This document shows positions 1 to 64,000 of a stretch of 64,000 nt of DNA, piece after piece. Below the pieces are notes generated by a model that was not told the DNA's origin, did not search any database, and saw only the letters and a list, made by a program, of their open reading frames with translations. The stretch's first letter is position 1, and each line of letters opens with the position of its first letter. Origin of the DNA: an uncultured Carboxylicivirga sp. (lineage in GTDB: Bacteria; Bacteroidota; Bacteroidia; Bacteroidales; Marinilabiliaceae). The stretch is from positions 1-64,000 of the forward strand of contig CANLLN010000007.1 in assembly GCA_947491945.1 (NCBI GenBank), given 5' to 3'. Both the position numbers and the translations under genes were made by a program.

Positions 1-2
1 AT

Positions 3-75
<73 letters not shown>

Positions 76-94
76 CTACTAAGAATAGGTAAAG

Positions 95-124
95 CACTGA
101 AGAATAATTTCTTCGGTGTTTTTT
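95..124 (+). terminator. Rho-independent terminator after tRNA-fMet
   Basis: A 10-bp stem (95-104 with 109-118, one G-T pair) closes a TAAT loop and is followed by six T residues at 119-124. It lies 20 bp after the tRNA and would end that transcript. Confidence 0.8.
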
Positions 125-180
125 ATTTGTATTGGACGCACGTACGTTTTAATGTGATCCATTGCGGATCAAAACCGTTA

Positions 181-573
181 TGATCCCCATCCCACCGCCT
201 ATGGCAGCGTACTTCCCCTTGCCTTCAAGGCCAAAGGGAAGAATGTGCACAGCGCTTATGAAGCAAATGCTTTTCTTAGACCTCAAAGGACTTAAAAGTA
301 ATTGAGGAACAGTGCATGTGTCAATGAATGAGAACCTTGGGTGTGTGTCAGTGGATCTTAATTCTGAACCCGAAGGGTTCAAATATCTATAGCCACAGGA
401 GACAACCTGTGGTGTTCATCGTGCATTATTCACCAACCCCGGAGTGGGTTGAATATCAGGAACGGTTCCCTCGAAGCAAGATGTGCATAGGGAACTGTTG
501 CGTTATTTTCAGGATCGCATCTGATTTCCCTTATGCAAATAGAGCTGCGATCCATTGCTGCGAAAGATCGTTG
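181..573 (+). repeat. Composite multi-hairpin repeat, unit A1
   Basis: First of three tandem copies of a non-coding unit of about 390 bp. It begins with TGATCCCCATCCCAC and holds an ordered chain of short inverted repeats: CTTCCC...GGGAAG (211-242), GAACCC-gaa-GGGTTC (366-380), CCACAGG-agacaa-CCTGTGG (393-412), CAACCC-cggagt-GGGTTG (434-451), and GGATCGCA...TGCGATCC closing the unit. A degenerate tail of a preceding unit may lie at 152-180. Short open frames inside it are not conserved as protein between copies. Confidence 0.85.
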
Positions 574-961
574 TGATCCCCATCCCACTGCCTTTGGCAG
601 CGTACTTCCCTTGCCTTCAGGGGCACAGGGAAGAATGTACACAGCGCTTATACAGCAAATGCTTTTCTTAGACCTCGAAGGACTTAAAAGTGAATAAGGA
701 ACGGTTCATATATGAATGAGAGCCTTGAGTATGCGTCAGTAGATCTTAATTCCGAACCCGAAGGGTTCAAATATCTATAGCCACAGGAGACAATCTGTGG
801 TGTTTATCGTACATTATTCACCAACCCCGGAGTGGGTTGAATATCAGGAACGGTTCCCTAAAAGCAAGATGCACATAAGGAATCGCTCCGATATTTTCAG
901 GATCGCATCTGATTTCCCTTATGCAGATAGAGCTGCGATCGATTGCTGCGAAAGACCGTCA
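574..961 (+). repeat. Composite multi-hairpin repeat, unit A2
   Basis: Second tandem copy (388 bp), with the same start sequence and the same hairpin order as unit A1. Most differences lie in loops and linkers, and some stems are slightly broken (for example CCACAGG opposite TCTGTGG at 781-800). Confidence 0.85.
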
Positions 962-1318
962 TGATCCCCATCCCACTGCCTATGGCAGTATACTTCCCCT
1001 TGCCTTCAAAGGCAAAGGGAAGAGTGTATACAGCGCTTATACAGCAAGTACTTTTCTTAGACCTCGAAGGACTTAAAAGTGAATAAGGAACGGTTCATAT
1101 ATGAATGAGAGCCTTGAGTATGCGTCAGTGGATCTTAATTCTGAACCCGAAGGGTTCAAATATCCATAGCCACAGGTGACAACCTGTGGTGTTCATCGTG
1201 CATTATTCACCAACCCCGGAGTGGGTTGAATATCAGGAAAAGTTCCCTCGAAGCAAGATGTGTATAGGGAACTGATGCGGTATGTTCAGGATCGCATCTT
1301 CTTCATATTATACAGATT
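962..1318 (+). repeat. Composite multi-hairpin repeat, unit A3 (3' truncated)
   Basis: Third tandem copy. It keeps the ACTGCC-tat-GGCAGT, CTTCCC/GGGAAG, GAACCC/GGGTTC, CCACAGG/CCTGTGG and CAACCC/GGGTTG hairpins. It loses the right arm of the final GGATCGCA...TGCGATCC stem near 1318, just before the stop codon of the converging gene at 1327. With units A1 and A2 it fills the gene-free stretch 80-1326. Confidence 0.8.
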
Positions 1319-1326
1319 TGAGGTTG

Positions 1327-2334
1327 TTACAATTCCCAACCAAAGCCTGTGGCAAACACATAGTCAGTATCGGATGCTCCGGCTACGGGCTGATTGTCAT
1401 AATTGAGTGTCAATCCTATTTTAATGTAAAAATCTTTCGGCAGATCGTATTTAACATCGGTATTAAAATCCGAACGCCAACGACCCGACTGAGTAAGTCC
1501 CGGGTAAGCAGTGACTTTGATCCGGAGGCTTAAGTCGCCCGTGTCAAAAAGGTTTAGCTCGGTATCGATAACCCCTTCCATGCTCTCGCGGTCATCGCTG
1601 CTTGTTACGTAGTGTTCGCTGTTGTATGAAAGTCCAAGGGATACGCTCCAATATGCTTGGTTGGTGTGCAAAAGGTAGGTGCCAGCCCCCAGCTGAGCAT
1701 TGGTTCTTAGTCTCAGCTTTTGTTCAGTATTGGATAAGAAGGTAGTTGAAACGCCCCCAAACCAACGCTTTTGAAAATAATAACGGAAGCCAATTCTGGC
1801 ATCGTCACGGCTAACACGTTCTACGCTGTCCTGATTGGAGGCAAATGCGTTATAATGGGTGTTGATGGCCCAGCGCTCTGCCTGGTAGCCGATATTACTG
1901 CGCAGTGAGGCTTGTCGCAATGTATTGGCCTTGGTAAGATCCCAGCCAAAGTCTATGGAGGCGTTTATTTTACTCCAAAAATCCCGGTTTACCGATTCCA
2001 TAAATACGATTTCCTGCGCATCTACTAAAATACTGTTTCCCTCGCTGCTGGTTATCTCTACTTTTTGATCGTTGAGAGTAGTCAGTGTTCCACTGTGTCG
2101 GTTGCCATTGCTGAGCGATACCAAAAAGAAGGTCCTGGTGGTAATGCTGGCAATGCCTTCCCACTCAACAGCAAAGTCACTGTCGCTGTAGTCTGTTTCA
2201 ATTTTTAGTACGCCTCTGTTCATGCCTTTTATCTCACCTTCGAGATAGTCACCATTGCTTAGTGTTAATTTATCATTTTGGGCCAGTGCAGCAGCTTGTA
2301 TAGCAAGGCACAGGATGAGTATTTGTTTTCTCAT
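1327..2334 (-). CDS. DUF481 family outer-membrane beta-barrel protein
   Basis: A 335-residue protein with a signal peptide (hydrophobic residues 5-18, probable cleavage after Ala-Leu-Ala). Residues 20-110 form a small beta-rich domain with repeated 'LSNG...G.l' segments. Residues 120-335 alternate aromatic and polar residues as in an outer-membrane barrel, ending in Trp-Glu-Leu. The layout matches DUF481 (YdiY-like) proteins, whose role is unknown although they are often called salt-induced outer-membrane proteins. It stands alone, converging on the repeat array and divergent from tRNA-Arg. The family call is from sequence pattern, and the function is not known. Confidence 0.75.
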   Translation of the reverse strand: MRKQILILCLAIQAAALAQNDKLTLSNGDYLEGEIKGMNRGVLKIETDYSDSDFAVEWEGIASITTRTFFLVSLSNGNRHSGTLTTLNDQKVEITSSEGNSILVDAQEIVFMESVNRDFWSKINASIDFGWDLTKANTLRQASLRSNIGYQAERWAINTHYNAFASNQDSVERVSRDDARIGFRYYFQKRWFGGVSTTFLSNTEQKLRLRTNAQLGAGTYLLHTNQAYWSVSLGLSYNSEHYVTSSDDRESMEGVIDTELNLFDTGDLSLRIKVTAYPGLTQSGRWRSDFNTDVKYDLPKDFYIKIGLTLNYDNQPVAGASDTDYVFATGFGWEL

Positions 2335-2476
2335 GGGGTTGATTTGTTATTTATTGGACTTCTACTATTCATTTAAAATGCAAACTTGTCACTAAAAATA
2401 CAAGTATTGTCCCATCTTATTGCTCATAATGATAGATTCTTACGGCAATTCGGGGTGGCTTTTGGCAATGACGCGG

Positions 2477-2506
2477 TTGGTGCATAGAAATAATTTTTTA
2501 CCTTTG
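2477..2506 (+). promoter_or_regulatory. Promoter of tRNA-Arg
   Basis: TACCTTTG at 2499-2506 matches the Bacteroidetes -7 consensus TAnnTTTG exactly. A TTGG element at 2477-2480 lies 18 bp upstream in the -33 position. Transcription would start about 5 bp before the tRNA. Confidence 0.6.
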
Positions 2507-2517
2507 TGATCCGCTAC

Positions 2518-2589
2518 GGCCCCGTAGTTCAATGGATAGAATGTAGGATTCCGGTTCCTATGATGTGGGTTCGATTCCCGCCGGGGTCA
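2518..2589 (+). tRNA. tRNA-Arg (CCG)
   Basis: Cloverleaf with acceptor stem 2518-2524 with 2582-2588 (one G-T pair), anticodon stem TAGGA/TCCTA around loop TTCCGGT (anticodon CCG, reads CGG arginine codons), and T arm GTGGG/CCCGC with TTCGATT loop. The discriminator base is A and CCA is not encoded. Confidence 0.93.
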
Positions 2590-2604
2590 CTTAAAAGCTT
2601 TTAT

Positions 2605-2642
2605 AAAGACCTGCGAATCGTATGATTTAAAGGTCTTTTTTT
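2605..2642 (+). terminator. Terminator after tRNA-Arg
   Basis: An 8-bp stem AAAGACCT (2605-2612) with AGGTCTTT (2631-2638) is followed by a run of T to 2642. It lies just before the next gene. Confidence 0.7.
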
Positions 2643-2661
2643 ATTTTATCTTAGGGGTTCT

Positions 2662-3063
2662 ATGCGTTTGATCAACTTCATTTTGAATAGTAAGGTAATT
2701 GATGTTAAGATGGGAAGTGCAGGTGCCCTGTTTCTGGGTGCCATCGTGTTTGCGGTCAATTATCGATATGGATGGGAGCCGGGTCTTGTGGCGGCATCAA
2801 AGCAGGCACTTTATACTTTTTTTATTGGAGGTGTGATGACGAAGATGACCGAGAATATCGTTCTCCACATTACTCATCGTGCCAAAGCATTGCTATTGGC
2901 AGTGTTGCTTCCTACGCTTCTTACTTCGGCGCTAACCTTTGGTGTTCATTCATTAAAGGGTACTCCTGAGCCTTTTATCAGTACGATACCTACCTTTCTT
3001 TTTGCACCTCCCGGTTTCTTTGTCTGGGCATGGCGAAAGCGCCGTCAGATGGAGGGGCGCTAG
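2662..3063 (+). CDS. Small integral membrane protein, function unknown
   Basis: A 133-residue protein without a recognised enzymatic motif. Hydrophobic stretches near residues 17-36, 48-60, 76-97 and 105-124 suggest three or four membrane helices, and the C-terminus is basic (WRKRRQ), favouring a cytoplasmic end. The start ATG lies 20 bp after the tRNA-Arg terminator; no strong ribosome-binding site is visible, which is usual in Bacteroidetes. Neighbours give no functional hint. It is likely a conserved hypothetical inner-membrane protein. Real coding is supported by the coherent helix pattern and by the absence of a better frame. Confidence 0.55.
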   Translation: MRLINFILNSKVIDVKMGSAGALFLGAIVFAVNYRYGWEPGLVAASKQALYTFFIGGVMTKMTENIVLHITHRAKALLLAVLLPTLLTSALTFGVHSLKGTPEPFISTIPTFLFAPPGFFVWAWRKRRQMEGR

Positions 3064-3137
3064 GTTAGTTCAAGCAATCACAGTTTGTTTTATTTGCAAT
3101 ACTGAGCCTATGTTCATGGGATTTGTTATTGTTTTGT

Positions 3138-3145
3138 TAGGTTTG
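3138..3145 (+). promoter_or_regulatory. Possible -7 element for the first ECF sigma gene
   Basis: TAGGTTTG fits the TAnnTTTG consensus and lies 38 bp before the ATG of the sigma gene. No well-spaced -33 TTTG is present, so this is tentative. Confidence 0.35.
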
Positions 3146-3183
3146 CAGGATAACAACCGTCGATTAAGGATACAACTTTATTA

Positions 3184-3753
3184 ATGAGCGTCAAATTTAC
3201 TAGCAAAAGTCATGATAAGCAGAAGGGGGCAGATGTAGTGTTTGCAGACCTGTATGATTGCTATTACGCGCGTTTTGTGCATTATGCAAATGGTTTTGTG
3301 ACTGATTTTGATGTTTGTCGTGATATTGTACAAGAGCTTTTTGTGAAGGTGTGGGAACGCAAGCTATATGAGTTAAATCAAACGGAATTTGAAAAGTATT
3401 TGTACCGGAGCATTAAAAATGCCTGTATTGACCATCTGCGTAAGGAGAAATCCAATCCGAGTACCAGCTTAACAATATTACAGGCCTTGATTCAGCAGAG
3501 TGAAGAATCGGTGAGTGAGATGGAGATGAAGGAACTGGTGGATAAGATAAAAACACAGTTCGATCAGTTACCTGAAAAGACGGCCCTTGTGTTTAAGAAG
3601 AGCCGATTGGGGGGTATGAGTAATGCCGATATTGCCGAGGATTTGAATCTGTCGGTGAAAGGCGTTGAGTTTCATATTACCAAGGCCCGAAAATATTTGG
3701 CACTCGCATTGAAGGAATATATGCCGCTACTTATCGTACTACTAGGCAATTAA
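3184..3753 (+). CDS. ECF RNA polymerase sigma factor (locus A)
   Basis: A 189-residue sigma-70 family factor of the extracytoplasmic function type. Region 2 (about residues 20-90) carries the core-binding motif RDIVQELFVKVWER. Region 4 (about 120-175) carries the helix-turn-helix GMSNADIAEDLNLSVKGVEF for -35 recognition. The last 13 residues are hydrophobic (EYMPLLIVLLGN), a tail shared by the two other sigma factors in this window. FecR (anti-sigma) and SusC with an STN domain follow, so it probably controls locus A through the FecR/STN signalling route. The substrate signal cannot be read from the sequence. Confidence 0.92.
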   Translation: MSVKFTSKSHDKQKGADVVFADLYDCYYARFVHYANGFVTDFDVCRDIVQELFVKVWERKLYELNQTEFEKYLYRSIKNACIDHLRKEKSNPSTSLTILQALIQQSEESVSEMEMKELVDKIKTQFDQLPEKTALVFKKSRLGGMSNADIAEDLNLSVKGVEFHITKARKYLALALKEYMPLLIVLLGN

Positions 3754-3775
3754 CATTTCTTCAATAAAAAATCTT

Positions 3776-3831
3776 AAAAAAAGATAATATTCTCACTAGG
3801 GTTATGCCTGCTTGCCTCGTTATAGGAGTAG
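3776..3831 (+). promoter_or_regulatory. Candidate fecR promoter motif (locus A)
   Basis: The sigma-fecR gap holds an A tract (3776-3782), then TAGGG at 3797-3801, then CGTTATAGGAGTAG at 3818-3831, 16 bp later. A similar arrangement occurs in the sigma-fecR gaps of the two other loci. Inference: a promoter recognised by the cognate ECF factor. Confidence 0.4.
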
Positions 3832-3842
3832 AATAAGCAAGC

Positions 3843-4826
3843 ATGAAGAAAAAGAATTTTAACCACGGTTTACTTGTCAAGTATCTTTTCCGGCAGACTG
3901 GAGCTGCAGAGGAGGCGGAGGTTGGCGAATGGCTCTCAAGAGCATCGGCACGTTACCGTTATCTTGACAAACTTCTTAAAGCCAAGAGTCTGATGCAGGC
4001 CGAGGAAGAATCTTCTTGGATGAAGGAAGATTTAAAGGCTATCCAGCAGCGCATTCGTTTCCGCCGTTCCCGAAAAATCATATGGACAGCAGCTGCCGCT
4101 GTTTTAGCACTTATGCTGGCATCATCGCTTACCTTATTTTGGTTGCAACCCAATGGGGGTGAAGCGAAAGAGTGGGTTACTGTGGCTGTAGCCCGCGGGC
4201 AACAAAAGGATTTGGTGCTGCCCGATGGATCATGTGTTTTACTGGCGGCTGACAGCAAGCTTTCCTACCCTTGTGATTTTGCTCAGGACCAGCGTTTGGT
4301 TAAGTTAAGTGGAGAAGCCTTTTTTGATGTTGTTCATAAACCTGATCAGCCTTTTAAAGTAGTAACCATACATTCCGATGTTAGGGTATTAGGTACATCT
4401 TTCAACATAAAAGCCTATCCGTCCGATCCTAACTTTTCAGCGGTGTTGGTAAGCGGTAGCGTGGAGGTGTTGATGAAAAACGAAGCTGATGATGTAGCAG
4501 CTAGCTGTGTGCTGAAACCCAAGCAGAAGTGCCTGTTCGATATACACAATAAACAGTATAAGGTGAAGACGGTAGCGTTGGATCATGAATTGGCCTGGCG
4601 CGAAAAACGGCTCTCATTTAAAAATGACTGTTTTAGCGATATTGCCCAAGAGCTGGAACGTTATTACGACGTGGATATTTTGCTGAAAGGGCAAGAGCTT
4701 TCCCAGCGTCGACTCACGGGGGAATTTGAAGGTGAAAAGTTGGAAACTGTGTTGGCCAACTTACAGGAGTGGCTGCCCTTTAACTATAACATCAACAATG
4801 ATAATATACTTATAACAGAAAAATAA
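3843..4826 (+). CDS. FecR-family anti-sigma factor (locus A)
   Basis: A 327-residue inner-membrane regulator. Residues 1-75 form the cytoplasmic sigma-binding segment, residues 79-101 a single membrane helix, and residues about 110-215 the periplasmic FecR domain with the typical 'LPDGS..LLAADSKL', 'GEAFFDV' and 'VLGTSFNI' blocks. Residues 250-325 match the C-terminal DUF4974 domain that meets the STN domain of SusC. It follows its sigma factor by 89 bp and precedes susC by 104 bp. It would hold the sigma factor inactive until a signal arrives from the outer membrane. Confidence 0.92.
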   Translation: MKKKNFNHGLLVKYLFRQTGAAEEAEVGEWLSRASARYRYLDKLLKAKSLMQAEEESSWMKEDLKAIQQRIRFRRSRKIIWTAAAAVLALMLASSLTLFWLQPNGGEAKEWVTVAVARGQQKDLVLPDGSCVLLAADSKLSYPCDFAQDQRLVKLSGEAFFDVVHKPDQPFKVVTIHSDVRVLGTSFNIKAYPSDPNFSAVLVSGSVEVLMKNEADDVAASCVLKPKQKCLFDIHNKQYKVKTVALDHELAWREKRLSFKNDCFSDIAQELERYYDVDILLKGQELSQRRLTGEFEGEKLETVLANLQEWLPFNYNINNDNILITEK

Positions 4827-4838
4827 TTATTAGAAAAA

Positions 4839-4862
4839 TGGAGGATCTTGCAGGATCCTCCA
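4839..4862 (+). terminator. Hairpin in the fecR-susC gap (locus A)
   Basis: A perfect 9-bp stem, TGGAGGATC (4839-4847) with GATCCTCCA (4854-4862), closes a six-base loop 13 bp after the fecR stop. No T run follows, so it is more likely an attenuator, processing site or RNA-stability element than a strong terminator. Equivalent hairpins occur at the same place in loci B and C. Confidence 0.5.
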
Positions 4863-4930
4863 AATCATTCATTCAATCCTTCATTGCAGTGAAGGAAAAT
4901 TAAATCAAGTGTAAAACTAGTTTCAAAGTT

Positions 4931-7900
4931 ATGAAAAAAATTCATTTCGACCGCGTTTGGGGACAAATGCGGTGTAGGGGAAAACTGTTTAAAGTTATGA
5001 AGATTACGAGCTTTTTGCTCCTGGTGAACATCTTCATGGTGAGTGCTGCCGATTCGTACTCGCAGAAGGCCAAGGTTACCATACAGGCAAAAAATAACAG
5101 TATTACAGAGGTGCTCGATCAGTTGAGTAAGGCTTCGGAGCTGACTATTATGTATAGCACCGACGAACTGAACGAAGAGGCACTGGTAAATGGTCTTTTT
5201 GAAGACGTTAGTGTGGAAGAGGTACTTAACTGCATTCTTAAAGATCAACTTGTAGGATACGCTATTGTGGAAGATAAAGTCATTATCTCGAAGCGACGCT
5301 ATGAGGAGAGTCGTTTGGTACAGCAGGATAAGCAAGAGATTAGCGGTCAGGTTACTGATACTTCTGGTCAGCCTATTCCCGGTGTAAATATTAGTGTTAA
5401 AGGCACTGTAATTGGTACCATAACCGACATTGATGGCCGCTATACCCTTGAAGTACCGGCCAATGCTGAAGTGATTGTTTTCACCTTTATTGGTATGAAA
5501 CCACAGGAGGTAGACTACAAAAATCAGACAACCATTAATATGGTGATGAGCGAGGATACTCAAGGTTTGGAGGAAGTAACAGTGGTAGGCTATGGTTCGC
5601 AGCGTAAGGTAAGTGTTACCGGATCAATCGAAACCATTGAGCCGGCTACCCTGCGTGTACCTTCCAGTAATATATCTACTTCGTTCGCCGGTAAACTGGC
5701 TGGTGTAATTGCTTTTCAGCGTTCCGGAGAGCCTGGTGCCGATGGTGCTAACTTCTATATTCGTGGTATTTCAACTTTTAGTGGAGCCACTAATCCGCTG
5801 ATTATCGTAGATGGTGTGGAAGTGTCGCAGGCTGACTTAAATGCTTTGCCACCTGAAGTAATCGAAAACTTTTCGATATTGAAAGATGCAACGGCTACTG
5901 CCTTGTATGGTACACGTGGTGCCAACGGTGTGATGATCGTGAACACCAAAAGCGGTAAAGATATGGAGCGTGCCAAAGTAAATGTGCGTATCGAGAACTC
6001 GGTGTCTATGCCTACATCGATACCTGATTTTGTGGATGGTCCGCGTTTTATGGAGATGTACAATGAGGCTATTGCAGGGCGAAACACTGGTGATATTCCT
6101 TATTCGCGCGATAAAATAGCAGGAACACGAGCTGGTTTAGATCCTTATTTATACCCTAATGTAGATTGGCACAATGAGTTGTTCAAGAATATGGCCATGA
6201 ATCAAACCGCCAATGTGAGCGTATTGGGCGGTGGAAAAAGGATGGATTACTTCATGAACGTATCTGCTAACCTGGACAATGGTATTCTTAAAGATTTTGA
6301 TCTGATGTCATATGATAGTAACGTTAAGGTACGTCGTTATGCTTTTCAGAACAATATTAATGCACAGCTTACACCTTCTACGCGTGTTTCATTAAGAATG
6401 AATGCCCGTTTGCGTCAGTATAATGGTCCGGCCATTGGTGCTAAAAACGTATTTGGGAATGTAATGCAGGCCAACCCAGTGGATTTTCCTATGCTATGGC
6501 CTGATGAATACATCCCTCGTGAAGAAAATCAGCCTGAACTAGACCATATTCCATTTGGTGGTAAGTCTGGAGGGCTTATTAATAATGGCTACGTAAACCC
6601 CTTTGCCGAAATGGTAAAAGGATACAGTGAAGGCTTCCAGAGTACATTAATTACTACCCTGGATGGTGAGCAAAAGCTAGATTTTGTAACCGAAGGTCTT
6701 AAATTTAAAGCCATGGCATCGTTTAAGAACTGGAGCAATACAACCGTTAAGCGTGTGGGTGGTATCAACCAGTATGAGGCTAGTAACATTGTGCCCAATG
6801 ATCAGGGAGGTTATGATTATGACTTTAACATGGTGGGTACGGTGCAAAATCCAACTTTGGGTACAGAAACAGAGTCTAAAGGTGATCGTTCATTGTATTT
6901 CCAAACACAGTTGGAGTACAATCGTAGCTTCGGTTTGCACCGCACCTCGGGTATGTTACTGTATTCGCAAGATGAGTACCTGGTTAATAATCCCGATGGC
7001 TTGATTCCGTCTTTACCCAAACGCCGTCAAGGACTGGCCGGTCGTTTAACCTATAGCTACAACGATATTTACCTAACCGAAGTGAACTTTGGTTACAATG
7101 GTAGCGAAAACTTTGCCAAGGGTCATCGTTTCGGTTTCTTCCCGTCTGTTTCTTTGGGCTATGTAATGAGTAACGAAGACTATTGGACAAATCTGAGCCA
7201 CATTGTATCCTTCCTGAAGATACGTGGATCGTGGGGTAAGGTCGGTAATGACAAGATTATTGCTGATAATGAGGTTAAGCGTTTTGTGTATATGTCGGAC
7301 ATCGATTTGACCGGCGCCGGTTATACTACCGGTCGCGATATGAACTATTATCGCGAAGGTCCTGTTTACAATCGCTATGCCAATAACGATATTACCTGGG
7401 AGATTGGAGAGAAGATTAACGTGGGTGCCGACATTGGCTTTTTTAATGGTAAGTTAAATTTGGTAGCCGATTTTTATCGTGAGGTGCGCGATGGCATCTT
7501 TTTGAAACGTGCCGTAATACCCACTTCTTTTGGTACTGATGGTACAAATATCTTTGGCAACCTGGGTAAGGTGAAAAACCAGGGGGTTGATTTGGCCCTG
7601 GACTATAACCATGAGTTTAGCCCGGATTTCAGCATGCAGCTGAAGGGTACCTTTACCTTTGCCCGCAACGAAGTGCTGGCTAAAGACGAACCGGCTTTCT
7701 CAAAGTATCCGAACTTATCGGCTGTTGGGCATCCTGTTCATACGTTATGGGGTTATGTGGCCGAGCGTTTGTTTATTGATGAGGCTGAGATTGATAACAG
7801 TGCCTTGCAACAGATTGGCGGTACGGTGTTGCCCGGTGATATTAAATACACTGACATTACGGCTGCTATCGACGAGTTAAATTTGATTAACAGTGACGAC

Positions 7901-8377
7901 CGTATGGCTATGGGCCATCCTACAGTGCCTGAAATAGTGTATGGTTTTGGTCCTTCTTTCAAATATAAGAAGCTGGATTTCTCACTTTTCTTTCAGGGTG
8001 TAGCCAATACTTCTTTCTTTATTAACGGTTTTCATCCTTTTGGTACCAGTCAAATTCGTAATGTGTTAAGCTTTATTGAAGAGGACTACTGGACAGAGGA
8101 TAACCAAAATATTTATGCAGCCTACCCACGGTTAAGCAAAATGGATCATCCTAACAATACCCAAAATTCAAGCTTTTGGTTGCGCAATGGTGCCTTCTTA
8201 AAACTGAAAAATGCGGAGATTGGTTATACGCATAAGTTCCTGCGTGTTTATATGAGTGGATTGAATCTCTTAACATTTTCAGAGTTTGATTTATGGGATC
8301 CTGAAATGGGAGGTGGAAACGGGCTGAAATACCCAACCCAGCGCGTATTTAATATCGGTGTTCAATTGTCATTGTAA
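4931..8377 (+). CDS. susC: SusC-like TonB-dependent transporter with STN domain (locus A)
   Basis: An 1148-residue outer-membrane glycan importer. A long signal sequence (core at residues 24-40, cut near SYSQK) is followed by an STN signalling domain (about 47-120), a carboxypeptidase-regulatory-like domain (137-207), the conserved EEVTVVGYG segment (214-222), a plug domain (about 225-350) and a TonB-dependent barrel ending in an aromatic-rich strand. With SusD it would bind and import oligosaccharides using TonB energy. The STN domain marks it as the sensor that signals to FecR. susD follows after 14 bp. Confidence 0.95.
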   Translation: MKKIHFDRVWGQMRCRGKLFKVMKITSFLLLVNIFMVSAADSYSQKAKVTIQAKNNSITEVLDQLSKASELTIMYSTDELNEEALVNGLFEDVSVEEVLNCILKDQLVGYAIVEDKVIISKRRYEESRLVQQDKQEISGQVTDTSGQPIPGVNISVKGTVIGTITDIDGRYTLEVPANAEVIVFTFIGMKPQEVDYKNQTTINMVMSEDTQGLEEVTVVGYGSQRKVSVTGSIETIEPATLRVPSSNISTSFAGKLAGVIAFQRSGEPGADGANFYIRGISTFSGATNPLIIVDGVEVSQADLNALPPEVIENFSILKDATATALYGTRGANGVMIVNTKSGKDMERAKVNVRIENSVSMPTSIPDFVDGPRFMEMYNEAIAGRNTGDIPYSRDKIAGTRAGLDPYLYPNVDWHNELFKNMAMNQTANVSVLGGGKRMDYFMNVSANLDNGILKDFDLMSYDSNVKVRRYAFQNNINAQLTPSTRVSLRMNARLRQYNGPAIGAKNVFGNVMQANPVDFPMLWPDEYIPREENQPELDHIPFGGKSGGLINNGYVNPFAEMVKGYSEGFQSTLITTLDGEQKLDFVTEGLKFKAMASFKNWSNTTVKRVGGINQYEASNIVPNDQGGYDYDFNMVGTVQNPTLGTETESKGDRSLYFQTQLEYNRSFGLHRTSGMLLYSQDEYLVNNPDGLIPSLPKRRQGLAGRLTYSYNDIYLTEVNFGYNGSENFAKGHRFGFFPSVSLGYVMSNEDYWTNLSHIVSFLKIRGSWGKVGNDKIIADNEVKRFVYMSDIDLTGAGYTTGRDMNYYREGPVYNRYANNDITWEIGEKINVGADIGFFNGKLNLVADFYREVRDGIFLKRAVIPTSFGTDGTNIFGNLGKVKNQGVDLALDYNHEFSPDFSMQLKGTFTFARNEVLAKDEPAFSKYPNLSAVGHPVHTLWGYVAERLFIDEAEIDNSALQQIGGTVLPGDIKYTDITAAIDELNLINSDDRMAMGHPTVPEIVYGFGPSFKYKKLDFSLFFQGVANTSFFINGFHPFGTSQIRNVLSFIEEDYWTEDNQNIYAAYPRLSKMDHPNNTQNSSFWLRNGAFLKLKNAEIGYTHKFLRVYMSGLNLLTFSEFDLWDPEMGGGNGLKYPTQRVFNIGVQLSL

Positions 8378-8391
8378 AAATTATTGTAGAG

Positions 8392-10215
8392 ATGAAATTT
8401 AAAATATTATCGTTTTTAATATTAGCCGTTATGTTCGTGGGCTGCTCCGATTACTTGGATGTGGTGCCCGATGAGCGGCCAACAGAAGAAGATGCTTTTA
8501 AAAATAAGTATGCGGCAGAGAATTATCTTTACTCTTGCTACAGTTATTTGCCTAAGCCACGTAAGGGGGATGAGTCTCTTGATTTGATGACCTCAGACGA
8601 GGTGGTGACGGCTTTTGAGCATGAAACTTTTGCTCAGTTCCCTAAGGGTAACTTTACGGCCTCCAACCCGGTTATATCCTACTGGAATAGCCTGTTTAAA
8701 GGTATTCGTCAGTGTTATTTGCTAATAGAGGGCGTGGATCAGACGCCCGATTTGTCCGATGCCAACAAGAAACTTTACAAGGCAGAAGCTCGCTTTTTAA
8801 TTGCTTATTATCATTATCTGCTGGCGCAGAACTACGGGCCTACTATTATCGTGGAATCAGTGCCTGATATCGGTATGTCTTTTGATGATTTCCCGAGTCG
8901 TGCGCCTTTTGATGAGGTAATTGATTTCATCGTTGCAAACCTTGATGAATGTGCTCCTCAGTTGCCTGCTGAGCATGCTTCCCCATCGGCTTATGGACGT
9001 GCCACCAGTGTAATCGCCAAAGCCGTGAAGGCAAAGGCTTTATTGTTGGCTGCCTCGCCGCTGTTTAATGGTGGTGGCGAAGATCAAACAAGTTTCTACA
9101 CTTCGTTTACCGATAAAGAAGGAAACCTGTTGATCAGCACATCTTACGATCCTGAAAAGTGGCAGCGTGCTGTCGCGGCTGCCAAGGAAGCCATTGATGC
9201 AGCTGAACAGGCCGGTCATGAGTTGTATGTATATGATGAGTCGAAAGGGGAAACTTTTCCTGAAGATGAGTATGAGCGAAATGCTCGTTATACCTTTATT
9301 GATCGCTACAGCAAAGAAGTTATTTGGGGAGATACGCGTAAGGAAGGAATGTATGGAATTCAAAATAAATCAACTCCATTTATTGAAGGCCGGGCATGGA
9401 ACGGTATTGCTCCCACGCTAACGATGGTGGAGGCATTTTATACTGAGAATGGCTTGCCCATTGATGTGGATCCCGATTTTGACTACGAGAATCGTTACGA
9501 AATTGCCACTGGTCCTTTAGGTACGACCATGAAGCTGCACCTGAATCGTGAGCCACGTTTCAATGCCTGGATAGCCTATCACAACAGTTATTATGAGGTG
9601 ATTCGTGATGAAGAGCAGCGCATAGTGGCCAAGTTTCGTAAGAATGATAACTGCGGCATTCAATCGCGCTCAGGAAACTATTCGCCCACCGGATATTTGA
9701 ATAAAAAAGCGGTACACCCCAAATTGGAGCAGCCTAGCTTGCAGGCGCCTAGTCAGCAGTACCCCTGGCCTGTTATTCGACTGGCCGAGTTATATCTGAC
9801 CTATGCCGAAGCATTGGTGGAGTATGGAGGTGCCGCTGAGTTTGCCATCGCCAAGGAGTATCTCGACAAAGTTCGCACTCGTGTAGGCGTACCTACTGTT
9901 GATGAGGCTTGGGCAGCGGTTGGCGGAGCGAGCACGCGCGAAGTGATGCGTCGTATCGTCAGAGATGAGCGTACCATTGAGTTTTATCTGGAGAATAAGC
10001 GTTTCTGGGATTTGCGTCGCTGGATGATTGCTGAGCCTTACCTGAATACAAAGGCAATCGGCCTAAATATTCAGGGCGCTACCGATGCTGATTTCTTTAA
10101 GCTTAAGGAGGTTGTGTTTGAGCGTCGTTTCCGTTCGCCTGCCTTCTACCTGATGCCTATTCCTCAAGGTGAGATTAATAAAAACGAGCACCTAGTTCAA
10201 AACCCCGGTTATTAA
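8392..10215 (+). CDS. susD: SusD-like glycan-binding lipoprotein (locus A)
   Basis: A 607-residue surface lipoprotein with a lipobox ending at Cys18 (FVGC), followed by the typical SusD start SDYLDVVPDE. The helical TPR-like core is visible in segments such as EARFLIAYYHYLLAQNYG. The C-terminal half has the family blocks 'RLAELYLTYAEAL', 'VRDERTIEFYLENKRFWDLRRW' and the terminal 'LMPIPQGEINKNEHLVQNPGY'. It lids the SusC barrel and captures the glycan. Its length is slightly above the usual 500-580 residues. The ligand is unknown. Confidence 0.94.
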   Translation: MKFKILSFLILAVMFVGCSDYLDVVPDERPTEEDAFKNKYAAENYLYSCYSYLPKPRKGDESLDLMTSDEVVTAFEHETFAQFPKGNFTASNPVISYWNSLFKGIRQCYLLIEGVDQTPDLSDANKKLYKAEARFLIAYYHYLLAQNYGPTIIVESVPDIGMSFDDFPSRAPFDEVIDFIVANLDECAPQLPAEHASPSAYGRATSVIAKAVKAKALLLAASPLFNGGGEDQTSFYTSFTDKEGNLLISTSYDPEKWQRAVAAAKEAIDAAEQAGHELYVYDESKGETFPEDEYERNARYTFIDRYSKEVIWGDTRKEGMYGIQNKSTPFIEGRAWNGIAPTLTMVEAFYTENGLPIDVDPDFDYENRYEIATGPLGTTMKLHLNREPRFNAWIAYHNSYYEVIRDEEQRIVAKFRKNDNCGIQSRSGNYSPTGYLNKKAVHPKLEQPSLQAPSQQYPWPVIRLAELYLTYAEALVEYGGAAEFAIAKEYLDKVRTRVGVPTVDEAWAAVGGASTREVMRRIVRDERTIEFYLENKRFWDLRRWMIAEPYLNTKAIGLNIQGATDADFFKLKEVVFERRFRSPAFYLMPIPQGEINKNEHLVQNPGY

Positions 10216-10235
10216 TTGACAAAAAAGATTGTAGA

Positions 10236-11117
10236 ATGAAACTATTATATTTTAGCTTTTTATCCGTTTTGCTGGCAATAATGACCGTCAGCTGTTCCGA
10301 TGATGATGAGACCGTGGCACCGCCGCCATCGGCTATTAGTGAAGTGCGTGTGGAACCCCGCGTGGGAGGTGCGGCTATCTTTTGGAATGTGCCAGCCGAC
10401 TCTAATTACCTGTATGTGGCAGCTCGTTTTGAGAAAAAGGAATCAATGGTAAAGCAGCTCGCTAGCGTTTATAGCGATAGTATTTTGGTGGAAGGACTGT
10501 TAAATAAGTTTGAGTACGATTTTTCCTTGCAGACATATAATGCCGATGAAGTAGGAGGCGAAATACTGCATACTGAAAAAGTACGTCCTATCAGACGTCC
10601 CATTGAAGTTACTTATAGCCTTGATGATGCAGTGGAAGTTCCTTTGACTGCTGATATGATTGATACTTATACCCAGGAGCAAAGCGAAGGGCCAAAAGAG
10701 AACTTGTTAGATGATAACATTAATACCTACTGGCACTCGGCATGGTCATCGGGTAAGGCTCCTTTACCCCACCATATTCAAATTAATTTTGAGGAGCCAA
10801 CCAAGCTGGGTGCTTTTAACTATACGCTTCGTCAGGGAGGAAACGATCAACATGATCCTAAGCGTTTTGATTTGCAAGTGAGTGAGGATGGCGCTACCTG
10901 GGAGACAGTTTGGGTATCAGCACCTAACTTGCCCATTGCTCCGGAGACGGATGAGTTTACACTGAATATGAACAAAAATTTCGAATCTAAGTATTTCCGT
11001 ATTCGAATTATCGAAACAGCCGCCAATGGCCAATGGACTTATTTGAGTGGTATTGAGGTTTTGTCTCTGGGTGAGGAGCTTACCGACCTGGAGGAAGTAG
11101 CTGAGGAGAATTATTAA
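10236..11117 (+). CDS. Discoidin-type (F5/8C) lipoprotein, SusE/F position
   Basis: A 293-residue lipoprotein (lipobox Cys20, VSC) that follows susD after 20 bp. Residues about 30-115 form a beta-sandwich resembling the DUF4959/fibronectin-III module (GGAAIFWNVPADSNYLYV). Residues about 130-275 form a discoidin or CBM32-like domain with NTYWHSAWSSG, a repeated SEDGATWETVW block and KYFRIRI. It is probably a cell-surface glycan-binding protein that helps SusCD, as SusE and SusF do in the starch system. The specific ligand cannot be read; related CBM32 modules often bind galactose or N-acetylated sugars. Confidence 0.8.
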   Translation: MKLLYFSFLSVLLAIMTVSCSDDDETVAPPPSAISEVRVEPRVGGAAIFWNVPADSNYLYVAARFEKKESMVKQLASVYSDSILVEGLLNKFEYDFSLQTYNADEVGGEILHTEKVRPIRRPIEVTYSLDDAVEVPLTADMIDTYTQEQSEGPKENLLDDNINTYWHSAWSSGKAPLPHHIQINFEEPTKLGAFNYTLRQGGNDQHDPKRFDLQVSEDGATWETVWVSAPNLPIAPETDEFTLNMNKNFESKYFRIRIIETAANGQWTYLSGIEVLSLGEELTDLEEVAEENY

Positions 11118-11142
11118 ATCTTAATTCAATAAAATTTAGTTA

Positions 11143-11173
11143 TTTGGCAGGCAGGACCTTCCTGCCTGCCAAA
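11143..11173 (+). terminator. Strong hairpin before the M60 peptidase gene
   Basis: A perfect 14-bp stem (11143-11156 with 11160-11173) with a 3-base loop lies 26 bp after the lipoprotein stop. Only three T residues follow (11174-11176). It may partly terminate or stabilise the susCD mRNA so that the downstream peptidase is made at a lower level. Confidence 0.55.
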
Positions 11174-11379
11174 TTTCAAGCCTTCTTTCCGACGACCCTA
11201 TTAATTCAATTTCAGCGTTGTCAATTAATCCTTATTTGCTAACCGGCTCATCTGATGAGCTGTTCAAAGGTTTCTTACATTCTGATATTTCAAGCTGAAA
11301 GCACGTTCATGTCGTGTGATGAATATTTTGAACCAATTTATTTACAACAGTCATGTGATTGGCCTTTGAAAAATATACA

Positions 11380-14265
11380 ATGAATATGAAATCAATAATC
11401 CTTATTTTGCTAAGCGTGCTTTTAACCTGCGCCCTGCCGGCCTGTAGCGATGATGGTGAAAGCCCTGGAGTTACCACCCTGGAAATTGCTGAAGGCAATA
11501 CACAATTGGGCTTTCAGGTGCACGCTTCGACTAAAGATGTGAGTGTAAAAACCAATGCCGAGGCTATAAACATTACTAGTCAGTATGAATGGTGCCAGGC
11601 TATCTTTAATGCCGACCGTGGTGTGCTTACGATTAATGTTGAAGAGAATCCCAGTTTAGAGAGTCGCGAATGTACCATCAAGCTAAGTGCCGGAAGTAGT
11701 GAAGCTACTATTACTGTAATGCAGTTTGGTGTAAAACCACAGATATTTTTGCCTTCACGCCTTGTGGAAATTGATTTTAAAGAGCAGGTACTGGAGTTGG
11801 ATGTTATGTCCAATGTTGAGGTTGTGGCAGTATGCGATGCGGTGCCTTGGGTACAGAATGCCGCGGATTTGAAATCGGTAAGCATTGATCCGGTCAGCTA
11901 CTCCTTCCGTTTGCAGGTAGCGGCAGTGGATTCCGAAGCCGGCCGCTCAGGATGGATCTACTTTCACCATACCGAGGGCACCTATAAAGATAGTATGCAG
12001 ATTAAGCAGGCGCTTGTGGCTTCAGAAGATTATCAACCCGAATCAACCGACTCTTTTGAAAAAGATAAGAAATTAACGATTGCCTCTGCATCACTTTCTC
12101 CAGCCGATAAATTTCAGAGTGGACAGGGAATTGAATTATCCATTGATGGCGATCACAACACCTTGTATCATTCCCCCTGGTCGGGTATGCCGGCTGATAC
12201 GGATATTACACTTGAATATACCTTTGATGCCAATGCCGAAATCTTAAATTATTTGGTGCTCCAACCCCGCAAAAGTGGATCTAATGGCATTATTAAAACC
12301 GCTAGCGTATGGGTTACTACCGAGGCAAATTCCGCTTATCAGCAGGTGGCCACCATTGATGCGCCTGATAGTAATAATCCTTTTGTTGTTCGTTTTGATG
12401 CACCCGTTGTTGCGCCGCGCTCGCTCAAAATTATTGTAACGGATGCTTATGCCCACGATGTTGGAAAATATTATGTGTCCCTGGCCGAGCTGGAATGCTA
12501 CGAAAGCAAATCGCTCAACGCGTTAGCCGAAGACCAGCAGTTTTTTACCGATGAAACTTTCTCAGTGCTACATCCCGGGTTTACGGTGCAGGATTTATCA
12601 CGCATTCAAAATCCTTTTTTGCAGAATATAGCTGCCTATCTATTGGCAGGATGTTACGATGCCACCTACCGGGTGCAAAACTACGAGGCTTATCGTCCTG
12701 TGGCTGATTTGGCCAGGGAGCTTAAAACCAGTAGTTATAGCCAGTTTGAGAATCCTACCGGCATGTATTTTAAAACCGGTGACGAAGTGATTATTTTTAT
12801 GGCTGATCCCAATGGTCAGGATCTTAACCTTCGCGTTAGAGATTGGGGGCCGTCTGGTGATGATCATAGCTATCGTCTATCTAAGGGGCTGAATGTTATT
12901 ACGATGAAGGGGCAGGGGAATGGTTATGTCAGCTATTATACGCCTGATTATAAAACAGCACAGGATGTAAAAATCCATATCGCATCAGGTCAGGTAAATG
13001 GTTACTTTGATGTCACTAAGCATAGCAATGAAGATGGCACAAGTCTATTGGAGAATGCAGTTAGTGAAATAATGGATATCAGAGGTAAAAAAGTACAATT
13101 GGCCTATAGTGTGGATGCTTTGCGCACCAATTGCTATGAAAACCTGTATGATCTTACCCTTGTTTACGATAGCATTGTGTCATCGCAACACACAATAATG
13201 GGGCTGGAAAAGTATAAGCGTACACCTAAAAACCGAATGTTTGGTCGTGTTATTTGGAATGGCTTCATGCATGCCGATGGTATTGGTGCTGCTTTTAATA
13301 TAAATACCCTGAAATCAATTGCAAATTATGAGCGCTTAAAGAATACGATATGGGGTCCTGCTCACGAGTTTGGTCATGTTAATCAGGTACGACCCGGTAT
13401 GAAATGGGTGGGTACTACAGAGTGTACAAACAATATTTATTCGGCCTGGATACAATTTTGCTACACGCCGAATAATTTACGCCTGGAACATGAAAATGTA
13501 GGAGGAAGCATTGGGGGCAGATTCAATGCCTATCTGAATAATGCTTTTGTTAATAATCAGGAATGGGGATTACAAGGAGGCCCAGATAGTGGCTATGGCC
13601 CCGGAAATGATGGTACATGGGGCGGCGACCACTTTGTTAAGCTATGTCCGCTGTGGCAATTGCAATTATACTTTCACGTAGCCGGCGAGGGTAATGAATG
13701 GTATCGTCCGTATTTTTATGGTGATGTGTTTGAGGCAGTACGTAATACCGATGAGCAAGGGTTCACACATGGTGAAATGCAGGTTAATTTTATTAAGAAT
13801 ATGTGTGATGCAGTGCAGTACGACCTCACTGATTTTTTTAAGCGTATAGGTATGCTACAGCCGGTAGATAAATTCTTTGGGGATTATTCGAACGCGCAAA
13901 AAACCATCACACAAAGCATGGTTGATGAAGTGGTTAGTTATGCTGCTCAGTATCCAAAATTGGATTATGACTATATCCATTACATTAGTGGCAATAGCTA
14001 TAAGGCTTATAAACACAAAATGGCTGTTGTAGGGCAATACAATGCCGGACTTGTTGGGGGAATAGTAAAGCAAATCAATCATTCCGTATGGCAAAACGTA
14101 ACTGTGTTCGAAACCTATGCGAATGATGTTTTGACCCACATCACCATGGTGGGTACGGGTAGTGCCGATAATACAAGCACCAAGGTGCCCTATCCGGAAA
14201 GCTCAACACGCATAGAAGCCGTGGCATTTGACGGAACACGCACGCTTGTGTGTGGGCAGCGATAA
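11380..14265 (+). CDS. M60-like (enhancin-type) zinc metallopeptidase lipoprotein with BACON and discoidin domains
   Basis: A 961-residue surface lipoprotein (lipobox LPAC, Cys22). The ATG at 11380 is preferred because the frame upstream offers only TTG. In order: BACON-type domain (about 35-120), a second beta-sandwich (121-210), a discoidin/CBM32-like domain (230-375, with TLYHSPWSG), and the M60-like catalytic domain (about 395-800). The zinc site is HEFGH at 662-666 with Glu681 in GTTECTNN, the family signature. Known M60-like enzymes such as BT4244 of B. thetaiotaomicron cut mucin-type O-glycosylated proteins. It ends locus A, after the hairpin at 11143. Substrate is inferred from the family. 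Confidence 0.88.
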   Translation: MNMKSIILILLSVLLTCALPACSDDGESPGVTTLEIAEGNTQLGFQVHASTKDVSVKTNAEAINITSQYEWCQAIFNADRGVLTINVEENPSLESRECTIKLSAGSSEATITVMQFGVKPQIFLPSRLVEIDFKEQVLELDVMSNVEVVAVCDAVPWVQNAADLKSVSIDPVSYSFRLQVAAVDSEAGRSGWIYFHHTEGTYKDSMQIKQALVASEDYQPESTDSFEKDKKLTIASASLSPADKFQSGQGIELSIDGDHNTLYHSPWSGMPADTDITLEYTFDANAEILNYLVLQPRKSGSNGIIKTASVWVTTEANSAYQQVATIDAPDSNNPFVVRFDAPVVAPRSLKIIVTDAYAHDVGKYYVSLAELECYESKSLNALAEDQQFFTDETFSVLHPGFTVQDLSRIQNPFLQNIAAYLLAGCYDATYRVQNYEAYRPVADLARELKTSSYSQFENPTGMYFKTGDEVIIFMADPNGQDLNLRVRDWGPSGDDHSYRLSKGLNVITMKGQGNGYVSYYTPDYKTAQDVKIHIASGQVNGYFDVTKHSNEDGTSLLENAVSEIMDIRGKKVQLAYSVDALRTNCYENLYDLTLVYDSIVSSQHTIMGLEKYKRTPKNRMFGRVIWNGFMHADGIGAAFNINTLKSIANYERLKNTIWGPAHEFGHVNQVRPGMKWVGTTECTNNIYSAWIQFCYTPNNLRLEHENVGGSIGGRFNAYLNNAFVNNQEWGLQGGPDSGYGPGNDGTWGGDHFVKLCPLWQLQLYFHVAGEGNEWYRPYFYGDVFEAVRNTDEQGFTHGEMQVNFIKNMCDAVQYDLTDFFKRIGMLQPVDKFFGDYSNAQKTITQSMVDEVVSYAAQYPKLDYDYIHYISGNSYKAYKHKMAVVGQYNAGLVGGIVKQINHSVWQNVTVFETYANDVLTHITMVGTGSADNTSTKVPYPESSTRIEAVAFDGTRTLVCGQR

Positions 14266-14294
14266 ACAGGAAATTGTTTTTTTTTCATAAATGC

Positions 14295-14339
14295 ATCGGG
14301 TCAACCACTGCTTAGCAGGGTGTTGACCCGATTTTTTTT
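14295..14339 (+). terminator. Terminator of locus A
   Basis: An 11-bp stem ATCGGGTCAAC (14295-14305) with GTTGACCCGAT (14322-14332) is followed by a run of eight T residues. It separates loci A and B. Confidence 0.85.
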
Positions 14340-14489
14340 GCTTCATGTCGTGTTGTTGGTCATGTTAAACTGCTGAGTAAGATTTTTTACTGTACATAAA
14401 ATTAGCTTACTAATAATAGATGGAGATCTTGGGATTTAACTATTCAGCATAAATTCATTAATTTTAGCTACATCAAAAAATAGGGTGTT

Positions 14490-15065
14490 GTGCAAAGCAA
14501 ACAGGCAGATGAATTGATTATTAAGGGGTTGAGGGGTGATGATCACGGCGCATTGGAGCAGTTATATTTGCAATATGCCCGGCGTTTATTGCTATTTGTG
14601 GGAACTTACCTGAACTGTAAGGACGATTCTGAGGAGATTGTACAGGAGGTATTTGTGAAAGTATGGCAAAAGCGACACGACCTTAAGGCCAACGAGTCAC
14701 TCAAAAGCTATCTGTTTACCATTGCTTATAATGCCATTAAAAAACGCTTTGTAAAGCAGCAGCGTGAAGCTGGCCTGCAAAAAGAATATGCCGGTTTGTT
14801 CTATGATGAAACTGATGGAGCCATACAGCCGGACTACGAGACGCTAATGCAGCAAGTTAATCGTTTGGTGGAAGCCATGCCCGAGAAGCGCAGGGAGATA
14901 TTCAGACTGTGCAAAAAGGAGGGCTTAAGTGTTCAGGAGGCAGCCGCTTACTTGCAGGTTTCTGAAAAAACCGTTAAGAATCAGCTTACTGAGGCTTATC
15001 GCTTTCTACGTCAGGAACTAAAGGATGTGTTGGCACTGGTACTTCTCTTTCAGTTTTTACACTGA
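14490..15065 (+). CDS. ECF RNA polymerase sigma factor (locus B)
   Basis: A 191-residue ECF sigma factor. Region 2 contains EEIVQEVFVKVWQKR and region 4 contains GLSVQEAAAYLQVSEKTVKN. The C-terminus is hydrophobic (VLALVLLFQFLH). The start is GTG: an in-frame TAG lies nine bases upstream and no other start precedes the conserved first helix. fecR follows after 96 bp, then susC and susD. It should control locus B through the FecR/STN route. Confidence 0.9.
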   Translation: MQSKQADELIIKGLRGDDHGALEQLYLQYARRLLLFVGTYLNCKDDSEEIVQEVFVKVWQKRHDLKANESLKSYLFTIAYNAIKKRFVKQQREAGLQKEYAGLFYDETDGAIQPDYETLMQQVNRLVEAMPEKRREIFRLCKKEGLSVQEAAAYLQVSEKTVKNQLTEAYRFLRQELKDVLALVLLFQFLH

Positions 15066-15091
15066 TTAACACTCTTTTTAAAATAAATCAC

Positions 15092-15147
15092 AAAAAATAT
15101 TAAAATCGAATAGGACCTTTGGTTTTGTCAGGGATTGTATAGGTGTA
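15092..15147 (+). promoter_or_regulatory. Candidate fecR promoter motif (locus B)
   Basis: The sigma-fecR gap has an A tract (15092-15097), TAGGA at 15111-15115 and TTGTATAGGTGTAAG starting near 15135. This is the weakest of the three copies of the pattern seen before fecR in each locus. Confidence 0.3.
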
Positions 15148-15161
15148 AGCAGCTCTGATTA

Positions 15162-16199
15162 ATGAAAGAACTAAAGAATATACAAGATAAGTTAAAGCGC
15201 AAACAGTCCTTAACTGATGAAGACTATTCGCTTCTGAGCGCCTTGCTGGATAATGCCAATAGCGAGATGGCTGTTAGGGATTTATTGCAGCAGCATTGGG
15301 CACAGTTGTGCAATGATGCTTCTTTAACCATGCAGCAGCCCGATGAACTGTTTTATAAGATTCATTACGAGGCCATGCGTTCCGATAGGCCTAAAATCCG
15401 TCGATACAGAAAGACCTTCCTGTGGGTACAACGCGTTGCCGCGATTTTACTATTGCCCGTTTTATTCCTGTCACTTTGGTATTTTACGGCTCAGCAATCG
15501 GCTACTGAGCAGCCCTCACTGGTTTTAAATATTGAGTCACCCGGCGATGCTAAAACACGTTTTTTTCTGCCGGACGGATCTGTTGGATGGTTGCAGGCTA
15601 ATTCTACCCTTCAGTATCAGCTGGACGAGGAGCAACAGCGCCTGGTGAGTCTTCAGGGAGAGGCCTATTTCGATGTGGCAAAAAATGCCGAGCAGCCTTT
15701 TGTGGTGCAGACTGACAATTTTAAAGTACGCGTCCTGGGTACGCGCTTTAACGTGGTATCCCAGCCCGATGCTTCCTTCTCCAAAGTGTACCTCGAAGAA
15801 GGACGTGTGGAGATGCTGGATGCCAATAATTACCCGCAAGTGATATTACAACCCGGTGATGAGTACCTGTTTGATAAGGCACATGGTGCTTATTCGGTAA
15901 GTAAAGGCCTTGAAGAAGAGCACCTGGCATGGACGCAAGGAAAACTATTGCTGAAGAACAAGCCGCTCAAAGAGGCTGCGAGGGCGCTTGAGAAATTCTA
16001 TGGTGTTGACATTATCATACTCGATAAGGAGTTGGAGACAATGCCCGTTTATGCAAAAATACATGATGAAACATTGGAGGAGGTGTTGAACCTTACTGAG
16101 TTGATCTTACCCATTGACTATCGTATCGAAAAGGCAATGCCACAAAAAGATGGCTCATTTACAAAGACAAAAGTGTATATAAGAAAAATAAATCATTAA
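15162..16199 (+). CDS. FecR-family anti-sigma factor (locus B)
   Basis: A 345-residue anti-sigma factor. Residues 1-85 are cytoplasmic, and residues 88-110 form one membrane helix (RVAAILLLPVLFLSLWYF). The periplasmic FecR domain (about 120-225) shows FFLPDGSVGWLQANSTL, GEAYFDV and VLGTRFNV. The C-terminal DUF4974 domain follows (about 260-340). It lies between its sigma gene and susC, so its partner is probably the STN domain of the SusC that starts at 16293. Confidence 0.92.
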   Translation: MKELKNIQDKLKRKQSLTDEDYSLLSALLDNANSEMAVRDLLQQHWAQLCNDASLTMQQPDELFYKIHYEAMRSDRPKIRRYRKTFLWVQRVAAILLLPVLFLSLWYFTAQQSATEQPSLVLNIESPGDAKTRFFLPDGSVGWLQANSTLQYQLDEEQQRLVSLQGEAYFDVAKNAEQPFVVQTDNFKVRVLGTRFNVVSQPDASFSKVYLEEGRVEMLDANNYPQVILQPGDEYLFDKAHGAYSVSKGLEEEHLAWTQGKLLLKNKPLKEAARALEKFYGVDIIILDKELETMPVYAKIHDETLEEVLNLTELILPIDYRIEKAMPQKDGSFTKTKVYIRKINH

Positions 16200-16206
16200 A
16201 AATAAA

Positions 16207-16236
16207 AACAGGAAAGTGCTGGCACACGATCCTGTT
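16207..16236 (+). terminator. Hairpin in the fecR-susC gap (locus B)
   Basis: AACAGGA (16207-16213) pairs with TCCTGTT (16230-16236) around an inner GTGC-tg-GCAC stem. It starts 7 bp after the fecR stop and has no T run, like the hairpins at 4839 and 31758. Confidence 0.45.
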
Positions 16237-16292
16237 GATAAATGCAGAGTGTAGAATCAGTTAAATTTTTACTCCACAAACATTACAAATTT

Positions 16293-19200
16293 ATGAAAAA
16301 AAAGCAGAAACCATGGGAATGGTGTAAGCATTCCCTGAGCAGACAATTACGCATTATGAAGGTCTTAAGTGTTTTAATGTTAGTAGGTATCATGCAAGCC
16401 TACGCGGTAACAGGTATGTCGCAGGATAAGAATGTGAGCCTGAAACTAAAAGAAGCCAAGATGCTGGATGTAATCTCCGAGCTGGAGAAGCAATCGGGCT
16501 ACACCTTCTTTTTTAGTCCCCAAAGTATCGATGTGGAACAAACCATTAGCGTGGATGTGAAGCAGCAGAACATGTCAGAAGTGTTGGATGCCCTGTTTGG
16601 TAATAGTGATGTAAACTATCGTATTATCGATAACCGCGTGATCCTAACCAAGCAAGTTCAACAGCTTGGTAACCAAAAGCAGACGCTGACAGTGAATGGT
16701 TCGGTAAGGGATAAGCATGGCGAGCCGCTGCCCGGCGTTAACGTGTTTGAAAAATCCAATCCTACCAACGGGGTAATTACGGGTATTGACGGTAACTATC
16801 GCATTGAAGTAAGTTCGCCCGAGGCCGTGGTTACTTTTTCGTACATCGGATTTGAGAGTCAGTCCGTTGAAGTAGCTGGTCGTAACAATATTAACATCAC
16901 GCTACTGGAAGAAACAACCGGCCTGGATGAAGTGGTGGTAGTAGGTTATGGTGTGCAGAAGAAGGTGAACCTAACAGGGTCGGTTGCGACTGTAGATAGT
17001 AAAATGCTGGATAACCGTCCAATGAGCAATGTGTCGGCCGGTTTGTCCGGATTGCTACCAGGTGTTTATGTAAAGCAAAGTAGTGGTATGCCGGGTAACG
17101 ATGGAGGAACCATCCGTATACGGGGTACGGGTACGCTAAACAATTCATCACCAATGGTAATTGTCGATGGTGTTGAGTCAAGTATGAGCGAGTTATCGCC
17201 CGAAGATATTGGTTCTATTTCAGTGTTGAAAGATGCTGCCTCGGCTGCTATTTATGGATCAAAGGCCGCTAACGGTGTTATTCTGATTACTACAAAGAAG
17301 GGTAAAGAAGGTGCACCAGTAGTTAAGTATTCAGGTGACTTTGGTTGGCAGGCACCTACTGCTCTGCCCGATTTTTTAGGATCAGCCGATTATGCTGAGC
17401 TTTATAACGAGGCGCTGGAGAATGAAGGTAAGTCAAAGCGTTTTAGCGATGAAGACATAGCGCTTTTTAGAAATGGGACTGATCCTTTCGGACACCCCGA
17501 CACCGATTGGCTGGATATGTTGTATGCCGGATCAGGTTTTCAAACCTCCCATAACATTTCTTTATCGGGTGGTACTCAATATACCACTTACCGCACTTCT
17601 GTTAACTACCAGAAGCAAGAAGGTATTATTGAGCATACCGGAAAAGATCGTTATAATGTGCGTACCAATATTACCAGTAATCCTTATAAGTGGTTAACGA
17701 GTAATGTAAATTTATCATACACTCGTCAAACACTAACAGAGCCTAATAATGCTTATGTAGGAGGTGGTATCGATCAGATTATACGTCAGGCCTATCGTAT
17801 TTCGCCCTGGATACCTTATAAGAATGAAGATGGTACCTATGGTACAATTTCGGATGGTAACCCCATTGCATGGCTCGACCAAGGTGAGCAAATCAATAAA
17901 AAGCAGAACTTCTTCCTGGGTGTAGGTTCCTTAACTTTTACCTTAACCGAAGGGCTTACAGTAAAGGGTACAGCTTCTATTCGTACTTATAATGAGGATA
18001 ATAACGAAAAGAATATAGAGATTCAGTACAATCCTTCTAAGTATCATGGTCCTACAAAAATGAATCAGTATCACACGGGTTCAGAGCGCATCACCGGTGA
18101 TATTGTGGCTAATTACGTGAAATCTTTTGGCGATCATAACCTGGCACTGATGGCCGGTTATCATGCCGAAAGCTACGATTATAAGCGGACAAGAGCTTAT
18201 CGCGAGAATTTCCCAAGTACCTCTTTGGGCGATATTAATGGTGGTGCTACCAAAGGAATGGTGAGTGAAGGTTATACGCGTGAGCTGAATATGTTATCCT
18301 ACTTTGGTCGTGTTAACTACGATTTGAATAGTAAGTATCTGTTAGAGGCAAACTTGCGTTACGATGCCTCATCGCGTTTCCATGAAGATAACCGTTGGGG
18401 TGCATTCCCATCTTTCTCAGCCGGATGGCGTTTGTCAGAAGAAGGATTTATGGCTGATTTGAAAGAGACCGTTAATAACCTGAAGCTGCGCGTTTCATGG
18501 GGTGTATTGGGTAATCAGGATGCTTTGAATGAGTACTATCCAACTGTACCAACACTGTCGTTAGGAAAGGATTATCCTTTTAACAGTGAAATTAATTCGG
18601 GTGCAGCTATTGTACAGGCCAAGAATAAGAATTTAGTGTGGGAGAAAACTACCTCGTGGGGTATCGGAGTGGATTTGACTTTACTATCCAAAGTAAATGT
18701 GTCACTCGACTATTACGATCGTCATACAACCGATATTATCATGAAGGTGCCATCGCCTGAAACCTTTGCTTTATCAGATTTCTACGATAACGTGGGTGAA
18801 ATGTCAAATAAAGGTATTGAAGCTACTTTCCAGTACAATGATAAGTTCGGTCAGGTGGGCTTTAACTTTGGCGGTAACCTGGCCTATAATGCCAACGAAC
18901 TATTAGCATTGGCTGGTCAAAATCAGTTGATCGATGGTCGTTACTTACGTCGTGTAGGAGAGGCGGTAGATGTGTTCTATGGCTACAAAACTGATGGCTT
19001 GTATCAGTCAGAGCAAGGCATAACCGACTGGGCTCAAAACACCCTGTATGCTCCCTCTAAGATACAGCCCGGTGACCTGCGTTATGTGGATGTAACCGGT
19101 GATAATAAGGTGGATGGCGATGATCGTACCATATTGGGTAAGTCAACTCCTGATTTCATCTATGGATTCAACCTGGGAGCTGATTATAAGAACTTTGATA

Positions 19201-19634
19201 TAATGGCGCTTTTCCAGGGAACAGCCGGTGGATATGGATACATGGATTTTAGTGCCATTGGCGGTGTTAGTGGTGATTCTAACAAGCCTTCAGCGATGTG
19301 GAAAGATCGTTGGACACCTACTAACACAAATACTTCGGTACCACGCGTTACCGATTCAGAATATGGGGTTAGTATGCCACAAAGTCAAACCACTGAATAT
19401 TGGTTGAGAAGTACGAACTTCCTTCGTTTGAAGAATCTGCAAGTAGGTTACAACGTGCCGGAGCATATCCTTGAGAAAGTGGGTATATCCAGAGCACGAA
19501 TTTATTACAGTGGCGACAACCTGTTTACAATCACCGATTTTATTAAGGGCTTCGATCCTGAAGCACCTTCCGGACGCGGAAGTGGCTACCCTGTGGTGAT
19601 GGTTAATTCTTTTGGTGTAAATGTTACATTTTAA
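16293..19634 (+). CDS. susC: SusC-like TonB-dependent transporter with STN domain (locus B)
   Basis: A 1113-residue outer-membrane glycan importer from the ATG at 16293. This start is preferred over the in-frame ATG at 16242 because it begins MKKK and sits in the same context (ACAAnTTTATGAAAAAA) as the susC at 31847. Domains: long signal sequence, STN (48-120), carboxypeptidase-regulatory-like (132-205), DEVVVVGYG (212-220), plug (about 225-345) and barrel. The regulatory-like domain is almost identical to that of the locus C SusC (GVNVFEKSNPTNGVITGIDG), although the barrels differ. susD follows after 12 bp. Confidence 0.94.
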   Translation: MKKKQKPWEWCKHSLSRQLRIMKVLSVLMLVGIMQAYAVTGMSQDKNVSLKLKEAKMLDVISELEKQSGYTFFFSPQSIDVEQTISVDVKQQNMSEVLDALFGNSDVNYRIIDNRVILTKQVQQLGNQKQTLTVNGSVRDKHGEPLPGVNVFEKSNPTNGVITGIDGNYRIEVSSPEAVVTFSYIGFESQSVEVAGRNNINITLLEETTGLDEVVVVGYGVQKKVNLTGSVATVDSKMLDNRPMSNVSAGLSGLLPGVYVKQSSGMPGNDGGTIRIRGTGTLNNSSPMVIVDGVESSMSELSPEDIGSISVLKDAASAAIYGSKAANGVILITTKKGKEGAPVVKYSGDFGWQAPTALPDFLGSADYAELYNEALENEGKSKRFSDEDIALFRNGTDPFGHPDTDWLDMLYAGSGFQTSHNISLSGGTQYTTYRTSVNYQKQEGIIEHTGKDRYNVRTNITSNPYKWLTSNVNLSYTRQTLTEPNNAYVGGGIDQIIRQAYRISPWIPYKNEDGTYGTISDGNPIAWLDQGEQINKKQNFFLGVGSLTFTLTEGLTVKGTASIRTYNEDNNEKNIEIQYNPSKYHGPTKMNQYHTGSERITGDIVANYVKSFGDHNLALMAGYHAESYDYKRTRAYRENFPSTSLGDINGGATKGMVSEGYTRELNMLSYFGRVNYDLNSKYLLEANLRYDASSRFHEDNRWGAFPSFSAGWRLSEEGFMADLKETVNNLKLRVSWGVLGNQDALNEYYPTVPTLSLGKDYPFNSEINSGAAIVQAKNKNLVWEKTTSWGIGVDLTLLSKVNVSLDYYDRHTTDIIMKVPSPETFALSDFYDNVGEMSNKGIEATFQYNDKFGQVGFNFGGNLAYNANELLALAGQNQLIDGRYLRRVGEAVDVFYGYKTDGLYQSEQGITDWAQNTLYAPSKIQPGDLRYVDVTGDNKVDGDDRTILGKSTPDFIYGFNLGADYKNFDIMALFQGTAGGYGYMDFSAIGGVSGDSNKPSAMWKDRWTPTNTNTSVPRVTDSEYGVSMPQSQTTEYWLRSTNFLRLKNLQVGYNVPEHILEKVGISRARIYYSGDNLFTITDFIKGFDPEAPSGRGSGYPVVMVNSFGVNVTF

Positions 19635-19646
19635 ACGAAACAGACA

Positions 19647-21239
19647 ATGAAAAAATATATAATTCCTTTTGCATTGGCCCTATTGGTCATGTCATGTAGC
19701 GAGTCATTTTTGAATGTGGCACCAAACGATTCGCTTTCCCCTTCTACCTTTTGGAAGACCGAAAATGATGTTCAGCTTGCACTGACAGGTTGTTATAATG
19801 ATTTTGAGGGAGGTGCCGGTTTGATGTATCGCGAATGTGGTTCGGATAATGGCTATAATAACTTCCCCTGGGAAGGCTGGACTAATATTGGTAACGGTAG
19901 CTTAACGGCTGCCAACCCTGGAAGCAGCTATTTTGGTTACTCCACTATCTATCGCTGTAATGAGTTTTTGGATAATGCCGCCAAGGCAGATATCCCCGGG
20001 GCTGACCTGGAGATATATGAAGCACAGGTGCGTTTTGTAAGGGCCTATAAATACTATCAGTTAGTAGTGAACTATGGTGATGTGCCTCTAATTACTGTTA
20101 ACTACGAACATCCCGATGATGCCAAGGTGCCCCGCAACCCTAAGGAGGATGTGATCAAATTTATTAAGGATGAGTTGAATGCCATTATTAATATTTTACC
20201 TGCTGAATATGATGCGGCCGATTATGGTAAGGCTACCAAGGGGGCAGCACAGGCGCTCCTCATGCGCATGCAATTGTATTATGGTGAATATTCTGATGCG
20301 CTGGAAACAGCAAAAAGTATAAAAGGCTACTCGCTTCACCCTGATTTTGCAGGTTTGTTTAATCCTGAAAACGAGCAGAATAGTGAAGTTATTATGTCAG
20401 TGCAGCACACAGCTGACTTGTACAGCTTAAATTACACACCCTTTTTGCCCAACGGTAGTGGTGGTTGGTCGTCCGTAGTGCCAACCCAGCAATTGGTTGA
20501 TTGTTACGAAATGGCCAATGGCCTTACGATTGAAGAGGCTGCAGCGGCCGGTGAGTACGACGCGCAGAATCCATATAAAGATCGTGATCCACGCTTAAGA
20601 GCCAGTATTATTTATCCTGGCCAGGTGTGGCAGGGCAGTCCTTACCGTTCCATCGAAAAAGGAGATGCCAACCACTATCAAACTGCGAACAACGCTTCAA
20701 AAACGGGTTATAATTTCCGTAAATATGTGAATTACCTGGATGCTTCACCCGATGCCCCTTATTGGAATTCCGGTGCCGATATTTACATCTTCCGTTATGC
20801 TGAGGTATTGTTAACCATTGCCGAGGCAAATATAGAGTTGGGTAATGTTAATGATGAGGTGTATTCAGCGCTTGATGATGTGCGTCAGCGTGCCGGTATG
20901 CCTGCTGTAGATCGTGATAAGTATAATACGGTTGATAAACTCAGACAGCTGTTGCGCAACGAACGTCGAGTGGAGTTTGCCATGGAAGGGCTGCGTCGCG
21001 ATGATATGATTCGTTGGGGCATTGCTTCCGATGTAATGAATATTAACATGACAGGAGTACGCGAAGGAGTGGTGCTTGATACTCAAATGGAGAATGGTGA
21101 TTATAATGTACTTATGGATCAGTCACCGATTGTGGTTGAGTCAAGAACGTTTGAAGCGCCTAAAAATAATTTACTGCCCATTCCGCAGTATGCTATTGAT
21201 AAAAACCCGAATTTGAAGCCTAATAATCCGGGTTACTAA
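19647..21239 (+). CDS. susD: SusD-like glycan-binding lipoprotein (locus B)
   Basis: A 530-residue surface lipoprotein (lipobox Cys17, VMSC) with the usual SusD start SESFLNVAPNDSLSPSTFW. It has the helical core motif AQVRFVRAYKYYQLVVNYGDVPLI. C-terminal blocks are RYAEVLLTIAEANIELG, LRNERRVEFAMEGLRRDDMIRW and the terminal LLPIPQYAIDKNPNLKPNNPGY in two parts. It pairs with the SusC just upstream for capture and import of a glycan. Its length is typical for the family. Confidence 0.94.
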   Translation: MKKYIIPFALALLVMSCSESFLNVAPNDSLSPSTFWKTENDVQLALTGCYNDFEGGAGLMYRECGSDNGYNNFPWEGWTNIGNGSLTAANPGSSYFGYSTIYRCNEFLDNAAKADIPGADLEIYEAQVRFVRAYKYYQLVVNYGDVPLITVNYEHPDDAKVPRNPKEDVIKFIKDELNAIINILPAEYDAADYGKATKGAAQALLMRMQLYYGEYSDALETAKSIKGYSLHPDFAGLFNPENEQNSEVIMSVQHTADLYSLNYTPFLPNGSGGWSSVVPTQQLVDCYEMANGLTIEEAAAAGEYDAQNPYKDRDPRLRASIIYPGQVWQGSPYRSIEKGDANHYQTANNASKTGYNFRKYVNYLDASPDAPYWNSGADIYIFRYAEVLLTIAEANIELGNVNDEVYSALDDVRQRAGMPAVDRDKYNTVDKLRQLLRNERRVEFAMEGLRRDDMIRWGIASDVMNINMTGVREGVVLDTQMENGDYNVLMDQSPIVVESRTFEAPKNNLLPIPQYAIDKNPNLKPNNPGY

Positions 21240-21265
21240 ATACACGTTAATGATTAAAAGAAGGA

Positions 21266-21295
21266 AGAGGTGTCTTGACAGGCACCTCTTTTTTT
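21266..21295 (+). terminator. Terminator after susD (locus B)
   Basis: AGAGGTG (21266-21272) pairs with CACCTCT (21283-21289) and a T run follows to about 21296. The downstream beta-galactosidase may therefore need read-through or its own promoter. Confidence 0.75.
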
Positions 21296-21296
21296 A

Positions 21297-25428
<4,132 letters not shown>

Positions 25429-25450
25429 GACATGCGCTGAATAAATACAA

Positions 25451-25484
25451 AAAATCCCGCATCTGAATCAGGTGCGGGATTTTT
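25451..25484 (+). terminator. Terminator of locus B
   Basis: An 11-bp stem AAAATCCCGCA (25451-25461) with TGCGGGATTTT (25473-25483) follows the galactosidase stop by 22 bp and ends in a T run. The A run on its left side could also let it act on the other strand. Confidence 0.85.
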
Positions 25485-25530
25485 ATTATGGGTCAATATT
25501 TGTTCAATCTGAAAGAATCATATTTTTCTT

Positions 25531-25589
25531 CTTCCCTTTGCTATTAAGGGCAAGGGGAAGTACGCCGCCTCGGGCGGTGGGATGGGGAT
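25531..25589 (-). repeat. Inverted fragment of the composite hairpin repeat
   Basis: This 59-bp stretch is, on the minus strand, the first 60 or so bases of the composite repeat: ATCCCCATCCCACCGCC, then GCGTACTTCCCCTTGCC, then AAGGGAAG. It is the only minus-strand copy in the window and lacks the rest of the unit. Confidence 0.7.
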
Positions 25590-25622
25590 TCAGCAATATA
25601 GCCGACCACAGATTTGTAATAT

Positions 25623-25671
25623 AAACCACGAATGTGGTTTAACTAAAATAGCCCCGGATCAAATCCGGGGC
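25623..25671 (+). repeat. Two adjacent palindromes
   Basis: AAACCAC-gaat-GTGGTTT (25623-25640) is followed by GCCCCGGAT and ATCCGGGGC around a CAA loop (25651-25671). Both are perfect. They resemble the stems of the composite repeats in style but not in sequence. With the fragment at 25531 they fill much of the gene-free stretch 25429-25779. Confidence 0.65.
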
Positions 25672-25779
25672 TTATTAAAATGTTATTATTTTTGAGTCCT
25701 TAAGGGATTCAATTATCCTGAGCTAGCGTCAACTCCTTCCTCTTGGTGGCGGAGCATGGCGCATATAAATACTATCTCT

Positions 25780-27492
25780 TTACTTCTTTTTCTTTGTCCA
25801 GGAGTCTTTCAAAGTCACAGTACGGTTAAATATCACATTATCCTCCGTAGAATCTTTATCGATACAGAAATAGCCCAGTCGCTGAAACTGATAGCGTTCA
25901 ATGCCATCGTTAAACTTGGCGCCGGCATCTCTGTAGTTGGGCTCAATATAGGCGGTGTTAATCACCGACAGAGAGTTGGGGTTCAGGAACTCCAGAAAGT
26001 CCTTGTCCTTGTGTCCGTCGGGCGACTCATCCATAAACAAGCGATCGTATTGCTTCACCTGAATGGTTTTAGCATGTTCGATGCTTACCCAGTGCAGCGT
26101 GCCTTTCACCTTGCGGTTACTGCCTTCCATGCCACTCTTAGTATCCGGATCGTAGGTGCAGTAGATTTCTGCGATCTCACCGTTCTCATCCTTTTTGATG
26201 TCTTCGCACTTCACGATATAGGCATTTTTTAGGCGTACCTCACGGCCCACATCCATGCGGAAGAATTTACGGGGCGCATTCTCCATGAAATCATCTCGCT
26301 CAATGTATATCTCGCGACTAAATGGCAGTTTGCGGGCACCCATGCTTTCATCTTCCGGGTTATTGATGGCCTCCATCCATTCCACCTGTCCTTCTGGGTA
26401 GTTGGTGATGATGACTTTTACCGGATTTAGAACAGCATACACACGTGGTGCTTTCTTATTCAAATCTTCGCGTATGCAGTGCTCCAGGAGCGCCACATCA
26501 ATTACATTCTCGCGCTTGGCCACACCAATCTGGTCGGCAAACTTACGGATGGACTCCGGTGTATAACCTCTGCGGCGATAGCCCGAGATAGTAGGCATGC
26601 GTGGGTCGTCCCATCCGGCCACGTAATTTTCGTTTACCAGCTGAAGCAGCTTGCGTTTGCTCATCACTGTATAGTTAAGGTTGAGGCGGGCAAACTCAAT
26701 CTGACGGGGGCGTGCCTGTTCCTTTAGTTCGGGTTGAAAACTTAGTATCTGATCGAGAAACCAGTTGTATAGTGGACGGTGAACTTCAAATTCCAGTGTA
26801 CATATCGAGTGGGTGATACCTTCCATAAAATCGCCCTGACCGTGTGCAAAATCATACATGGGGTAGATGCACCAGGTGCTGCCTGTGCGGTGATGATCAG
26901 CATGTATGATGCGATACATCAGGGGGTCGCGCATGTGCATATTGGGCGATGCCATATCTATCTTGGCACGCAACACACGCTCGCCATTCTGGAATTCACC
27001 TTTGCGCATACGCTCGAATAAATCCAGATTTTCTTCAATACTACGATTGCGGTATGGACTTTCCTGACCGGGTGTCGTCGGTGTTCCTTTTTGGGCGGCT
27101 ATCTCTTCGGCACTCTGATCGTCTACATAGGCCTTCCCATTTTTGATAAAAAGAACGGCCCATTGATAGAGCTGCTCAAAATAGTCGGAGGTAAACTTGG
27201 GCTCTTCGTTCCACTGAAACCCCAGCCAGTTAACATCTTCCTTGATCGACTCCACATATTCGGTATCTTCCTTGGTGGGATTAGTATCGTCAAAGCGCAG
27301 GTTGGTACCGCCTTTATAGTGCTTACCAAGGCCAAAGTTCAGGCAGATAGATTTGGCGTGCCCAATATGCAAGTAGCCGTTGGGCTCAGGCGGGAAACGT
27401 GTTAAAACAGCGCCTCCGTTCTTATTTTCTTTTAAGTCATTATCAATCTCCTGGTGAATGAAATTCGTTTTTGGCGTTTCGTTCAATTCCAT
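25780..27492 (-). CDS. glnS: Glutaminyl-tRNA synthetase
   Basis: A 570-residue class I aminoacyl-tRNA synthetase that charges tRNA-Gln with glutamine in the cytoplasm. The HIGH motif is at residues 42-45 in LHIGHAKS, and the KMSKS equivalent is VMSKR at 276-280. The fold-specific segments [16 protein letters not shown] and [17 protein letters not shown] are typical of bacterial GlnRS, and the C-terminal half is the anticodon-binding beta-barrel. Length is close to E. coli GlnRS (554). It is transcribed divergently from folB. Confidence 0.97.
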
Positions 27493-27549
27493 CTGCTCGT
27501 GTTTTGTAATTAATCGAATTTACGTATTTTGATGCATGCACATCAGCTA

Positions 27550-27557
27550 CAAAAGTA
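27550..27557 (-). promoter_or_regulatory. -7 promoter element for glnS
   Basis: On the minus strand TACTTTTG matches TAnnTTTG exactly, 57 bp before the glnS ATG. A clear -33 element is not seen. Confidence 0.45.
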
Positions 27558-27601
27558 AGAGTTTTTCGACTTAAAAATCTGATGATTCGGTCTTAAAAGC
27601 T

Positions 27602-27609
27602 TATTTTCG
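27602..27609 (+). promoter_or_regulatory. Possible -7 element for folB
   Basis: TATTTTCG differs from TAnnTTTG by one base and lies 18 bp before the folB ATG, giving a very short leader. Confidence 0.35.
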
Positions 27610-27627
27610 CCAAAAAAATAAAATAGC

Positions 27628-27996
27628 ATGGAGCAAAAGCAAATGATTGGTGTTATTGAGTTGGAAGAAATGGAGTTTTACGCTTATCACGGTTGTTTTA
27701 AAGAGGAGCAGGTAGTGGGTAATCGTTTTCTTGTGAAGGTAACTTTGGAGACTGACTGTAGTAAGGCGGCCGATAGTGACGATATTAATGATGCCCTCAA
27801 TTATGTACGCGTGTATGAAATCGTGCGTGAGCAAATCATGCAGAAGTCTCACCTATTGGAACATCTAAATAAGCGCATTATCGATGGTATTTACGCACGC
27901 TTCCCACAGTTGCTGAAAGCCACCGTGAAGGTGTCGAAGATGAACCCTCCGATGGGAGGACAAATGAAATGTGTAAGTGTTACTTTTAGCCGTTAA
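27628..27996 (+). CDS. folB: Dihydroneopterin aldolase
   Basis: A 122-residue enzyme of folate synthesis that converts 7,8-dihydroneopterin to 6-hydroxymethyl-7,8-dihydropterin and glycolaldehyde. The tunnelling fold is recognisable from the N-terminal IELEEMEFYAYHGCFKEEQ strand, the YVRVYEIV segment and the HLLEHLNKRIIDGI helix. The C-terminal KMNPPMGGQMKCVSVTF is typical of the family. Length is normal. A cysteine-rich CWC gene follows after 2 bp and is probably co-transcribed. Confidence 0.93.
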   Translation: MEQKQMIGVIELEEMEFYAYHGCFKEEQVVGNRFLVKVTLETDCSKAADSDDINDALNYVRVYEIVREQIMQKSHLLEHLNKRIIDGIYARFPQLLKATVKVSKMNPPMGGQMKCVSVTFSR

Positions 27997-27998
27997 CG

Positions 27999-28190
27999 AT
28001 GGAAGCAAAAGACGAGATTGCCAAAACATGCCCGCGCTGTGGTAAGGGCTTTGTCTGCTATGCCCGGTCCCAAAAGAAATGTTGGTGCGAAGATTTTTTT
28101 ATCTCGCCCGAAAATCTTAAGCGCCTGGCAGCGAAATACAACAGCTGCCTGTGTCCTGTATGTTTGAAGATTTATAGTGAAAAGAGCTAA
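27999..28190 (+). CDS. Cysteine-rich CWC-family protein
   Basis: A 63-residue protein with eight cysteines at 11, 14, 20, 28, 30, 50, 52 and 55. The CPRCG, CWC and CLCPVC clusters match the CWC family of small putative zinc-binding proteins, whose function is not known. It starts 2 bp after folB and ends 55 bp before tRNA-Cys, so it is probably expressed from the folB promoter. Confidence 0.8.
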   Translation: MEAKDEIAKTCPRCGKGFVCYARSQKKCWCEDFFISPENLKRLAAKYNSCLCPVCLKIYSEKS

Positions 28191-28245
28191 TAAAAATTTG
28201 CGAGTAAAGATATTTATTGCTTATTTTGCAAGCCGAAAGACAAAG

Positions 28246-28316
28246 GGTTCCTTGGCCGAGTGGCTAGGCACTGGTCTGCAAAACCAGGTACGGCGGTTCG
28301 AGTCCGCCAGGAACCT
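28246..28316 (+). tRNA. tRNA-Cys (GCA)
   Basis: Cloverleaf with acceptor stem 28246-28252 with 28309-28315, anticodon stem CTGGT/ACCAG around loop CTGCAAA (anticodon GCA), and T arm GGCGG/CCGCC. The discriminator base is T (28316), the U73 identity element of cysteine tRNA. CCA is not encoded. Confidence 0.95.
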
Positions 28317-28327
28317 CAGATTAAAAC

Positions 28328-28365
28328 AAAGGATGATTTTCAGTAAGCTGAAAGTCATCCTTTTT
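28328..28365 (+). terminator. Terminator after tRNA-Cys
   Basis: A 16-bp stem (28328-28343 with 28348-28363, one T-G pair) closes a TAAG loop and runs into T residues. Confidence 0.9.
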
Positions 28366-28523
28366 ATTTAGATGCCTTTTTTAAGGAATTCATTTTTTAT
28401 TATGCAGTAGGCAATAGTTGATATACCAGACGGTTTTTTTCAGGGGAACATGAATGCTGTCAGGTGTCGCATGATGGAGTGTGACAGAAGATGTAGAAAT
28501 AAAATTTAGAATATAGAGTAAAA

Positions 28524-28718
28524 ATGGACGGGAGAGAAAGAAAAAACATTAAGAAGGGAACAAAAGTAGCAATTCTTCAAAAGCAGGATGAGCGTTCAGG
28601 ACATTTGACCCATGGCGTAGTTCAAGAGGTAACAGAAGATGTGTCATTTCATTTGAAGGGTATTGAGTGTAAGCTGAAGACTGGCCAGGTGGGGCGTGTA
28701 AAGATGATCAAACTGTAA
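28524..28718 (+). CDS. YwbE-like (DUF2196) small protein
   Basis: A 64-residue basic protein with the family pattern MDGRERKNIKKGTKV at the start, KQDERSGHLTHGVVQEV in the middle and LKTGQVGRVKMIKL at the end. The family is widespread in bacteria and of unknown function; the fold is probably a small SH3-like beta-barrel. It stands alone between two terminators. The recognition is by sequence pattern. Confidence 0.82.
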   Translation: MDGRERKNIKKGTKVAILQKQDERSGHLTHGVVQEVTEDVSFHLKGIECKLKTGQVGRVKMIKL

Positions 28719-28743
28719 CAGCGAATTGTTCGAAAATAAGTGA

Positions 28744-28771
28744 GGGTGTCCTACATAGGGCACCCTTTTTT
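28744..28771 (+). terminator. Terminator after the YwbE-like gene
   Basis: GGGTGTCC (28744-28751) pairs with GGGCACCC (28758-28765) through one T-G pair, and six T residues follow. Confidence 0.82.
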
Positions 28772-28811
28772 GGTAACACTTATCGGATGACTAACCTCAC
28801 AAGCATCTACT

Positions 28812-29131
28812 AATGTACACGGCGCTTATGAAGTAAACGCTTTTCTTAAAGCCCGAAGGACTTAAAAGTGAATAAGGAACGGTTCATATGTCAATGAATG
28901 AGAACCTTGAGTATGCGTTAGTAGATCTTAATTCAGAACCCGAAGGGTTCAAATATCAATAGCCACAGGTGACAACCTGTGGTGTTCATCTTACAATATT
29001 CACCAACCCCGGAGTGGGTTGAATATCAGGAACGATTCCCTAGAAGCAAGATTTGCATAAGGAGCCGTTCCGTTACTTTAAGGATCGCATCTGATTTACA
29101 TTACACAGATTAAGCTGCGATCCGGTTTTAA
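28812..29131 (+). repeat. Composite multi-hairpin repeat, unit B1 (5' truncated)
   Basis: A copy of the repeat seen at 181-1318. It begins inside the unit (AATGTACACGGCGCTTATG) and keeps the GAACCC/GGGTTC, CCACAGG/CCTGTGG, CAACCC/GGGTTG and GGATCGCA/TGCGATCC stems. It lacks the first ACTGCC and CTTCCC hairpins. Confidence 0.85.
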
Positions 29132-29512
29132 TGATCCTCATTCCACTGCCTATGGCAGTGCACTTCCCCTTGCCTTCAAGGGCAAAGGGAAGAATGCACA
29201 CAGCGCTTATGAAGTAAAAGCTTTTCTTAAACCCCGAAGGACTTAAAAGTGAATAAGGAACGGTTCATATATCAATGAATGAGAATCTTGAGTATGCGTT
29301 AGTAGATCTTAATTCAGAACCCGAAGGGTTCAAATATCTATAGCCACAGGTGACAACCTGTGGTGTTCATCTTACAATATTCACCAACCCCGGAGTGGGT
29401 TGAATATCAGGAACGATTCCCTAGAAGCAAGATTTGCATAAGGAGCCGTTCCGTTATTTTAAGGATCGCATCTGATTTACATTATACAGAATTAGCTGCG
29501 ATCCGGTGTTAA
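29132..29512 (+). repeat. Composite multi-hairpin repeat, unit B2 (complete)
   Basis: A full 381-bp unit starting TGATCCTCATTCCACTGCC. It is closer to unit B1 than to the A units (for example both read GAACGATTCCC where A units usually read GAACGGTTCCC), so the two arrays appear to evolve as local families. Confidence 0.85.
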
Positions 29513-29610
29513 TGATCCCCATCCCACTGCCATGGCAGCGTACTTCCCCTTGCCTTCAAGGGCAAAGGGAAGAATGTGCAAGGCGATTAAGAAGCAAGTG
29601 CTTTCTTAGA
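29513..29610 (+). repeat. Composite multi-hairpin repeat, unit B3 (3' truncated)
   Basis: The first 95-100 bp of another unit, ending after the AGCAAGTGCTTTCTTAGATC stretch. The rest of the gap to 29813 has a small CATAGG-agcc-CCTATG hairpin near 29648 and no gene. Confidence 0.75.
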
Positions 29611-29813
29611 TCTCAAAAGCTTCGATCCTTGCAAAAATGAACAGAACCCATAGGAGCCCCTATGTATGCGAAGGGTATTATAATGTTGCAACACTTATAA
29701 GATCCCTAATCTCACAAACAACTGTCAAGTCATCCGATATGTAAGTTCAGAGTAGCATCTTGTATTGAACTATTCTGTTTGTCACGATAGTTATTATCTT
29801 CGTAGCCGGTTTT

Positions 29814-30389
29814 ATGAGAGAATCTGATGATATATCCGAAAAGTTCCTGATGCAGCAGTTTATTCAGGGAAACGAAAAGGCTTTTGATGCTGTTTTTCGA
29901 AAGTACTATAAGTTGCTATGCGCACGGGCTGTTATTTATATTAAAGATAATGATCGGGCTCAGAGTATTGTGCAGGATTGCTTTGTCAGTCTTTGGGAAA
30001 AGCGTCACTCCCTGGGTACGATTGAAAAACTGCATCCCTTCTTGGCAACCGCGGTGCGCAACAAAGCATTAGATTTTCTGCGTAAGGAAGCTTCGGAGAG
30101 CAAGCTCATTGATGCCTTAAAAGTGTCGGAGGGCGAAGTCCTTATCGATAATATGGCCATCACCCTTGAATTTGAAGAGCAACTGATGACGGCTATCTCA
30201 ATGTTGCCAGATCGCTGTAGGGAGGCTTTTCAGTACAGCCGTTTCGAAGGAATGACCTATTCAGAAATTGCAGTTAACATGAATATATCGGTTAAGGCAG
30301 TGGAAGCCTTAATCGGTCGGTCTTTAAAGTTGTTAAGGCGCGAAATGATAGATTACCTTCCGCTTTTTGTTCTGTTGTTTATTAAGTAA
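29814..30389 (+). CDS. ECF RNA polymerase sigma factor (locus C)
   Basis: A 191-residue ECF sigma factor. Region 2 holds QSIVQDCFVSLWEKR and region 4 holds GMTYSEIAVNMNISVKAVEA, with a hydrophobic C-terminal tail (YLPLFVLLFIK). Unlike the other two loci, it is separated from fecR by 318 bp. It should direct locus C, in response to a signal passed by the SusC STN domain and FecR. Confidence 0.92.
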   Translation: MRESDDISEKFLMQQFIQGNEKAFDAVFRKYYKLLCARAVIYIKDNDRAQSIVQDCFVSLWEKRHSLGTIEKLHPFLATAVRNKALDFLRKEASESKLIDALKVSEGEVLIDNMAITLEFEEQLMTAISMLPDRCREAFQYSRFEGMTYSEIAVNMNISVKAVEALIGRSLKLLRREMIDYLPLFVLLFIK

Positions 30390-30636
30390 AGGCCTAATTG
30401 CCAATTATCTTCTTGTGTCAAACACGCCATTAACCTGAGGAAGCCATCCAGCCTGTTGACTGCAAGCGCGAAGCGGCATGTCTAGCTATTAAGCAAATTT
30501 CATTAAGGCATACTCGTTGCTCGTGCAGTTTCAAAAGATGTACTACAGTGTGAATTTGTAAAAATATGCGTATCTCTTAGTTTATTGTTAGTCAGTATCA
30601 TACACCTATAATCTATTTATCATCCTCAATCCAACT
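30390..30636 (+). other. Extra non-coding sequence between sigma and fecR (locus C)
   Basis: This 247-bp stretch is absent from loci A and B. I see no open frame, repeat or strong hairpin in it. Confidence 0.4.
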
Positions 30637-30694
30637 AAAAAAAAGTTAATTTTTTATATAGGGTATGTGGGGGTAGGTTTCGTCTGTTAAGTAG
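30637..30694 (+). promoter_or_regulatory. Candidate fecR promoter motif (locus C)
   Basis: An eight-A tract (30637-30644), TAGGG at 30659-30663 and CGTCTGTTAAGTAG at 30681-30694, 17 bp later, repeat the layout found before fecR in locus A. The motif ends 13 bp before the fecR ATG. Confidence 0.4.
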
Positions 30695-30707
30695 AAGAGC
30701 GAAAATA

Positions 30708-31730
30708 ATGGATAATACAATAGATCAATTGCTGGCAAAATATTTTGCTGATAAAGTGACTCCGGATGAAAAGGAGCAGGTGGAAGCATGGCGCAGCAGT
30801 TCGGTAGATAATCAACGGCATTTCGATCATTATCAGCAGCTTTGGAATAGGGCTGCACAAGCATCATTCATCGATGACCAAACCCTGGAAACCGCTTTGA
30901 AGGCTACTAAAAGCCGTTTGAGGTTGCATACTGTTAATAAGCTTTACTGGCGCATCATCCGTCAGGTGGCAGCCGTACTTATCATCTCTGTAGGTTTAGC
31001 TGCCCTATATCAAACGTTGGATTTGTCAGTATCGACCGTTAAGGAGGATACGGTGGCTATGCAGCAGGTAAGGGCTGTGGCAGGCGGTAGCACTAAATTG
31101 CAATTACCCGATGGTTCAGTAGCGCATCTTTTTTCGGGCAGTACACTTACTTTCCCCGTGGTGTTTTCCTCAGAGCACCGTAGTGTAAAACTTGTGGGCG
31201 AAGGATTTTTTGAAGTCACCCATAAAACGGATCATCCATTTATCGTAAAAACCCATGGGTTGAATATTAGGGTGTTGGGTACTTCTTTTAATGTAAGGGC
31301 AAATCAGGATGAGGACTATGTGGAAACTGTACTGGTAGAAGGATCTGTAATGCTTGAACATGAAGAAAATGGACATGTGAATGTATTAAAAACACTCAAG
31401 CCTAATCAGCGCTCCGTGTATCACTATGCATCCAATCGACTAAAGGTAATTGATCAACCGGATGTATCTGTTTACACAGCCTGGAAGGAAGGGCGACTTA
31501 TTTTTGATGCCACGCCCCTTGCCGAAGTTGCCCATAGGTTAGAAGAGTGGTATCAAATAGATATTGATATTGAAAGCGAGACCATTAAAGAATACAAAAT
31601 AACGGGTGAGTTTAGCGGTGAGCCACTGCAGGAAGTGCTACAACTTATACGCTTAACTTCGCCTATTGAGTTTAAAATTGAAAAAAATGACAAGCGTATG
31701 GTGAAAAAGGTATTGTTAAAAGAAAAGTAA
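30708..31730 (+). CDS. FecR-family anti-sigma factor (locus C)
   Basis: A 340-residue anti-sigma factor with a cytoplasmic segment (1-80), a membrane helix (about 84-103), a periplasmic FecR domain (LQLPDGSVAHLFSGSTL, GEGFFEV, VLGTSFNV; about 115-215) and a C-terminal DUF4974 domain (about 255-330). The fecR-susC order is the same as in loci A and B. It should restrain the sigma factor encoded at 29814. Confidence 0.92.
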   Translation: MDNTIDQLLAKYFADKVTPDEKEQVEAWRSSSVDNQRHFDHYQQLWNRAAQASFIDDQTLETALKATKSRLRLHTVNKLYWRIIRQVAAVLIISVGLAALYQTLDLSVSTVKEDTVAMQQVRAVAGGSTKLQLPDGSVAHLFSGSTLTFPVVFSSEHRSVKLVGEGFFEVTHKTDHPFIVKTHGLNIRVLGTSFNVRANQDEDYVETVLVEGSVMLEHEENGHVNVLKTLKPNQRSVYHYASNRLKVIDQPDVSVYTAWKEGRLIFDATPLAEVAHRLEEWYQIDIDIESETIKEYKITGEFSGEPLQEVLQLIRLTSPIEFKIEKNDKRMVKKVLLKEK

Positions 31731-31757
31731 GTGGTAATGAGGCTGGGGTTCAGGAAA

Positions 31758-31787
31758 AACGGAAAGGTGCGCCAACACCTTCCCGTT
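31758..31787 (+). terminator. Hairpin in the fecR-susC gap (locus C)
   Basis: AACGG-A-AAGGTG pairs with CACCTT-C-CCGTT around a CGCCAA loop (11 pairs, one A-C mismatch). It is followed by TAAAAAA rather than a T run. Its place matches the hairpins at 4839 and 16207. Confidence 0.5.
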
Positions 31788-31846
31788 AAAAAATGAGAAC
31801 CCATGGTCTTGAGTTCTAATTTTTAAGTCAAAATTATTACAAGTTT

Positions 31847-34800
31847 ATGAAAAAAATGTTAGTAAACGCATGGAATATCCACAAATATTCCAGTGTCCTT
31901 AAATGGTGTCGCGTTATGAAAGTAAGTGTATTTCTATTGTTTCTGGGGGTTTTAAATATCTATTCACTCCCCACGGTTTCTCAAAACACTAAGGTGAGTT
32001 TAAGCTTACGACAAGCAACGGTAAAGCAGGTATTAAATGAGCTGGAGGCGAAGACTGAGTTTTCATTTTTATACAATGATAACCTGGTTGATGTGGAGCG
32101 TGTTGTCAATCTCGAGGTAAGGGACAACACAATGGATAAGATACTTGACCATATATTTGCGAATACCGATGTGCAGTTTCGCATTATTGATCAGCGTATT
32201 ATTTTAACAAAAAAGGCAAGCGAGTCATTCACTAATGTACAGCAGGCTGAGCACAGAGTTACCGGTAAGGTCATTGATGTGACAGGAGAGCCATTGCCCG
32301 GCGTAAATGTTTTTGAAAAGTCGAACCCAAGCAACGGAGTAATTACCGGCATTGATGGTAATTATAGTATTGAAGTTAGTTCGGCTGATGCTGCAATAAG
32401 TTATTCGTACATAGGCTTCGAGGGGCAGGAGATTGAAGTGGCCGGACGTGGTACTATCAATGTTACCCTGGTGGAAGAAACAACCGGTTTGGATGAGGTT
32501 GTGGTAGTGGGTTATGGAACCCAGAAGAAGGCTAATCTGACCGGAGCCGTCGGTACTGTTAAGGCTGAGGCGGTGGAGAAAAGTGTCAATGCCAACACGG
32601 TTCAGTCATTACAGGGTAAAGTTCCGGGTTTAACAATTGTCGACTATGGTGGTGCGCCGGGTAATCAAAACCTGAAAATGCGCGTGAGAGGTACTACAAC
32701 CCTGAGTAATGCTAATAATCCTTTGGTATTGATCGATGGTGTTGAGCGTAGTCTAGGCGATATTGATCCTTCTGACATTGAGTCGTATAACGTATTGAAA
32801 GATGCTGCTTCAACAGCTATTTACGGATCACGTGCTGCTGCCGGGGTTATTCTGATTACTACCAAGAAAGGAAAGGTAAGTGACAAAGTAAATGTGAATT
32901 ACACTTATACCTATACTAATCAGAAAATTGGTAATCACCCAAAGTCAATGGGTTTGGAGGATTACCTGAACCTTCAGCTGGTAAGCTATGGAAACAATGG
33001 TATTGATGGCGAGGCAGCGGTTAAAAATATATTGGATCGTAACAGTAAGTTCGACAGCACTGATCCGGCCTATAATGGCGACATCAATACCATCATAGGT
33101 GCCTATTCGGCCTTGCACGGTAAAGATCCTTACAATTACCCTACTGTACATAGCTGGTACGATGCCATGTTTGATGATGCTCCTATGCAGAAGCATACTA
33201 TGGCGGTTAGTGGTGGTGATACCCGGTTAAATGGTCGCCTTTCGGCCAACTATACCGATCAGGATGGTATTATGCCTGTGTATAATTTTAAGCGTACCAA
33301 CGTAAGTGGGGATGTGAACTGGAATTTTAACCGGCTAAAGATGAATTTTAAGGCATCAATGCTTGATAAGAAAGATGTACGTCCGGTAAGTGACAATATG
33401 CACTTCCTGCTACATGGTACATTATGGGCTGTGCCTAAGTTTCCTGATGGTTCCTATGGTGGTGGAGATAAAAACAGGAACCCACTGCTGTGGCTTGAGA
33501 AATCTGGTACTGTGGAGGATCAGGTGACTGAATATATATTCAACTGGAAGGGTACTTATGAGTTTACTGATAAGTTAAACTATTCTTTGCAGCTTAGTAA
33601 TAAAGATACAGAGTTAACAAGAGAGCAGTTTACCAATAAAGGTGAGTACTGGGATCCTTTAACAGGCCGTAAAATTTCAGGTTTTGATCCGGTGCATAAC
33701 TACTACTACATTCTTAAGGCATCGACACGCCAGACGGAATTAATTAACCTGGTGACCTATGACAATACCTTTGCCAACCATGGCGTGAAGGCAATGATCG
33801 GTCATCACGACATCAAGCATACCTATGATAATCTGGAGGGTAGTCGTCGTGATTTTTATAACAATGACCTGCGTGATTTAGGCTTAGGTGCCAATGATGA
33901 TACCAAGGCTAACAACAGTGCATTTTCTACCTGGAGCCTTCGCTCTTTCTTCGGTCGTTTAAACTATAACTTCAAGGAGCGTTACCTATTTGAAGCCAAT
34001 ATGCGTATTGACGGATCAAGCCGTTTTGCCAAGGATAACCGTTATGGTTACTTCCCTTCATTCAGTGCCGGATGGAGGGTTTCTGAAGAAGACTTTTACG
34101 AGGTCGTTCGTCCGTATGTTGATAACCTGAAGCTGCGTGGTAGCTGGGGTCAGGTTGGTTCGCAAACAGTAGGTTTGTATTCTTACTATCCAACCTTAAA
34201 TAAAGGGACTTATCCTTTCGGTGGTGAGCTGTCTGATGCTTATTATCAGTCAACCGACCCCAATGAGAACCTCAAGTGGGAGACCACTACACAGTGGAAC
34301 ATTGGTGTGGATGCCGGTTTTCTGGAGAATCGCCTAAGTCTTGGATTTGATTATTGGGATAAGCTAACCGAAGGTATTTTGCTTCGTCTGCCAATACCCG
34401 GAGTGGTTGGTTTAAATGCCAATTACCAGAATGCCGGTAAGGTGAGCAATAAAGGTTGGGAGCTGGCTCTTAATTTATCCAGTAAGCATACATCTCAATT
34501 TCAGTGGGATGTAGCCTTTAATATGACTGACACTAAAAATAAAATTGAAGATTTGGTGGGTACAGGTTTTTATGAGACAAGTGCAGAGAAAAACTATCGT
34601 GTAAATAAAGAAGGATGGCCCGTTAACAGTCTTTATGGCTATAAGGTGAATCGAACTTATCAGGAGTCTGACTTTGATGCCAACGGAATGCTGTTGTCCC
34701 ATTTGCCGGTGCCAAAAGATAACCGTGTTTACCCGGGTGACTTAATGTATGAGGATATCAATGGTGATGGCCGTATTACTAAGGATGGCGATGCTACATT

Positions 34801-35299
34801 CCTGGGTACTATACTGCCACGATTTACCTATGGCTTAAACCTGAATGGTGCCTGGAAAGGTTTTGATGCTTCAGTCTTCTTTCAGGGCGTGAGTGATGCT
34901 TCTGTGGCTCTTCAGGGTGCACTCATAGAAGGCGGTAACTGGGAAGGGTTTACTATAGATATGGCAACCGATTACTGGACTCCTAATAACCGCGATGCCC
35001 GATTCCCAAGGCCGGACAAGAAAGGTAATAAGAACACCGAACCAAGTAGCTGGTGGGTGGTAGATGCATCTTACCTAAAGCTTAAGAACGTGCAGATAGG
35101 GTATACAGTGCCCAAAGTTTATACTTCAAAAATTAATGTGGACAAAGTACGCGTTTATGTAAGTGCCACCAATCTTTGGTACATTTCCGAAACAAAAGAC
35201 TGGGGACTCGACCCGGAGGTACTTAATGAGTATGATGGTCGTTTGAGATTCTACCCTCAGACTTCACAAATTACTTTTGGTGTTAATGTTAGTTTCTAA
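31847..35299 (+). CDS. susC: SusC-like TonB-dependent transporter with STN domain (locus C)
   Basis: An 1150-residue outer-membrane importer with a long signal sequence, STN (about 50-123), carboxypeptidase-regulatory-like domain (137-209), DEVVVVGYG (216-224), plug (about 230-350) and barrel. It is followed by susD after 13 bp and by sulfatases and a fucosidase, so its cargo is probably a sulfated, fucose-containing oligosaccharide. The regulatory-like domain is nearly the same as that of the locus B SusC. The STN domain makes it a likely transducer to FecR. Confidence 0.95.
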   Translation: MKKMLVNAWNIHKYSSVLKWCRVMKVSVFLLFLGVLNIYSLPTVSQNTKVSLSLRQATVKQVLNELEAKTEFSFLYNDNLVDVERVVNLEVRDNTMDKILDHIFANTDVQFRIIDQRIILTKKASESFTNVQQAEHRVTGKVIDVTGEPLPGVNVFEKSNPSNGVITGIDGNYSIEVSSADAAISYSYIGFEGQEIEVAGRGTINVTLVEETTGLDEVVVVGYGTQKKANLTGAVGTVKAEAVEKSVNANTVQSLQGKVPGLTIVDYGGAPGNQNLKMRVRGTTTLSNANNPLVLIDGVERSLGDIDPSDIESYNVLKDAASTAIYGSRAAAGVILITTKKGKVSDKVNVNYTYTYTNQKIGNHPKSMGLEDYLNLQLVSYGNNGIDGEAAVKNILDRNSKFDSTDPAYNGDINTIIGAYSALHGKDPYNYPTVHSWYDAMFDDAPMQKHTMAVSGGDTRLNGRLSANYTDQDGIMPVYNFKRTNVSGDVNWNFNRLKMNFKASMLDKKDVRPVSDNMHFLLHGTLWAVPKFPDGSYGGGDKNRNPLLWLEKSGTVEDQVTEYIFNWKGTYEFTDKLNYSLQLSNKDTELTREQFTNKGEYWDPLTGRKISGFDPVHNYYYILKASTRQTELINLVTYDNTFANHGVKAMIGHHDIKHTYDNLEGSRRDFYNNDLRDLGLGANDDTKANNSAFSTWSLRSFFGRLNYNFKERYLFEANMRIDGSSRFAKDNRYGYFPSFSAGWRVSEEDFYEVVRPYVDNLKLRGSWGQVGSQTVGLYSYYPTLNKGTYPFGGELSDAYYQSTDPNENLKWETTTQWNIGVDAGFLENRLSLGFDYWDKLTEGILLRLPIPGVVGLNANYQNAGKVSNKGWELALNLSSKHTSQFQWDVAFNMTDTKNKIEDLVGTGFYETSAEKNYRVNKEGWPVNSLYGYKVNRTYQESDFDANGMLLSHLPVPKDNRVYPGDLMYEDINGDGRITKDGDATFLGTILPRFTYGLNLNGAWKGFDASVFFQGVSDASVALQGALIEGGNWEGFTIDMATDYWTPNNRDARFPRPDKKGNKNTEPSSWWVVDASYLKLKNVQIGYTVPKVYTSKINVDKVRVYVSATNLWYISETKDWGLDPEVLNEYDGRLRFYPQTSQITFGVNVSF

Positions 35300-35312
35300 G
35301 AACGTGTAAAAA

Positions 35313-36971
35313 ATGAAGATGATGAATAAAATTAAGATAGTGCTGACAATGTTTTCTATCGCATTGTTATCAAGTTCATGCCTTGAAATTGATCTGCTCG
35401 AAACGGAGCCGAATGATCGATTGAACAATGAAAATTACTGGCAGACTATTCAGGATGCAGAATATGCAGTTAATTACTTGTATACATTTTTGAATGGTGA
35501 TGAAATTGGTTATGACTTATATTCAGATATTCTGGTGGATAATTATGGATACGACAGTGATCATGGGCGTATGCAGAGAGGTATCCATCAGTCGGATCTA
35601 GGTGTTTTTAATGCGCAGTGGGTAAACCGATTTAAAGGAGTACGAGCTGCCAATAACTTTTTTGAGAATGTAGATCGCGTAATTGAAAAAACTACCGATG
35701 AAGCCGAGTTGAAGATGCTGGATCGTATGGTGGGCGAAGCTCATTTCTTCAGAGCTTACTGTTATACCTACCTGGCCTTTTTCTTTGGTGATGTGCCTTA
35801 TATTGACTACAGCATGGGAACCGATGAGGCCATGAATGTGGAGCGTACTCCCGTTGATCAGGTATGGGAGCATGTATTTAGCGATTATGATGCAGCCATT
35901 GATAAGCTGGAAAATGAGTATGGCGATGCCGATTATGGCCGTTTAACTGTGGGTGCTGCTTATGCCATGAAAGCAAGAGCCGCCCTTATGGCCACTAAGT
36001 TCGATGCCAAATATTATTCAGTAGTGGCCGAGGCTGCCCAAAAAGTAATCGATTTAGATATCTACAGCTTGTATAGCAATTATGAAGACTTGTTTAAATA
36101 CGCAGGAGAAGGAAGCAATGAAACAGTACTTGTTCGCCCCTACATTGGAGGTGGTACCTACAATCGTAACTCATTTAGCAATAGAGCACCAAAGTCATTG
36201 AAAAATGGTAACCCTTATTATTCTGCCACAAAGCGAATTGCTGATATGTATCCCATGCTTAATGGTTTGCCTATCACTAACAATGCCTCGGGTTTCGATC
36301 CTTTTAACCCTTATGTTGATAGAGATCCACGCATGATAGCTTCATTGTTTGTTAATGGCGATCCGCTATATAACTTGCACGGTGATCCAGATTATCCTGA
36401 GGCACAGCCTTTCCTGAATATGACACCTGGCAATGGTGGTCTGGACGATGTGCTAACACCTGACTTGTCAACGCCAACAGGTTTCTACATTAAAAAGTAT
36501 CTTGATATTCAGGATTATGCCTCCCCGGGTGATGGCGGTATTGATGTAATGTTGATTCGTTATGCCGATGTATTACTAATGGCTGCTGAGGGTATAATTG
36601 AGACAGGTGGAGATCAGCAGGTGGCTGCCGACTATATTGATCTGGTACGCATGCGTGCCGGATTACCGCGCTTGCAGGATTCAGGTGTTAACACAGGCGA
36701 TCGCGATGCTATGCGTAAAGCTGTTCGTACTGAGCGGACTATTGAGTTAGCATTTGAAGGGACTCGTTATTTCGATATATTAAGATGGCGAGTTGCCGAA
36801 GATCTTATGAAAGGATATGTTAAAGGAATGCGCTATGTAGAAAATGGTGAGGTGAAAGTGGTAAAGCTGGATACTGAGCGCGCCTTTAATCCGGAGCGTG
36901 ACTATTTATGGCCGGTACCTAGCAAACAGTTGAAGTTATCGCCCAAGTTGGGACAAAATGACAATTACTAA
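35313..36971 (+). CDS. susD: SusD-like glycan-binding lipoprotein (locus C)
   Basis: A 552-residue lipoprotein (lipobox Cys23, SSSC). The SusD hallmarks are LETEPNDRLNNENYWQ near the N-terminus, GEAHFFRAYCYTYLAFFFGD in the helical core, IRYADVLLMAAEGIIETGG and VRTERTIELAFEGTRYFDI in the C-terminal half, and LWPVPSKQLKLSPKLGQNDNY at the end (in two overlapping blocks). It pairs with the SusC upstream. Confidence 0.94.
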   Translation: MKMMNKIKIVLTMFSIALLSSSCLEIDLLETEPNDRLNNENYWQTIQDAEYAVNYLYTFLNGDEIGYDLYSDILVDNYGYDSDHGRMQRGIHQSDLGVFNAQWVNRFKGVRAANNFFENVDRVIEKTTDEAELKMLDRMVGEAHFFRAYCYTYLAFFFGDVPYIDYSMGTDEAMNVERTPVDQVWEHVFSDYDAAIDKLENEYGDADYGRLTVGAAYAMKARAALMATKFDAKYYSVVAEAAQKVIDLDIYSLYSNYEDLFKYAGEGSNETVLVRPYIGGGTYNRNSFSNRAPKSLKNGNPYYSATKRIADMYPMLNGLPITNNASGFDPFNPYVDRDPRMIASLFVNGDPLYNLHGDPDYPEAQPFLNMTPGNGGLDDVLTPDLSTPTGFYIKKYLDIQDYASPGDGGIDVMLIRYADVLLMAAEGIIETGGDQQVAADYIDLVRMRAGLPRLQDSGVNTGDRDAMRKAVRTERTIELAFEGTRYFDILRWRVAEDLMKGYVKGMRYVENGEVKVVKLDTERAFNPERDYLWPVPSKQLKLSPKLGQNDNY

Positions 36972-37008
36972 TCAACATTTTTATTGACTTGTATCTAAAT
37001 TGATAATA

Positions 37009-37440
37009 ATGAAAAAAATAGTATATAGTTTATTACTTTGTGCGTCAATCTTAATGGTTGGCTGTAACGATTATGATGTGCAACAGGCTGCACCAGAATC
37101 AACCTTCCTCGAAGGGATTAATATCGGCTATTATAATCCGGATGTTAGCAATACAACCCATGGTAAAGTTAGTATCGCGTCGGAAATGGCTGAGTATGAC
37201 TACCTCGATCCAAATATGATTATCGATTCGGTGTTCATTAAATCGGAAGTGGCACAGCAGGCTAATTTCAGCCTGTCCGATGCCTGGGTAACCCTTTCAG
37301 TAGGAAGTGGGAGTGTACGTCCTGAGCAGGATTCGCCCGAGCTGGGATCGCCAGCAGACTTTTCTGAGCCTGTTTTTTATACAGTGAAGTCGGTATATGG
37401 TGAAGAACGACTATATAAAATTGTCTTTAAAATAAGATAG
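37009..37440 (+). CDS. Small lipoprotein after susD, DUF5018-like beta-sandwich
   Basis: A 143-residue lipoprotein (lipobox Cys19, MVGC). The ATG at 37009 is chosen over the in-frame TTG at 37000. After the lipid anchor one beta-sandwich of about 110 residues is predicted, with the pattern 'DFSEPVFYTVKSVYGEERLY', also seen in the three repeats of the PCMD lipoprotein at 55367. It takes the SusE-like place after susD and is probably a small surface glycan-binding or scaffold protein. Family assignment is tentative. Confidence 0.65.
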   Translation: MKKIVYSLLLCASILMVGCNDYDVQQAAPESTFLEGINIGYYNPDVSNTTHGKVSIASEMAEYDYLDPNMIIDSVFIKSEVAQQANFSLSDAWVTLSVGSGSVRPEQDSPELGSPADFSEPVFYTVKSVYGEERLYKIVFKIR

Positions 37441-37461
37441 TATTATTTATGACAAACCAAG

Positions 37462-37499
37462 CAGGCTGCCTTACCTTTGTGTAAAGTGGCCTGTTTTTT
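37462..37499 (+). terminator. Terminator after the susCD operon (locus C)
   Basis: CAGGC (37462-37466) pairs with GCCTG (37489-37493) around an inner TTAC/GTAA stem, and six T residues follow. The sulfatase genes downstream may form a separate transcript. Confidence 0.65.
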
Positions 37500-37585
37500 C
37501 TACTACAAATGGCAGTTTGATGGAATAGTTGAGCTACATTCGTTTTTTAAATGTATTAACATATTAACTAATTGAGACAGTAAGA

Positions 37586-39007
37586 ATGAAATTTAAGGGA
37601 CTAATGTTTTTGTGCATGCTTATGCTGTTGGCAGTAATGGCAGGTTGTGAGAAAAGTGAGAAGGTGCAACAGCCTAATATTATTTACATCCTGGCAGATG
37701 ATCTTGGCTATGGTGATTTGAGTTGTTACGGGCAAACAAAGTTTTCAACGCCCAATATTGATCAGCTCGCCGAGCGGGGTATCCGTTTTACCCAGCATTA
37801 TTCGGGCAGCACGGTTTGTGCGCCTTCTCGTTCGGCTTTGATGACTGGACAGCATACCGGCCATACCTATATCCGCGGCAATAAGGAGCGTCGTCCTGAA
37901 GGGCAGCACCCTTTGAAAGGTGAAATAGTAACACTGGCCGAATTATTGAAAGATGCAGGCTATGCTACCGGTGCCTTTGGTAAGTGGGGACTGGGTTATC
38001 CAGGATCGGAGGGGGATCCTAATAATCAGGGTTTTGACACTTTTTTTGGTTACAACTGTCAGATGTTGGGTCATCATTATTACCCTTATTTTTTACGTGA
38101 TAATCAGGATAGTCTTGTTCTGAAGGCCAATGCCGGTAAACAGTGTGGCGTTTATGCGCCTGAACTGATTCATGAGCGTACACTGGATTTTATTGAGCAA
38201 CACAAAGAAGAATCATTCTTCTGCTACGTGCCTACCATTATTCCGCATGCCGAGTTGCTGGCACCCGAGAAATATATGGAATTGTATCGTGGTAAGTTTG
38301 ATCCTGAGCATAGCTACAAAGGGACGGATGGCGGACCGGGTTTCCGAAAAGGAGGGTATTGCTCTCAGCCCGAATCGCATGCTGCGTTTGCTGCCATGAT
38401 TCATCTTCTGGACGAACAGGTGGGTGATATTGTGGCCAAAGTAGAAGAATTGGGTATTGCCGATAATACGCTCATTATTTTCACCTCTGACAATGGCCCT
38501 CACCTCGAGGGAGGTGCGCAGCCTGATTACTTCAATAGTAACGGCCCCTTGAAAGGTTATAAGCGCGATTTATACGAAGGAGGTATTCGTGTGCCCTTTA
38601 TTGCTAGCTGGCCCGGCATGATTAAAGAAGGACGCGAGTCGGATCATATATCTGCGTTTTGGGATATGCTGCCTACCTTTACGGAATTGGCTAATGCCAG
38701 CACACCAGAGAATATCGACGGTATCTCTTTGGTGCCAACATTACTGGATAAGGGTAAGCAGCCCCAGCATGACTACCTCTACTGGGAGTTTCATGTTTGG
38801 GGCGGTCGTAAAGCGGTGCGCATGGACAAGTGGAAAGCCGTTCAATACGGAGTTTCTAAAGACCCCAACGCACCCATTGAACTTTACGATTTAAGCACTG
38901 ATGTGGGCGAAGAAAATAACGTGGCAGACCAGCACCCTGAGATAGTTACCAAAATGAAGTTGATTATGCAGGAAGCTCACGTTGAATCAGAAGTGTATAA
39001 ATTTTAA
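37586..39007 (+). CDS. Sulfatase (S1 family, Cys type), lipoprotein
   Basis: A 473-residue sulfatase anchored by a lipobox (Cys21, MAGC). The formylglycine signature is CAPSRSALMTG with Cys78, to be oxidised by an anaerobic sulfatase-maturating enzyme not in this window. Metal-site residues are visible in ILADDLGYGDL near the start and TSDNGPH in the middle. The C-terminal ELYDLSTDVGEENNVA segment is typical of the family. It would remove sulfate esters from the glycan imported or bound by locus C. Sulfate position specificity cannot be read. The stop is directly followed by the metallophosphoesterase start. Confidence 0.93.
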   Translation: MKFKGLMFLCMLMLLAVMAGCEKSEKVQQPNIIYILADDLGYGDLSCYGQTKFSTPNIDQLAERGIRFTQHYSGSTVCAPSRSALMTGQHTGHTYIRGNKERRPEGQHPLKGEIVTLAELLKDAGYATGAFGKWGLGYPGSEGDPNNQGFDTFFGYNCQMLGHHYYPYFLRDNQDSLVLKANAGKQCGVYAPELIHERTLDFIEQHKEESFFCYVPTIIPHAELLAPEKYMELYRGKFDPEHSYKGTDGGPGFRKGGYCSQPESHAAFAAMIHLLDEQVGDIVAKVEELGIADNTLIIFTSDNGPHLEGGAQPDYFNSNGPLKGYKRDLYEGGIRVPFIASWPGMIKEGRESDHISAFWDMLPTFTELANASTPENIDGISLVPTLLDKGKQPQHDYLYWEFHVWGGRKAVRMDKWKAVQYGVSKDPNAPIELYDLSTDVGEENNVADQHPEIVTKMKLIMQEAHVESEVYKF

Positions 39008-39010
39008 TTG

Positions 39011-40000
39011 ATGAGTATGAAGAGTTTATTTCTGGTCGGATTAACTTTTATTATTCTTTCAGGATTACAGGCGCAGAAGAAGCAACTCTGTTTTAATGCG
39101 GATGGCAAATTTAAGATAGTTCAGATAACGGATACCCATTATAATCATGAGAATCCCAAATGTGATCTCGCCATTCAAATGATTGAGCAGGTGCTTGATG
39201 TTGAAAAACCGGATTTAGTTGTTTTTACTGGAGATATTGCTATGTCCAGTGATATGTCACTGGCCTGGGAGAAGGTTACTGCTCCTGTTGTGAGACATCA
39301 GATACCATGGACTTTTGTTTTAGGAAATCATGATGCCGAGCGATGGGCTACCAAAGAGAAAATTTTTGATATCATTGATGAAATACCTTACTGTATAGCT
39401 GAGCGTGGAAAAGAAAAGGTGAGTGGTATGGGTAATTATGTCTTACCCGTTTGGAATAAAAATAATTCTAAGGTGGCAGCATTAATATATTGTTTGGATT
39501 CTCAGGAGTATGCACAGAAAAAAGGAGTTGGGAAGTATGGATGGTTTGCTTTCGATCAGATAAGATGGTATCAGAAAATGAGTGATAAGTGGATTAAGTC
39601 CAATGACGATGTGCCACTCCCGGCACTGGCCTATCTTCATATTCCTTTGCCTGAATATAAGGCTGCCTGGGAGAATGAAACTATCAAACCGGTGGGAGTT
39701 CGAGATGAGAAGATATGTTCACCTGAATTGAATACCGGAATGTATGCCGCTATGCTTTTGCAGGGTGATGTTATGGGTGTATTTGCAGGGCACGACCATG
39801 TAAATGACTTTGTGGGGGATTATAATGGAATAGCTTTGGGCTATGGCCGCTTTTCAGGTGGTACTAACACATACGGTAATCATACTAATGGAGTTAGGGT
39901 GGTCGTTTTAAAACAGAACCAGCGGAAATTTGATACTTGGATCCGTGAGAAGGACGGCGTTGTAAAATATAAAACATGCTGTCCGTTGAGTAAATTGTAG
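39011..40000 (+). CDS. Secreted calcineurin-like metallophosphoesterase
   Basis: A 329-residue protein with a signal peptide (residues 1-20, cut near LQAQ) from the ATG at 39011; the preceding in-frame codon is TTG. The five metallophosphoesterase blocks are present: TDTHYN, GDIAMSS, GNHDAE, HIPLPEY and GHDHVND. They should bind a two-metal centre in the periplasm. The overall length and layout resemble purple-acid-phosphatase-like Bacteroidetes proteins. It begins 3 bp after the sulfatase stop, so the two are co-translated. The substrate is unknown; a phosphate-bearing glycan or glycoprotein is one possibility. Confidence 0.88.
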   Translation: MSMKSLFLVGLTFIILSGLQAQKKQLCFNADGKFKIVQITDTHYNHENPKCDLAIQMIEQVLDVEKPDLVVFTGDIAMSSDMSLAWEKVTAPVVRHQIPWTFVLGNHDAERWATKEKIFDIIDEIPYCIAERGKEKVSGMGNYVLPVWNKNNSKVAALIYCLDSQEYAQKKGVGKYGWFAFDQIRWYQKMSDKWIKSNDDVPLPALAYLHIPLPEYKAAWENETIKPVGVRDEKICSPELNTGMYAAMLLQGDVMGVFAGHDHVNDFVGDYNGIALGYGRFSGGTNTYGNHTNGVRVVVLKQNQRKFDTWIREKDGVVKYKTCCPLSKL

Positions 40001-40244
40001 TTAGGCTTTTATAGTACACATATGCAGTTACTTAGATATTCATATTCAGACTTTATTGTTTGGGTGTCAGTGGCAAAATCTGTAATTGTCATTTCTGGTA
40101 AGTTGTTTGGAGATTTGAAAATAAAATTGTGAATAACACTTGATATTAAGCAATGTGATAATACGGTTGTAAACTGTATATGGGTTCTTTTAAGAGTAAT
40201 GCCAACTTTAAAGTTTAATAAAACATTCTTATAGTCAACAGTAG

Positions 40245-40304
40245 ATACATTGTAATGCTGGCCTTGATGATAAGTGTAATATCATTTGCTCCGGAAAAGG
40301 TAAT
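40245..40304 (+). pseudogene. Relic of a lipoprotein gene start (copy of 44742-44801)
   Basis: About 47 of 60 bases match, without gaps, the signal-peptide part of the DUF5077/DUF3472 lipoprotein gene at 44731. The relic frame reads LALMISVISFAPEKV against LALIISILSCAPEKV in the intact gene, so the lipobox Cys has become Phe. Downstream similarity stops after about 60 bp. The rest of the gap 40001-40353 is AT-rich with no gene. Confidence 0.55.
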
Positions 40305-40353
40305 GTATGGAATATTACTACTTGTTATTAAATATATTGCTAAGCTAAATTTT

Positions 40354-41931
40354 ATGAAGAAATTATTTATATGCCTGCTGAGTTTAGTCGGGCTTTTAGG
40401 GGGTGAAAATATGGCGGCACAAAAGCGTCGCTTACCCAATGTCGTGTTTATTTATGCCGATGACCTGGGGCGGGGCATGCTGTCGCACGAAGGTCAGGAA
40501 ATTGTAAAAACACCCCATATCGATCGTTTGGCCGATGAAGGCTTGCGATTCGATAACGTTCGTGGCAGTATGTTTTGTGCCCCAGCCAGGGCCAGTTTGT
40601 TAACCGGCTATCACGATGCCCACGCCAATAAATGGAAAATAACGGGTGGTGGAGCCTATATGCAGGCCTATTCAGGTGAAGTTAGTTCAGATGATATTTC
40701 GGCAGCTATTTACCATCAAACAAAGGATGCAGACCCCAAGTTAACCACCTTGGCAGAGGTATTTAAACAGGCTGGTTATGTAACCGGGCAGGTAGGTAAA
40801 TTGGAGTGGGGCTTTTCGGTGTCGTTTGAGGAAATGGAACAACATGGTTGGGATTATTATTACGGTTACCTCGATCATGTGATGGCCCATGGTTTTTATG
40901 CGCCTTATATGTACGAAAATGGGAAAAAAGTGGATATTCCTGGCAACACCCGTAAAAACTGTGGTAAATCTTTAGAGCGGGAAACGGCTAAAACCTATGC
41001 AGAAAGGTGGAACATGGAAGGTAAAAGCGTGTATTCGCAGGATCTGTTTCTTGAAAAAATGCTCGACTTTATCCGTACAAATAAACACCGGCCTTTCTTT
41101 TTGTTTCATCCTACTCAATTGCCGCACGGACCGGTGGCTATTCCAGAAGTGCATGCCGATTACAAGTCTGATGATCGACTGACGCAGATCGAAAAAGAAT
41201 ATGCTTCTATGGTAAAATTGCTCGACGACCATGTGGGCATTATCATGCAGGAGCTAAAAAAAATAGGACTGGAGGATAATACCATGGTGATCTTTAGTTC
41301 AGATAATGGCCATGAGATCTATTACTCCCAGGAAGGAAGGATACTGAAACCTGTTCGTAACATGCAAACTGGTGAATTTTTTGATAACATTACCACAAAG
41401 TATTATTCAGAATTGGGAGGGGATGTGTTTAACGGCAACGATGGTATGGCTGGCTTAAAATATAGTAATTGGGAAGGCGGACTACGAGTGCCCTTGATCG
41501 TTAAGTGGCCCGGTGAAATCCGAGAGGGGAAAGTAATTGATAATCTCGTAGCTAATTACGATTTGTTGCCAACCATGGCGGATATGCTCGGTGTTAATTT
41601 GGAGGAAGATAAGGATGGTATATCCTTGTTGCCTTTGTTGTTGAAGCGGAGGTCGAAGGTGGAGCACGACTATGTGGTTAATGCATCCATGCATGGGGGA
41701 ACCATCATCACCAAAGACGGCTGGAAGCTGCGTAACCTATATTCAAAAAATATTTTCCAGCTTTATTATTTACCGGATGATTACCGGGAGGAAAATGACC
41801 TGGCTGACCAATATCCTGAAAAAGTGGAGAAGCTTAAAGCGATTTTAATTAAGGAGTGTAATGGCGACCTGGCAAATGGCAGGTTCACCTATCAGAAGTT
41901 TGTGTTACCGCGTGTGAATGTAAAGAATTGA
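40354..41931 (+). CDS. Sulfatase (S1 family, Cys type), secreted
   Basis: A 525-residue sulfatase from the ATG at 40354, which starts a normal signal peptide (MKKLFICLLSLVGLLGG). In-frame ATGs upstream lie inside the relic at 40245 and are not preferred. The formylglycine motif is CAPARASLLTG with Cys75. FIYADDLGRGM and SSDNGHE carry metal-site residues. A long insert (YHQTKDADP region, about residues 110-135) and the C-terminal LYYLPDDYREENDLA are visible. It probably removes a different sulfate ester from the same glycan. Confidence 0.92.
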   Translation: MKKLFICLLSLVGLLGGENMAAQKRRLPNVVFIYADDLGRGMLSHEGQEIVKTPHIDRLADEGLRFDNVRGSMFCAPARASLLTGYHDAHANKWKITGGGAYMQAYSGEVSSDDISAAIYHQTKDADPKLTTLAEVFKQAGYVTGQVGKLEWGFSVSFEEMEQHGWDYYYGYLDHVMAHGFYAPYMYENGKKVDIPGNTRKNCGKSLERETAKTYAERWNMEGKSVYSQDLFLEKMLDFIRTNKHRPFFLFHPTQLPHGPVAIPEVHADYKSDDRLTQIEKEYASMVKLLDDHVGIIMQELKKIGLEDNTMVIFSSDNGHEIYYSQEGRILKPVRNMQTGEFFDNITTKYYSELGGDVFNGNDGMAGLKYSNWEGGLRVPLIVKWPGEIREGKVIDNLVANYDLLPTMADMLGVNLEEDKDGISLLPLLLKRRSKVEHDYVVNASMHGGTIITKDGWKLRNLYSKNIFQLYYLPDDYREENDLADQYPEKVEKLKAILIKECNGDLANGRFTYQKFVLPRVNVKN

Positions 41932-42019
41932 TGGCTAATATTATGGGCTTTAAATCCTATAAAAAAATAATGAAACAGATACTAATCATTAAAATGAAAT
42001 ATCAATAATTAAATGAAAC

Positions 42020-42071
42020 GAGCCATCGGAAGGTTTTCGCGCTTAGGAAAACAATTTTGTTGGCTCTTTTT
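42020..42071 (+). terminator. Terminator after the second sulfatase
   Basis: GAGCCA (42020-42025) pairs with TGGCTC (42061-42066) around an inner GTTTTC/GAAAAC stem, and five T residues follow. The fucosidase gene starts 31 bp later. Confidence 0.65.
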
Positions 42072-42102
42072 GTTTGGTAATAGCGTAACAAATTAGGGAC
42101 AC

Positions 42103-44451
42103 ATGAAACAACTTGTAATTTTATTTTACGTGCTGCTATTGTTAGCATGTCAGCCGGATCATAACGCGGACCACGATCTTACCTTGTGGTACACGCAACC
42201 GGCAAAGGATTGGATGACGGAAGCGTTGCCCATAGGAAATGGTTATATGGGGGCCATGTTTTTTGGTGATATCAATCGCGAGCAGATCCAGTTTACCGAA
42301 GGAACGCTATGGAGCGGAGGTCCCGGGGCACATCCTGATTACAATGGAGGAAATCGTCAGGAAGCCTGGAAACATCTGGATGCAATACGCCGTTTACTGA
42401 AAGCGGGCGATCTGCAGGCTGCTCATCGCTTAACACAAAAACATCTTACCGGCGTAACTCATGCTACCGATGGCAGTGGTTCTTTTGGCGATTACGGTGC
42501 CCAGCAAACCATGGGCGATTTGTATGTTGAGGTTAAGCATGCGAATCAGGCGGTTGATTATAAACGACAGTTAGACCTTGCCAATTCAGAAGGTAGAGTG
42601 ACGTATCGGGTGGATGATGTGCAGTATAAGCGAACTTATTTTGGAAGTTATCCGGAAAAAGTGTTGGCCTATAAATTTGAAAGCGATGCCCCGGCGGATT
42701 ACCAGGTAAGCCTGCAAATACCGCATGTAAAGCAGGGTGAAGAATTCACAGATGGGATTTATTTTTGGAAAGGACATGTGAAAGATAATCAGATGGCCTT
42801 CGAAACCTGCTTAAAGGTTGAATCAGATGGCGATGTTAGTTATGAGGCAGGTACCCTAAGGGTTACCAATGCCGAATATTTAATCCTTTATCATACGGCG
42901 GCAACCGATTACACATTGCAATATCCGCATTATAAAGGTGCCGATTACCGGGCCCAAAACAGGGAGGTGCTAAATCGATTGGCCACCATGACGTATGAAG
43001 AACTGCGAGAACGTCATCGTAACGACTACCAGGATTTGTTTAAGCGGGTAGAGCTTAACCTTGGAGCCAATAAGCGCGATACGATCCCTACGGACCTTCG
43101 CTTGCAGGCTTTTGCCGAAGGAAGCGAAGATTTGGCTTTCGAAGCCTTGTATTTTCAGTATAGTCGTTACCTCATGATTTCCGCCTCACGGCCGGGAACA
43201 ATGCCACTTAATTTGCAGGGGAAATGGAATAACAGTACCAATCCGCCCTGGGCCTGCGACTACCATATGAATATTAATCAGCAAATGTTGTATTGGCCGG
43301 CCGAAGTTGCTAACCTGCCCGAATGCCATCAACCCTTGTTCACTTATATGGAAAGCCTGGTAGAGCCTGGTCAGGTGTCTGCCCGGGAGTTTTTCAACGC
43401 CCGTGGCTGGATTGTCAATACCATGAATAATCCGTTTGGATACACAGCCCAGGGCTGGGGTCTACCCTGGGGATTTTTTCCCGGTGGTGCCGCCTGGTTA
43501 TGTCAGCATGTGTGGGAGCATTATTGCTTTACCCAGGATGAGGACTTTTTACGGAAGACAGGTTATCCTTTAATGAAAGAAGCGGCTTTATTCTGGATGG
43601 ATTACCTGATCGAAGATGAGAGCGGCTATCTGGTTTCATGCCCGTCGTATTCGCCCGAGCACGGTGGTATTTCAGCTGGTGCTTCCATGGATCATCAAAT
43701 GGCCTGGGACCTTTTAAGTAACTGCATCGAGGCCTGTGATGTGTTGGGCGACGATAAGGACTTTAAACAGCAGGCTAAAGCTATTAGAGATCGTATTTGC
43801 CCGCCTATGATTGGCAGTTGGGGACAGTTGCAGGAGTGGAAAGAGGATGTGGATAATCCGGATAGTAAACATCGTCATGTTTCGCATTTATATGCCTTAC
43901 ATCCCGGTAAACAAATAAACATCGATCAAACGCCGGCCTTGGCCGAAGCGGCTAAGGTCAGTTTAAATGCCCGTGGCGATGGAGGTACCGGTTGGTCCTT
44001 GGCCTGGAAAGTGAATTTCTGGGCGCGTTTAAAAGATGGTGATCGCGCTTATGCTTTATTTCGCAGGTTGTTAAAGCCGGCGCTTGTTCCAGGGAGCAAG
44101 GCATCTGTCGGTAGTGGCTCTTATAATAATTTATTATGCGCGCATCCGCCTTTTCAGTTGGATGGTAACATGGGTGGCTGTGCCGGCCTCGCTGAAATGC
44201 TTTTACAGTCGCATACCGATCGAATTGATTTGTTGCCCGCTCTGCCTGAGCAATGGAAAGATGGATATATCAAAGGCTTGAAGGCCAGGGGTAATTTTAC
44301 GGTCGACATCCAATGGGCCGATGGACATCTGTTAAAAGCTGAAATTATGGGACAACCTGGTCAGCAGGGTGCGTACTGCATCCGGGGGGGTAAAACCGAT
44401 CATTTTAAGATCGGCGACGATGGCAGGTTTGTGGTTAAGCGAATTAATTAG
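42103..44451 (+). CDS. GH95 alpha-L-fucosidase, lipoprotein
   Basis: A 782-residue lipoprotein (lipobox Cys16, LLAC). The N-terminal domain has the GH95 pattern [22 protein letters not shown] in two parts and [11 protein letters not shown]. The helical barrel carries [13 protein letters not shown] (Asn390 and Asn392), SPEHGG (Glu519, general acid position) and FQLDGNMGG (Asp687), matching the Asn/Asp/Glu set known from Bifidobacterium AfcA. GH95 enzymes release alpha-1,2-linked fucose, and some members act on L-galactose. Together with sulfatases it fits a sulfated, fucosylated substrate. It is probably at the cell surface or in the periplasm. Confidence 0.93.
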
Positions 44452-44557
44452 TGGCTATTCAAATGATCAGTCAGGTACTCGATAGTGAAAAGCCCCATTG
44501 GGTGAATTTTATCTTTGCTATTGAATCCATTCGACTGGATAAATAAATTGGAAAGAT

Positions 44558-44604
44558 TAAGGAGAGGGAGTTGCATATGAATCAATATCAGCTGTCTCTC
44601 CTTA
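44558..44604 (+). repeat. Inverted repeat in the GH95-DUF3472 gap
   Basis: TAAGGAGAG (44558-44566) pairs with CTCTCCTTA (44596-44604) around a 29-base loop. No T run follows. It could be a weak terminator or a protein site; nothing else is seen in the 279-bp gap. Confidence 0.35.
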
Positions 44605-44730
44605 TATAATAATCTCAATTTCAAAATGCTAACGAATAAGTCATATGAAACGATCCATGCGGTAGATTCTCATACAGTAGGATGACAATTTGGTGAGTTC
44701 CATGTGACTAATCAAAACACATTTAAACAC

Positions 44731-46020
44731 ATGAAACAAAAGTATGTTGCAACCCTGGCCTTGATAATAAGTATTTTATCCTGTGCTCCAGAAAAGGTAA
44801 TTAATTATAATATAAGTGTTCCACTTCAGGGAAATGCCTGGCAAATTGGCGATGAAGTTGGTCATTACAGAACCCCCTTCGATAAGGATGGCTCATATCG
44901 GATGAATGATGAAAATAGCGGGATCAGAATTTATTTTCGCACCGAAAAAACAGGCGAAATTCAACTTGGTTTGAATGCTAAATCAACAGGTGGCCCTTCA
45001 AAAATTAAGTTGTGCTTTAAAGGAGAGGAGGAGATGTTGACATTTTCTGATACCAGCTGGCATAATAGTAATGCGGGAGTTTTTACCATAACAGAACCCG
45101 GCTATCATGAAGTAGTATTGAAGGGTGTTGATAAGTCAAGTGAGTCATTTGTATTGTTGAAGGATCTGTTGCTGGCTGGTGAAGCCGTAAGTGATTCTGT
45201 ATATTATGTGAAGGATAGTTTTTATTGGGGCCGACGGGGACCTTCGGTTCACCTGGGCTATCAAGTGCCTGAAGGGTTTGGCGACATCGAATACTTTTAT
45301 AATGAAATTACCGTACCCGAGGGACAGGATGTTCTGGGTTCGTACTTTATGGCCAATGGTTTTGCCGAAGGTTACTTTGGCATTCAGGTGAATTCACCCA
45401 CCGAAAGGCGAATCTTATTTTCGGTGTGGAGTCCTTATAAAACCGATAATCCCAACGAGATACCCGAAGGTCAGCGCATCCAACTGCTTAAGAAAGGTGA
45501 GGGTGTTAATACCGGTAAATTTGGGAATGAAGGTTCGGGAGGTCAAAGTTATCGCAGATATAACTGGAAAGCCGGTCAAACCTATAAATTTTTGTTGAAG
45601 GCGCAACCATCTGTCAATAATAGTACCGATTACACGGCTTGGTTTATGGATCCGGAGATCGATGAGTGGCAATTGGTTGCCAGCTTTCGCCGTCCAAAGA
45701 CATCGACCTACATCAAGCGTCCTCATTCCTTTCTTGAGAATTTTATGACGCAGATGGGTAATGTCAGCCGCATGGCTTACTATACCAATCAATGGGTATG
45801 CAATGCCGATGGTCAGTGGCAAGAGCTGACCAAGGCCCGGTTTACTGCTGATGCTACGGCTCACAAGGATGCCCGCCTGGATTATGCCGGAGGTGTTCAC
45901 GAAGGTAAATTCTTTATGAAAAACTGTGGGTTTTTCAGCGAGCGTGTGGCTTTCGATCAGTATTTCGAAAGAGCGCCAAAGGGTATGCAACCTGAAATCG
46001 ATTTTAGTCAATTGAAATAA
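44731..46020 (+). CDS. DUF5077/DUF3472 lipoprotein
   Basis: A 429-residue lipoprotein (lipobox Cys18, ILSC) from the ATG at 44731; an in-frame GTG at 44704 is less likely. Residues about 25-155 form a DUF5077-like jelly roll, possibly a carbohydrate-binding module. Residues about 165-415 match DUF3472, with SVHLGYQVP, YFGIQVNSPTERRILFSVW and GGQSYRRYNWKAGQTYKFLL. The combination is common in Bacteroidetes glycan loci but has no assigned activity. It starts after a 279-bp gap and the third sulfatase follows after 13 bp. A relic of its 5' end lies at 40245. Confidence 0.82.
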   Translation: MKQKYVATLALIISILSCAPEKVINYNISVPLQGNAWQIGDEVGHYRTPFDKDGSYRMNDENSGIRIYFRTEKTGEIQLGLNAKSTGGPSKIKLCFKGEEEMLTFSDTSWHNSNAGVFTITEPGYHEVVLKGVDKSSESFVLLKDLLLAGEAVSDSVYYVKDSFYWGRRGPSVHLGYQVPEGFGDIEYFYNEITVPEGQDVLGSYFMANGFAEGYFGIQVNSPTERRILFSVWSPYKTDNPNEIPEGQRIQLLKKGEGVNTGKFGNEGSGGQSYRRYNWKAGQTYKFLLKAQPSVNNSTDYTAWFMDPEIDEWQLVASFRRPKTSTYIKRPHSFLENFMTQMGNVSRMAYYTNQWVCNADGQWQELTKARFTADATAHKDARLDYAGGVHEGKFFMKNCGFFSERVAFDQYFERAPKGMQPEIDFSQLK

Positions 46021-46033
46021 AATAATTAATAAG

Positions 46034-47443
46034 ATGGGAAAGTTAATAATATTTGCAGCATTGTTTCTGTGTACACAGGTGTTGGCACAGGAAAATACAA
46101 AACCCAATATCATTCATATTTTAGCCGATGATGTGGGTTACGACGACTTAAGTTGCTTTGGTTCTAAAGATATTTCCACCCCCAACCTGGATGCACTCGC
46201 AGCCAAAGGAATGAAGTTTACCAGCTTCTATGCGCCGCACGGTACCTGTACACCATCGCGTGCAGCCTTGCTGACCGGGCGATATGCACCGCGTATTAAT
46301 GAGGGCCAAGGGCTGTATGTTTTGTTTCCCCACTCAAAACATGGATTGGAGGATGAGCAGGAGGTGTCTGTTACGGAGTTGCTGAAAGAGCAGGGCTATA
46401 CTACGGGTTTATATGGTAAGTGGCATTTGGGGCATTTGCCCCAGTACCTGCCCTGTGTACATGGCTTTGATGAGTTTTTGGGTATACCTTATCCCAACGA
46501 TCATGGCCCCGAACGAATTGGTAACAGCGGTTGGCGCCCCAATGGCGTGAGTGATCCGGCTATTCCATTGATTAAACAGGCTCAAATAATCAAGCGTTGC
46601 GATAATAATGATTTGGCTGAGCTGCCGGCGCTGTTTACCCGTGAGGCCTGCAAATTTATCTACCGCTCGGTAAAGGAAACTCAAAAGCCCTTTTATCTGC
46701 AGTATGCCAATATCGAAACCCATACGCCCTGGTTTGTACCTAAAGGTTTTGAGGGGCGCAGTAAAGCGGCGGCTTATGGCGATGCGGTGGAATATCTGGA
46801 TACTTCGGTGGGTATTATCATGAAAACACTGAAGCGCCTGGGGATAGAGGATAACACCATCATCGTATTTTCGTCGGATAACGGACCGCTTATCCATAAG
46901 GATGAAGAGCTGGAAAATTGTTACGGACGCTTTGGTTTTACCGATCCCAATCGCGAACATCTGCTGCGGGGAGGTAAATACCAGGAGCGTTTTGACGGCG
47001 GTATCCGGGTATCATGCATCATGACCTGGCCCGGACAGATACCGGCCGGAACTACTTGTGACGAGCCCGTGGCGGCCATGGACCTGTTCACTACTTTTGC
47101 ACATCTGGCAGGCGCTGAAATACCCAAAGACCGTGTAATCGATGGTAAGAATATCTTACCCCTGATGAAAGGTGAAGCTGGTGCGAAATCACCACATGAG
47201 GCGATTTATGGTTTTAAAGCTACCGGTGGTTTGATGAGTGTTCGTTATCAAAACTGGAAGTTGATATTACCCGGTAAACATTGGACCGGTACCTTTGATA
47301 CGCCACAATTGTACGACCTTACAAGTGATGTGGGAGAAAATACCAATGTGGCTGACAAATATCCTAAAGTGGTAAAAGAAATTATGAAGATGGCGAAAGC
47401 AGCTGACGAAGCGGTTAAGGGCGATCTGCCCATTAAAGGGTAA
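46034..47443 (+). CDS. Sulfatase (S1 family, Cys type), secreted
   Basis: A 469-residue sulfatase with a cleavable signal peptide (VLAQ). The formylglycine motif is CTPSRAALLTG with Cys72. Metal-site and active-site blocks ILADDVGYDDL, GKWHLGHLP and FSSDNGPL are present, as is the C-terminal QLYDLTSDVGENTNVA. The GKWHLGH block resembles arylsulfatase A-like S1 members. It is the last gene of locus C and the third sulfatase, which suggests sulfate at several positions or linkages of the target glycan. Confidence 0.93.
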   Translation: MGKLIIFAALFLCTQVLAQENTKPNIIHILADDVGYDDLSCFGSKDISTPNLDALAAKGMKFTSFYAPHGTCTPSRAALLTGRYAPRINEGQGLYVLFPHSKHGLEDEQEVSVTELLKEQGYTTGLYGKWHLGHLPQYLPCVHGFDEFLGIPYPNDHGPERIGNSGWRPNGVSDPAIPLIKQAQIIKRCDNNDLAELPALFTREACKFIYRSVKETQKPFYLQYANIETHTPWFVPKGFEGRSKAAAYGDAVEYLDTSVGIIMKTLKRLGIEDNTIIVFSSDNGPLIHKDEELENCYGRFGFTDPNREHLLRGGKYQERFDGGIRVSCIMTWPGQIPAGTTCDEPVAAMDLFTTFAHLAGAEIPKDRVIDGKNILPLMKGEAGAKSPHEAIYGFKATGGLMSVRYQNWKLILPGKHWTGTFDTPQLYDLTSDVGENTNVADKYPKVVKEIMKMAKAADEAVKGDLPIKG

Positions 47444-47569
47444 AAGTCAGGTAAACATTTGCTTAGGATGGTTCTGTTAGTCATGGCTCTATCATGTTTT
47501 GGACTAACATCAAGCCTATGAAAATAACTTTTCCAAAGTTTTAAAAATTGGAAAAGATAAGGTCTATAG

Positions 47570-47604
47570 AAAAAAAGCGGCTGTCCAATATGGGCAGCCG
47601 CTTT
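47570..47604 (-). terminator. Terminator of the chemotaxis receptor gene
   Basis: A 10-bp stem AAAGCGGCTG (47574-47583) with CAGCCGCTTT (47595-47604). On the minus strand it is followed by a T run. It lies 24 bp past the stop of the gene at 47628 and faces the end of locus C. Confidence 0.82.
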
Positions 47605-47627
47605 GGGTTTGCAGACCGTGGCTAAGT

Positions 47628-49544
47628 TTAAATCTTAAAGTGGCTTACCATTTCAGCTAAACGTTCCGCTTGTGCGTTCAGTTCTTCCGAAGTGCTGGCC
47701 AGTTCTTCCGCTGAGGCCGCATTACTTTGGGTGGTGTTGTTCACCAACTGGGCTGCGTTGGTTACTTGTTGAATATTTTGCGATTGCTCCTGCGAAGCGG
47801 CATCAATTTCAATACTACCTTCGTTTAGCTTCTCCAACATTGGGCTAATCTCCTGTATTAAAGCAGTGGCCTGCACGGCTGACGCGGCGCTCAGTTGTAT
47901 TTTATCGCTGATCTGTGCAGAGGCGATGGTCGTTGTTTCGCTTAGTTTTTGCACCTCGCGCGCCACCACAGCAAAACCTTTACCATGCTCGCCCGCACGA
48001 GCCGCTTCCACTGCGGCATTTAACGCCAGTATCTTAATATTTTGCGCAATGTCGTTTACGACTTTTACCTGGGCTACTACCTCGTGTTGCAGTTGAGTGG
48101 CAATCTTCGCTTGCTCGTTTATGCTATTCATTTTGTTGCTGGCATCCTTGGTGGATTGGCGAAACTCCTGACTCTTATCGGCATTCTGTTGAACACTGGC
48201 AGCCATTTCTTCCATATTACTGCTAATCTCCTCACTCACGCTGGCTTGCTCGGTGGTGGATGAGCTTAGTGTATGACTGCTACTGCTCACTTGCTGCGAT
48301 GCATTATTTATGTTTTCAGCACCGGTTTGCACATCACGTATAAATACGCTGAGCTTATCTGTCATGGTCTGAAAGCTATGTGCCAGCACGCCAATTTCAT
48401 TCTCCGAGTTGATCTCCATACGCTGGGTTAAATCGCCTTGTGCAATGGTTTCGCTGATCAGACTCAGTTGGGCCAGGGGTTTAATGTCGCGCTTAATCAT
48501 CCAGCGGATCAGGACAAAAAACATGGTGATACAGAGAAAGATGATGGGGATAATCCAATAGGCGGCTTCAATCACATTTTTAAATACATACTTGGCATGC
48601 ACTTTAGCCTGTAGCTGCCAGGGCAGCTGGTGTTCGTTTAGCCTTATGGGATTGGTAATGCATCCTACCGGGCCTTCAAACCAGTTGTCAACATGTCCTT
48701 TCTGAAGGTTTTCGATGCGTTCTTCCGGGTTGAGGCAGTTTACACTCAGGTTTTGTCCAATGAGTTCGGGCTGATGGTTGTGAGTTAGGTAGTTGCCTTT
48801 ATTGTCGAGTAGGGCTACGCTGGACTTTCCTTCATAAATATGTATTTTGTCACTTTCTTCGGTTAATGTTTGCAGGTTAATCATACAGCCAATTACACCT
48901 TTAAATTCAGCATCGATGATCAGAGGAAAAGCGATGCTGTATAGCTGTTGGGGCCGATCGTTAAGACTGTATGTAAAAGGGTTTGAAACAAATGACTTGA
49001 GTGTGGAGCGTGGCTGCTGGTAATAGAGAGCTTCTGAAAAGTCATCCATCCGTTTGTTCTGCTGCTTGGTCAATAAGCTTGTAAAATGCCCTGTTTCAGT
49101 ATAAAATTCTGATAAAGGAAGTATTCCCTGTCTATCCGGCTTATCCGCAAAGGTGCCCGGTTCCAGTATGGCAAATACAGCATCAATGCCATCGGTGCGT
49201 TTCATCAGTTTATCCAGATAATCCATAAAAAATACGGCACCACCATTCTTACCCTGGTCATTGGCCAGGTGGTAATTAAAGGCCTGACTTAACTCCTGCA
49301 TCGTTACATATTGTTTCGATAGGTGGTGTTCAATACGTGCGGCACCATTTCTTAGTGATAAATCACCGTACATAACACTGCTGTGCATAATTTCCTTCCG
49401 AAAGAAATAAAGCGTTACCGATAGAATAGCCAGTGTGGAGATGCTAAATAGCAGTATGGCATTATTGGTGATGCCTTTGGCAATTGATTTTTTACCCACA
49501 TCCGTTGATGGTGATTCTTTTCCTTTAAAATGTTTTCCAAACAT
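47628..49544 (-). CDS. Methyl-accepting chemotaxis protein
   Basis: A 638-residue transmembrane chemoreceptor. Membrane helices lie at about 27-48 and 318-340 and bracket a periplasmic sensor of about 265 residues, probably a dCache type ([21 protein letters not shown]). A HAMP domain (about 340-395) leads to the signalling domain, whose hairpin tip reads [19 protein letters not shown], followed by [13 protein letters not shown]. It would signal to CheA/CheW, which are not in the window. Chemoreceptors are rare in gut Bacteroides but occur in environmental Bacteroidetes. The ligand is unknown. Confidence 0.94.
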
Positions 49545-49752
49545 GGTTGTTTTAATTATTTTGTTGTTGATTGTTTATATCAGGCCATGTATACGGATCG
49601 GTAAAGGAAAGGTTATCAAAATGATGTAGAATGTTTTATTCTTTATCTTTGTGATTATTGTCATGTTTTAATTATCAAAAAAATGCTCATTCAGTGTAAC
49701 AAAAAGTTATAAATGGTGTATTATAGCCCGAACGGAATTAAAAACTATAAAG

Positions 49753-50154
49753 ATGAAGAAAGTAGTTGTGTCCAACGCCAATTATGAGCTTAGCGTTGAT
49801 GGAGAGAAGAATCGCCTATACATTTTGTGCAAAGGTTTTTGGGCAAAAGCGGAAGTGGTTGATCAATACGCTGCCGATCAGGCAACTGCATTGAGTCAGG
49901 TAAAAAGCGGCTTTACTGTGGTGGCCGATATGCGTGAGTTGAAAACACTGCCTTTGGACTTGGTGCCTAAGCAGCAAGAAACTCAGGTGGCACTGGCTCA
50001 AGCCGGTATGTTTAAGGTAGCAGAGATTGTGCCACAAAGTGCTATCGCAAAAAGTCAGTTGGGTAAGGTGACAAAGAGTTCAAACATGCCCAAGATGGAA
50101 TTTGCCGATTATGCAGAGGCCGAAGCGTGGCTTGATGCACAAACGAAGAACTAA
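49753..50154 (+). CDS. SpoIIAA/STAS-like small protein
   Basis: A 133-residue cytoplasmic protein with alternating strands and helices: YELSVDGEKNRLYILCKGFW, then GFTVVADMREL, then a helix ending in AYLDA-like FADYAEAEAWLDAQ. This layout resembles the SpoIIAA-like family (PF11964), but I recognise no catalytic motif. It is divergent from the chemoreceptor and ends 66 bp before a KAS III-like gene, separated from it by a terminator. Function is unknown. The family call is tentative. Confidence 0.55.
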   Translation: MKKVVVSNANYELSVDGEKNRLYILCKGFWAKAEVVDQYAADQATALSQVKSGFTVVADMRELKTLPLDLVPKQQETQVALAQAGMFKVAEIVPQSAIAKSQLGKVTKSSNMPKMEFADYAEAEAWLDAQTKN

Positions 50155-50166
50155 AGATGGTTGCAG

Positions 50167-50193
50167 AATCCTGCCCAAGGGCAGGATTTTTTT
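50167..50193 (+). terminator. Terminator after the SpoIIAA-like gene
   Basis: A 9-bp stem AATCCTGCC (50167-50175) with GGCAGGATT (50180-50188) and a seven-T run. It makes the upstream TTG start of the next frame unlikely. Confidence 0.85.
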
Positions 50194-50220
50194 ATGGTTA
50201 AGTATTTTAAAAACCAAAGG

Positions 50221-51273
50221 ATGAAAAAGCTTGATCGCAAAATAACTTTATCTGATGCGCCCGTTGTTGTGCCCCAGATTCCTGTTGGAATATATGGTGT
50301 GGGGGCTTACCTGCCACCAATGATTTTGGGGAATGATGATTTTCGACAGCTTAGGCTAAGTGCTGCTGAAAAAATCTTTATTGATCAGATAGCCGGTGTT
50401 AAAAATAGGCATTATTCAGCCGATGAAGATATAAATGATATGGCTGTTAAAGCCGCAATGGATGCTTTGCAGCACAGTGAAACCGATGCGGCTAATGTAG
50501 ATTTAGTATTGGTAACAGGTGTTTCAAAGGATATGAGCCGATTAACACCGCCTAACTCAACGCTTATACAAACAAAAATTGGTGCAGCTCAGGCTGCCGC
50601 TATGAATATAGATCAGGGCTTTGCCGGTATGATTTACACACTTAGTGTAGCAGCTTCTTTCATTGCAAGTGGTTTTTATCAAACTGTACTGGTGGTTGCG
50701 TCAGAAACCATTCTGAAAAACACGCCTGGGGATAATATGAAAGCCTTATTGGTGGGGGAAGGGGCAGGTGCCTTTTTGCTAAAACGCGCAGACGTAGGTT
50801 TTGGTATTCAGGGCTTTCATCTTAGCTCATGGGAGGTTGATGACGAGGCCGGATACGTGAAGGTGATGGGTGGATGCAATAGCTTGTTTGACAAAGGCTA
50901 TGGTATTAAACCGTTTTTTACCGTGGGAGAGGGTAGTTTTGAAAAGCACAAAGCACGCACCGAGAAGTATATTCCGCAATCGGTGAAAAAAGTATTGAAG
51001 CACCTGGGGCATGAGGCACAGAACTATGATTTGTTTGTCTTTGGTCAGAAGTTTAAAGGGCTTAGTGAGGCATGGGCTCGTAACATAGGTATAGATTACG
51101 ATAGGGTACATGATACGATTGCCACTACAGCCTGCCTGGAAACAGCAAGTATACCTGTTATTATAAAAGATGCTATTGGAAAAGGAAGGTTAAATAAAGG
51201 CGATTATCTGATGCTGTCTGACTTTGGGTCCAATTGGGCCGTGGCAAGTTTAGCCATGCGTTGGTGCATTTAA
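50221..51273 (+). CDS. Ketoacyl synthase III homologue lacking the catalytic triad
   Basis: A 350-residue thiolase-fold protein from the ATG at 50221 (50194 is an alternative). Family blocks are IYGVGAYLPP, DLVLVTGVSKD, GEGAGAFLLKR and SDFGSNWAVASLAMRW. By eye, the catalytic Cys is Phe134 (in DQGFAGMIY), the His is Gly275 (in FVFGQKF) and the Asn is Cys305 (in TACLETASIP). It should not condense acyl chains by the normal route. An intact homologue converges on it 42 bp away. PqsB of the PqsB/PqsC pair is a known precedent for an inactive partner. The reading frame is intact, so it is probably functional in another way. Confidence 0.75.
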   Translation: MKKLDRKITLSDAPVVVPQIPVGIYGVGAYLPPMILGNDDFRQLRLSAAEKIFIDQIAGVKNRHYSADEDINDMAVKAAMDALQHSETDAANVDLVLVTGVSKDMSRLTPPNSTLIQTKIGAAQAAAMNIDQGFAGMIYTLSVAASFIASGFYQTVLVVASETILKNTPGDNMKALLVGEGAGAFLLKRADVGFGIQGFHLSSWEVDDEAGYVKVMGGCNSLFDKGYGIKPFFTVGEGSFEKHKARTEKYIPQSVKKVLKHLGHEAQNYDLFVFGQKFKGLSEAWARNIGIDYDRVHDTIATTACLETASIPVIIKDAIGKGRLNKGDYLMLSDFGSNWAVASLAMRWCI

Positions 51274-51280
51274 ATATAAT

Positions 51281-51317
51281 GGGGTGCTACCGGCCAGATA
51301 ACACCCCGTGATTTTTT
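51281..51317 (+). terminator. Terminator between the convergent ketosynthase genes
   Basis: GGGGTG (51281-51286) pairs with CACCCC (51302-51307) and six T residues follow at 51312-51317, touching the stop codon of the convergent gene. Confidence 0.65.
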
Positions 51318-52515
51318 ATTGGCAGTTGGTAATTAATTGGGCTGGAATTTTCATCACTAAAGCGATGTGGTTCTCTCCAGCACCGGATGAGGCAATTAGT
51401 ACATTGTCACCAGCCTTGATTCTTCCATTTTCAATGGCTTCAAGTAAATTAACGCCGGCGCTGCACGTGGCTATGTTAGCGTATTTTTCAAAGGTCTGGA
51501 AAAACTTATCCTCAGGAATATTAATGGCCTCGCGCCAGGCATTCCCAGCCCAGGCTACCGGTTGATGTGTAACAAAAAAGTCAATATTATCAATTTGATA
51601 ATTGATTTTATTAAGTGTTTGGTCAACAGCGTATTTAAGATCAGATGGTGCATTTTTTGCAATGCTTTTAAGGGCATCCTGATTCAGAAAAGTTACAAAA
51701 TGTTGCTTGCAGTCAGATCCCAGTTCAGCCCGTTTAAATAGCATGGGTGAGCGCTCGGTAAAAACAACTCCATCATGGCGGTCGCCGTGGCTGTTTGAGA
51801 AGGAGCTTAAATAGCCTTCGCCTTCATCTACATTGGTAATTATACCTGCCAGAGCAGCATCGCCGGTGTCAACACTCCAGTAGGTTGATTTATCGTTGAT
51901 AATGCTATCGAGGATGCTGCTAACGATCAAGACCTTTTTCTTGATTCCGGTTTTCACCAAAGCCGTTGCTACCTCCATCATGGTTACAAAAGTGGAACAG
52001 CAGGTATCTATCGAGTAGGCACCAGCATTGCGCAGTCCAAGCTTCTCCTGTATCAAAGAGGCGTTGGTGGGCAAAGGTCGATCGGGTACCTGAGAGTGAG
52101 AAAGAACCAGATCAATTTCATCCGGATCAATGCCCGCATTGATGATCGCTAGTGCACCAGCAATGGTTTCTGCGTCTGATGGTAGCATGGGATGGGGTAC
52201 TACAGATTCCTTTACGGAAATCGGATCCAAAGGCACACGGCGGCGCTCAGTAGTTCCTTGGAAAGGATTGGAGCGTTTTTTTTCCGGCAGACTTTTTACC
52301 CAGGCTTCATACCATGGCTTGCTTTCCCAACCGTCGTAGTTGGTTTCAATGGTGCCGGGTAACTGGCCGCTGCGTTCGATATCGCTTATGTAATCAGGGT
52401 GCAATTGGGTATGCTTCCTTAAGTATTGCACTAACTTTTCTGCTTGATTTTCTTTTAATTGTTTAGCAGGAAGGTAGCCCCCTAAACTGATTAATCCTAC
52501 ATGTTTATTTTCCAT
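51316..52515 (-). CDS. Ketoacyl-ACP synthase III family protein with intact triad
   Basis: A 399-residue thiolase-fold enzyme. The catalytic residues are all visible: Cys173 in DTCCSTFV, His317 in THQPVAWAG and Asn347 in KYANIATCSAG. The N-terminal half has a GGYLPAKQ strand and a long insert (about residues 45-95) not present in FabH, so a housekeeping FabH role is less likely. Such proteins (DarB-like, OleA-like, PqsC-like) join acyl chains in specialised pathways. No ACP, reductase or aromatase gene adjoins it. It converges with a triad-less homologue, and a heterodimer is possible. Confidence 0.85.
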   Translation of the reverse strand: MENKHVGLISLGGYLPAKQLKENQAEKLVQYLRKHTQLHPDYISDIERSGQLPGTIETNYDGWESKPWYEAWVKSLPEKKRSNPFQGTTERRRVPLDPISVKESVVPHPMLPSDAETIAGALAIINAGIDPDEIDLVLSHSQVPDRPLPTNASLIQEKLGLRNAGAYSIDTCCSTFVTMMEVATALVKTGIKKKVLIVSSILDSIINDKSTYWSVDTGDAALAGIITNVDEGEGYLSSFSNSHGDRHDGVVFTERSPMLFKRAELGSDCKQHFVTFLNQDALKSIAKNAPSDLKYAVDQTLNKINYQIDNIDFFVTHQPVAWAGNAWREAINIPEDKFFQTFEKYANIATCSAGVNLLEAIENGRIKAGDNVLIASSGAGENHIALVMKIPAQLITNCQ

Positions 52516-53039
52516 TTTCTTGAATTATGTGTTGTTTTCGGCCATAAATTTAAGTCCAATTAGTATAATTAAAGCTATTGTTTTGTTACTCCGTTATTAG
52601 TATTGCGATGTAATTAGCATATTATAAGCAACATAAGATGTGTATTTTTTTGCCTCCTGCGTGCTAGTAATGGGCGTAGAGAATGAGATGCCAGCTATTG
52701 GATCATTTAGTTGTTGCTTTGGATATTTAGGCTTTTGATAATTGTTGTCAGCCAGCTTACTGCTTAAACCAACATGAAGTCGTTAACATTTTTTAGATGA
52801 AGTGAAGGTGACACTCAAATTTCACTTTTTTCGTATTACATTTCAAGTATGTCATTCTTCATTCCATCCTTAATTATTGAAGTTCGGGGCAGCTATGTCT
52901 TTCAGTAACCAAAGAGCTGAGGCATCTTAAAGGCTTGCTTTGATCTTTATTAACATTTGGTATGTTTAATATAATTCAGAATAAGAGCCGAAAAAATGAT
53001 ATTTTTAAGGGAGCTAATGGTTTGAAGTAATGATTTGAT
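52516..53039 (+). other. Gene-free AT-rich stretch
   Basis: A 524-bp gap between the divergent ketosynthase and PCMD genes. No open frame, RNA gene, repeat or convincing promoter pair could be found on either strand. It must hold the two divergent promoters. Confidence 0.4.
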
Positions 53040-54002
53040 ATGAATTTGAAATTTTTTTTATGGTGTTTAACAGGCTTCGCTAGTATGCAGCTTGGCCTTG
53101 CACAGCAACAAGCAGGGGAGCAAGTGCAATATGGAGATATGGATTCATGGTGGTCGCGTTACGTCAGGGAGTCGCGTTTTATAGGGGGGGCAGAGGTAAT
53201 TTATTACGAGCCGGGTCCCGATGATGCGGCTTATCAAAAACGTGATCAGCCCATTGAGCATCTTACGCCTTGGGCCAGTTCCAATGTAAGAGCCGAAGTG
53301 GGTGTTACGGCTGCAAATCAGTCTGTTTTTCATGAGCCCCGGGGTAATGGATATTGCGCCCGACTGGAGACGAATCTAAAAAAGGTGGTGGTACTGGGTA
53401 TTGTCAACGTAAAGGCGATAGCCTCAGGAAGTCTGTTTACAGGGCGTATGGTCGACCCGATTACTGAACCTGATGATCCGCGCCACAATACACTGATGGG
53501 TATACCGTTTACGAGTGCTCCCGATGCTTTATCTTTTGACTATAAGTTGATTGCCGGTCAAAAGCGTTTGCAGGCTACCGGTGGTTTTCGAGTGCGAGAA
53601 GTAGCCGGACCCGATTGTGCCGAAGTGTACATGATATTACAGAGCCGCACGGAAGACAGTGATGGTAAGCTGCATGTTAAACGCGTTGGTACCGCCTGGC
53701 AGCGCCTGGAGAAGACCACTGATGGCTGGGTGAATGACTACCGTATGCCAGTTATTTATGGAGATGCAAGGCAGCATGTGACGTACCGCCCATTCATGGA
53801 TTTGATCGGAGATGATGATCCATATTACGCGCTCAATAGCCGGGGGCAAAGTGTTTCGTATGTTGAGGAAGGCTGGAGCGATGACAAAGAGGCCATAACG
53901 CATGTTATTATTCTTTTTTCGGCCAGTTATGAGGGCGGTGCCTACATTGGTGCGCCCGATAGTAAGTTATGGATTGATAATGTAAGGTTAGTATATAACT
54001 GA
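53040..54002 (+). CDS. PCMD-domain secreted protein
   Basis: A 320-residue protein with a signal peptide (residues 1-22, cut near GLAQ). Nearly all the mature part matches the putative carbohydrate metabolism domain (PCMD): GNGYCARLETNLKKVVVLGI, GSLFTGRM, MGIPFTSAPDALSFDYK and a C-terminal IDNVRLVYN. The fold is a beta-sandwich found in Bacteroidetes surface proteins; no reaction is known. It is 116 bp upstream of a sulfotransferase gene. A second PCMD protein is at 55367 on the other strand. Confidence 0.75.
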   Translation: MNLKFFLWCLTGFASMQLGLAQQQAGEQVQYGDMDSWWSRYVRESRFIGGAEVIYYEPGPDDAAYQKRDQPIEHLTPWASSNVRAEVGVTAANQSVFHEPRGNGYCARLETNLKKVVVLGIVNVKAIASGSLFTGRMVDPITEPDDPRHNTLMGIPFTSAPDALSFDYKLIAGQKRLQATGGFRVREVAGPDCAEVYMILQSRTEDSDGKLHVKRVGTAWQRLEKTTDGWVNDYRMPVIYGDARQHVTYRPFMDLIGDDDPYYALNSRGQSVSYVEEGWSDDKEAITHVIILFSASYEGGAYIGAPDSKLWIDNVRLVYN

Positions 54003-54118
54003 TCAGCAGTTTTTTGTTGAATGAGATTCGTATAAGCATAGAGTGCAATATTTTGTAATTTTAATGAGCTAAGCCTGCTCATTGTTTTTTTAATAAGTCG
54101 AAATATCAGATTATAAAT

Positions 54119-55228
54119 ATGTTTAAGTTAGATTTTAATAAGTTGCCGGTCACCCCTCTCTTTGGTAGTCGCCTGGCTAATTTTAAAGCTGTATGCCGTC
54201 ATCAGCAGATTGATAAGCCTTATCGTCTGAAGTATGTACTCAGTCGTGGTATATCAGCTTTGCTGAGTATTACTTATCCAATCGAAAATTACTATTACAA
54301 GAAAAAGGTTGAACCCATGGCGCTGGAGGATGATCCCGTATTTATCCTTGGTCATTGGCGCAGCGGCACTACCTTTTTGCACAATGTGCTGGCAAAAGAC
54401 CCACAGTTTGGTTACAACACTACTTACCAAACCATCTTTACCAATGCCATGGTGTGGGGACAGCCCTTTTTTAAGGCCATAATGAAGCAAATTATGCCTG
54501 ATCGGCGCCCCACTGACAACTTGGAGCTAAAGGTTGATCAGCCACAAGAGGAGGAGTTTGCCTTTAGCAATGTGATGCCGGTTAGCTTCTATAATTTTTG
54601 GTTTTTCCCACGGGAGACCATGAATTATTGTGATAAATACCTGTTGTTTAATGATATTACTGATTATGAGAAAGAGCAGTTTAAAACAGAGTTTATCCGA
54701 TTGATAAAAACATCGCTCTACAATACCGGCGGAAAACGTTTCTTGTCCAAGAATCCGCCTCACACAGGGCGCGTAAAAGATTTGCTTGAGATTTTCCCCA
54801 ATGCCAAGTTTATTTATCTGGTACGCAACCCCTACACGGTGTTTGAGTCAACGCGCGACTATTTCAGTAATGTGATTAAGCCCCTTAAACTTCAGGAGTT
54901 TAGTGATGCCGAGCTGGAGCAAAATATTCTTCGTGTTTATCAGCTGATGGCCGAGGCCTATGAAAAAGATAAGCAATTGATACCCCATGGTAACTTGTTT
55001 GAGTTGCGCTTCGAGGATTTTGAGAAGGATCCTTATAATTTAACGAAATCGATTTATTCCGAGCTGGGCATTGATGGCTTCGATGCGGCTTCGCATTCTA
55101 TTAAAGCCTATATTGATAACAAAAAGGGGCATAAGAAAAATGCCTATGCTTACGCATCCGATACCATACAGAAAGTAAATGCCAATTGGAAATTTGCGCT
55201 TGAAAAATGGAATTATCCACTTTTGTAA
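54119..55228 (+). CDS. Sulfotransferase family protein
   Basis: A 369-residue protein that would transfer sulfate from PAPS to an unknown acceptor. The 5'-phosphosulfate loop is GHWRSGTTFLH (residues 78-88, Arg81 to Thr85), and the 3'-phosphate site is YLVRNPYTVFESTRDYF with Arg236 and Ser244. There is no signal peptide, so it is cytoplasmic or membrane-associated. Length is above cytosolic sulfotransferases because of an N-terminal 70 residues with a hydrophobic patch. Acceptors in Bacteroidetes relatives include sterols and lipids, but nothing here fixes the substrate. Confidence 0.87.
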   Translation: MFKLDFNKLPVTPLFGSRLANFKAVCRHQQIDKPYRLKYVLSRGISALLSITYPIENYYYKKKVEPMALEDDPVFILGHWRSGTTFLHNVLAKDPQFGYNTTYQTIFTNAMVWGQPFFKAIMKQIMPDRRPTDNLELKVDQPQEEEFAFSNVMPVSFYNFWFFPRETMNYCDKYLLFNDITDYEKEQFKTEFIRLIKTSLYNTGGKRFLSKNPPHTGRVKDLLEIFPNAKFIYLVRNPYTVFESTRDYFSNVIKPLKLQEFSDAELEQNILRVYQLMAEAYEKDKQLIPHGNLFELRFEDFEKDPYNLTKSIYSELGIDGFDAASHSIKAYIDNKKGHKKNAYAYASDTIQKVNANWKFALEKWNYPLL

Positions 55229-55279
55229 ACAAATTGCCTATGATGGTAGTTTGATGAAAAGCACCAATCGAGAAACAAT

Positions 55280-55318
55280 AAAAAAGCGCTTAACCATTAA
55301 TCGGTTAAGCGCTTTTTT
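55280..55318. terminator. Bidirectional terminator
   Basis: A 16-bp perfect stem (55280-55295 with 55303-55318) with six A residues on the left and six T residues on the right. It can serve both the sulfotransferase and the convergent PCMD lipoprotein gene. Confidence 0.92.
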
Positions 55319-55366
55319 ATTGCTTATCTTCATCCCTTAAGCGGGGTGGTGCTAAAGGCTGTGTTA

Positions 55367-56950
55367 TCAGTATTTCAAATCGAAGTTTTCGATGGTCAGT
55401 ATTGAGCCAACCCCGCCAATAAAGAACTCACCATAATAGCTTGAGGTGGCAACAATGGCTAAGTGTGTAGGCGCCTTATCCAGTTGGTCCTTATGATAGT
55501 TAAGCGCTATGGTTTGTTCACTGCCCGCGGCATGTTCTCCCTCAATTACAAACTCACCTTCTCCTATTACAACGGCGCCCTTGGGTAAGTGAGTTACATT
55601 ATCAAACTCACCGGTTTCGTTCTCCAAATGAAGCACCTTCACCCAAATGTGTCCCTTGTCCATATCTCCATTCTTCATGGGTATGTCATCGCGATTCTTT
55701 TGTTCATTCACAGTGGGCGTATAGCCGTAAGTACAGCTAACTTGCCGGGGACGTCCGGTAAAGGGTCGTGCAAACTTAACACTCAGTGCCGGTTGGCTTA
55801 TATTGGTCTTAAAGTCACCGATAAATATGTTACCGGCGGCAATGGGCGTGCCTCCTATTGATCCAAGGAAGCCCAGATCAACGGTTTCCAGACGCGCGCC
55901 TCCGGTGGTTTCATCCAGTTGTGTTGTATTACTGTTTTTTAAAGTTACTACGCCTTCGTTGCCGGTGCACCAGTAGCGTGGATCGCTCGATAGGTAAGGA
56001 TTCCACACTTTATTATCCAAATGCCATTCTTTGAAGAAGCGGTTTTTCAGGGCTTCGGCCGTATGGGCACGTATCAGCCATTTTTTGGTAATGCCCGATC
56101 CGGATGTTACAACCACCGTGTAAGGTGCAGATAGATCGATTGTTTCGGAGGAGCTGAGTTCGCAGCTTGCTCCTGCACTAAGCTGTATGTTGGCAATGCT
56201 TAATGCCGACAGCTCGGTGGTATTTACGTTTACATCGATAAAACCTTCAATATCGCCAAGGGTATGTTTGATAATGCTGGTTTCGCTCATGCTGACTTGT
56301 TCGGCCAGGGTAAAGGAAAGAATATCAGCGTCATTCAATCCCGGTATGCCCTCGCCGTGCTCAACGCTCAGTGTCCACTCTTCCTCAATATCACGATAAC
56401 TCACTAATATGTTTACATCACTTGTAAAATCGTGGATGCTTGATGGATCAGGAGAGTAGGTGGCTCCCTCCGGTCCTAACTTTAGACCTGTGATCATGAT
56501 CTTACTCAGGTCGGCCTCCTTGGCCACAAACACTTTGGCACGTTGGGTTTCCGCATCAATTAACTGATTACCCACTTGCTGGTCGATGGTGAAATAGCGC
56601 TCGATACTTTGCGAAGCCTTAATGGTCCACTCATAATCCTGGTAGGTGCTGATAGTATATACCAGGCTGTCGCTCAGGTTAATCACCGAGTCAAGGGCCG
56701 GGGTAATGCTGGCATCTTCCGTAATGGAATAGTTCAGTACCTTTACTTTGGTGATGTCACCTAATTCATTCAGCTGAATGTTAATTGTACGCTCCTCCAG
56801 GTTAATATCCGGCGTGCTTGCCTGGTGCTCCACTTCAAACGACAGAAACTCACCCGGTATTGTGGGGTAGGGTATGTCGTTTTTTATACACCCGCTAATC
56901 AATACAGTGATTAGCAAGACGCTAATTTTTATAAATCTATATTTATTCAT
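55367..56950 (-). CDS. PCMD-domain lipoprotein with three DUF5018-like repeats
   Basis: A 527-residue lipoprotein (lipobox Cys21, ISGC). Residues about 35-300 hold three similar beta-sandwich repeats, each ending in a Trp-containing strand (YEWTIKAS, EEWTLSVEHG, KKWLIRAH). Residues about 300-527 form the PCMD domain (WNPYLSSDPRYWCTGNEG, GGARLETVDLGF, GNIFIGDF, ILTIENFDLKY). It lies 18 bp upstream of the start side of no other gene but follows the outer-membrane gene at 56969 by 18 bp, in one operon. It is probably displayed at the cell surface, binding a glycan or scaffold. Function unknown. Confidence 0.78.
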   Translation of the reverse strand: MNKYRFIKISVLLITVLISGCIKNDIPYPTIPGEFLSFEVEHQASTPDINLEERTINIQLNELGDITKVKVLNYSITEDASITPALDSVINLSDSLVYTISTYQDYEWTIKASQSIERYFTIDQQVGNQLIDAETQRAKVFVAKEADLSKIMITGLKLGPEGATYSPDPSSIHDFTSDVNILVSYRDIEEEWTLSVEHGEGIPGLNDADILSFTLAEQVSMSETSIIKHTLGDIEGFIDVNVNTTELSALSIANIQLSAGASCELSSSETIDLSAPYTVVVTSGSGITKKWLIRAHTAEALKNRFFKEWHLDNKVWNPYLSSDPRYWCTGNEGVVTLKNSNTTQLDETTGGARLETVDLGFLGSIGGTPIAAGNIFIGDFKTNISQPALSVKFARPFTGRPRQVSCTYGYTPTVNEQKNRDDIPMKNGDMDKGHIWVKVLHLENETGEFDNVTHLPKGAVVIGEGEFVIEGEHAAGSEQTIALNYHKDQLDKAPTHLAIVATSSYYGEFFIGGVGSILTIENFDLKY

Positions 56951-56968
56951 AAGTTCTGATTATCATTT

Positions 56969-57700
56969 TTAAATATAAATGGATACCCCAAATTTCAGCG
57001 TCAGCAGGTTGATTTTAAAATCGGCACCCGATGAGGTTAGCGATCCGGTTTCTACGCGGTTAAACTCCTGATCTACCTTTCGGAAATTAATACCCAGCAC
57101 ATCAACAGCTACTTCCAGAGAAACAGTATTATTGATGAATGCACACAGGCCCGGTATTACGCCAATGCCCAATTCATTAATGGTTTCATAGGTGCCATCG
57201 AGGTCTGATCCTGTTCCCGAGATGATTTTGCTTTGTCCATAGCCATAGGATATTTCGTTATCAACGAACAGTCCAAAGCGTTTGCTGTCGCCAATGGCCA
57301 GGTAGTTACGCAGAAAAACCGTGGCGTAAAACATTTGGTTTATCGATTCATAATCTTCCAGTGTCAATGATGTTTCATCATCGATATTAATATTGAATGA
57401 GCCAATATCAAGGTAATTTCTTTTGTACGAAAATTTTGCACCTACGCCCGTATTGTCTTTAAAAGTGTACATGGCATATGGGGTGAGGCCGATATTATAA
57501 CTTTGCCCTTCCCAGTTTTCAATGAGCAAAAATTTGTAATTGTCCTGTTTATTGGATTTGTATGATAGAGCACCGCCCAGCATCCATTGACCTTTGGGCA
57601 TAAATACCGGATTGCTAATTCCTCTTTCATACTCTTGCGCTTGAGGGCTGATTGTGTTAATAAATAATAGTAACACAATAAAAATAAGACTCCTTTGCAT
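56969..57700 (-). CDS. Outer-membrane beta-barrel protein
   Basis: A 243-residue protein with a signal peptide (residues 1-21, cut near PQAQ). The mature part alternates polar and aromatic residues (GQWMLGGALSYKS, LTPYAMYTFKDNTGVGAKFSY) and ends with LLTLKFGVSIYI, as in small outer-membrane barrels of eight to ten strands. It is upstream of the PCMD lipoprotein gene in a two-gene operon, which suggests that the two act as a surface pair. No specific function is recognised. Confidence 0.72.
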   Translation of the reverse strand: MQRSLIFIVLLLFINTISPQAQEYERGISNPVFMPKGQWMLGGALSYKSNKQDNYKFLLIENWEGQSYNIGLTPYAMYTFKDNTGVGAKFSYKRNYLDIGSFNINIDDETSLTLEDYESINQMFYATVFLRNYLAIGDSKRFGLFVDNEISYGYGQSKIISGTGSDLDGTYETINELGIGVIPGLCAFINNTVSLEVAVDVLGINFRKVDQEFNRVETGSLTSSGADFKINLLTLKFGVSIYI

Positions 57701-57767
57701 TTTTTTCTGTTTATTTTAAAACGCGAAGATAAATATAAATAATAAATAAAGTAGTTCGTCCGGCTGT

Positions 57768-59399
57768 TTATGGTTCCAGCCAATCGGGCATTTCATCCTC
57801 GTTAAGGGTGTAGCACTTAATTACTTGCGTGTGGGGGTGGCGAAAGCGCATTTGCCTGGCGTGCAGCATTAGTCTATTGTGCGTTTTGCCATAAAGGGGA
57901 TCACCCACGATAGGTGCATTCAGGCCGTCGGGGTGAGCCGCATGTACCCGCAGTTGGTGTGTGCGTCCTGTTTGTGGATAAAACAATACTTTGCTGATGC
58001 CTTGCCACTGTGCGATACACTTCCACTTGGTATGGGCAGGCTTACCATGAGTGTAACACACCAACTGGCGGGGTCTATCGTTCATATCAACTCGCAAGGG
58101 CAGGTTGATTTCTCCTGACCTTGCCTTTAGAGAACCATGCAGGAGTGCCACGTATTGCTTTTCAATGGTTTTATTCAGGAATTGTTTCTGCAAATCTGCG
58201 TGTGCAGCCTTTGTTTTGGCGATCAGCATCAGACCGGATGTGGCCATATCGAGGCGATGCACGATCATGGGTTCTTCAGCATCCGGAAACAAGCACCGAA
58301 CCTGTTTGTAGACGGATTCTTCCTCTGTTTTTCCCGGTACGGAAAGCAGGCCTGCGGGCTTGCTGATAATTGCCAGGTAAGGGTCATCATCGATTAGGGT
58401 GATTGACTGTCTGTTAGGTTTAGGAACCTGCTCCAAAGGGAGTCCCTGGAGCATAAATCCTAATAAGGTTTCACACTTGCTTTTGCAAGGCGGATAGAAA
58501 TGCTTGTGTTGACGTATCTCGGTTTTGGGGGCAGGTCCCCACCAAAACTCAGCCAGAGCTACTGGGCGCAAGTTGTGCTTGAAGGCATGGTGAAGCAGCT
58601 TGGGAGCCGCACAATCGCCTGTTCCAGCAGGGGGCAGTTGTGAGCCGCTTTGCTTGAATATTTCCCAGGCGCTTTTTTTCTCGCCCCGGGCATTGCTAAA
58701 TATGTAACTGTTAAAAAGTTGTTGTTGTACCTTGGCTGACTGTTGCTTACGCCGCTGTTTGAGGGCTGCAATGTTTTGATGATGAGTATGAAGCTCATCT
58801 TCCAGGATAGTAAGTTGCTGCTTGTATTCTTTTCGGAGTTTGTTATAGCGGCTTTTTTCTGTCTGACTTTCTTTAATCAGTGACTCAAGTACAGTATTGT
58901 CACGAGTATGTTTGCGCACCTTAGCCCGCCGAACCTTTCCTTGCTCCATGTTTTGTTTTGCCTGTTTAAGTGCTTTTTCGGCTTTATTTTTTAATTCAGA
59001 AAGTTGTTTGCGAAGACAGGTTAGGACATCGGATTTTTCCAGTTGCTCAATTTCCCGGTTGATGCGGTTCAATTGTTCTTCTTCGTACTTGAAAAAGCCA
59101 TTGGGATGATTGATGTCAAATACCTGAGGTACAAAGCACAATTTGCTTTCAATATCTAAGCTATTGCCCGAGTAAGCTGTTAGGAAACCATATTGACCAT
59201 CTGCAGTTTGCACAGCCAGAATACCAAACATCTTGCCCTTAACCATATTTTCCGGGTTGGGAAGCTGGGCTTCAAGCTGTTTCATTGTTAACTGACAAAT
59301 TTCATGCGGGTGCGTGGCAAAGGGATTCGGCATTTTCCGGGGAAGCGCAAAGTCAAAGGCTTGCTTATATAGTGTTAAGTGGGGCGTGCTTGCCAACAT
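57768..59399 (-). CDS. RluA-family pseudouridine synthase with long N-terminal coiled coil
   Basis: A 543-residue protein from the ATG at 59399 (two upstream in-frame ATGs reach 59453). The C-terminal 220 residues are an RluA-type synthase: IISKPAGLLSVPG, HRLDMATSGLML with catalytic Asp384, and GRTHQLRVHAAHPDG. It would isomerise a uridine in rRNA or tRNA. The first 300 residues contain a charged coiled coil (about 110-235) and a small globular part (FWWGPAPKTE). Such extended RluA proteins are known in Bacteroidetes and gammaproteobacteria; the RNA target is unknown. Confidence 0.88.
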   Translation of the reverse strand: MLASTPHLTLYKQAFDFALPRKMPNPFATHPHEICQLTMKQLEAQLPNPENMVKGKMFGILAVQTADGQYGFLTAYSGNSLDIESKLCFVPQVFDINHPNGFFKYEEEQLNRINREIEQLEKSDVLTCLRKQLSELKNKAEKALKQAKQNMEQGKVRRAKVRKHTRDNTVLESLIKESQTEKSRYNKLRKEYKQQLTILEDELHTHHQNIAALKQRRKQQSAKVQQQLFNSYIFSNARGEKKSAWEIFKQSGSQLPPAGTGDCAAPKLLHHAFKHNLRPVALAEFWWGPAPKTEIRQHKHFYPPCKSKCETLLGFMLQGLPLEQVPKPNRQSITLIDDDPYLAIISKPAGLLSVPGKTEEESVYKQVRCLFPDAEEPMIVHRLDMATSGLMLIAKTKAAHADLQKQFLNKTIEKQYVALLHGSLKARSGEINLPLRVDMNDRPRQLVCYTHGKPAHTKWKCIAQWQGISKVLFYPQTGRTHQLRVHAAHPDGLNAPIVGDPLYGKTHNRLMLHARQMRFRHPHTQVIKCYTLNEDEMPDWLEP

Positions 59400-59511
59400 G
59401 TCTAATTTTTTACGACAAAGTAACAAAAAGTTAAGCATTCTCAGAGGGATCAAATAGGCAGCCTGCCTTCAAATAGTTTAGTGGAAGCCCTCGTTTGAGT
59501 TAAAAATATGT

Positions 59512-59519
59512 TAATTTTG
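59512..59519 (+). promoter_or_regulatory. -7 promoter element for the histidine kinase gene
   Basis: TAATTTTG matches TAnnTTTG exactly, 20 bp before the ATG. TTTG at 59494-59497 is closer (14 bp) than a usual -33 element. Confidence 0.45.
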
Positions 59520-59539
59520 ATGAGCTTATACATGAAGAA

Positions 59540-61411
59540 ATGATAAAGAAAGCCCTATCCCTAATTTTTATCTGTGTACTGTTTGGTCGGATCACTGTAG
59601 CCGGAATACAGGATTCTACGGCATTGGATAATTGGAACCAACGCCTTAGTGAGCTTTTGCAAGAGCTGCCCCTTAATGGCGATAGTGTGGTGCTTGTCGC
59701 CCATGATCATATCGATAAGTGTCCCGGTAGCCTCCTTCAGAAAGAGGGTTATGCACATCTGTTGAAGGCAGAGTATGCTTATTATCAACAGGAATTTAAT
59801 GAGTCATTAGCAGACTACCAGGCATCACTTAAGGCTTTTGTGGCAGCTAAGGACTCGAGTAAGTTGGCTGTTTTATTCAATAATATTGGTCTGATTCATT
59901 ATTTGCAAGCCAACTACAGCAGCGCTTTGCAGGCCTATAATAAATCGCTGGAGCTAGAGCTGTTGAGTGATAATAAAATAGGTATTGCACAATCGTATCA
60001 GAACCTTGGCATGATCTATGGCAAATGGGAACGCTACGATCAGGTATTTGAGTATTACAATCATGCCTTACATGTTTATGAAGAGCTCAATGATTCTTTG
60101 CAAGTAGCGGATATCCATAATAATATGGCGGTTATTGCCGTTCGTATGGGTAATTATGAGCAGGGTTTTTCTCACTACAAAGAGGCCTTTGAAGCCTATA
60201 AAGCCATTGGTGATGAAGGAAAGCTCGCTACAGTAGCCTATAACCTGGGGCGTTTATTTTTTCAGGATAAGCAAACATCACGTGCCAATGAATATTTTGC
60301 CAGCGCGTTGGAAATTTTTGAGCGTTTAGATGATAAGGTTGGCCTCGTGCATACCTACAACATGATGGGGGAGATGTACCTCAAGAGTGGTGCAGTGAAC
60401 AAGGCGATTAAATGTTACAATATAGCTGAGAAATACAATGAAGCTATTGGTCTTAATCAGGTGCGCTTCAATAATCTACAGGAATTATATTTAGCTTATA
60501 AAAGTCTTGGGGAGTATAAGAAGGCCAATGAGATGCTTGAACGCTCTTATGCGCTGAAGGATTCTATATTTGATGAGGAGCAATATGAAAAACTGCTGGA
60601 ATTAGAGCAAAAGTATCATAGCGAAAAGAATCAGAAGGAGTTGGTAATGCTGCGTGCCGAGCAAGAGCGTGATCGCATGTATTTGCTGGTTTTGTCTATG
60701 TTAGCGATCCTGCTTTTGGTACTGGCTATAATTGTAGTTTATCTGCAGAAGCTCAAAGCGCGACAGCGGCGTTTGAGTATGGAACATAAAGTGATGCGTA
60801 CGCAGATGAATCCACATTTTATTTTTAATTCTTTATCGGCATTACAGTGCATTATCATGGAGAACAACCGCGAGGATGCAGTGGATTTCGTCGCCGACTT
60901 TTCGGGTTTGATGCGTCATGTACTGCAATATGCCCAAGAGGAACAAATTACTTTGCGAAAGGAAAAGGAGATATTGGATTATTACATGCGGCTGCAAAAT
61001 CGTCGTTTTGATAACCGGATCAATTATTCCATCGACTTTGATGAGCAGATTGATCTTGAGCGAGTGCTGGTACCTCCCATGCTTACACAGCCTTTTTTAG
61101 AGAATGCCATTGAGCATGGGCAGCTTACCCATAGCGATAGTTATATCCACGTTGATTTGCGGCGTAAGGATAATTGTCTGGAATTTTCCATAGAAGATAA
61201 TGGCATTGGTATTGACCGGGCGATGGCAGCTAATAAAGGCAAGCACAAAGCGCATAAATCGATGGCGCTTGAGGTGACACGTGAGCGCCTGCGATTGCTG
61301 AATAAATGTTCAGGAGTCGATGCTGTTAACCTGGTGCTTGAAGATTTATCGAAATATGGCCGGCGGGGTACCCGTGTAGTGTTCTATGTTCCTTATACAA
61401 GGCTTAATTAA
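59540..61411 (+). CDS. TPR-containing LytS/YehU-type sensor histidine kinase
   Basis: A 623-residue kinase with a signal peptide (1-22), about eight TPR-like repeats (70-370; for example NNIGLIHYLQANYSSALQAY), a membrane helix (about 385-408) and a cytoplasmic His_kinase domain. The phosphorylated His426 is in MNPHFIFNSL, and the ATP site shows PFLENAIEHG and IEDNGIGI. The periplasmic TPR part would sense a peptide or envelope signal. These kinases normally pair with a LytTR response regulator, which is not adjacent here. The downstream gene is on the other strand, so it is an orphan. Confidence 0.9.
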   Translation: MIKKALSLIFICVLFGRITVAGIQDSTALDNWNQRLSELLQELPLNGDSVVLVAHDHIDKCPGSLLQKEGYAHLLKAEYAYYQQEFNESLADYQASLKAFVAAKDSSKLAVLFNNIGLIHYLQANYSSALQAYNKSLELELLSDNKIGIAQSYQNLGMIYGKWERYDQVFEYYNHALHVYEELNDSLQVADIHNNMAVIAVRMGNYEQGFSHYKEAFEAYKAIGDEGKLATVAYNLGRLFFQDKQTSRANEYFASALEIFERLDDKVGLVHTYNMMGEMYLKSGAVNKAIKCYNIAEKYNEAIGLNQVRFNNLQELYLAYKSLGEYKKANEMLERSYALKDSIFDEEQYEKLLELEQKYHSEKNQKELVMLRAEQERDRMYLLVLSMLAILLLVLAIIVVYLQKLKARQRRLSMEHKVMRTQMNPHFIFNSLSALQCIIMENNREDAVDFVADFSGLMRHVLQYAQEEQITLRKEKEILDYYMRLQNRRFDNRINYSIDFDEQIDLERVLVPPMLTQPFLENAIEHGQLTHSDSYIHVDLRRKDNCLEFSIEDNGIGIDRAMAANKGKHKAHKSMALEVTRERLRLLNKCSGVDAVNLVLEDLSKYGRRGTRVVFYVPYTRLN

Positions 61412-61549
61412 TGAGCTTGGTTAATACGCGTGGTAAGTTTTGAAAGTTTCCTATTAATCAAGTATTTATGGAGCGGTTTTTTATTAGTGTTTATCACAGA
61501 GAACCGTAACCTAAAACCTAAAAATAACCAGCCCATAGTTAGGTATAAT

Positions 61550-61594
61550 AAAAATCGCCTGACTGGTTCTCAAATATATACTCAGTCAGGCGAT
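61550..61594 (-). terminator. Terminator of pdxA
   Basis: A perfect 12-bp stem ATCGCCTGACTG (61554-61565) with CAGTCAGGCGAT (61583-61594). On the minus strand it runs into TTTTT. It lies 23 bp beyond the pdxA stop. Confidence 0.85.
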
Positions 61595-61617
61595 AAGTGC
61601 TGTTATTTATACATCTA

Positions 61618-62682
61618 CTAGTCTTTTTGCTCCAGGCTATTGATGTTATATGATTTTAATGGGTTCCTGCCCAGTTCGGTATTCATGCGGCGATTGCGAC
61701 ATACATCAATGGCCAGATAAATAGCTTCCTTAAAAGATGTTGCATTGGCCTTGTCTTGCCCGGCAATCTCAAAGGCTGTACCATGATCTGGCGAGGTGCG
61801 TATAAAGGGCAATCCTGCAGTATAGTTCACTCCTTTTGAAAAGGTAAGTGTTTTAAAGGGTGCCAAGCCCTGATCATGATACATGGCTAATATAGCATCA
61901 AAGTTGCGGAATTGGTCGCTGCCGAAGAGACCATCGGCGGGATAGGGCCCAAGAGCCATTATGCCCTCTTGCTTTGCCTTCTCCAGGGCAGGGATAATAA
62001 TGGTTTGCTCTTCATCGCCAATCACCCCTCCATCGCCCGCATGAGGGTTAAGGCCTAATACAGCAATGCGAGGCTTGCGGATGGAGAAATCCATTTTGAG
62101 CGTATGGTTCAGTGTACGAAGCTTATTGAGGATGCTCTCCTCATTGATTTTATTGGGTACTTCTTTGATGGGCACGTGGCCGGCAACAACGCCGACACGC
62201 ATATGATCCGATACCATCAGCATCAGAGCGTCCCCCTCGTCAGCTACTTGTTGCAAATACTCTGTATGTCCCGGGAAGGTAAATGACTCCGACTGTATAT
62301 TTTCTTTATTAATGGGCGCCGTTACCAAAACATCAATCTTTCCTTCCTTTAAATCTTTCACCGCCATTTCCAGCGCTTTAAAGGCTGAGTCGCCACCTAT
62401 GGCCGTTGACTTGCCCAGTTCAACACGGATGTTATCATCCAGGCAATTGATAATGTTAACCCGTTTGCTGTGGGCATCCTCTACCTGGTTGATGCTGTTA
62501 AGGCTGAAGTTGGGGATGTTAAGTGCTTTACGATGGTAAGCTGCCACTTTCGATGATCCGTAGATAACGGGAATAAAAGAATCGTAGATCCGACTGTCGG
62601 ACAGGGCTTTGAAAATTACTTCGTAGCCGATACCATTAATGTCGCCGTGGGTGATTCCCACCTTTATTTTTTCTTCACTCAT
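61618..62682 (-). CDS. pdxA: 4-hydroxythreonine-4-phosphate dehydrogenase
   Basis: A 354-residue enzyme of DXP-dependent pyridoxal phosphate synthesis that oxidises 4-phosphohydroxy-L-threonine with NAD. The ATG at 62682 (MSEEKIKVGITHGD) is preferred to one 48 bp upstream. Conserved blocks are GDINGIGYEV, the metal-binding histidines in PGHTEYLQ, AGHVPIKEV and MYHDQGLAPFK, and the C-terminal TSPDHGTAFEIAG. Length is close to the E. coli enzyme (329). It lies downstream of the M17 aminopeptidase gene on the same strand but 161 bp away. Confidence 0.93.
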   Translation of the reverse strand: MSEEKIKVGITHGDINGIGYEVIFKALSDSRIYDSFIPVIYGSSKVAAYHRKALNIPNFSLNSINQVEDAHSKRVNIINCLDDNIRVELGKSTAIGGDSAFKALEMAVKDLKEGKIDVLVTAPINKENIQSESFTFPGHTEYLQQVADEGDALMLMVSDHMRVGVVAGHVPIKEVPNKINEESILNKLRTLNHTLKMDFSIRKPRIAVLGLNPHAGDGGVIGDEEQTIIIPALEKAKQEGIMALGPYPADGLFGSDQFRNFDAILAMYHDQGLAPFKTLTFSKGVNYTAGLPFIRTSPDHGTAFEIAGQDKANATSFKEAIYLAIDVCRNRRMNTELGRNPLKSYNINSLEQKD

Positions 62683-62843
62683 TCTGTTCTTTTTTTCTGA
62701 CAACACACGTCGTGTTGCTGCGATGACCACTAAAATAGTAATTGTTGATTAGCTTTAGGCCTGAACGAGGCATCTTTTTTTGTTAGAAACAAATGCTGTT
62801 GGCCGAATGGCATTTTTTGCCCACTGTTTAATCAACTTAAAAA

Positions 62844-64000
62844 CTAGCATTTACGTTTTAGGAAATCGTATAGCATGCGAACGCCAACGCCTGATGCACC
62901 ATTGCCTCGGTAGCTGTCCTCTTTTTTTACAAAGGCCGGCCCGGCTATATCAAGGTGTATCCAGGGACTCTCTACAAAATGGCTTAGGAATTTACCGGCA
63001 GTGATGGCACCTGCCTCCCGGGGTCCCAGGTTTTTCACATCGGCAATTTCCGATTTTATCAGCTCACCATATTCTTCCCAAAAGGGAAAGCGCACCACCC
63101 GTTCGTAAACAGCATTGCCTGCTTTTTCCAGGGTGTTAAATACCTCCTCGTCGGCTGTGCCCATGCCAACGGTGGCATATTGCCCCAATGCCATCACGGC
63201 ACTACCGGTCAGTGTGGCCAGGTCAATGACCAACTGTGGATTGTATTTTTTTGAGTAAGATAGGGCGTCAGCCAAAATTAGTCGTCCTTCGGCATCGGTG
63301 TTCAGTACCTCTACTGTTTTACCATTATGCATGGTTAGTATGTCGCCCGGCACAATGGCATTGCCCCCCGGACGGTTATCAGTAGCCGGCACCAAACCCA
63401 CAATGTGAAGGGGCAGTTTGTTGGAGGCTGCTGCTACCATTGTGCCCACTACAGCTGCTGCTCCTCCCATATCTGACTTCATATCGTCCAGGCTTCCCGG
63501 AGGTGTTTTCAGGTTGATGCCGCCGGTATCGTACACCACGCCTTTGCCCACCAGCACAACAGGTTGATCGTTGGTGGCTGATTCGGGCTTCCACTCAAGG
63601 ATGTGAAAGGCAGGAGGGTCGATACTTCCCTTATTAACACCCAGTAGCCCGCCAAACTTAAGTGTTTCAAGCTTGCTTTTATTGAAGATTTCAACCTCGA
63701 AGCCATGGATAGCTCCCAGCTCGCTGATGCGTTCCGATAGTTCTTCCACGTTAAGGGTGCATACGGGTTCATTTACCAGGTTACGCGTTATGAACACTGC
63801 ATTAGTCAGCTGGCGTAATTCGTCCAGTTCACCCTGGTTAATAGCTGATGAGGCCAGCCAGATATCGAATCTTTTGGCGTCCTTTTCCTTGTCGCTTTTA
63901 TACTTGTCGAAGGTGTAACTCGATAAGGCAAGGCCTTCGCACAGCGCCAGGCTAAAGGATTTGTTGCCCACCAAATCATAAATGCATACAGCTTGTTGCT
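62844..64000 (-). CDS. M17 leucyl aminopeptidase (5' end outside window)
   Basis: 384 C-terminal residues of a cytosol-type aminopeptidase are visible; the frame stays open to the window edge, so the true start is outside. Metal and active-site blocks are LVGKGVVYDTGGINLK, MKSDMGGAAAV, NTDAEGRLILADAL and LTGSAVMALG. The enzyme removes N-terminal residues from peptides using two metal ions, usually as a hexamer. Family members are about 460-500 residues, so roughly 90-110 residues of the N-terminal domain are missing from view. It is probably pepA-like. Confidence 0.93.
   Translation of the reverse strand, partial: QQAVCIYDLVGNKSFSLALCEGLALSSYTFDKYKSDKEKDAKRFDIWLASSAINQGELDELRQLTNAVFITRNLVNEPVCTLNVEELSERISELGAIHGFEVEIFNKSKLETLKFGGLLGVNKGSIDPPAFHILEWKPESATNDQPVVLVGKGVVYDTGGINLKTPPGSLDDMKSDMGGAAAVVGTMVAAASNKLPLHIVGLVPATDNRPGGNAIVPGDILTMHNGKTVEVLNTDAEGRLILADALSYSKKYNPQLVIDLATLTGSAVMALGQYATVGMGTADEEVFNTLEKAGNAVYERVVRFPFWEEYGELIKSEIADVKNLGPREAGAITAGKFLSHFVESPWIHLDIAGPAFVKKEDSYRGNGASGVGVRMLYDFLKRKC

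Follow-up and report, generated by a model that had tools for sequence, protein, structure and literature searches.

Two adjacent, convergent reading frames in the window (the whole 64,000-nucleotide stretch of Carboxylicivirga DNA analyzed here) encode a pair of ketosynthase III (KSIII) proteins, one of which (P2) keeps a complete Cys-His-Asn catalytic triad while the other (P1) has lost all three residues (Table 1). Because triad-less P1 is kept beside intact P2 in relatives, the pair suggests, by analogy, a two-part enzyme resembling the maker of the Pseudomonas quinolone signal. The interpretation that we favor, with a confidence just on the positive side of even, is that P2 and P1 form a PqsBC-like heterodimeric KSIII, in which P2 would be the catalytic subunit and P1 a pocket-shaping pseudo-subunit, and which would probably use arylacetyl-CoA. 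As a real, non-random and conserved pseudo-enzyme partner, P1 may work in the way that PqsB does.

Table 1. Coordinates of the P1 and P2 genes and of adjoining features in the window.
Feature	Position	Strand	Description
Methyl-accepting chemotaxis protein	47628..49544	-	PDC sensor, HAMP, MCP signaling domain
STAS (SpoIIAA-like) small protein	49753..50154	+	133 aa; 66 bp from P1
Terminator-like hairpin, STAS gene/P1 gap	50165..50190	+	weak
P1, KSIII-fold pseudo-subunit	50221..51273	+	350 aa; triad positions Phe134/Gly275/Cys305
Terminator-like hairpin between P1 and P2 stop codons	51281..51307	-	11 pairs; weak
P2, catalytic KSIII	51316..52515	-	399 aa, extended N-terminal region; Cys173/His317/Asn347

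The assignment of the catalytic positions rests on phmmer comparison with FabH structures and on an alignment of 83 KSIII rows, comprising 14 P1, 43 P2, 6 of a triad-bearing second KSIII and 20 FabH-type proteins, the last drawn from the same family as the window. Both place Phe134, Gly275 and Cys305 of P1 in the Cys, His and Asn columns and find the triad present in P2, bearing out the residues that an earlier note on this DNA had named from the sequence; proper alignment of the 50221 protein, to which that note had looked for a challenge to its claim, restored no catalytic Cys. The triad is wholly lost in all 14 P1 rows, where Cys is replaced by Phe (12 rows) or Tyr (2), His by Gly or Ala, and Asn by Cys or Ala. 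All three residues are kept in 43/43 P2 rows, in 20/20 FabH-type rows and in each of the six rows of the triad-bearing second KSIII. Some caution attaches to a Cys two residues before the lost catalytic one, which is found in 7 of the 14 P1 rows and is replaced by Gln132 in P1 of the window. A further distinction between the groups lies at the gate position, the column of Phe87 of E. coli FabH, a residue that in FabH dimers extends into the active site of the partner: this residue is Thr, Ala or Cys in all 14 P1 rows, Val, Ile or Leu in all 43 P2 rows, and Phe in 15 of the 20 FabH-type rows, with an acidic residue in none of the P1 and P2 rows. The alignment omits loci L071, L076, L092, L100, L102, L105, L112 and L114, and uses one copy only of those present twice (L078, L079 and L082-L084). 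Reading frames of at most 250 residues or at most 150 bits were likewise omitted, among them the second KSIII of L103, which is cut.

The reading frames of P1 and P2 are both intact in the window, and each protein matches the Pfam families ACP_syn_III and ACP_syn_III_C above cut-off. The description of P1 as intact in frame and fold also holds, as the AlphaFold model of the 350-codon product is a complete KSIII fold (pLDDT 83.7, pTM 0.87). The alignment of relatives begins at ATG 50221, which is the better choice of start, as in the earlier note; the first-listed start, TTG 50161, lies just 5' of the hairpin at 50165-50190 and was dropped. Two further KSIII proteins of the window genome were observed: a FabH-like protein on contig C15, which gives a better match to the KSIII C-domain than either P1 or P2, and a fourth KSIII (contig C19, locus L004) with an intact triad and a long branch, which falls outside the P1 and P2 clades.

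In the proposed mechanism, an acyl group, probably from arylacetyl-CoA, would be loaded onto Cys173 of P2 and then condensed with a second substrate. P1, having nothing to acylate at the catalytic position, would stand in for the second catalytic protomer and supply the interface side of the P2 pocket with a small residue in place of the gating Phe of FabH, and the replacement of one P2 by P1 would give a wider pocket. The product would likely be a small metabolite, its synthesis coupled to the neighboring STAS-like protein and chemoreceptor. Heterodimerization of P1 and P2 is reasonably probable; a pocket-shaping role for P1 is evenly balanced; arylacetyl-CoA as donor is a tentative assignment, and coupling to signaling is doubtful.

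Within the family (71 genomes), P1 and P2 occur in the same five genomes and neither is found without the other, the relatives being 45-47% (P1) and 60% (P2) identical and the next-best matches by E-value 26% and 29%, respectively. Across the order (393 genomes, E<=1e-55), P1 was found in four genomes and P2 in eight, all four among the eight, with G149, G252, G263 and G329 having P2 only; neither the family nor the order sample contained a genome with P1 but not P2. The pair thus does co-occur in relatives, a point on which the earlier note had allowed its proposal to fail. Among 395 genomes of the class, P2 is found in the window genome only, and the P1 profile at 1e-45 matches 66 genomes, with 550.8 bits for the window and at most 186.5 for the rest; if this score gap alone is trusted, the other 65 matches would be ordinary FabH-type proteins and P1, likewise, would be confined to the window genome. 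The three samples overlap, and the window genome is in all of them. A profile scan of genome contigs recovered 43 P2 loci, compared with no locus by single-sequence scan. P2 loci occur in Bacteroidales, Marinilabilia, Prolixibacteraceae, Myxococcota, Deltaproteobacteria, Aminicenantes, Spirochaetales, Acidobacteriota, Planctomycetota, Obscuribacterales, Endozoicomonas and one 'Salinisphaera', and in a Clostridia branch at 39-43% identity. In a plasmid search, none of the 269 records returned reached 60% identity, and among the best 10 of the 269 the top-ranked one was 31% identical.

The earlier note had remarked on a lack of known partners, which the wider comparison contradicts, since PaaK-type ligases, indolepyruvate oxidoreductase (IOR) genes, chemoreceptors and STAS-like proteins recur across the family. 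Neighbors were tallied for 49 P2 loci (the 43 profile-scan loci, the window and five others) within 10 kb where the contig allowed; thresholds for the tally were chosen after the scores had been seen, part of the loci had also served to train the models, and the background rate comes from the window genome only. STAS-like genes lie near 18 of the 49 loci. The STAS-like protein of the window, which has a predicted STAS fold (pLDDT 91), belongs to the P1/P2 theme; the profile of its family has no other match in the window genome (E<=0.001). Given the hairpin at 50165, its gene and P1 may be separate transcripts, with the qualification for both hairpins in Table 1 that the four terminator-like hairpins of the region are as many as in shuffles (mean 3.8). 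The suggestion that the SpoIIAA-like protein takes part together with the sulfotransferase at 54119 is upheld for the former and not for the latter, which has no blastp match in 14 relatives' loci or in the 43 profile-scan loci. The PCMD (putative carbohydrate metabolism domain) protein at 53040-54002 of the window, likewise without a blastp match in these loci, was also rejected as a part. Chemoreceptors are found within 10 kb in 13/49 loci (10 of the 19 from Bacteroidota), and that of the window is 50% identical to one beside the Marinilabilia operon. The window genome, of 4.9 Mb, has about 18 chemoreceptors (21 matches, from which 3 second pieces are subtracted) as well as CheW-domain genes, and about 0.07 chemoreceptors per 20 kb would be expected by chance if other genomes are alike.

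Enzymes that could supply an acyl-CoA are the other recurrent neighbors. A PaaK-type ligase lies directly upstream of P2-P1 in three loci, all from Marinilabilia, with scores of 569-578 bits for the three proteins against a TIGR02155 equivalog cut-off of 646.3. IOR genes accompany P2 in 7/49 loci: IorA adjoins P2 in L108 and L111 of Clostridia (686 and 790 bits, cut-off 651), a fused IOR lies directly upstream of P2 in L097 (1025 bits, cut-off 816) with similar genes in L098-L100 (L097 being the one scanned), and the myxococcal locus L103 has a divergent IOR-like gene that at 339 bits is below cut-off. PaaK and IOR both yield arylacetyl-CoA, and the fact that two unrelated supply enzymes make it points to this one kind of donor. 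The PaaK-type ligase is absent from the window genome, where the best match has 25% identity and 43 bits; unlinked IorA/IorB-like genes are present there (IorA 515 bits, cut-off 651) and are a possible substitute.

The same neighbors can be read as a sign that the pair serves amino-acid fermentation or catabolism, carrying out a thiolase-like or condensing step on an amino-acid-derived acyl-CoA with no signaling role. IOR and PaaK are ordinary enzymes of amino-acid metabolism, the glutamate mutase E chain is found in 11/49 loci, and the reading frames around L074 include biotin-carboxylase-like, enoyl-CoA-hydratase-like and 2-oxoacid-oxidoreductase-like ones, as judged by eye and only from the first residues of each. 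This explanation can accommodate a heterodimer, but it leaves the chemoreceptors and the STAS-like genes unexplained and sits poorly with the rare distribution of P2, found in one of 395 class genomes; we consider it not very likely.

P2 is by no means always accompanied by P1, which lies within 10 kb of P2 in 11/49 loci, all from Bacteroidota. The 19 Bacteroidota P2 loci include these 11, three of a glutamate-mutase type instead and three cut at contig ends, and no second KSIII was found in the flank examined of L072 and L079. In Clostridia, a second KSIII, whether triad-less or triad-bearing, is lacking from all 11 loci. Outside Bacteroidota and Clostridia, 8 of the 19 loci have a second KSIII of the triad-bearing type, and the triad is kept in all six of these that were read. 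Since P2 also occurs without P1, it is probably able, on the evidence of gene content, to work as a homodimer; its frequent occurrence without P1 and the retention of the triad in non-Bacteroidota partners (6 of 8 loci) argue that a dead partner is not needed for its basic reaction.

Several features of these other loci deserve mention in their own right. In a second conserved operon type without P1, P2 is accompanied by a VOC protein, an SDR, a SnoaL-sized protein, a B12-binding protein and the glutamate mutase E chain (L070, L071, L086, L087, L088, L089, L091, L092, L094, L095 and L096); the SnoaL-sized protein was named by eye, and its L070 copy has no significant Pfam match. Between two P2 operons of L089 (5147-9335), three STAS-like genes are interspersed with an approximately 490-residue reading frame, the start of which resembles, by eye, a B12-binding radical-SAM protein, and a similar one lies just before the STAS-like genes. 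In L097 (11216-12856) and L098-L100, the second KSIII carries a fused C-terminal extension of some 190 residues, which in L097 has no Pfam match; the triad is intact in the copies read from L097-L099. The fused IOR precedes this gene, and in L097-L099 an SDR comes next. The L097 record is named Salinisphaera sp. G21_0, and its second KSIII is nearly identical to that of an Endozoicomonas locus (terminal branches of 0.007 and 0.03); the record may therefore be misnamed, or a transfer may have taken place recently. A single event seems to underlie the four Endozoicomonas/'Salinisphaera' loci, of which the two kept in the tree are nearly identical.

The loci without P1 (those of Clostridia, those of the glutamate-mutase type, and L072 and L079) also lend themselves to a different explanation, namely that P2 is homodimeric and P1 has a role of its own in the same pathway, for instance as an acyl- or ligand-binding sensor or a chaperone that reuses the KSIII fold. 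The complete KSIII fold predicted for P1 by itself also speaks for this. Against this stand the lack of any P1 without P2 in the family and order genomes searched, the usual occurrence of FabH-like enzymes as dimers (PMC4807248), and the intimate arrangement of the two genes. The P2 and P1 frames overlap by 20 bases in L075, L076 and L080, and the gap between them is 4-5 bases in L065, in L067 and in one of the L081 pairs, figures that are approximate because relatives' starts were taken as the first possible in each frame. We judge a separate role for P1 to be rather improbable.

With regard to gene order, 10 of the 12 same-contig pairs (window, L065, L067, L074, L075, L076 with P1 cut, L080, L081 twice, L082, L083 and L084) have the tandem order P2→P1, that of L074 has the reverse tandem order P1→P2, and only that of the window is convergent; the P1 copy of L066 (G162) and the pairs of G029 and G342, at contig ends, are not in the count. 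The convergent order, to which the earlier note had attached meaning, is real in the window and, being seen in one pair of 12 that are otherwise mostly P2→P1, is a local rearrangement; it was rejected as a functional feature.

A quick tree, built from 58 of the 83 rows, separates P1, P2, the FabH-type proteins and the triad-bearing partners into one group each; P1 is a single clade with SH-aLRT 100, and the relation of P1 to the triad-bearing second KSIII has a support of 3. Of eight locus pairs compared, only the two copies in L081 were measurable, with dN/dS of 0.10 for both P1 and P2; in the other seven, synonymous sites are saturated and pN of P1 is 0.13-0.36. The L081 ratio and the pN values elsewhere count in favor of purifying selection on P1. 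In the L075/L080/L081 and G162/G348 comparisons the conservation of P1 is close to that of P2, in Marinilabilia it is lower (73-77% versus 81-85% for P2), and the distances of P1 and P2 correlate (r 0.84), which shared ancestry alone could give. P1 of the window is the most divergent, being 47% identical to that of L074, compared with 71% for P2. Of 60 residues that never vary among the other 13 P1 rows it retains 52, the smallest share in the set of 14; each other row keeps all but 0-4 of its invariant residues. Because the pair is convergent, the ligase absent and P1 most divergent, the P1/P2 system may be altered or relaxed in the window genome. That P1 of the window is relaxed or decaying, a remnant of an inversion that also cost the ligase, would account for these three features, including the eight changed residues, but is unlikely in view of its intact frame, the 52 invariant residues that it keeps, and the STAS gene and chemoreceptor retained beside it.

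The heterodimeric reading, if true, would make P2/P1 a second, probably independent case of a KSIII with a dead subunit, in Bacteroidota; PqsBC is a structurally described heterodimer of this kind (PMC4807248). A search of open-licence PMC papers found no description of the P1/P2 family. A partner that is dead, alive or absent within one family would, if this holds, allow a comparative look at the role of a dead ketosynthase subunit, and from the linked chemoreceptor and STAS genes one can predict, in a form open to testing, that Bacteroidales, Clostridia and Endozoicomonas make a new signal molecule. More speculatively, and with low probability, the family could be a widespread, undescribed small-molecule system, in which the metabolite that a P2-type KSIII produces would derive from an arylacetyl group and the partner would be exchangeable: dead in Bacteroidales, live in Myxococcota and Endozoicomonas, and missing in Clostridia. 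The linked chemoreceptor and STAS protein would then sense this product, a chemotactic or quorum signal from a separately evolved PqsABC analogue.

Compared with FabH (KAS III), P1 and P2 share the fold and both Pfam domains, and P2 the triad, but both fall below the subfamily cut-offs of PRK09352 (249) and TIGR00747 (292), with 165 and 154 bits for P1 and 135 and 130 bits for P2, and P2 has a long N-terminal region. OleA, CorB and MxnB likewise have the KSIII fold, and an SDR is found near some P2 loci. In OleA, the partner subunit contributes an acidic residue close to the gate loop; the gate column has no acidic residue in the 14 P1 and 43 P2 rows, an apparent difference seen in an alignment of P1, P2, triad-bearing second KSIII and FabH-type rows. 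The 49753 protein shares its fold with SpoIIAA, DUF3478 and SiaC, its best Foldseek hits being DUF3478 (2q3l) and SiaC with RsbS and SpoIIAA also among the top hits, but the E-values are only about 1e-3 and it has no Pfam match at 0.001.

The closest parallel in logic is PqsC/PqsB, and here the proposal of the earlier note that an active KSIII is encoded together with a triad-less one is supported. In both systems the genes of the two subunits are neighbors and the dead one is without all three residues; PqsB lacks the whole triad and pairs with PqsC, and the cavity of PqsBC extends toward PqsB (PMC4807248). The C-terminal half of PqsB is short, having 124 residues and two helices, and PqsC has a Val where P2 keeps Asn347 (PMC4807248); by contrast, the AlphaFold model of P1 is full length in this half, with more helices than two. 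The closest structures to the P1 model are those of FabH (VIA Z 43.4 over 306 residues for A. aeolicus FabH), compared with Z 40.8 for a PqsBC chain of PqsC's length, and chains of PqsB length are absent among the 50 structure matches listed for P1, which excludes nothing. The ligase beside P2-P1 is PaaK-type and the neighbors include STAS and MCP genes, in which the systems differ, and genes of a quinolone pathway did not come to notice in the loci as compared here, but a CoA ligase upstream of P2-P1 in Marinilabilia recalls PqsA, presumably its counterpart in the alkylquinolone system of Pseudomonas aeruginosa.
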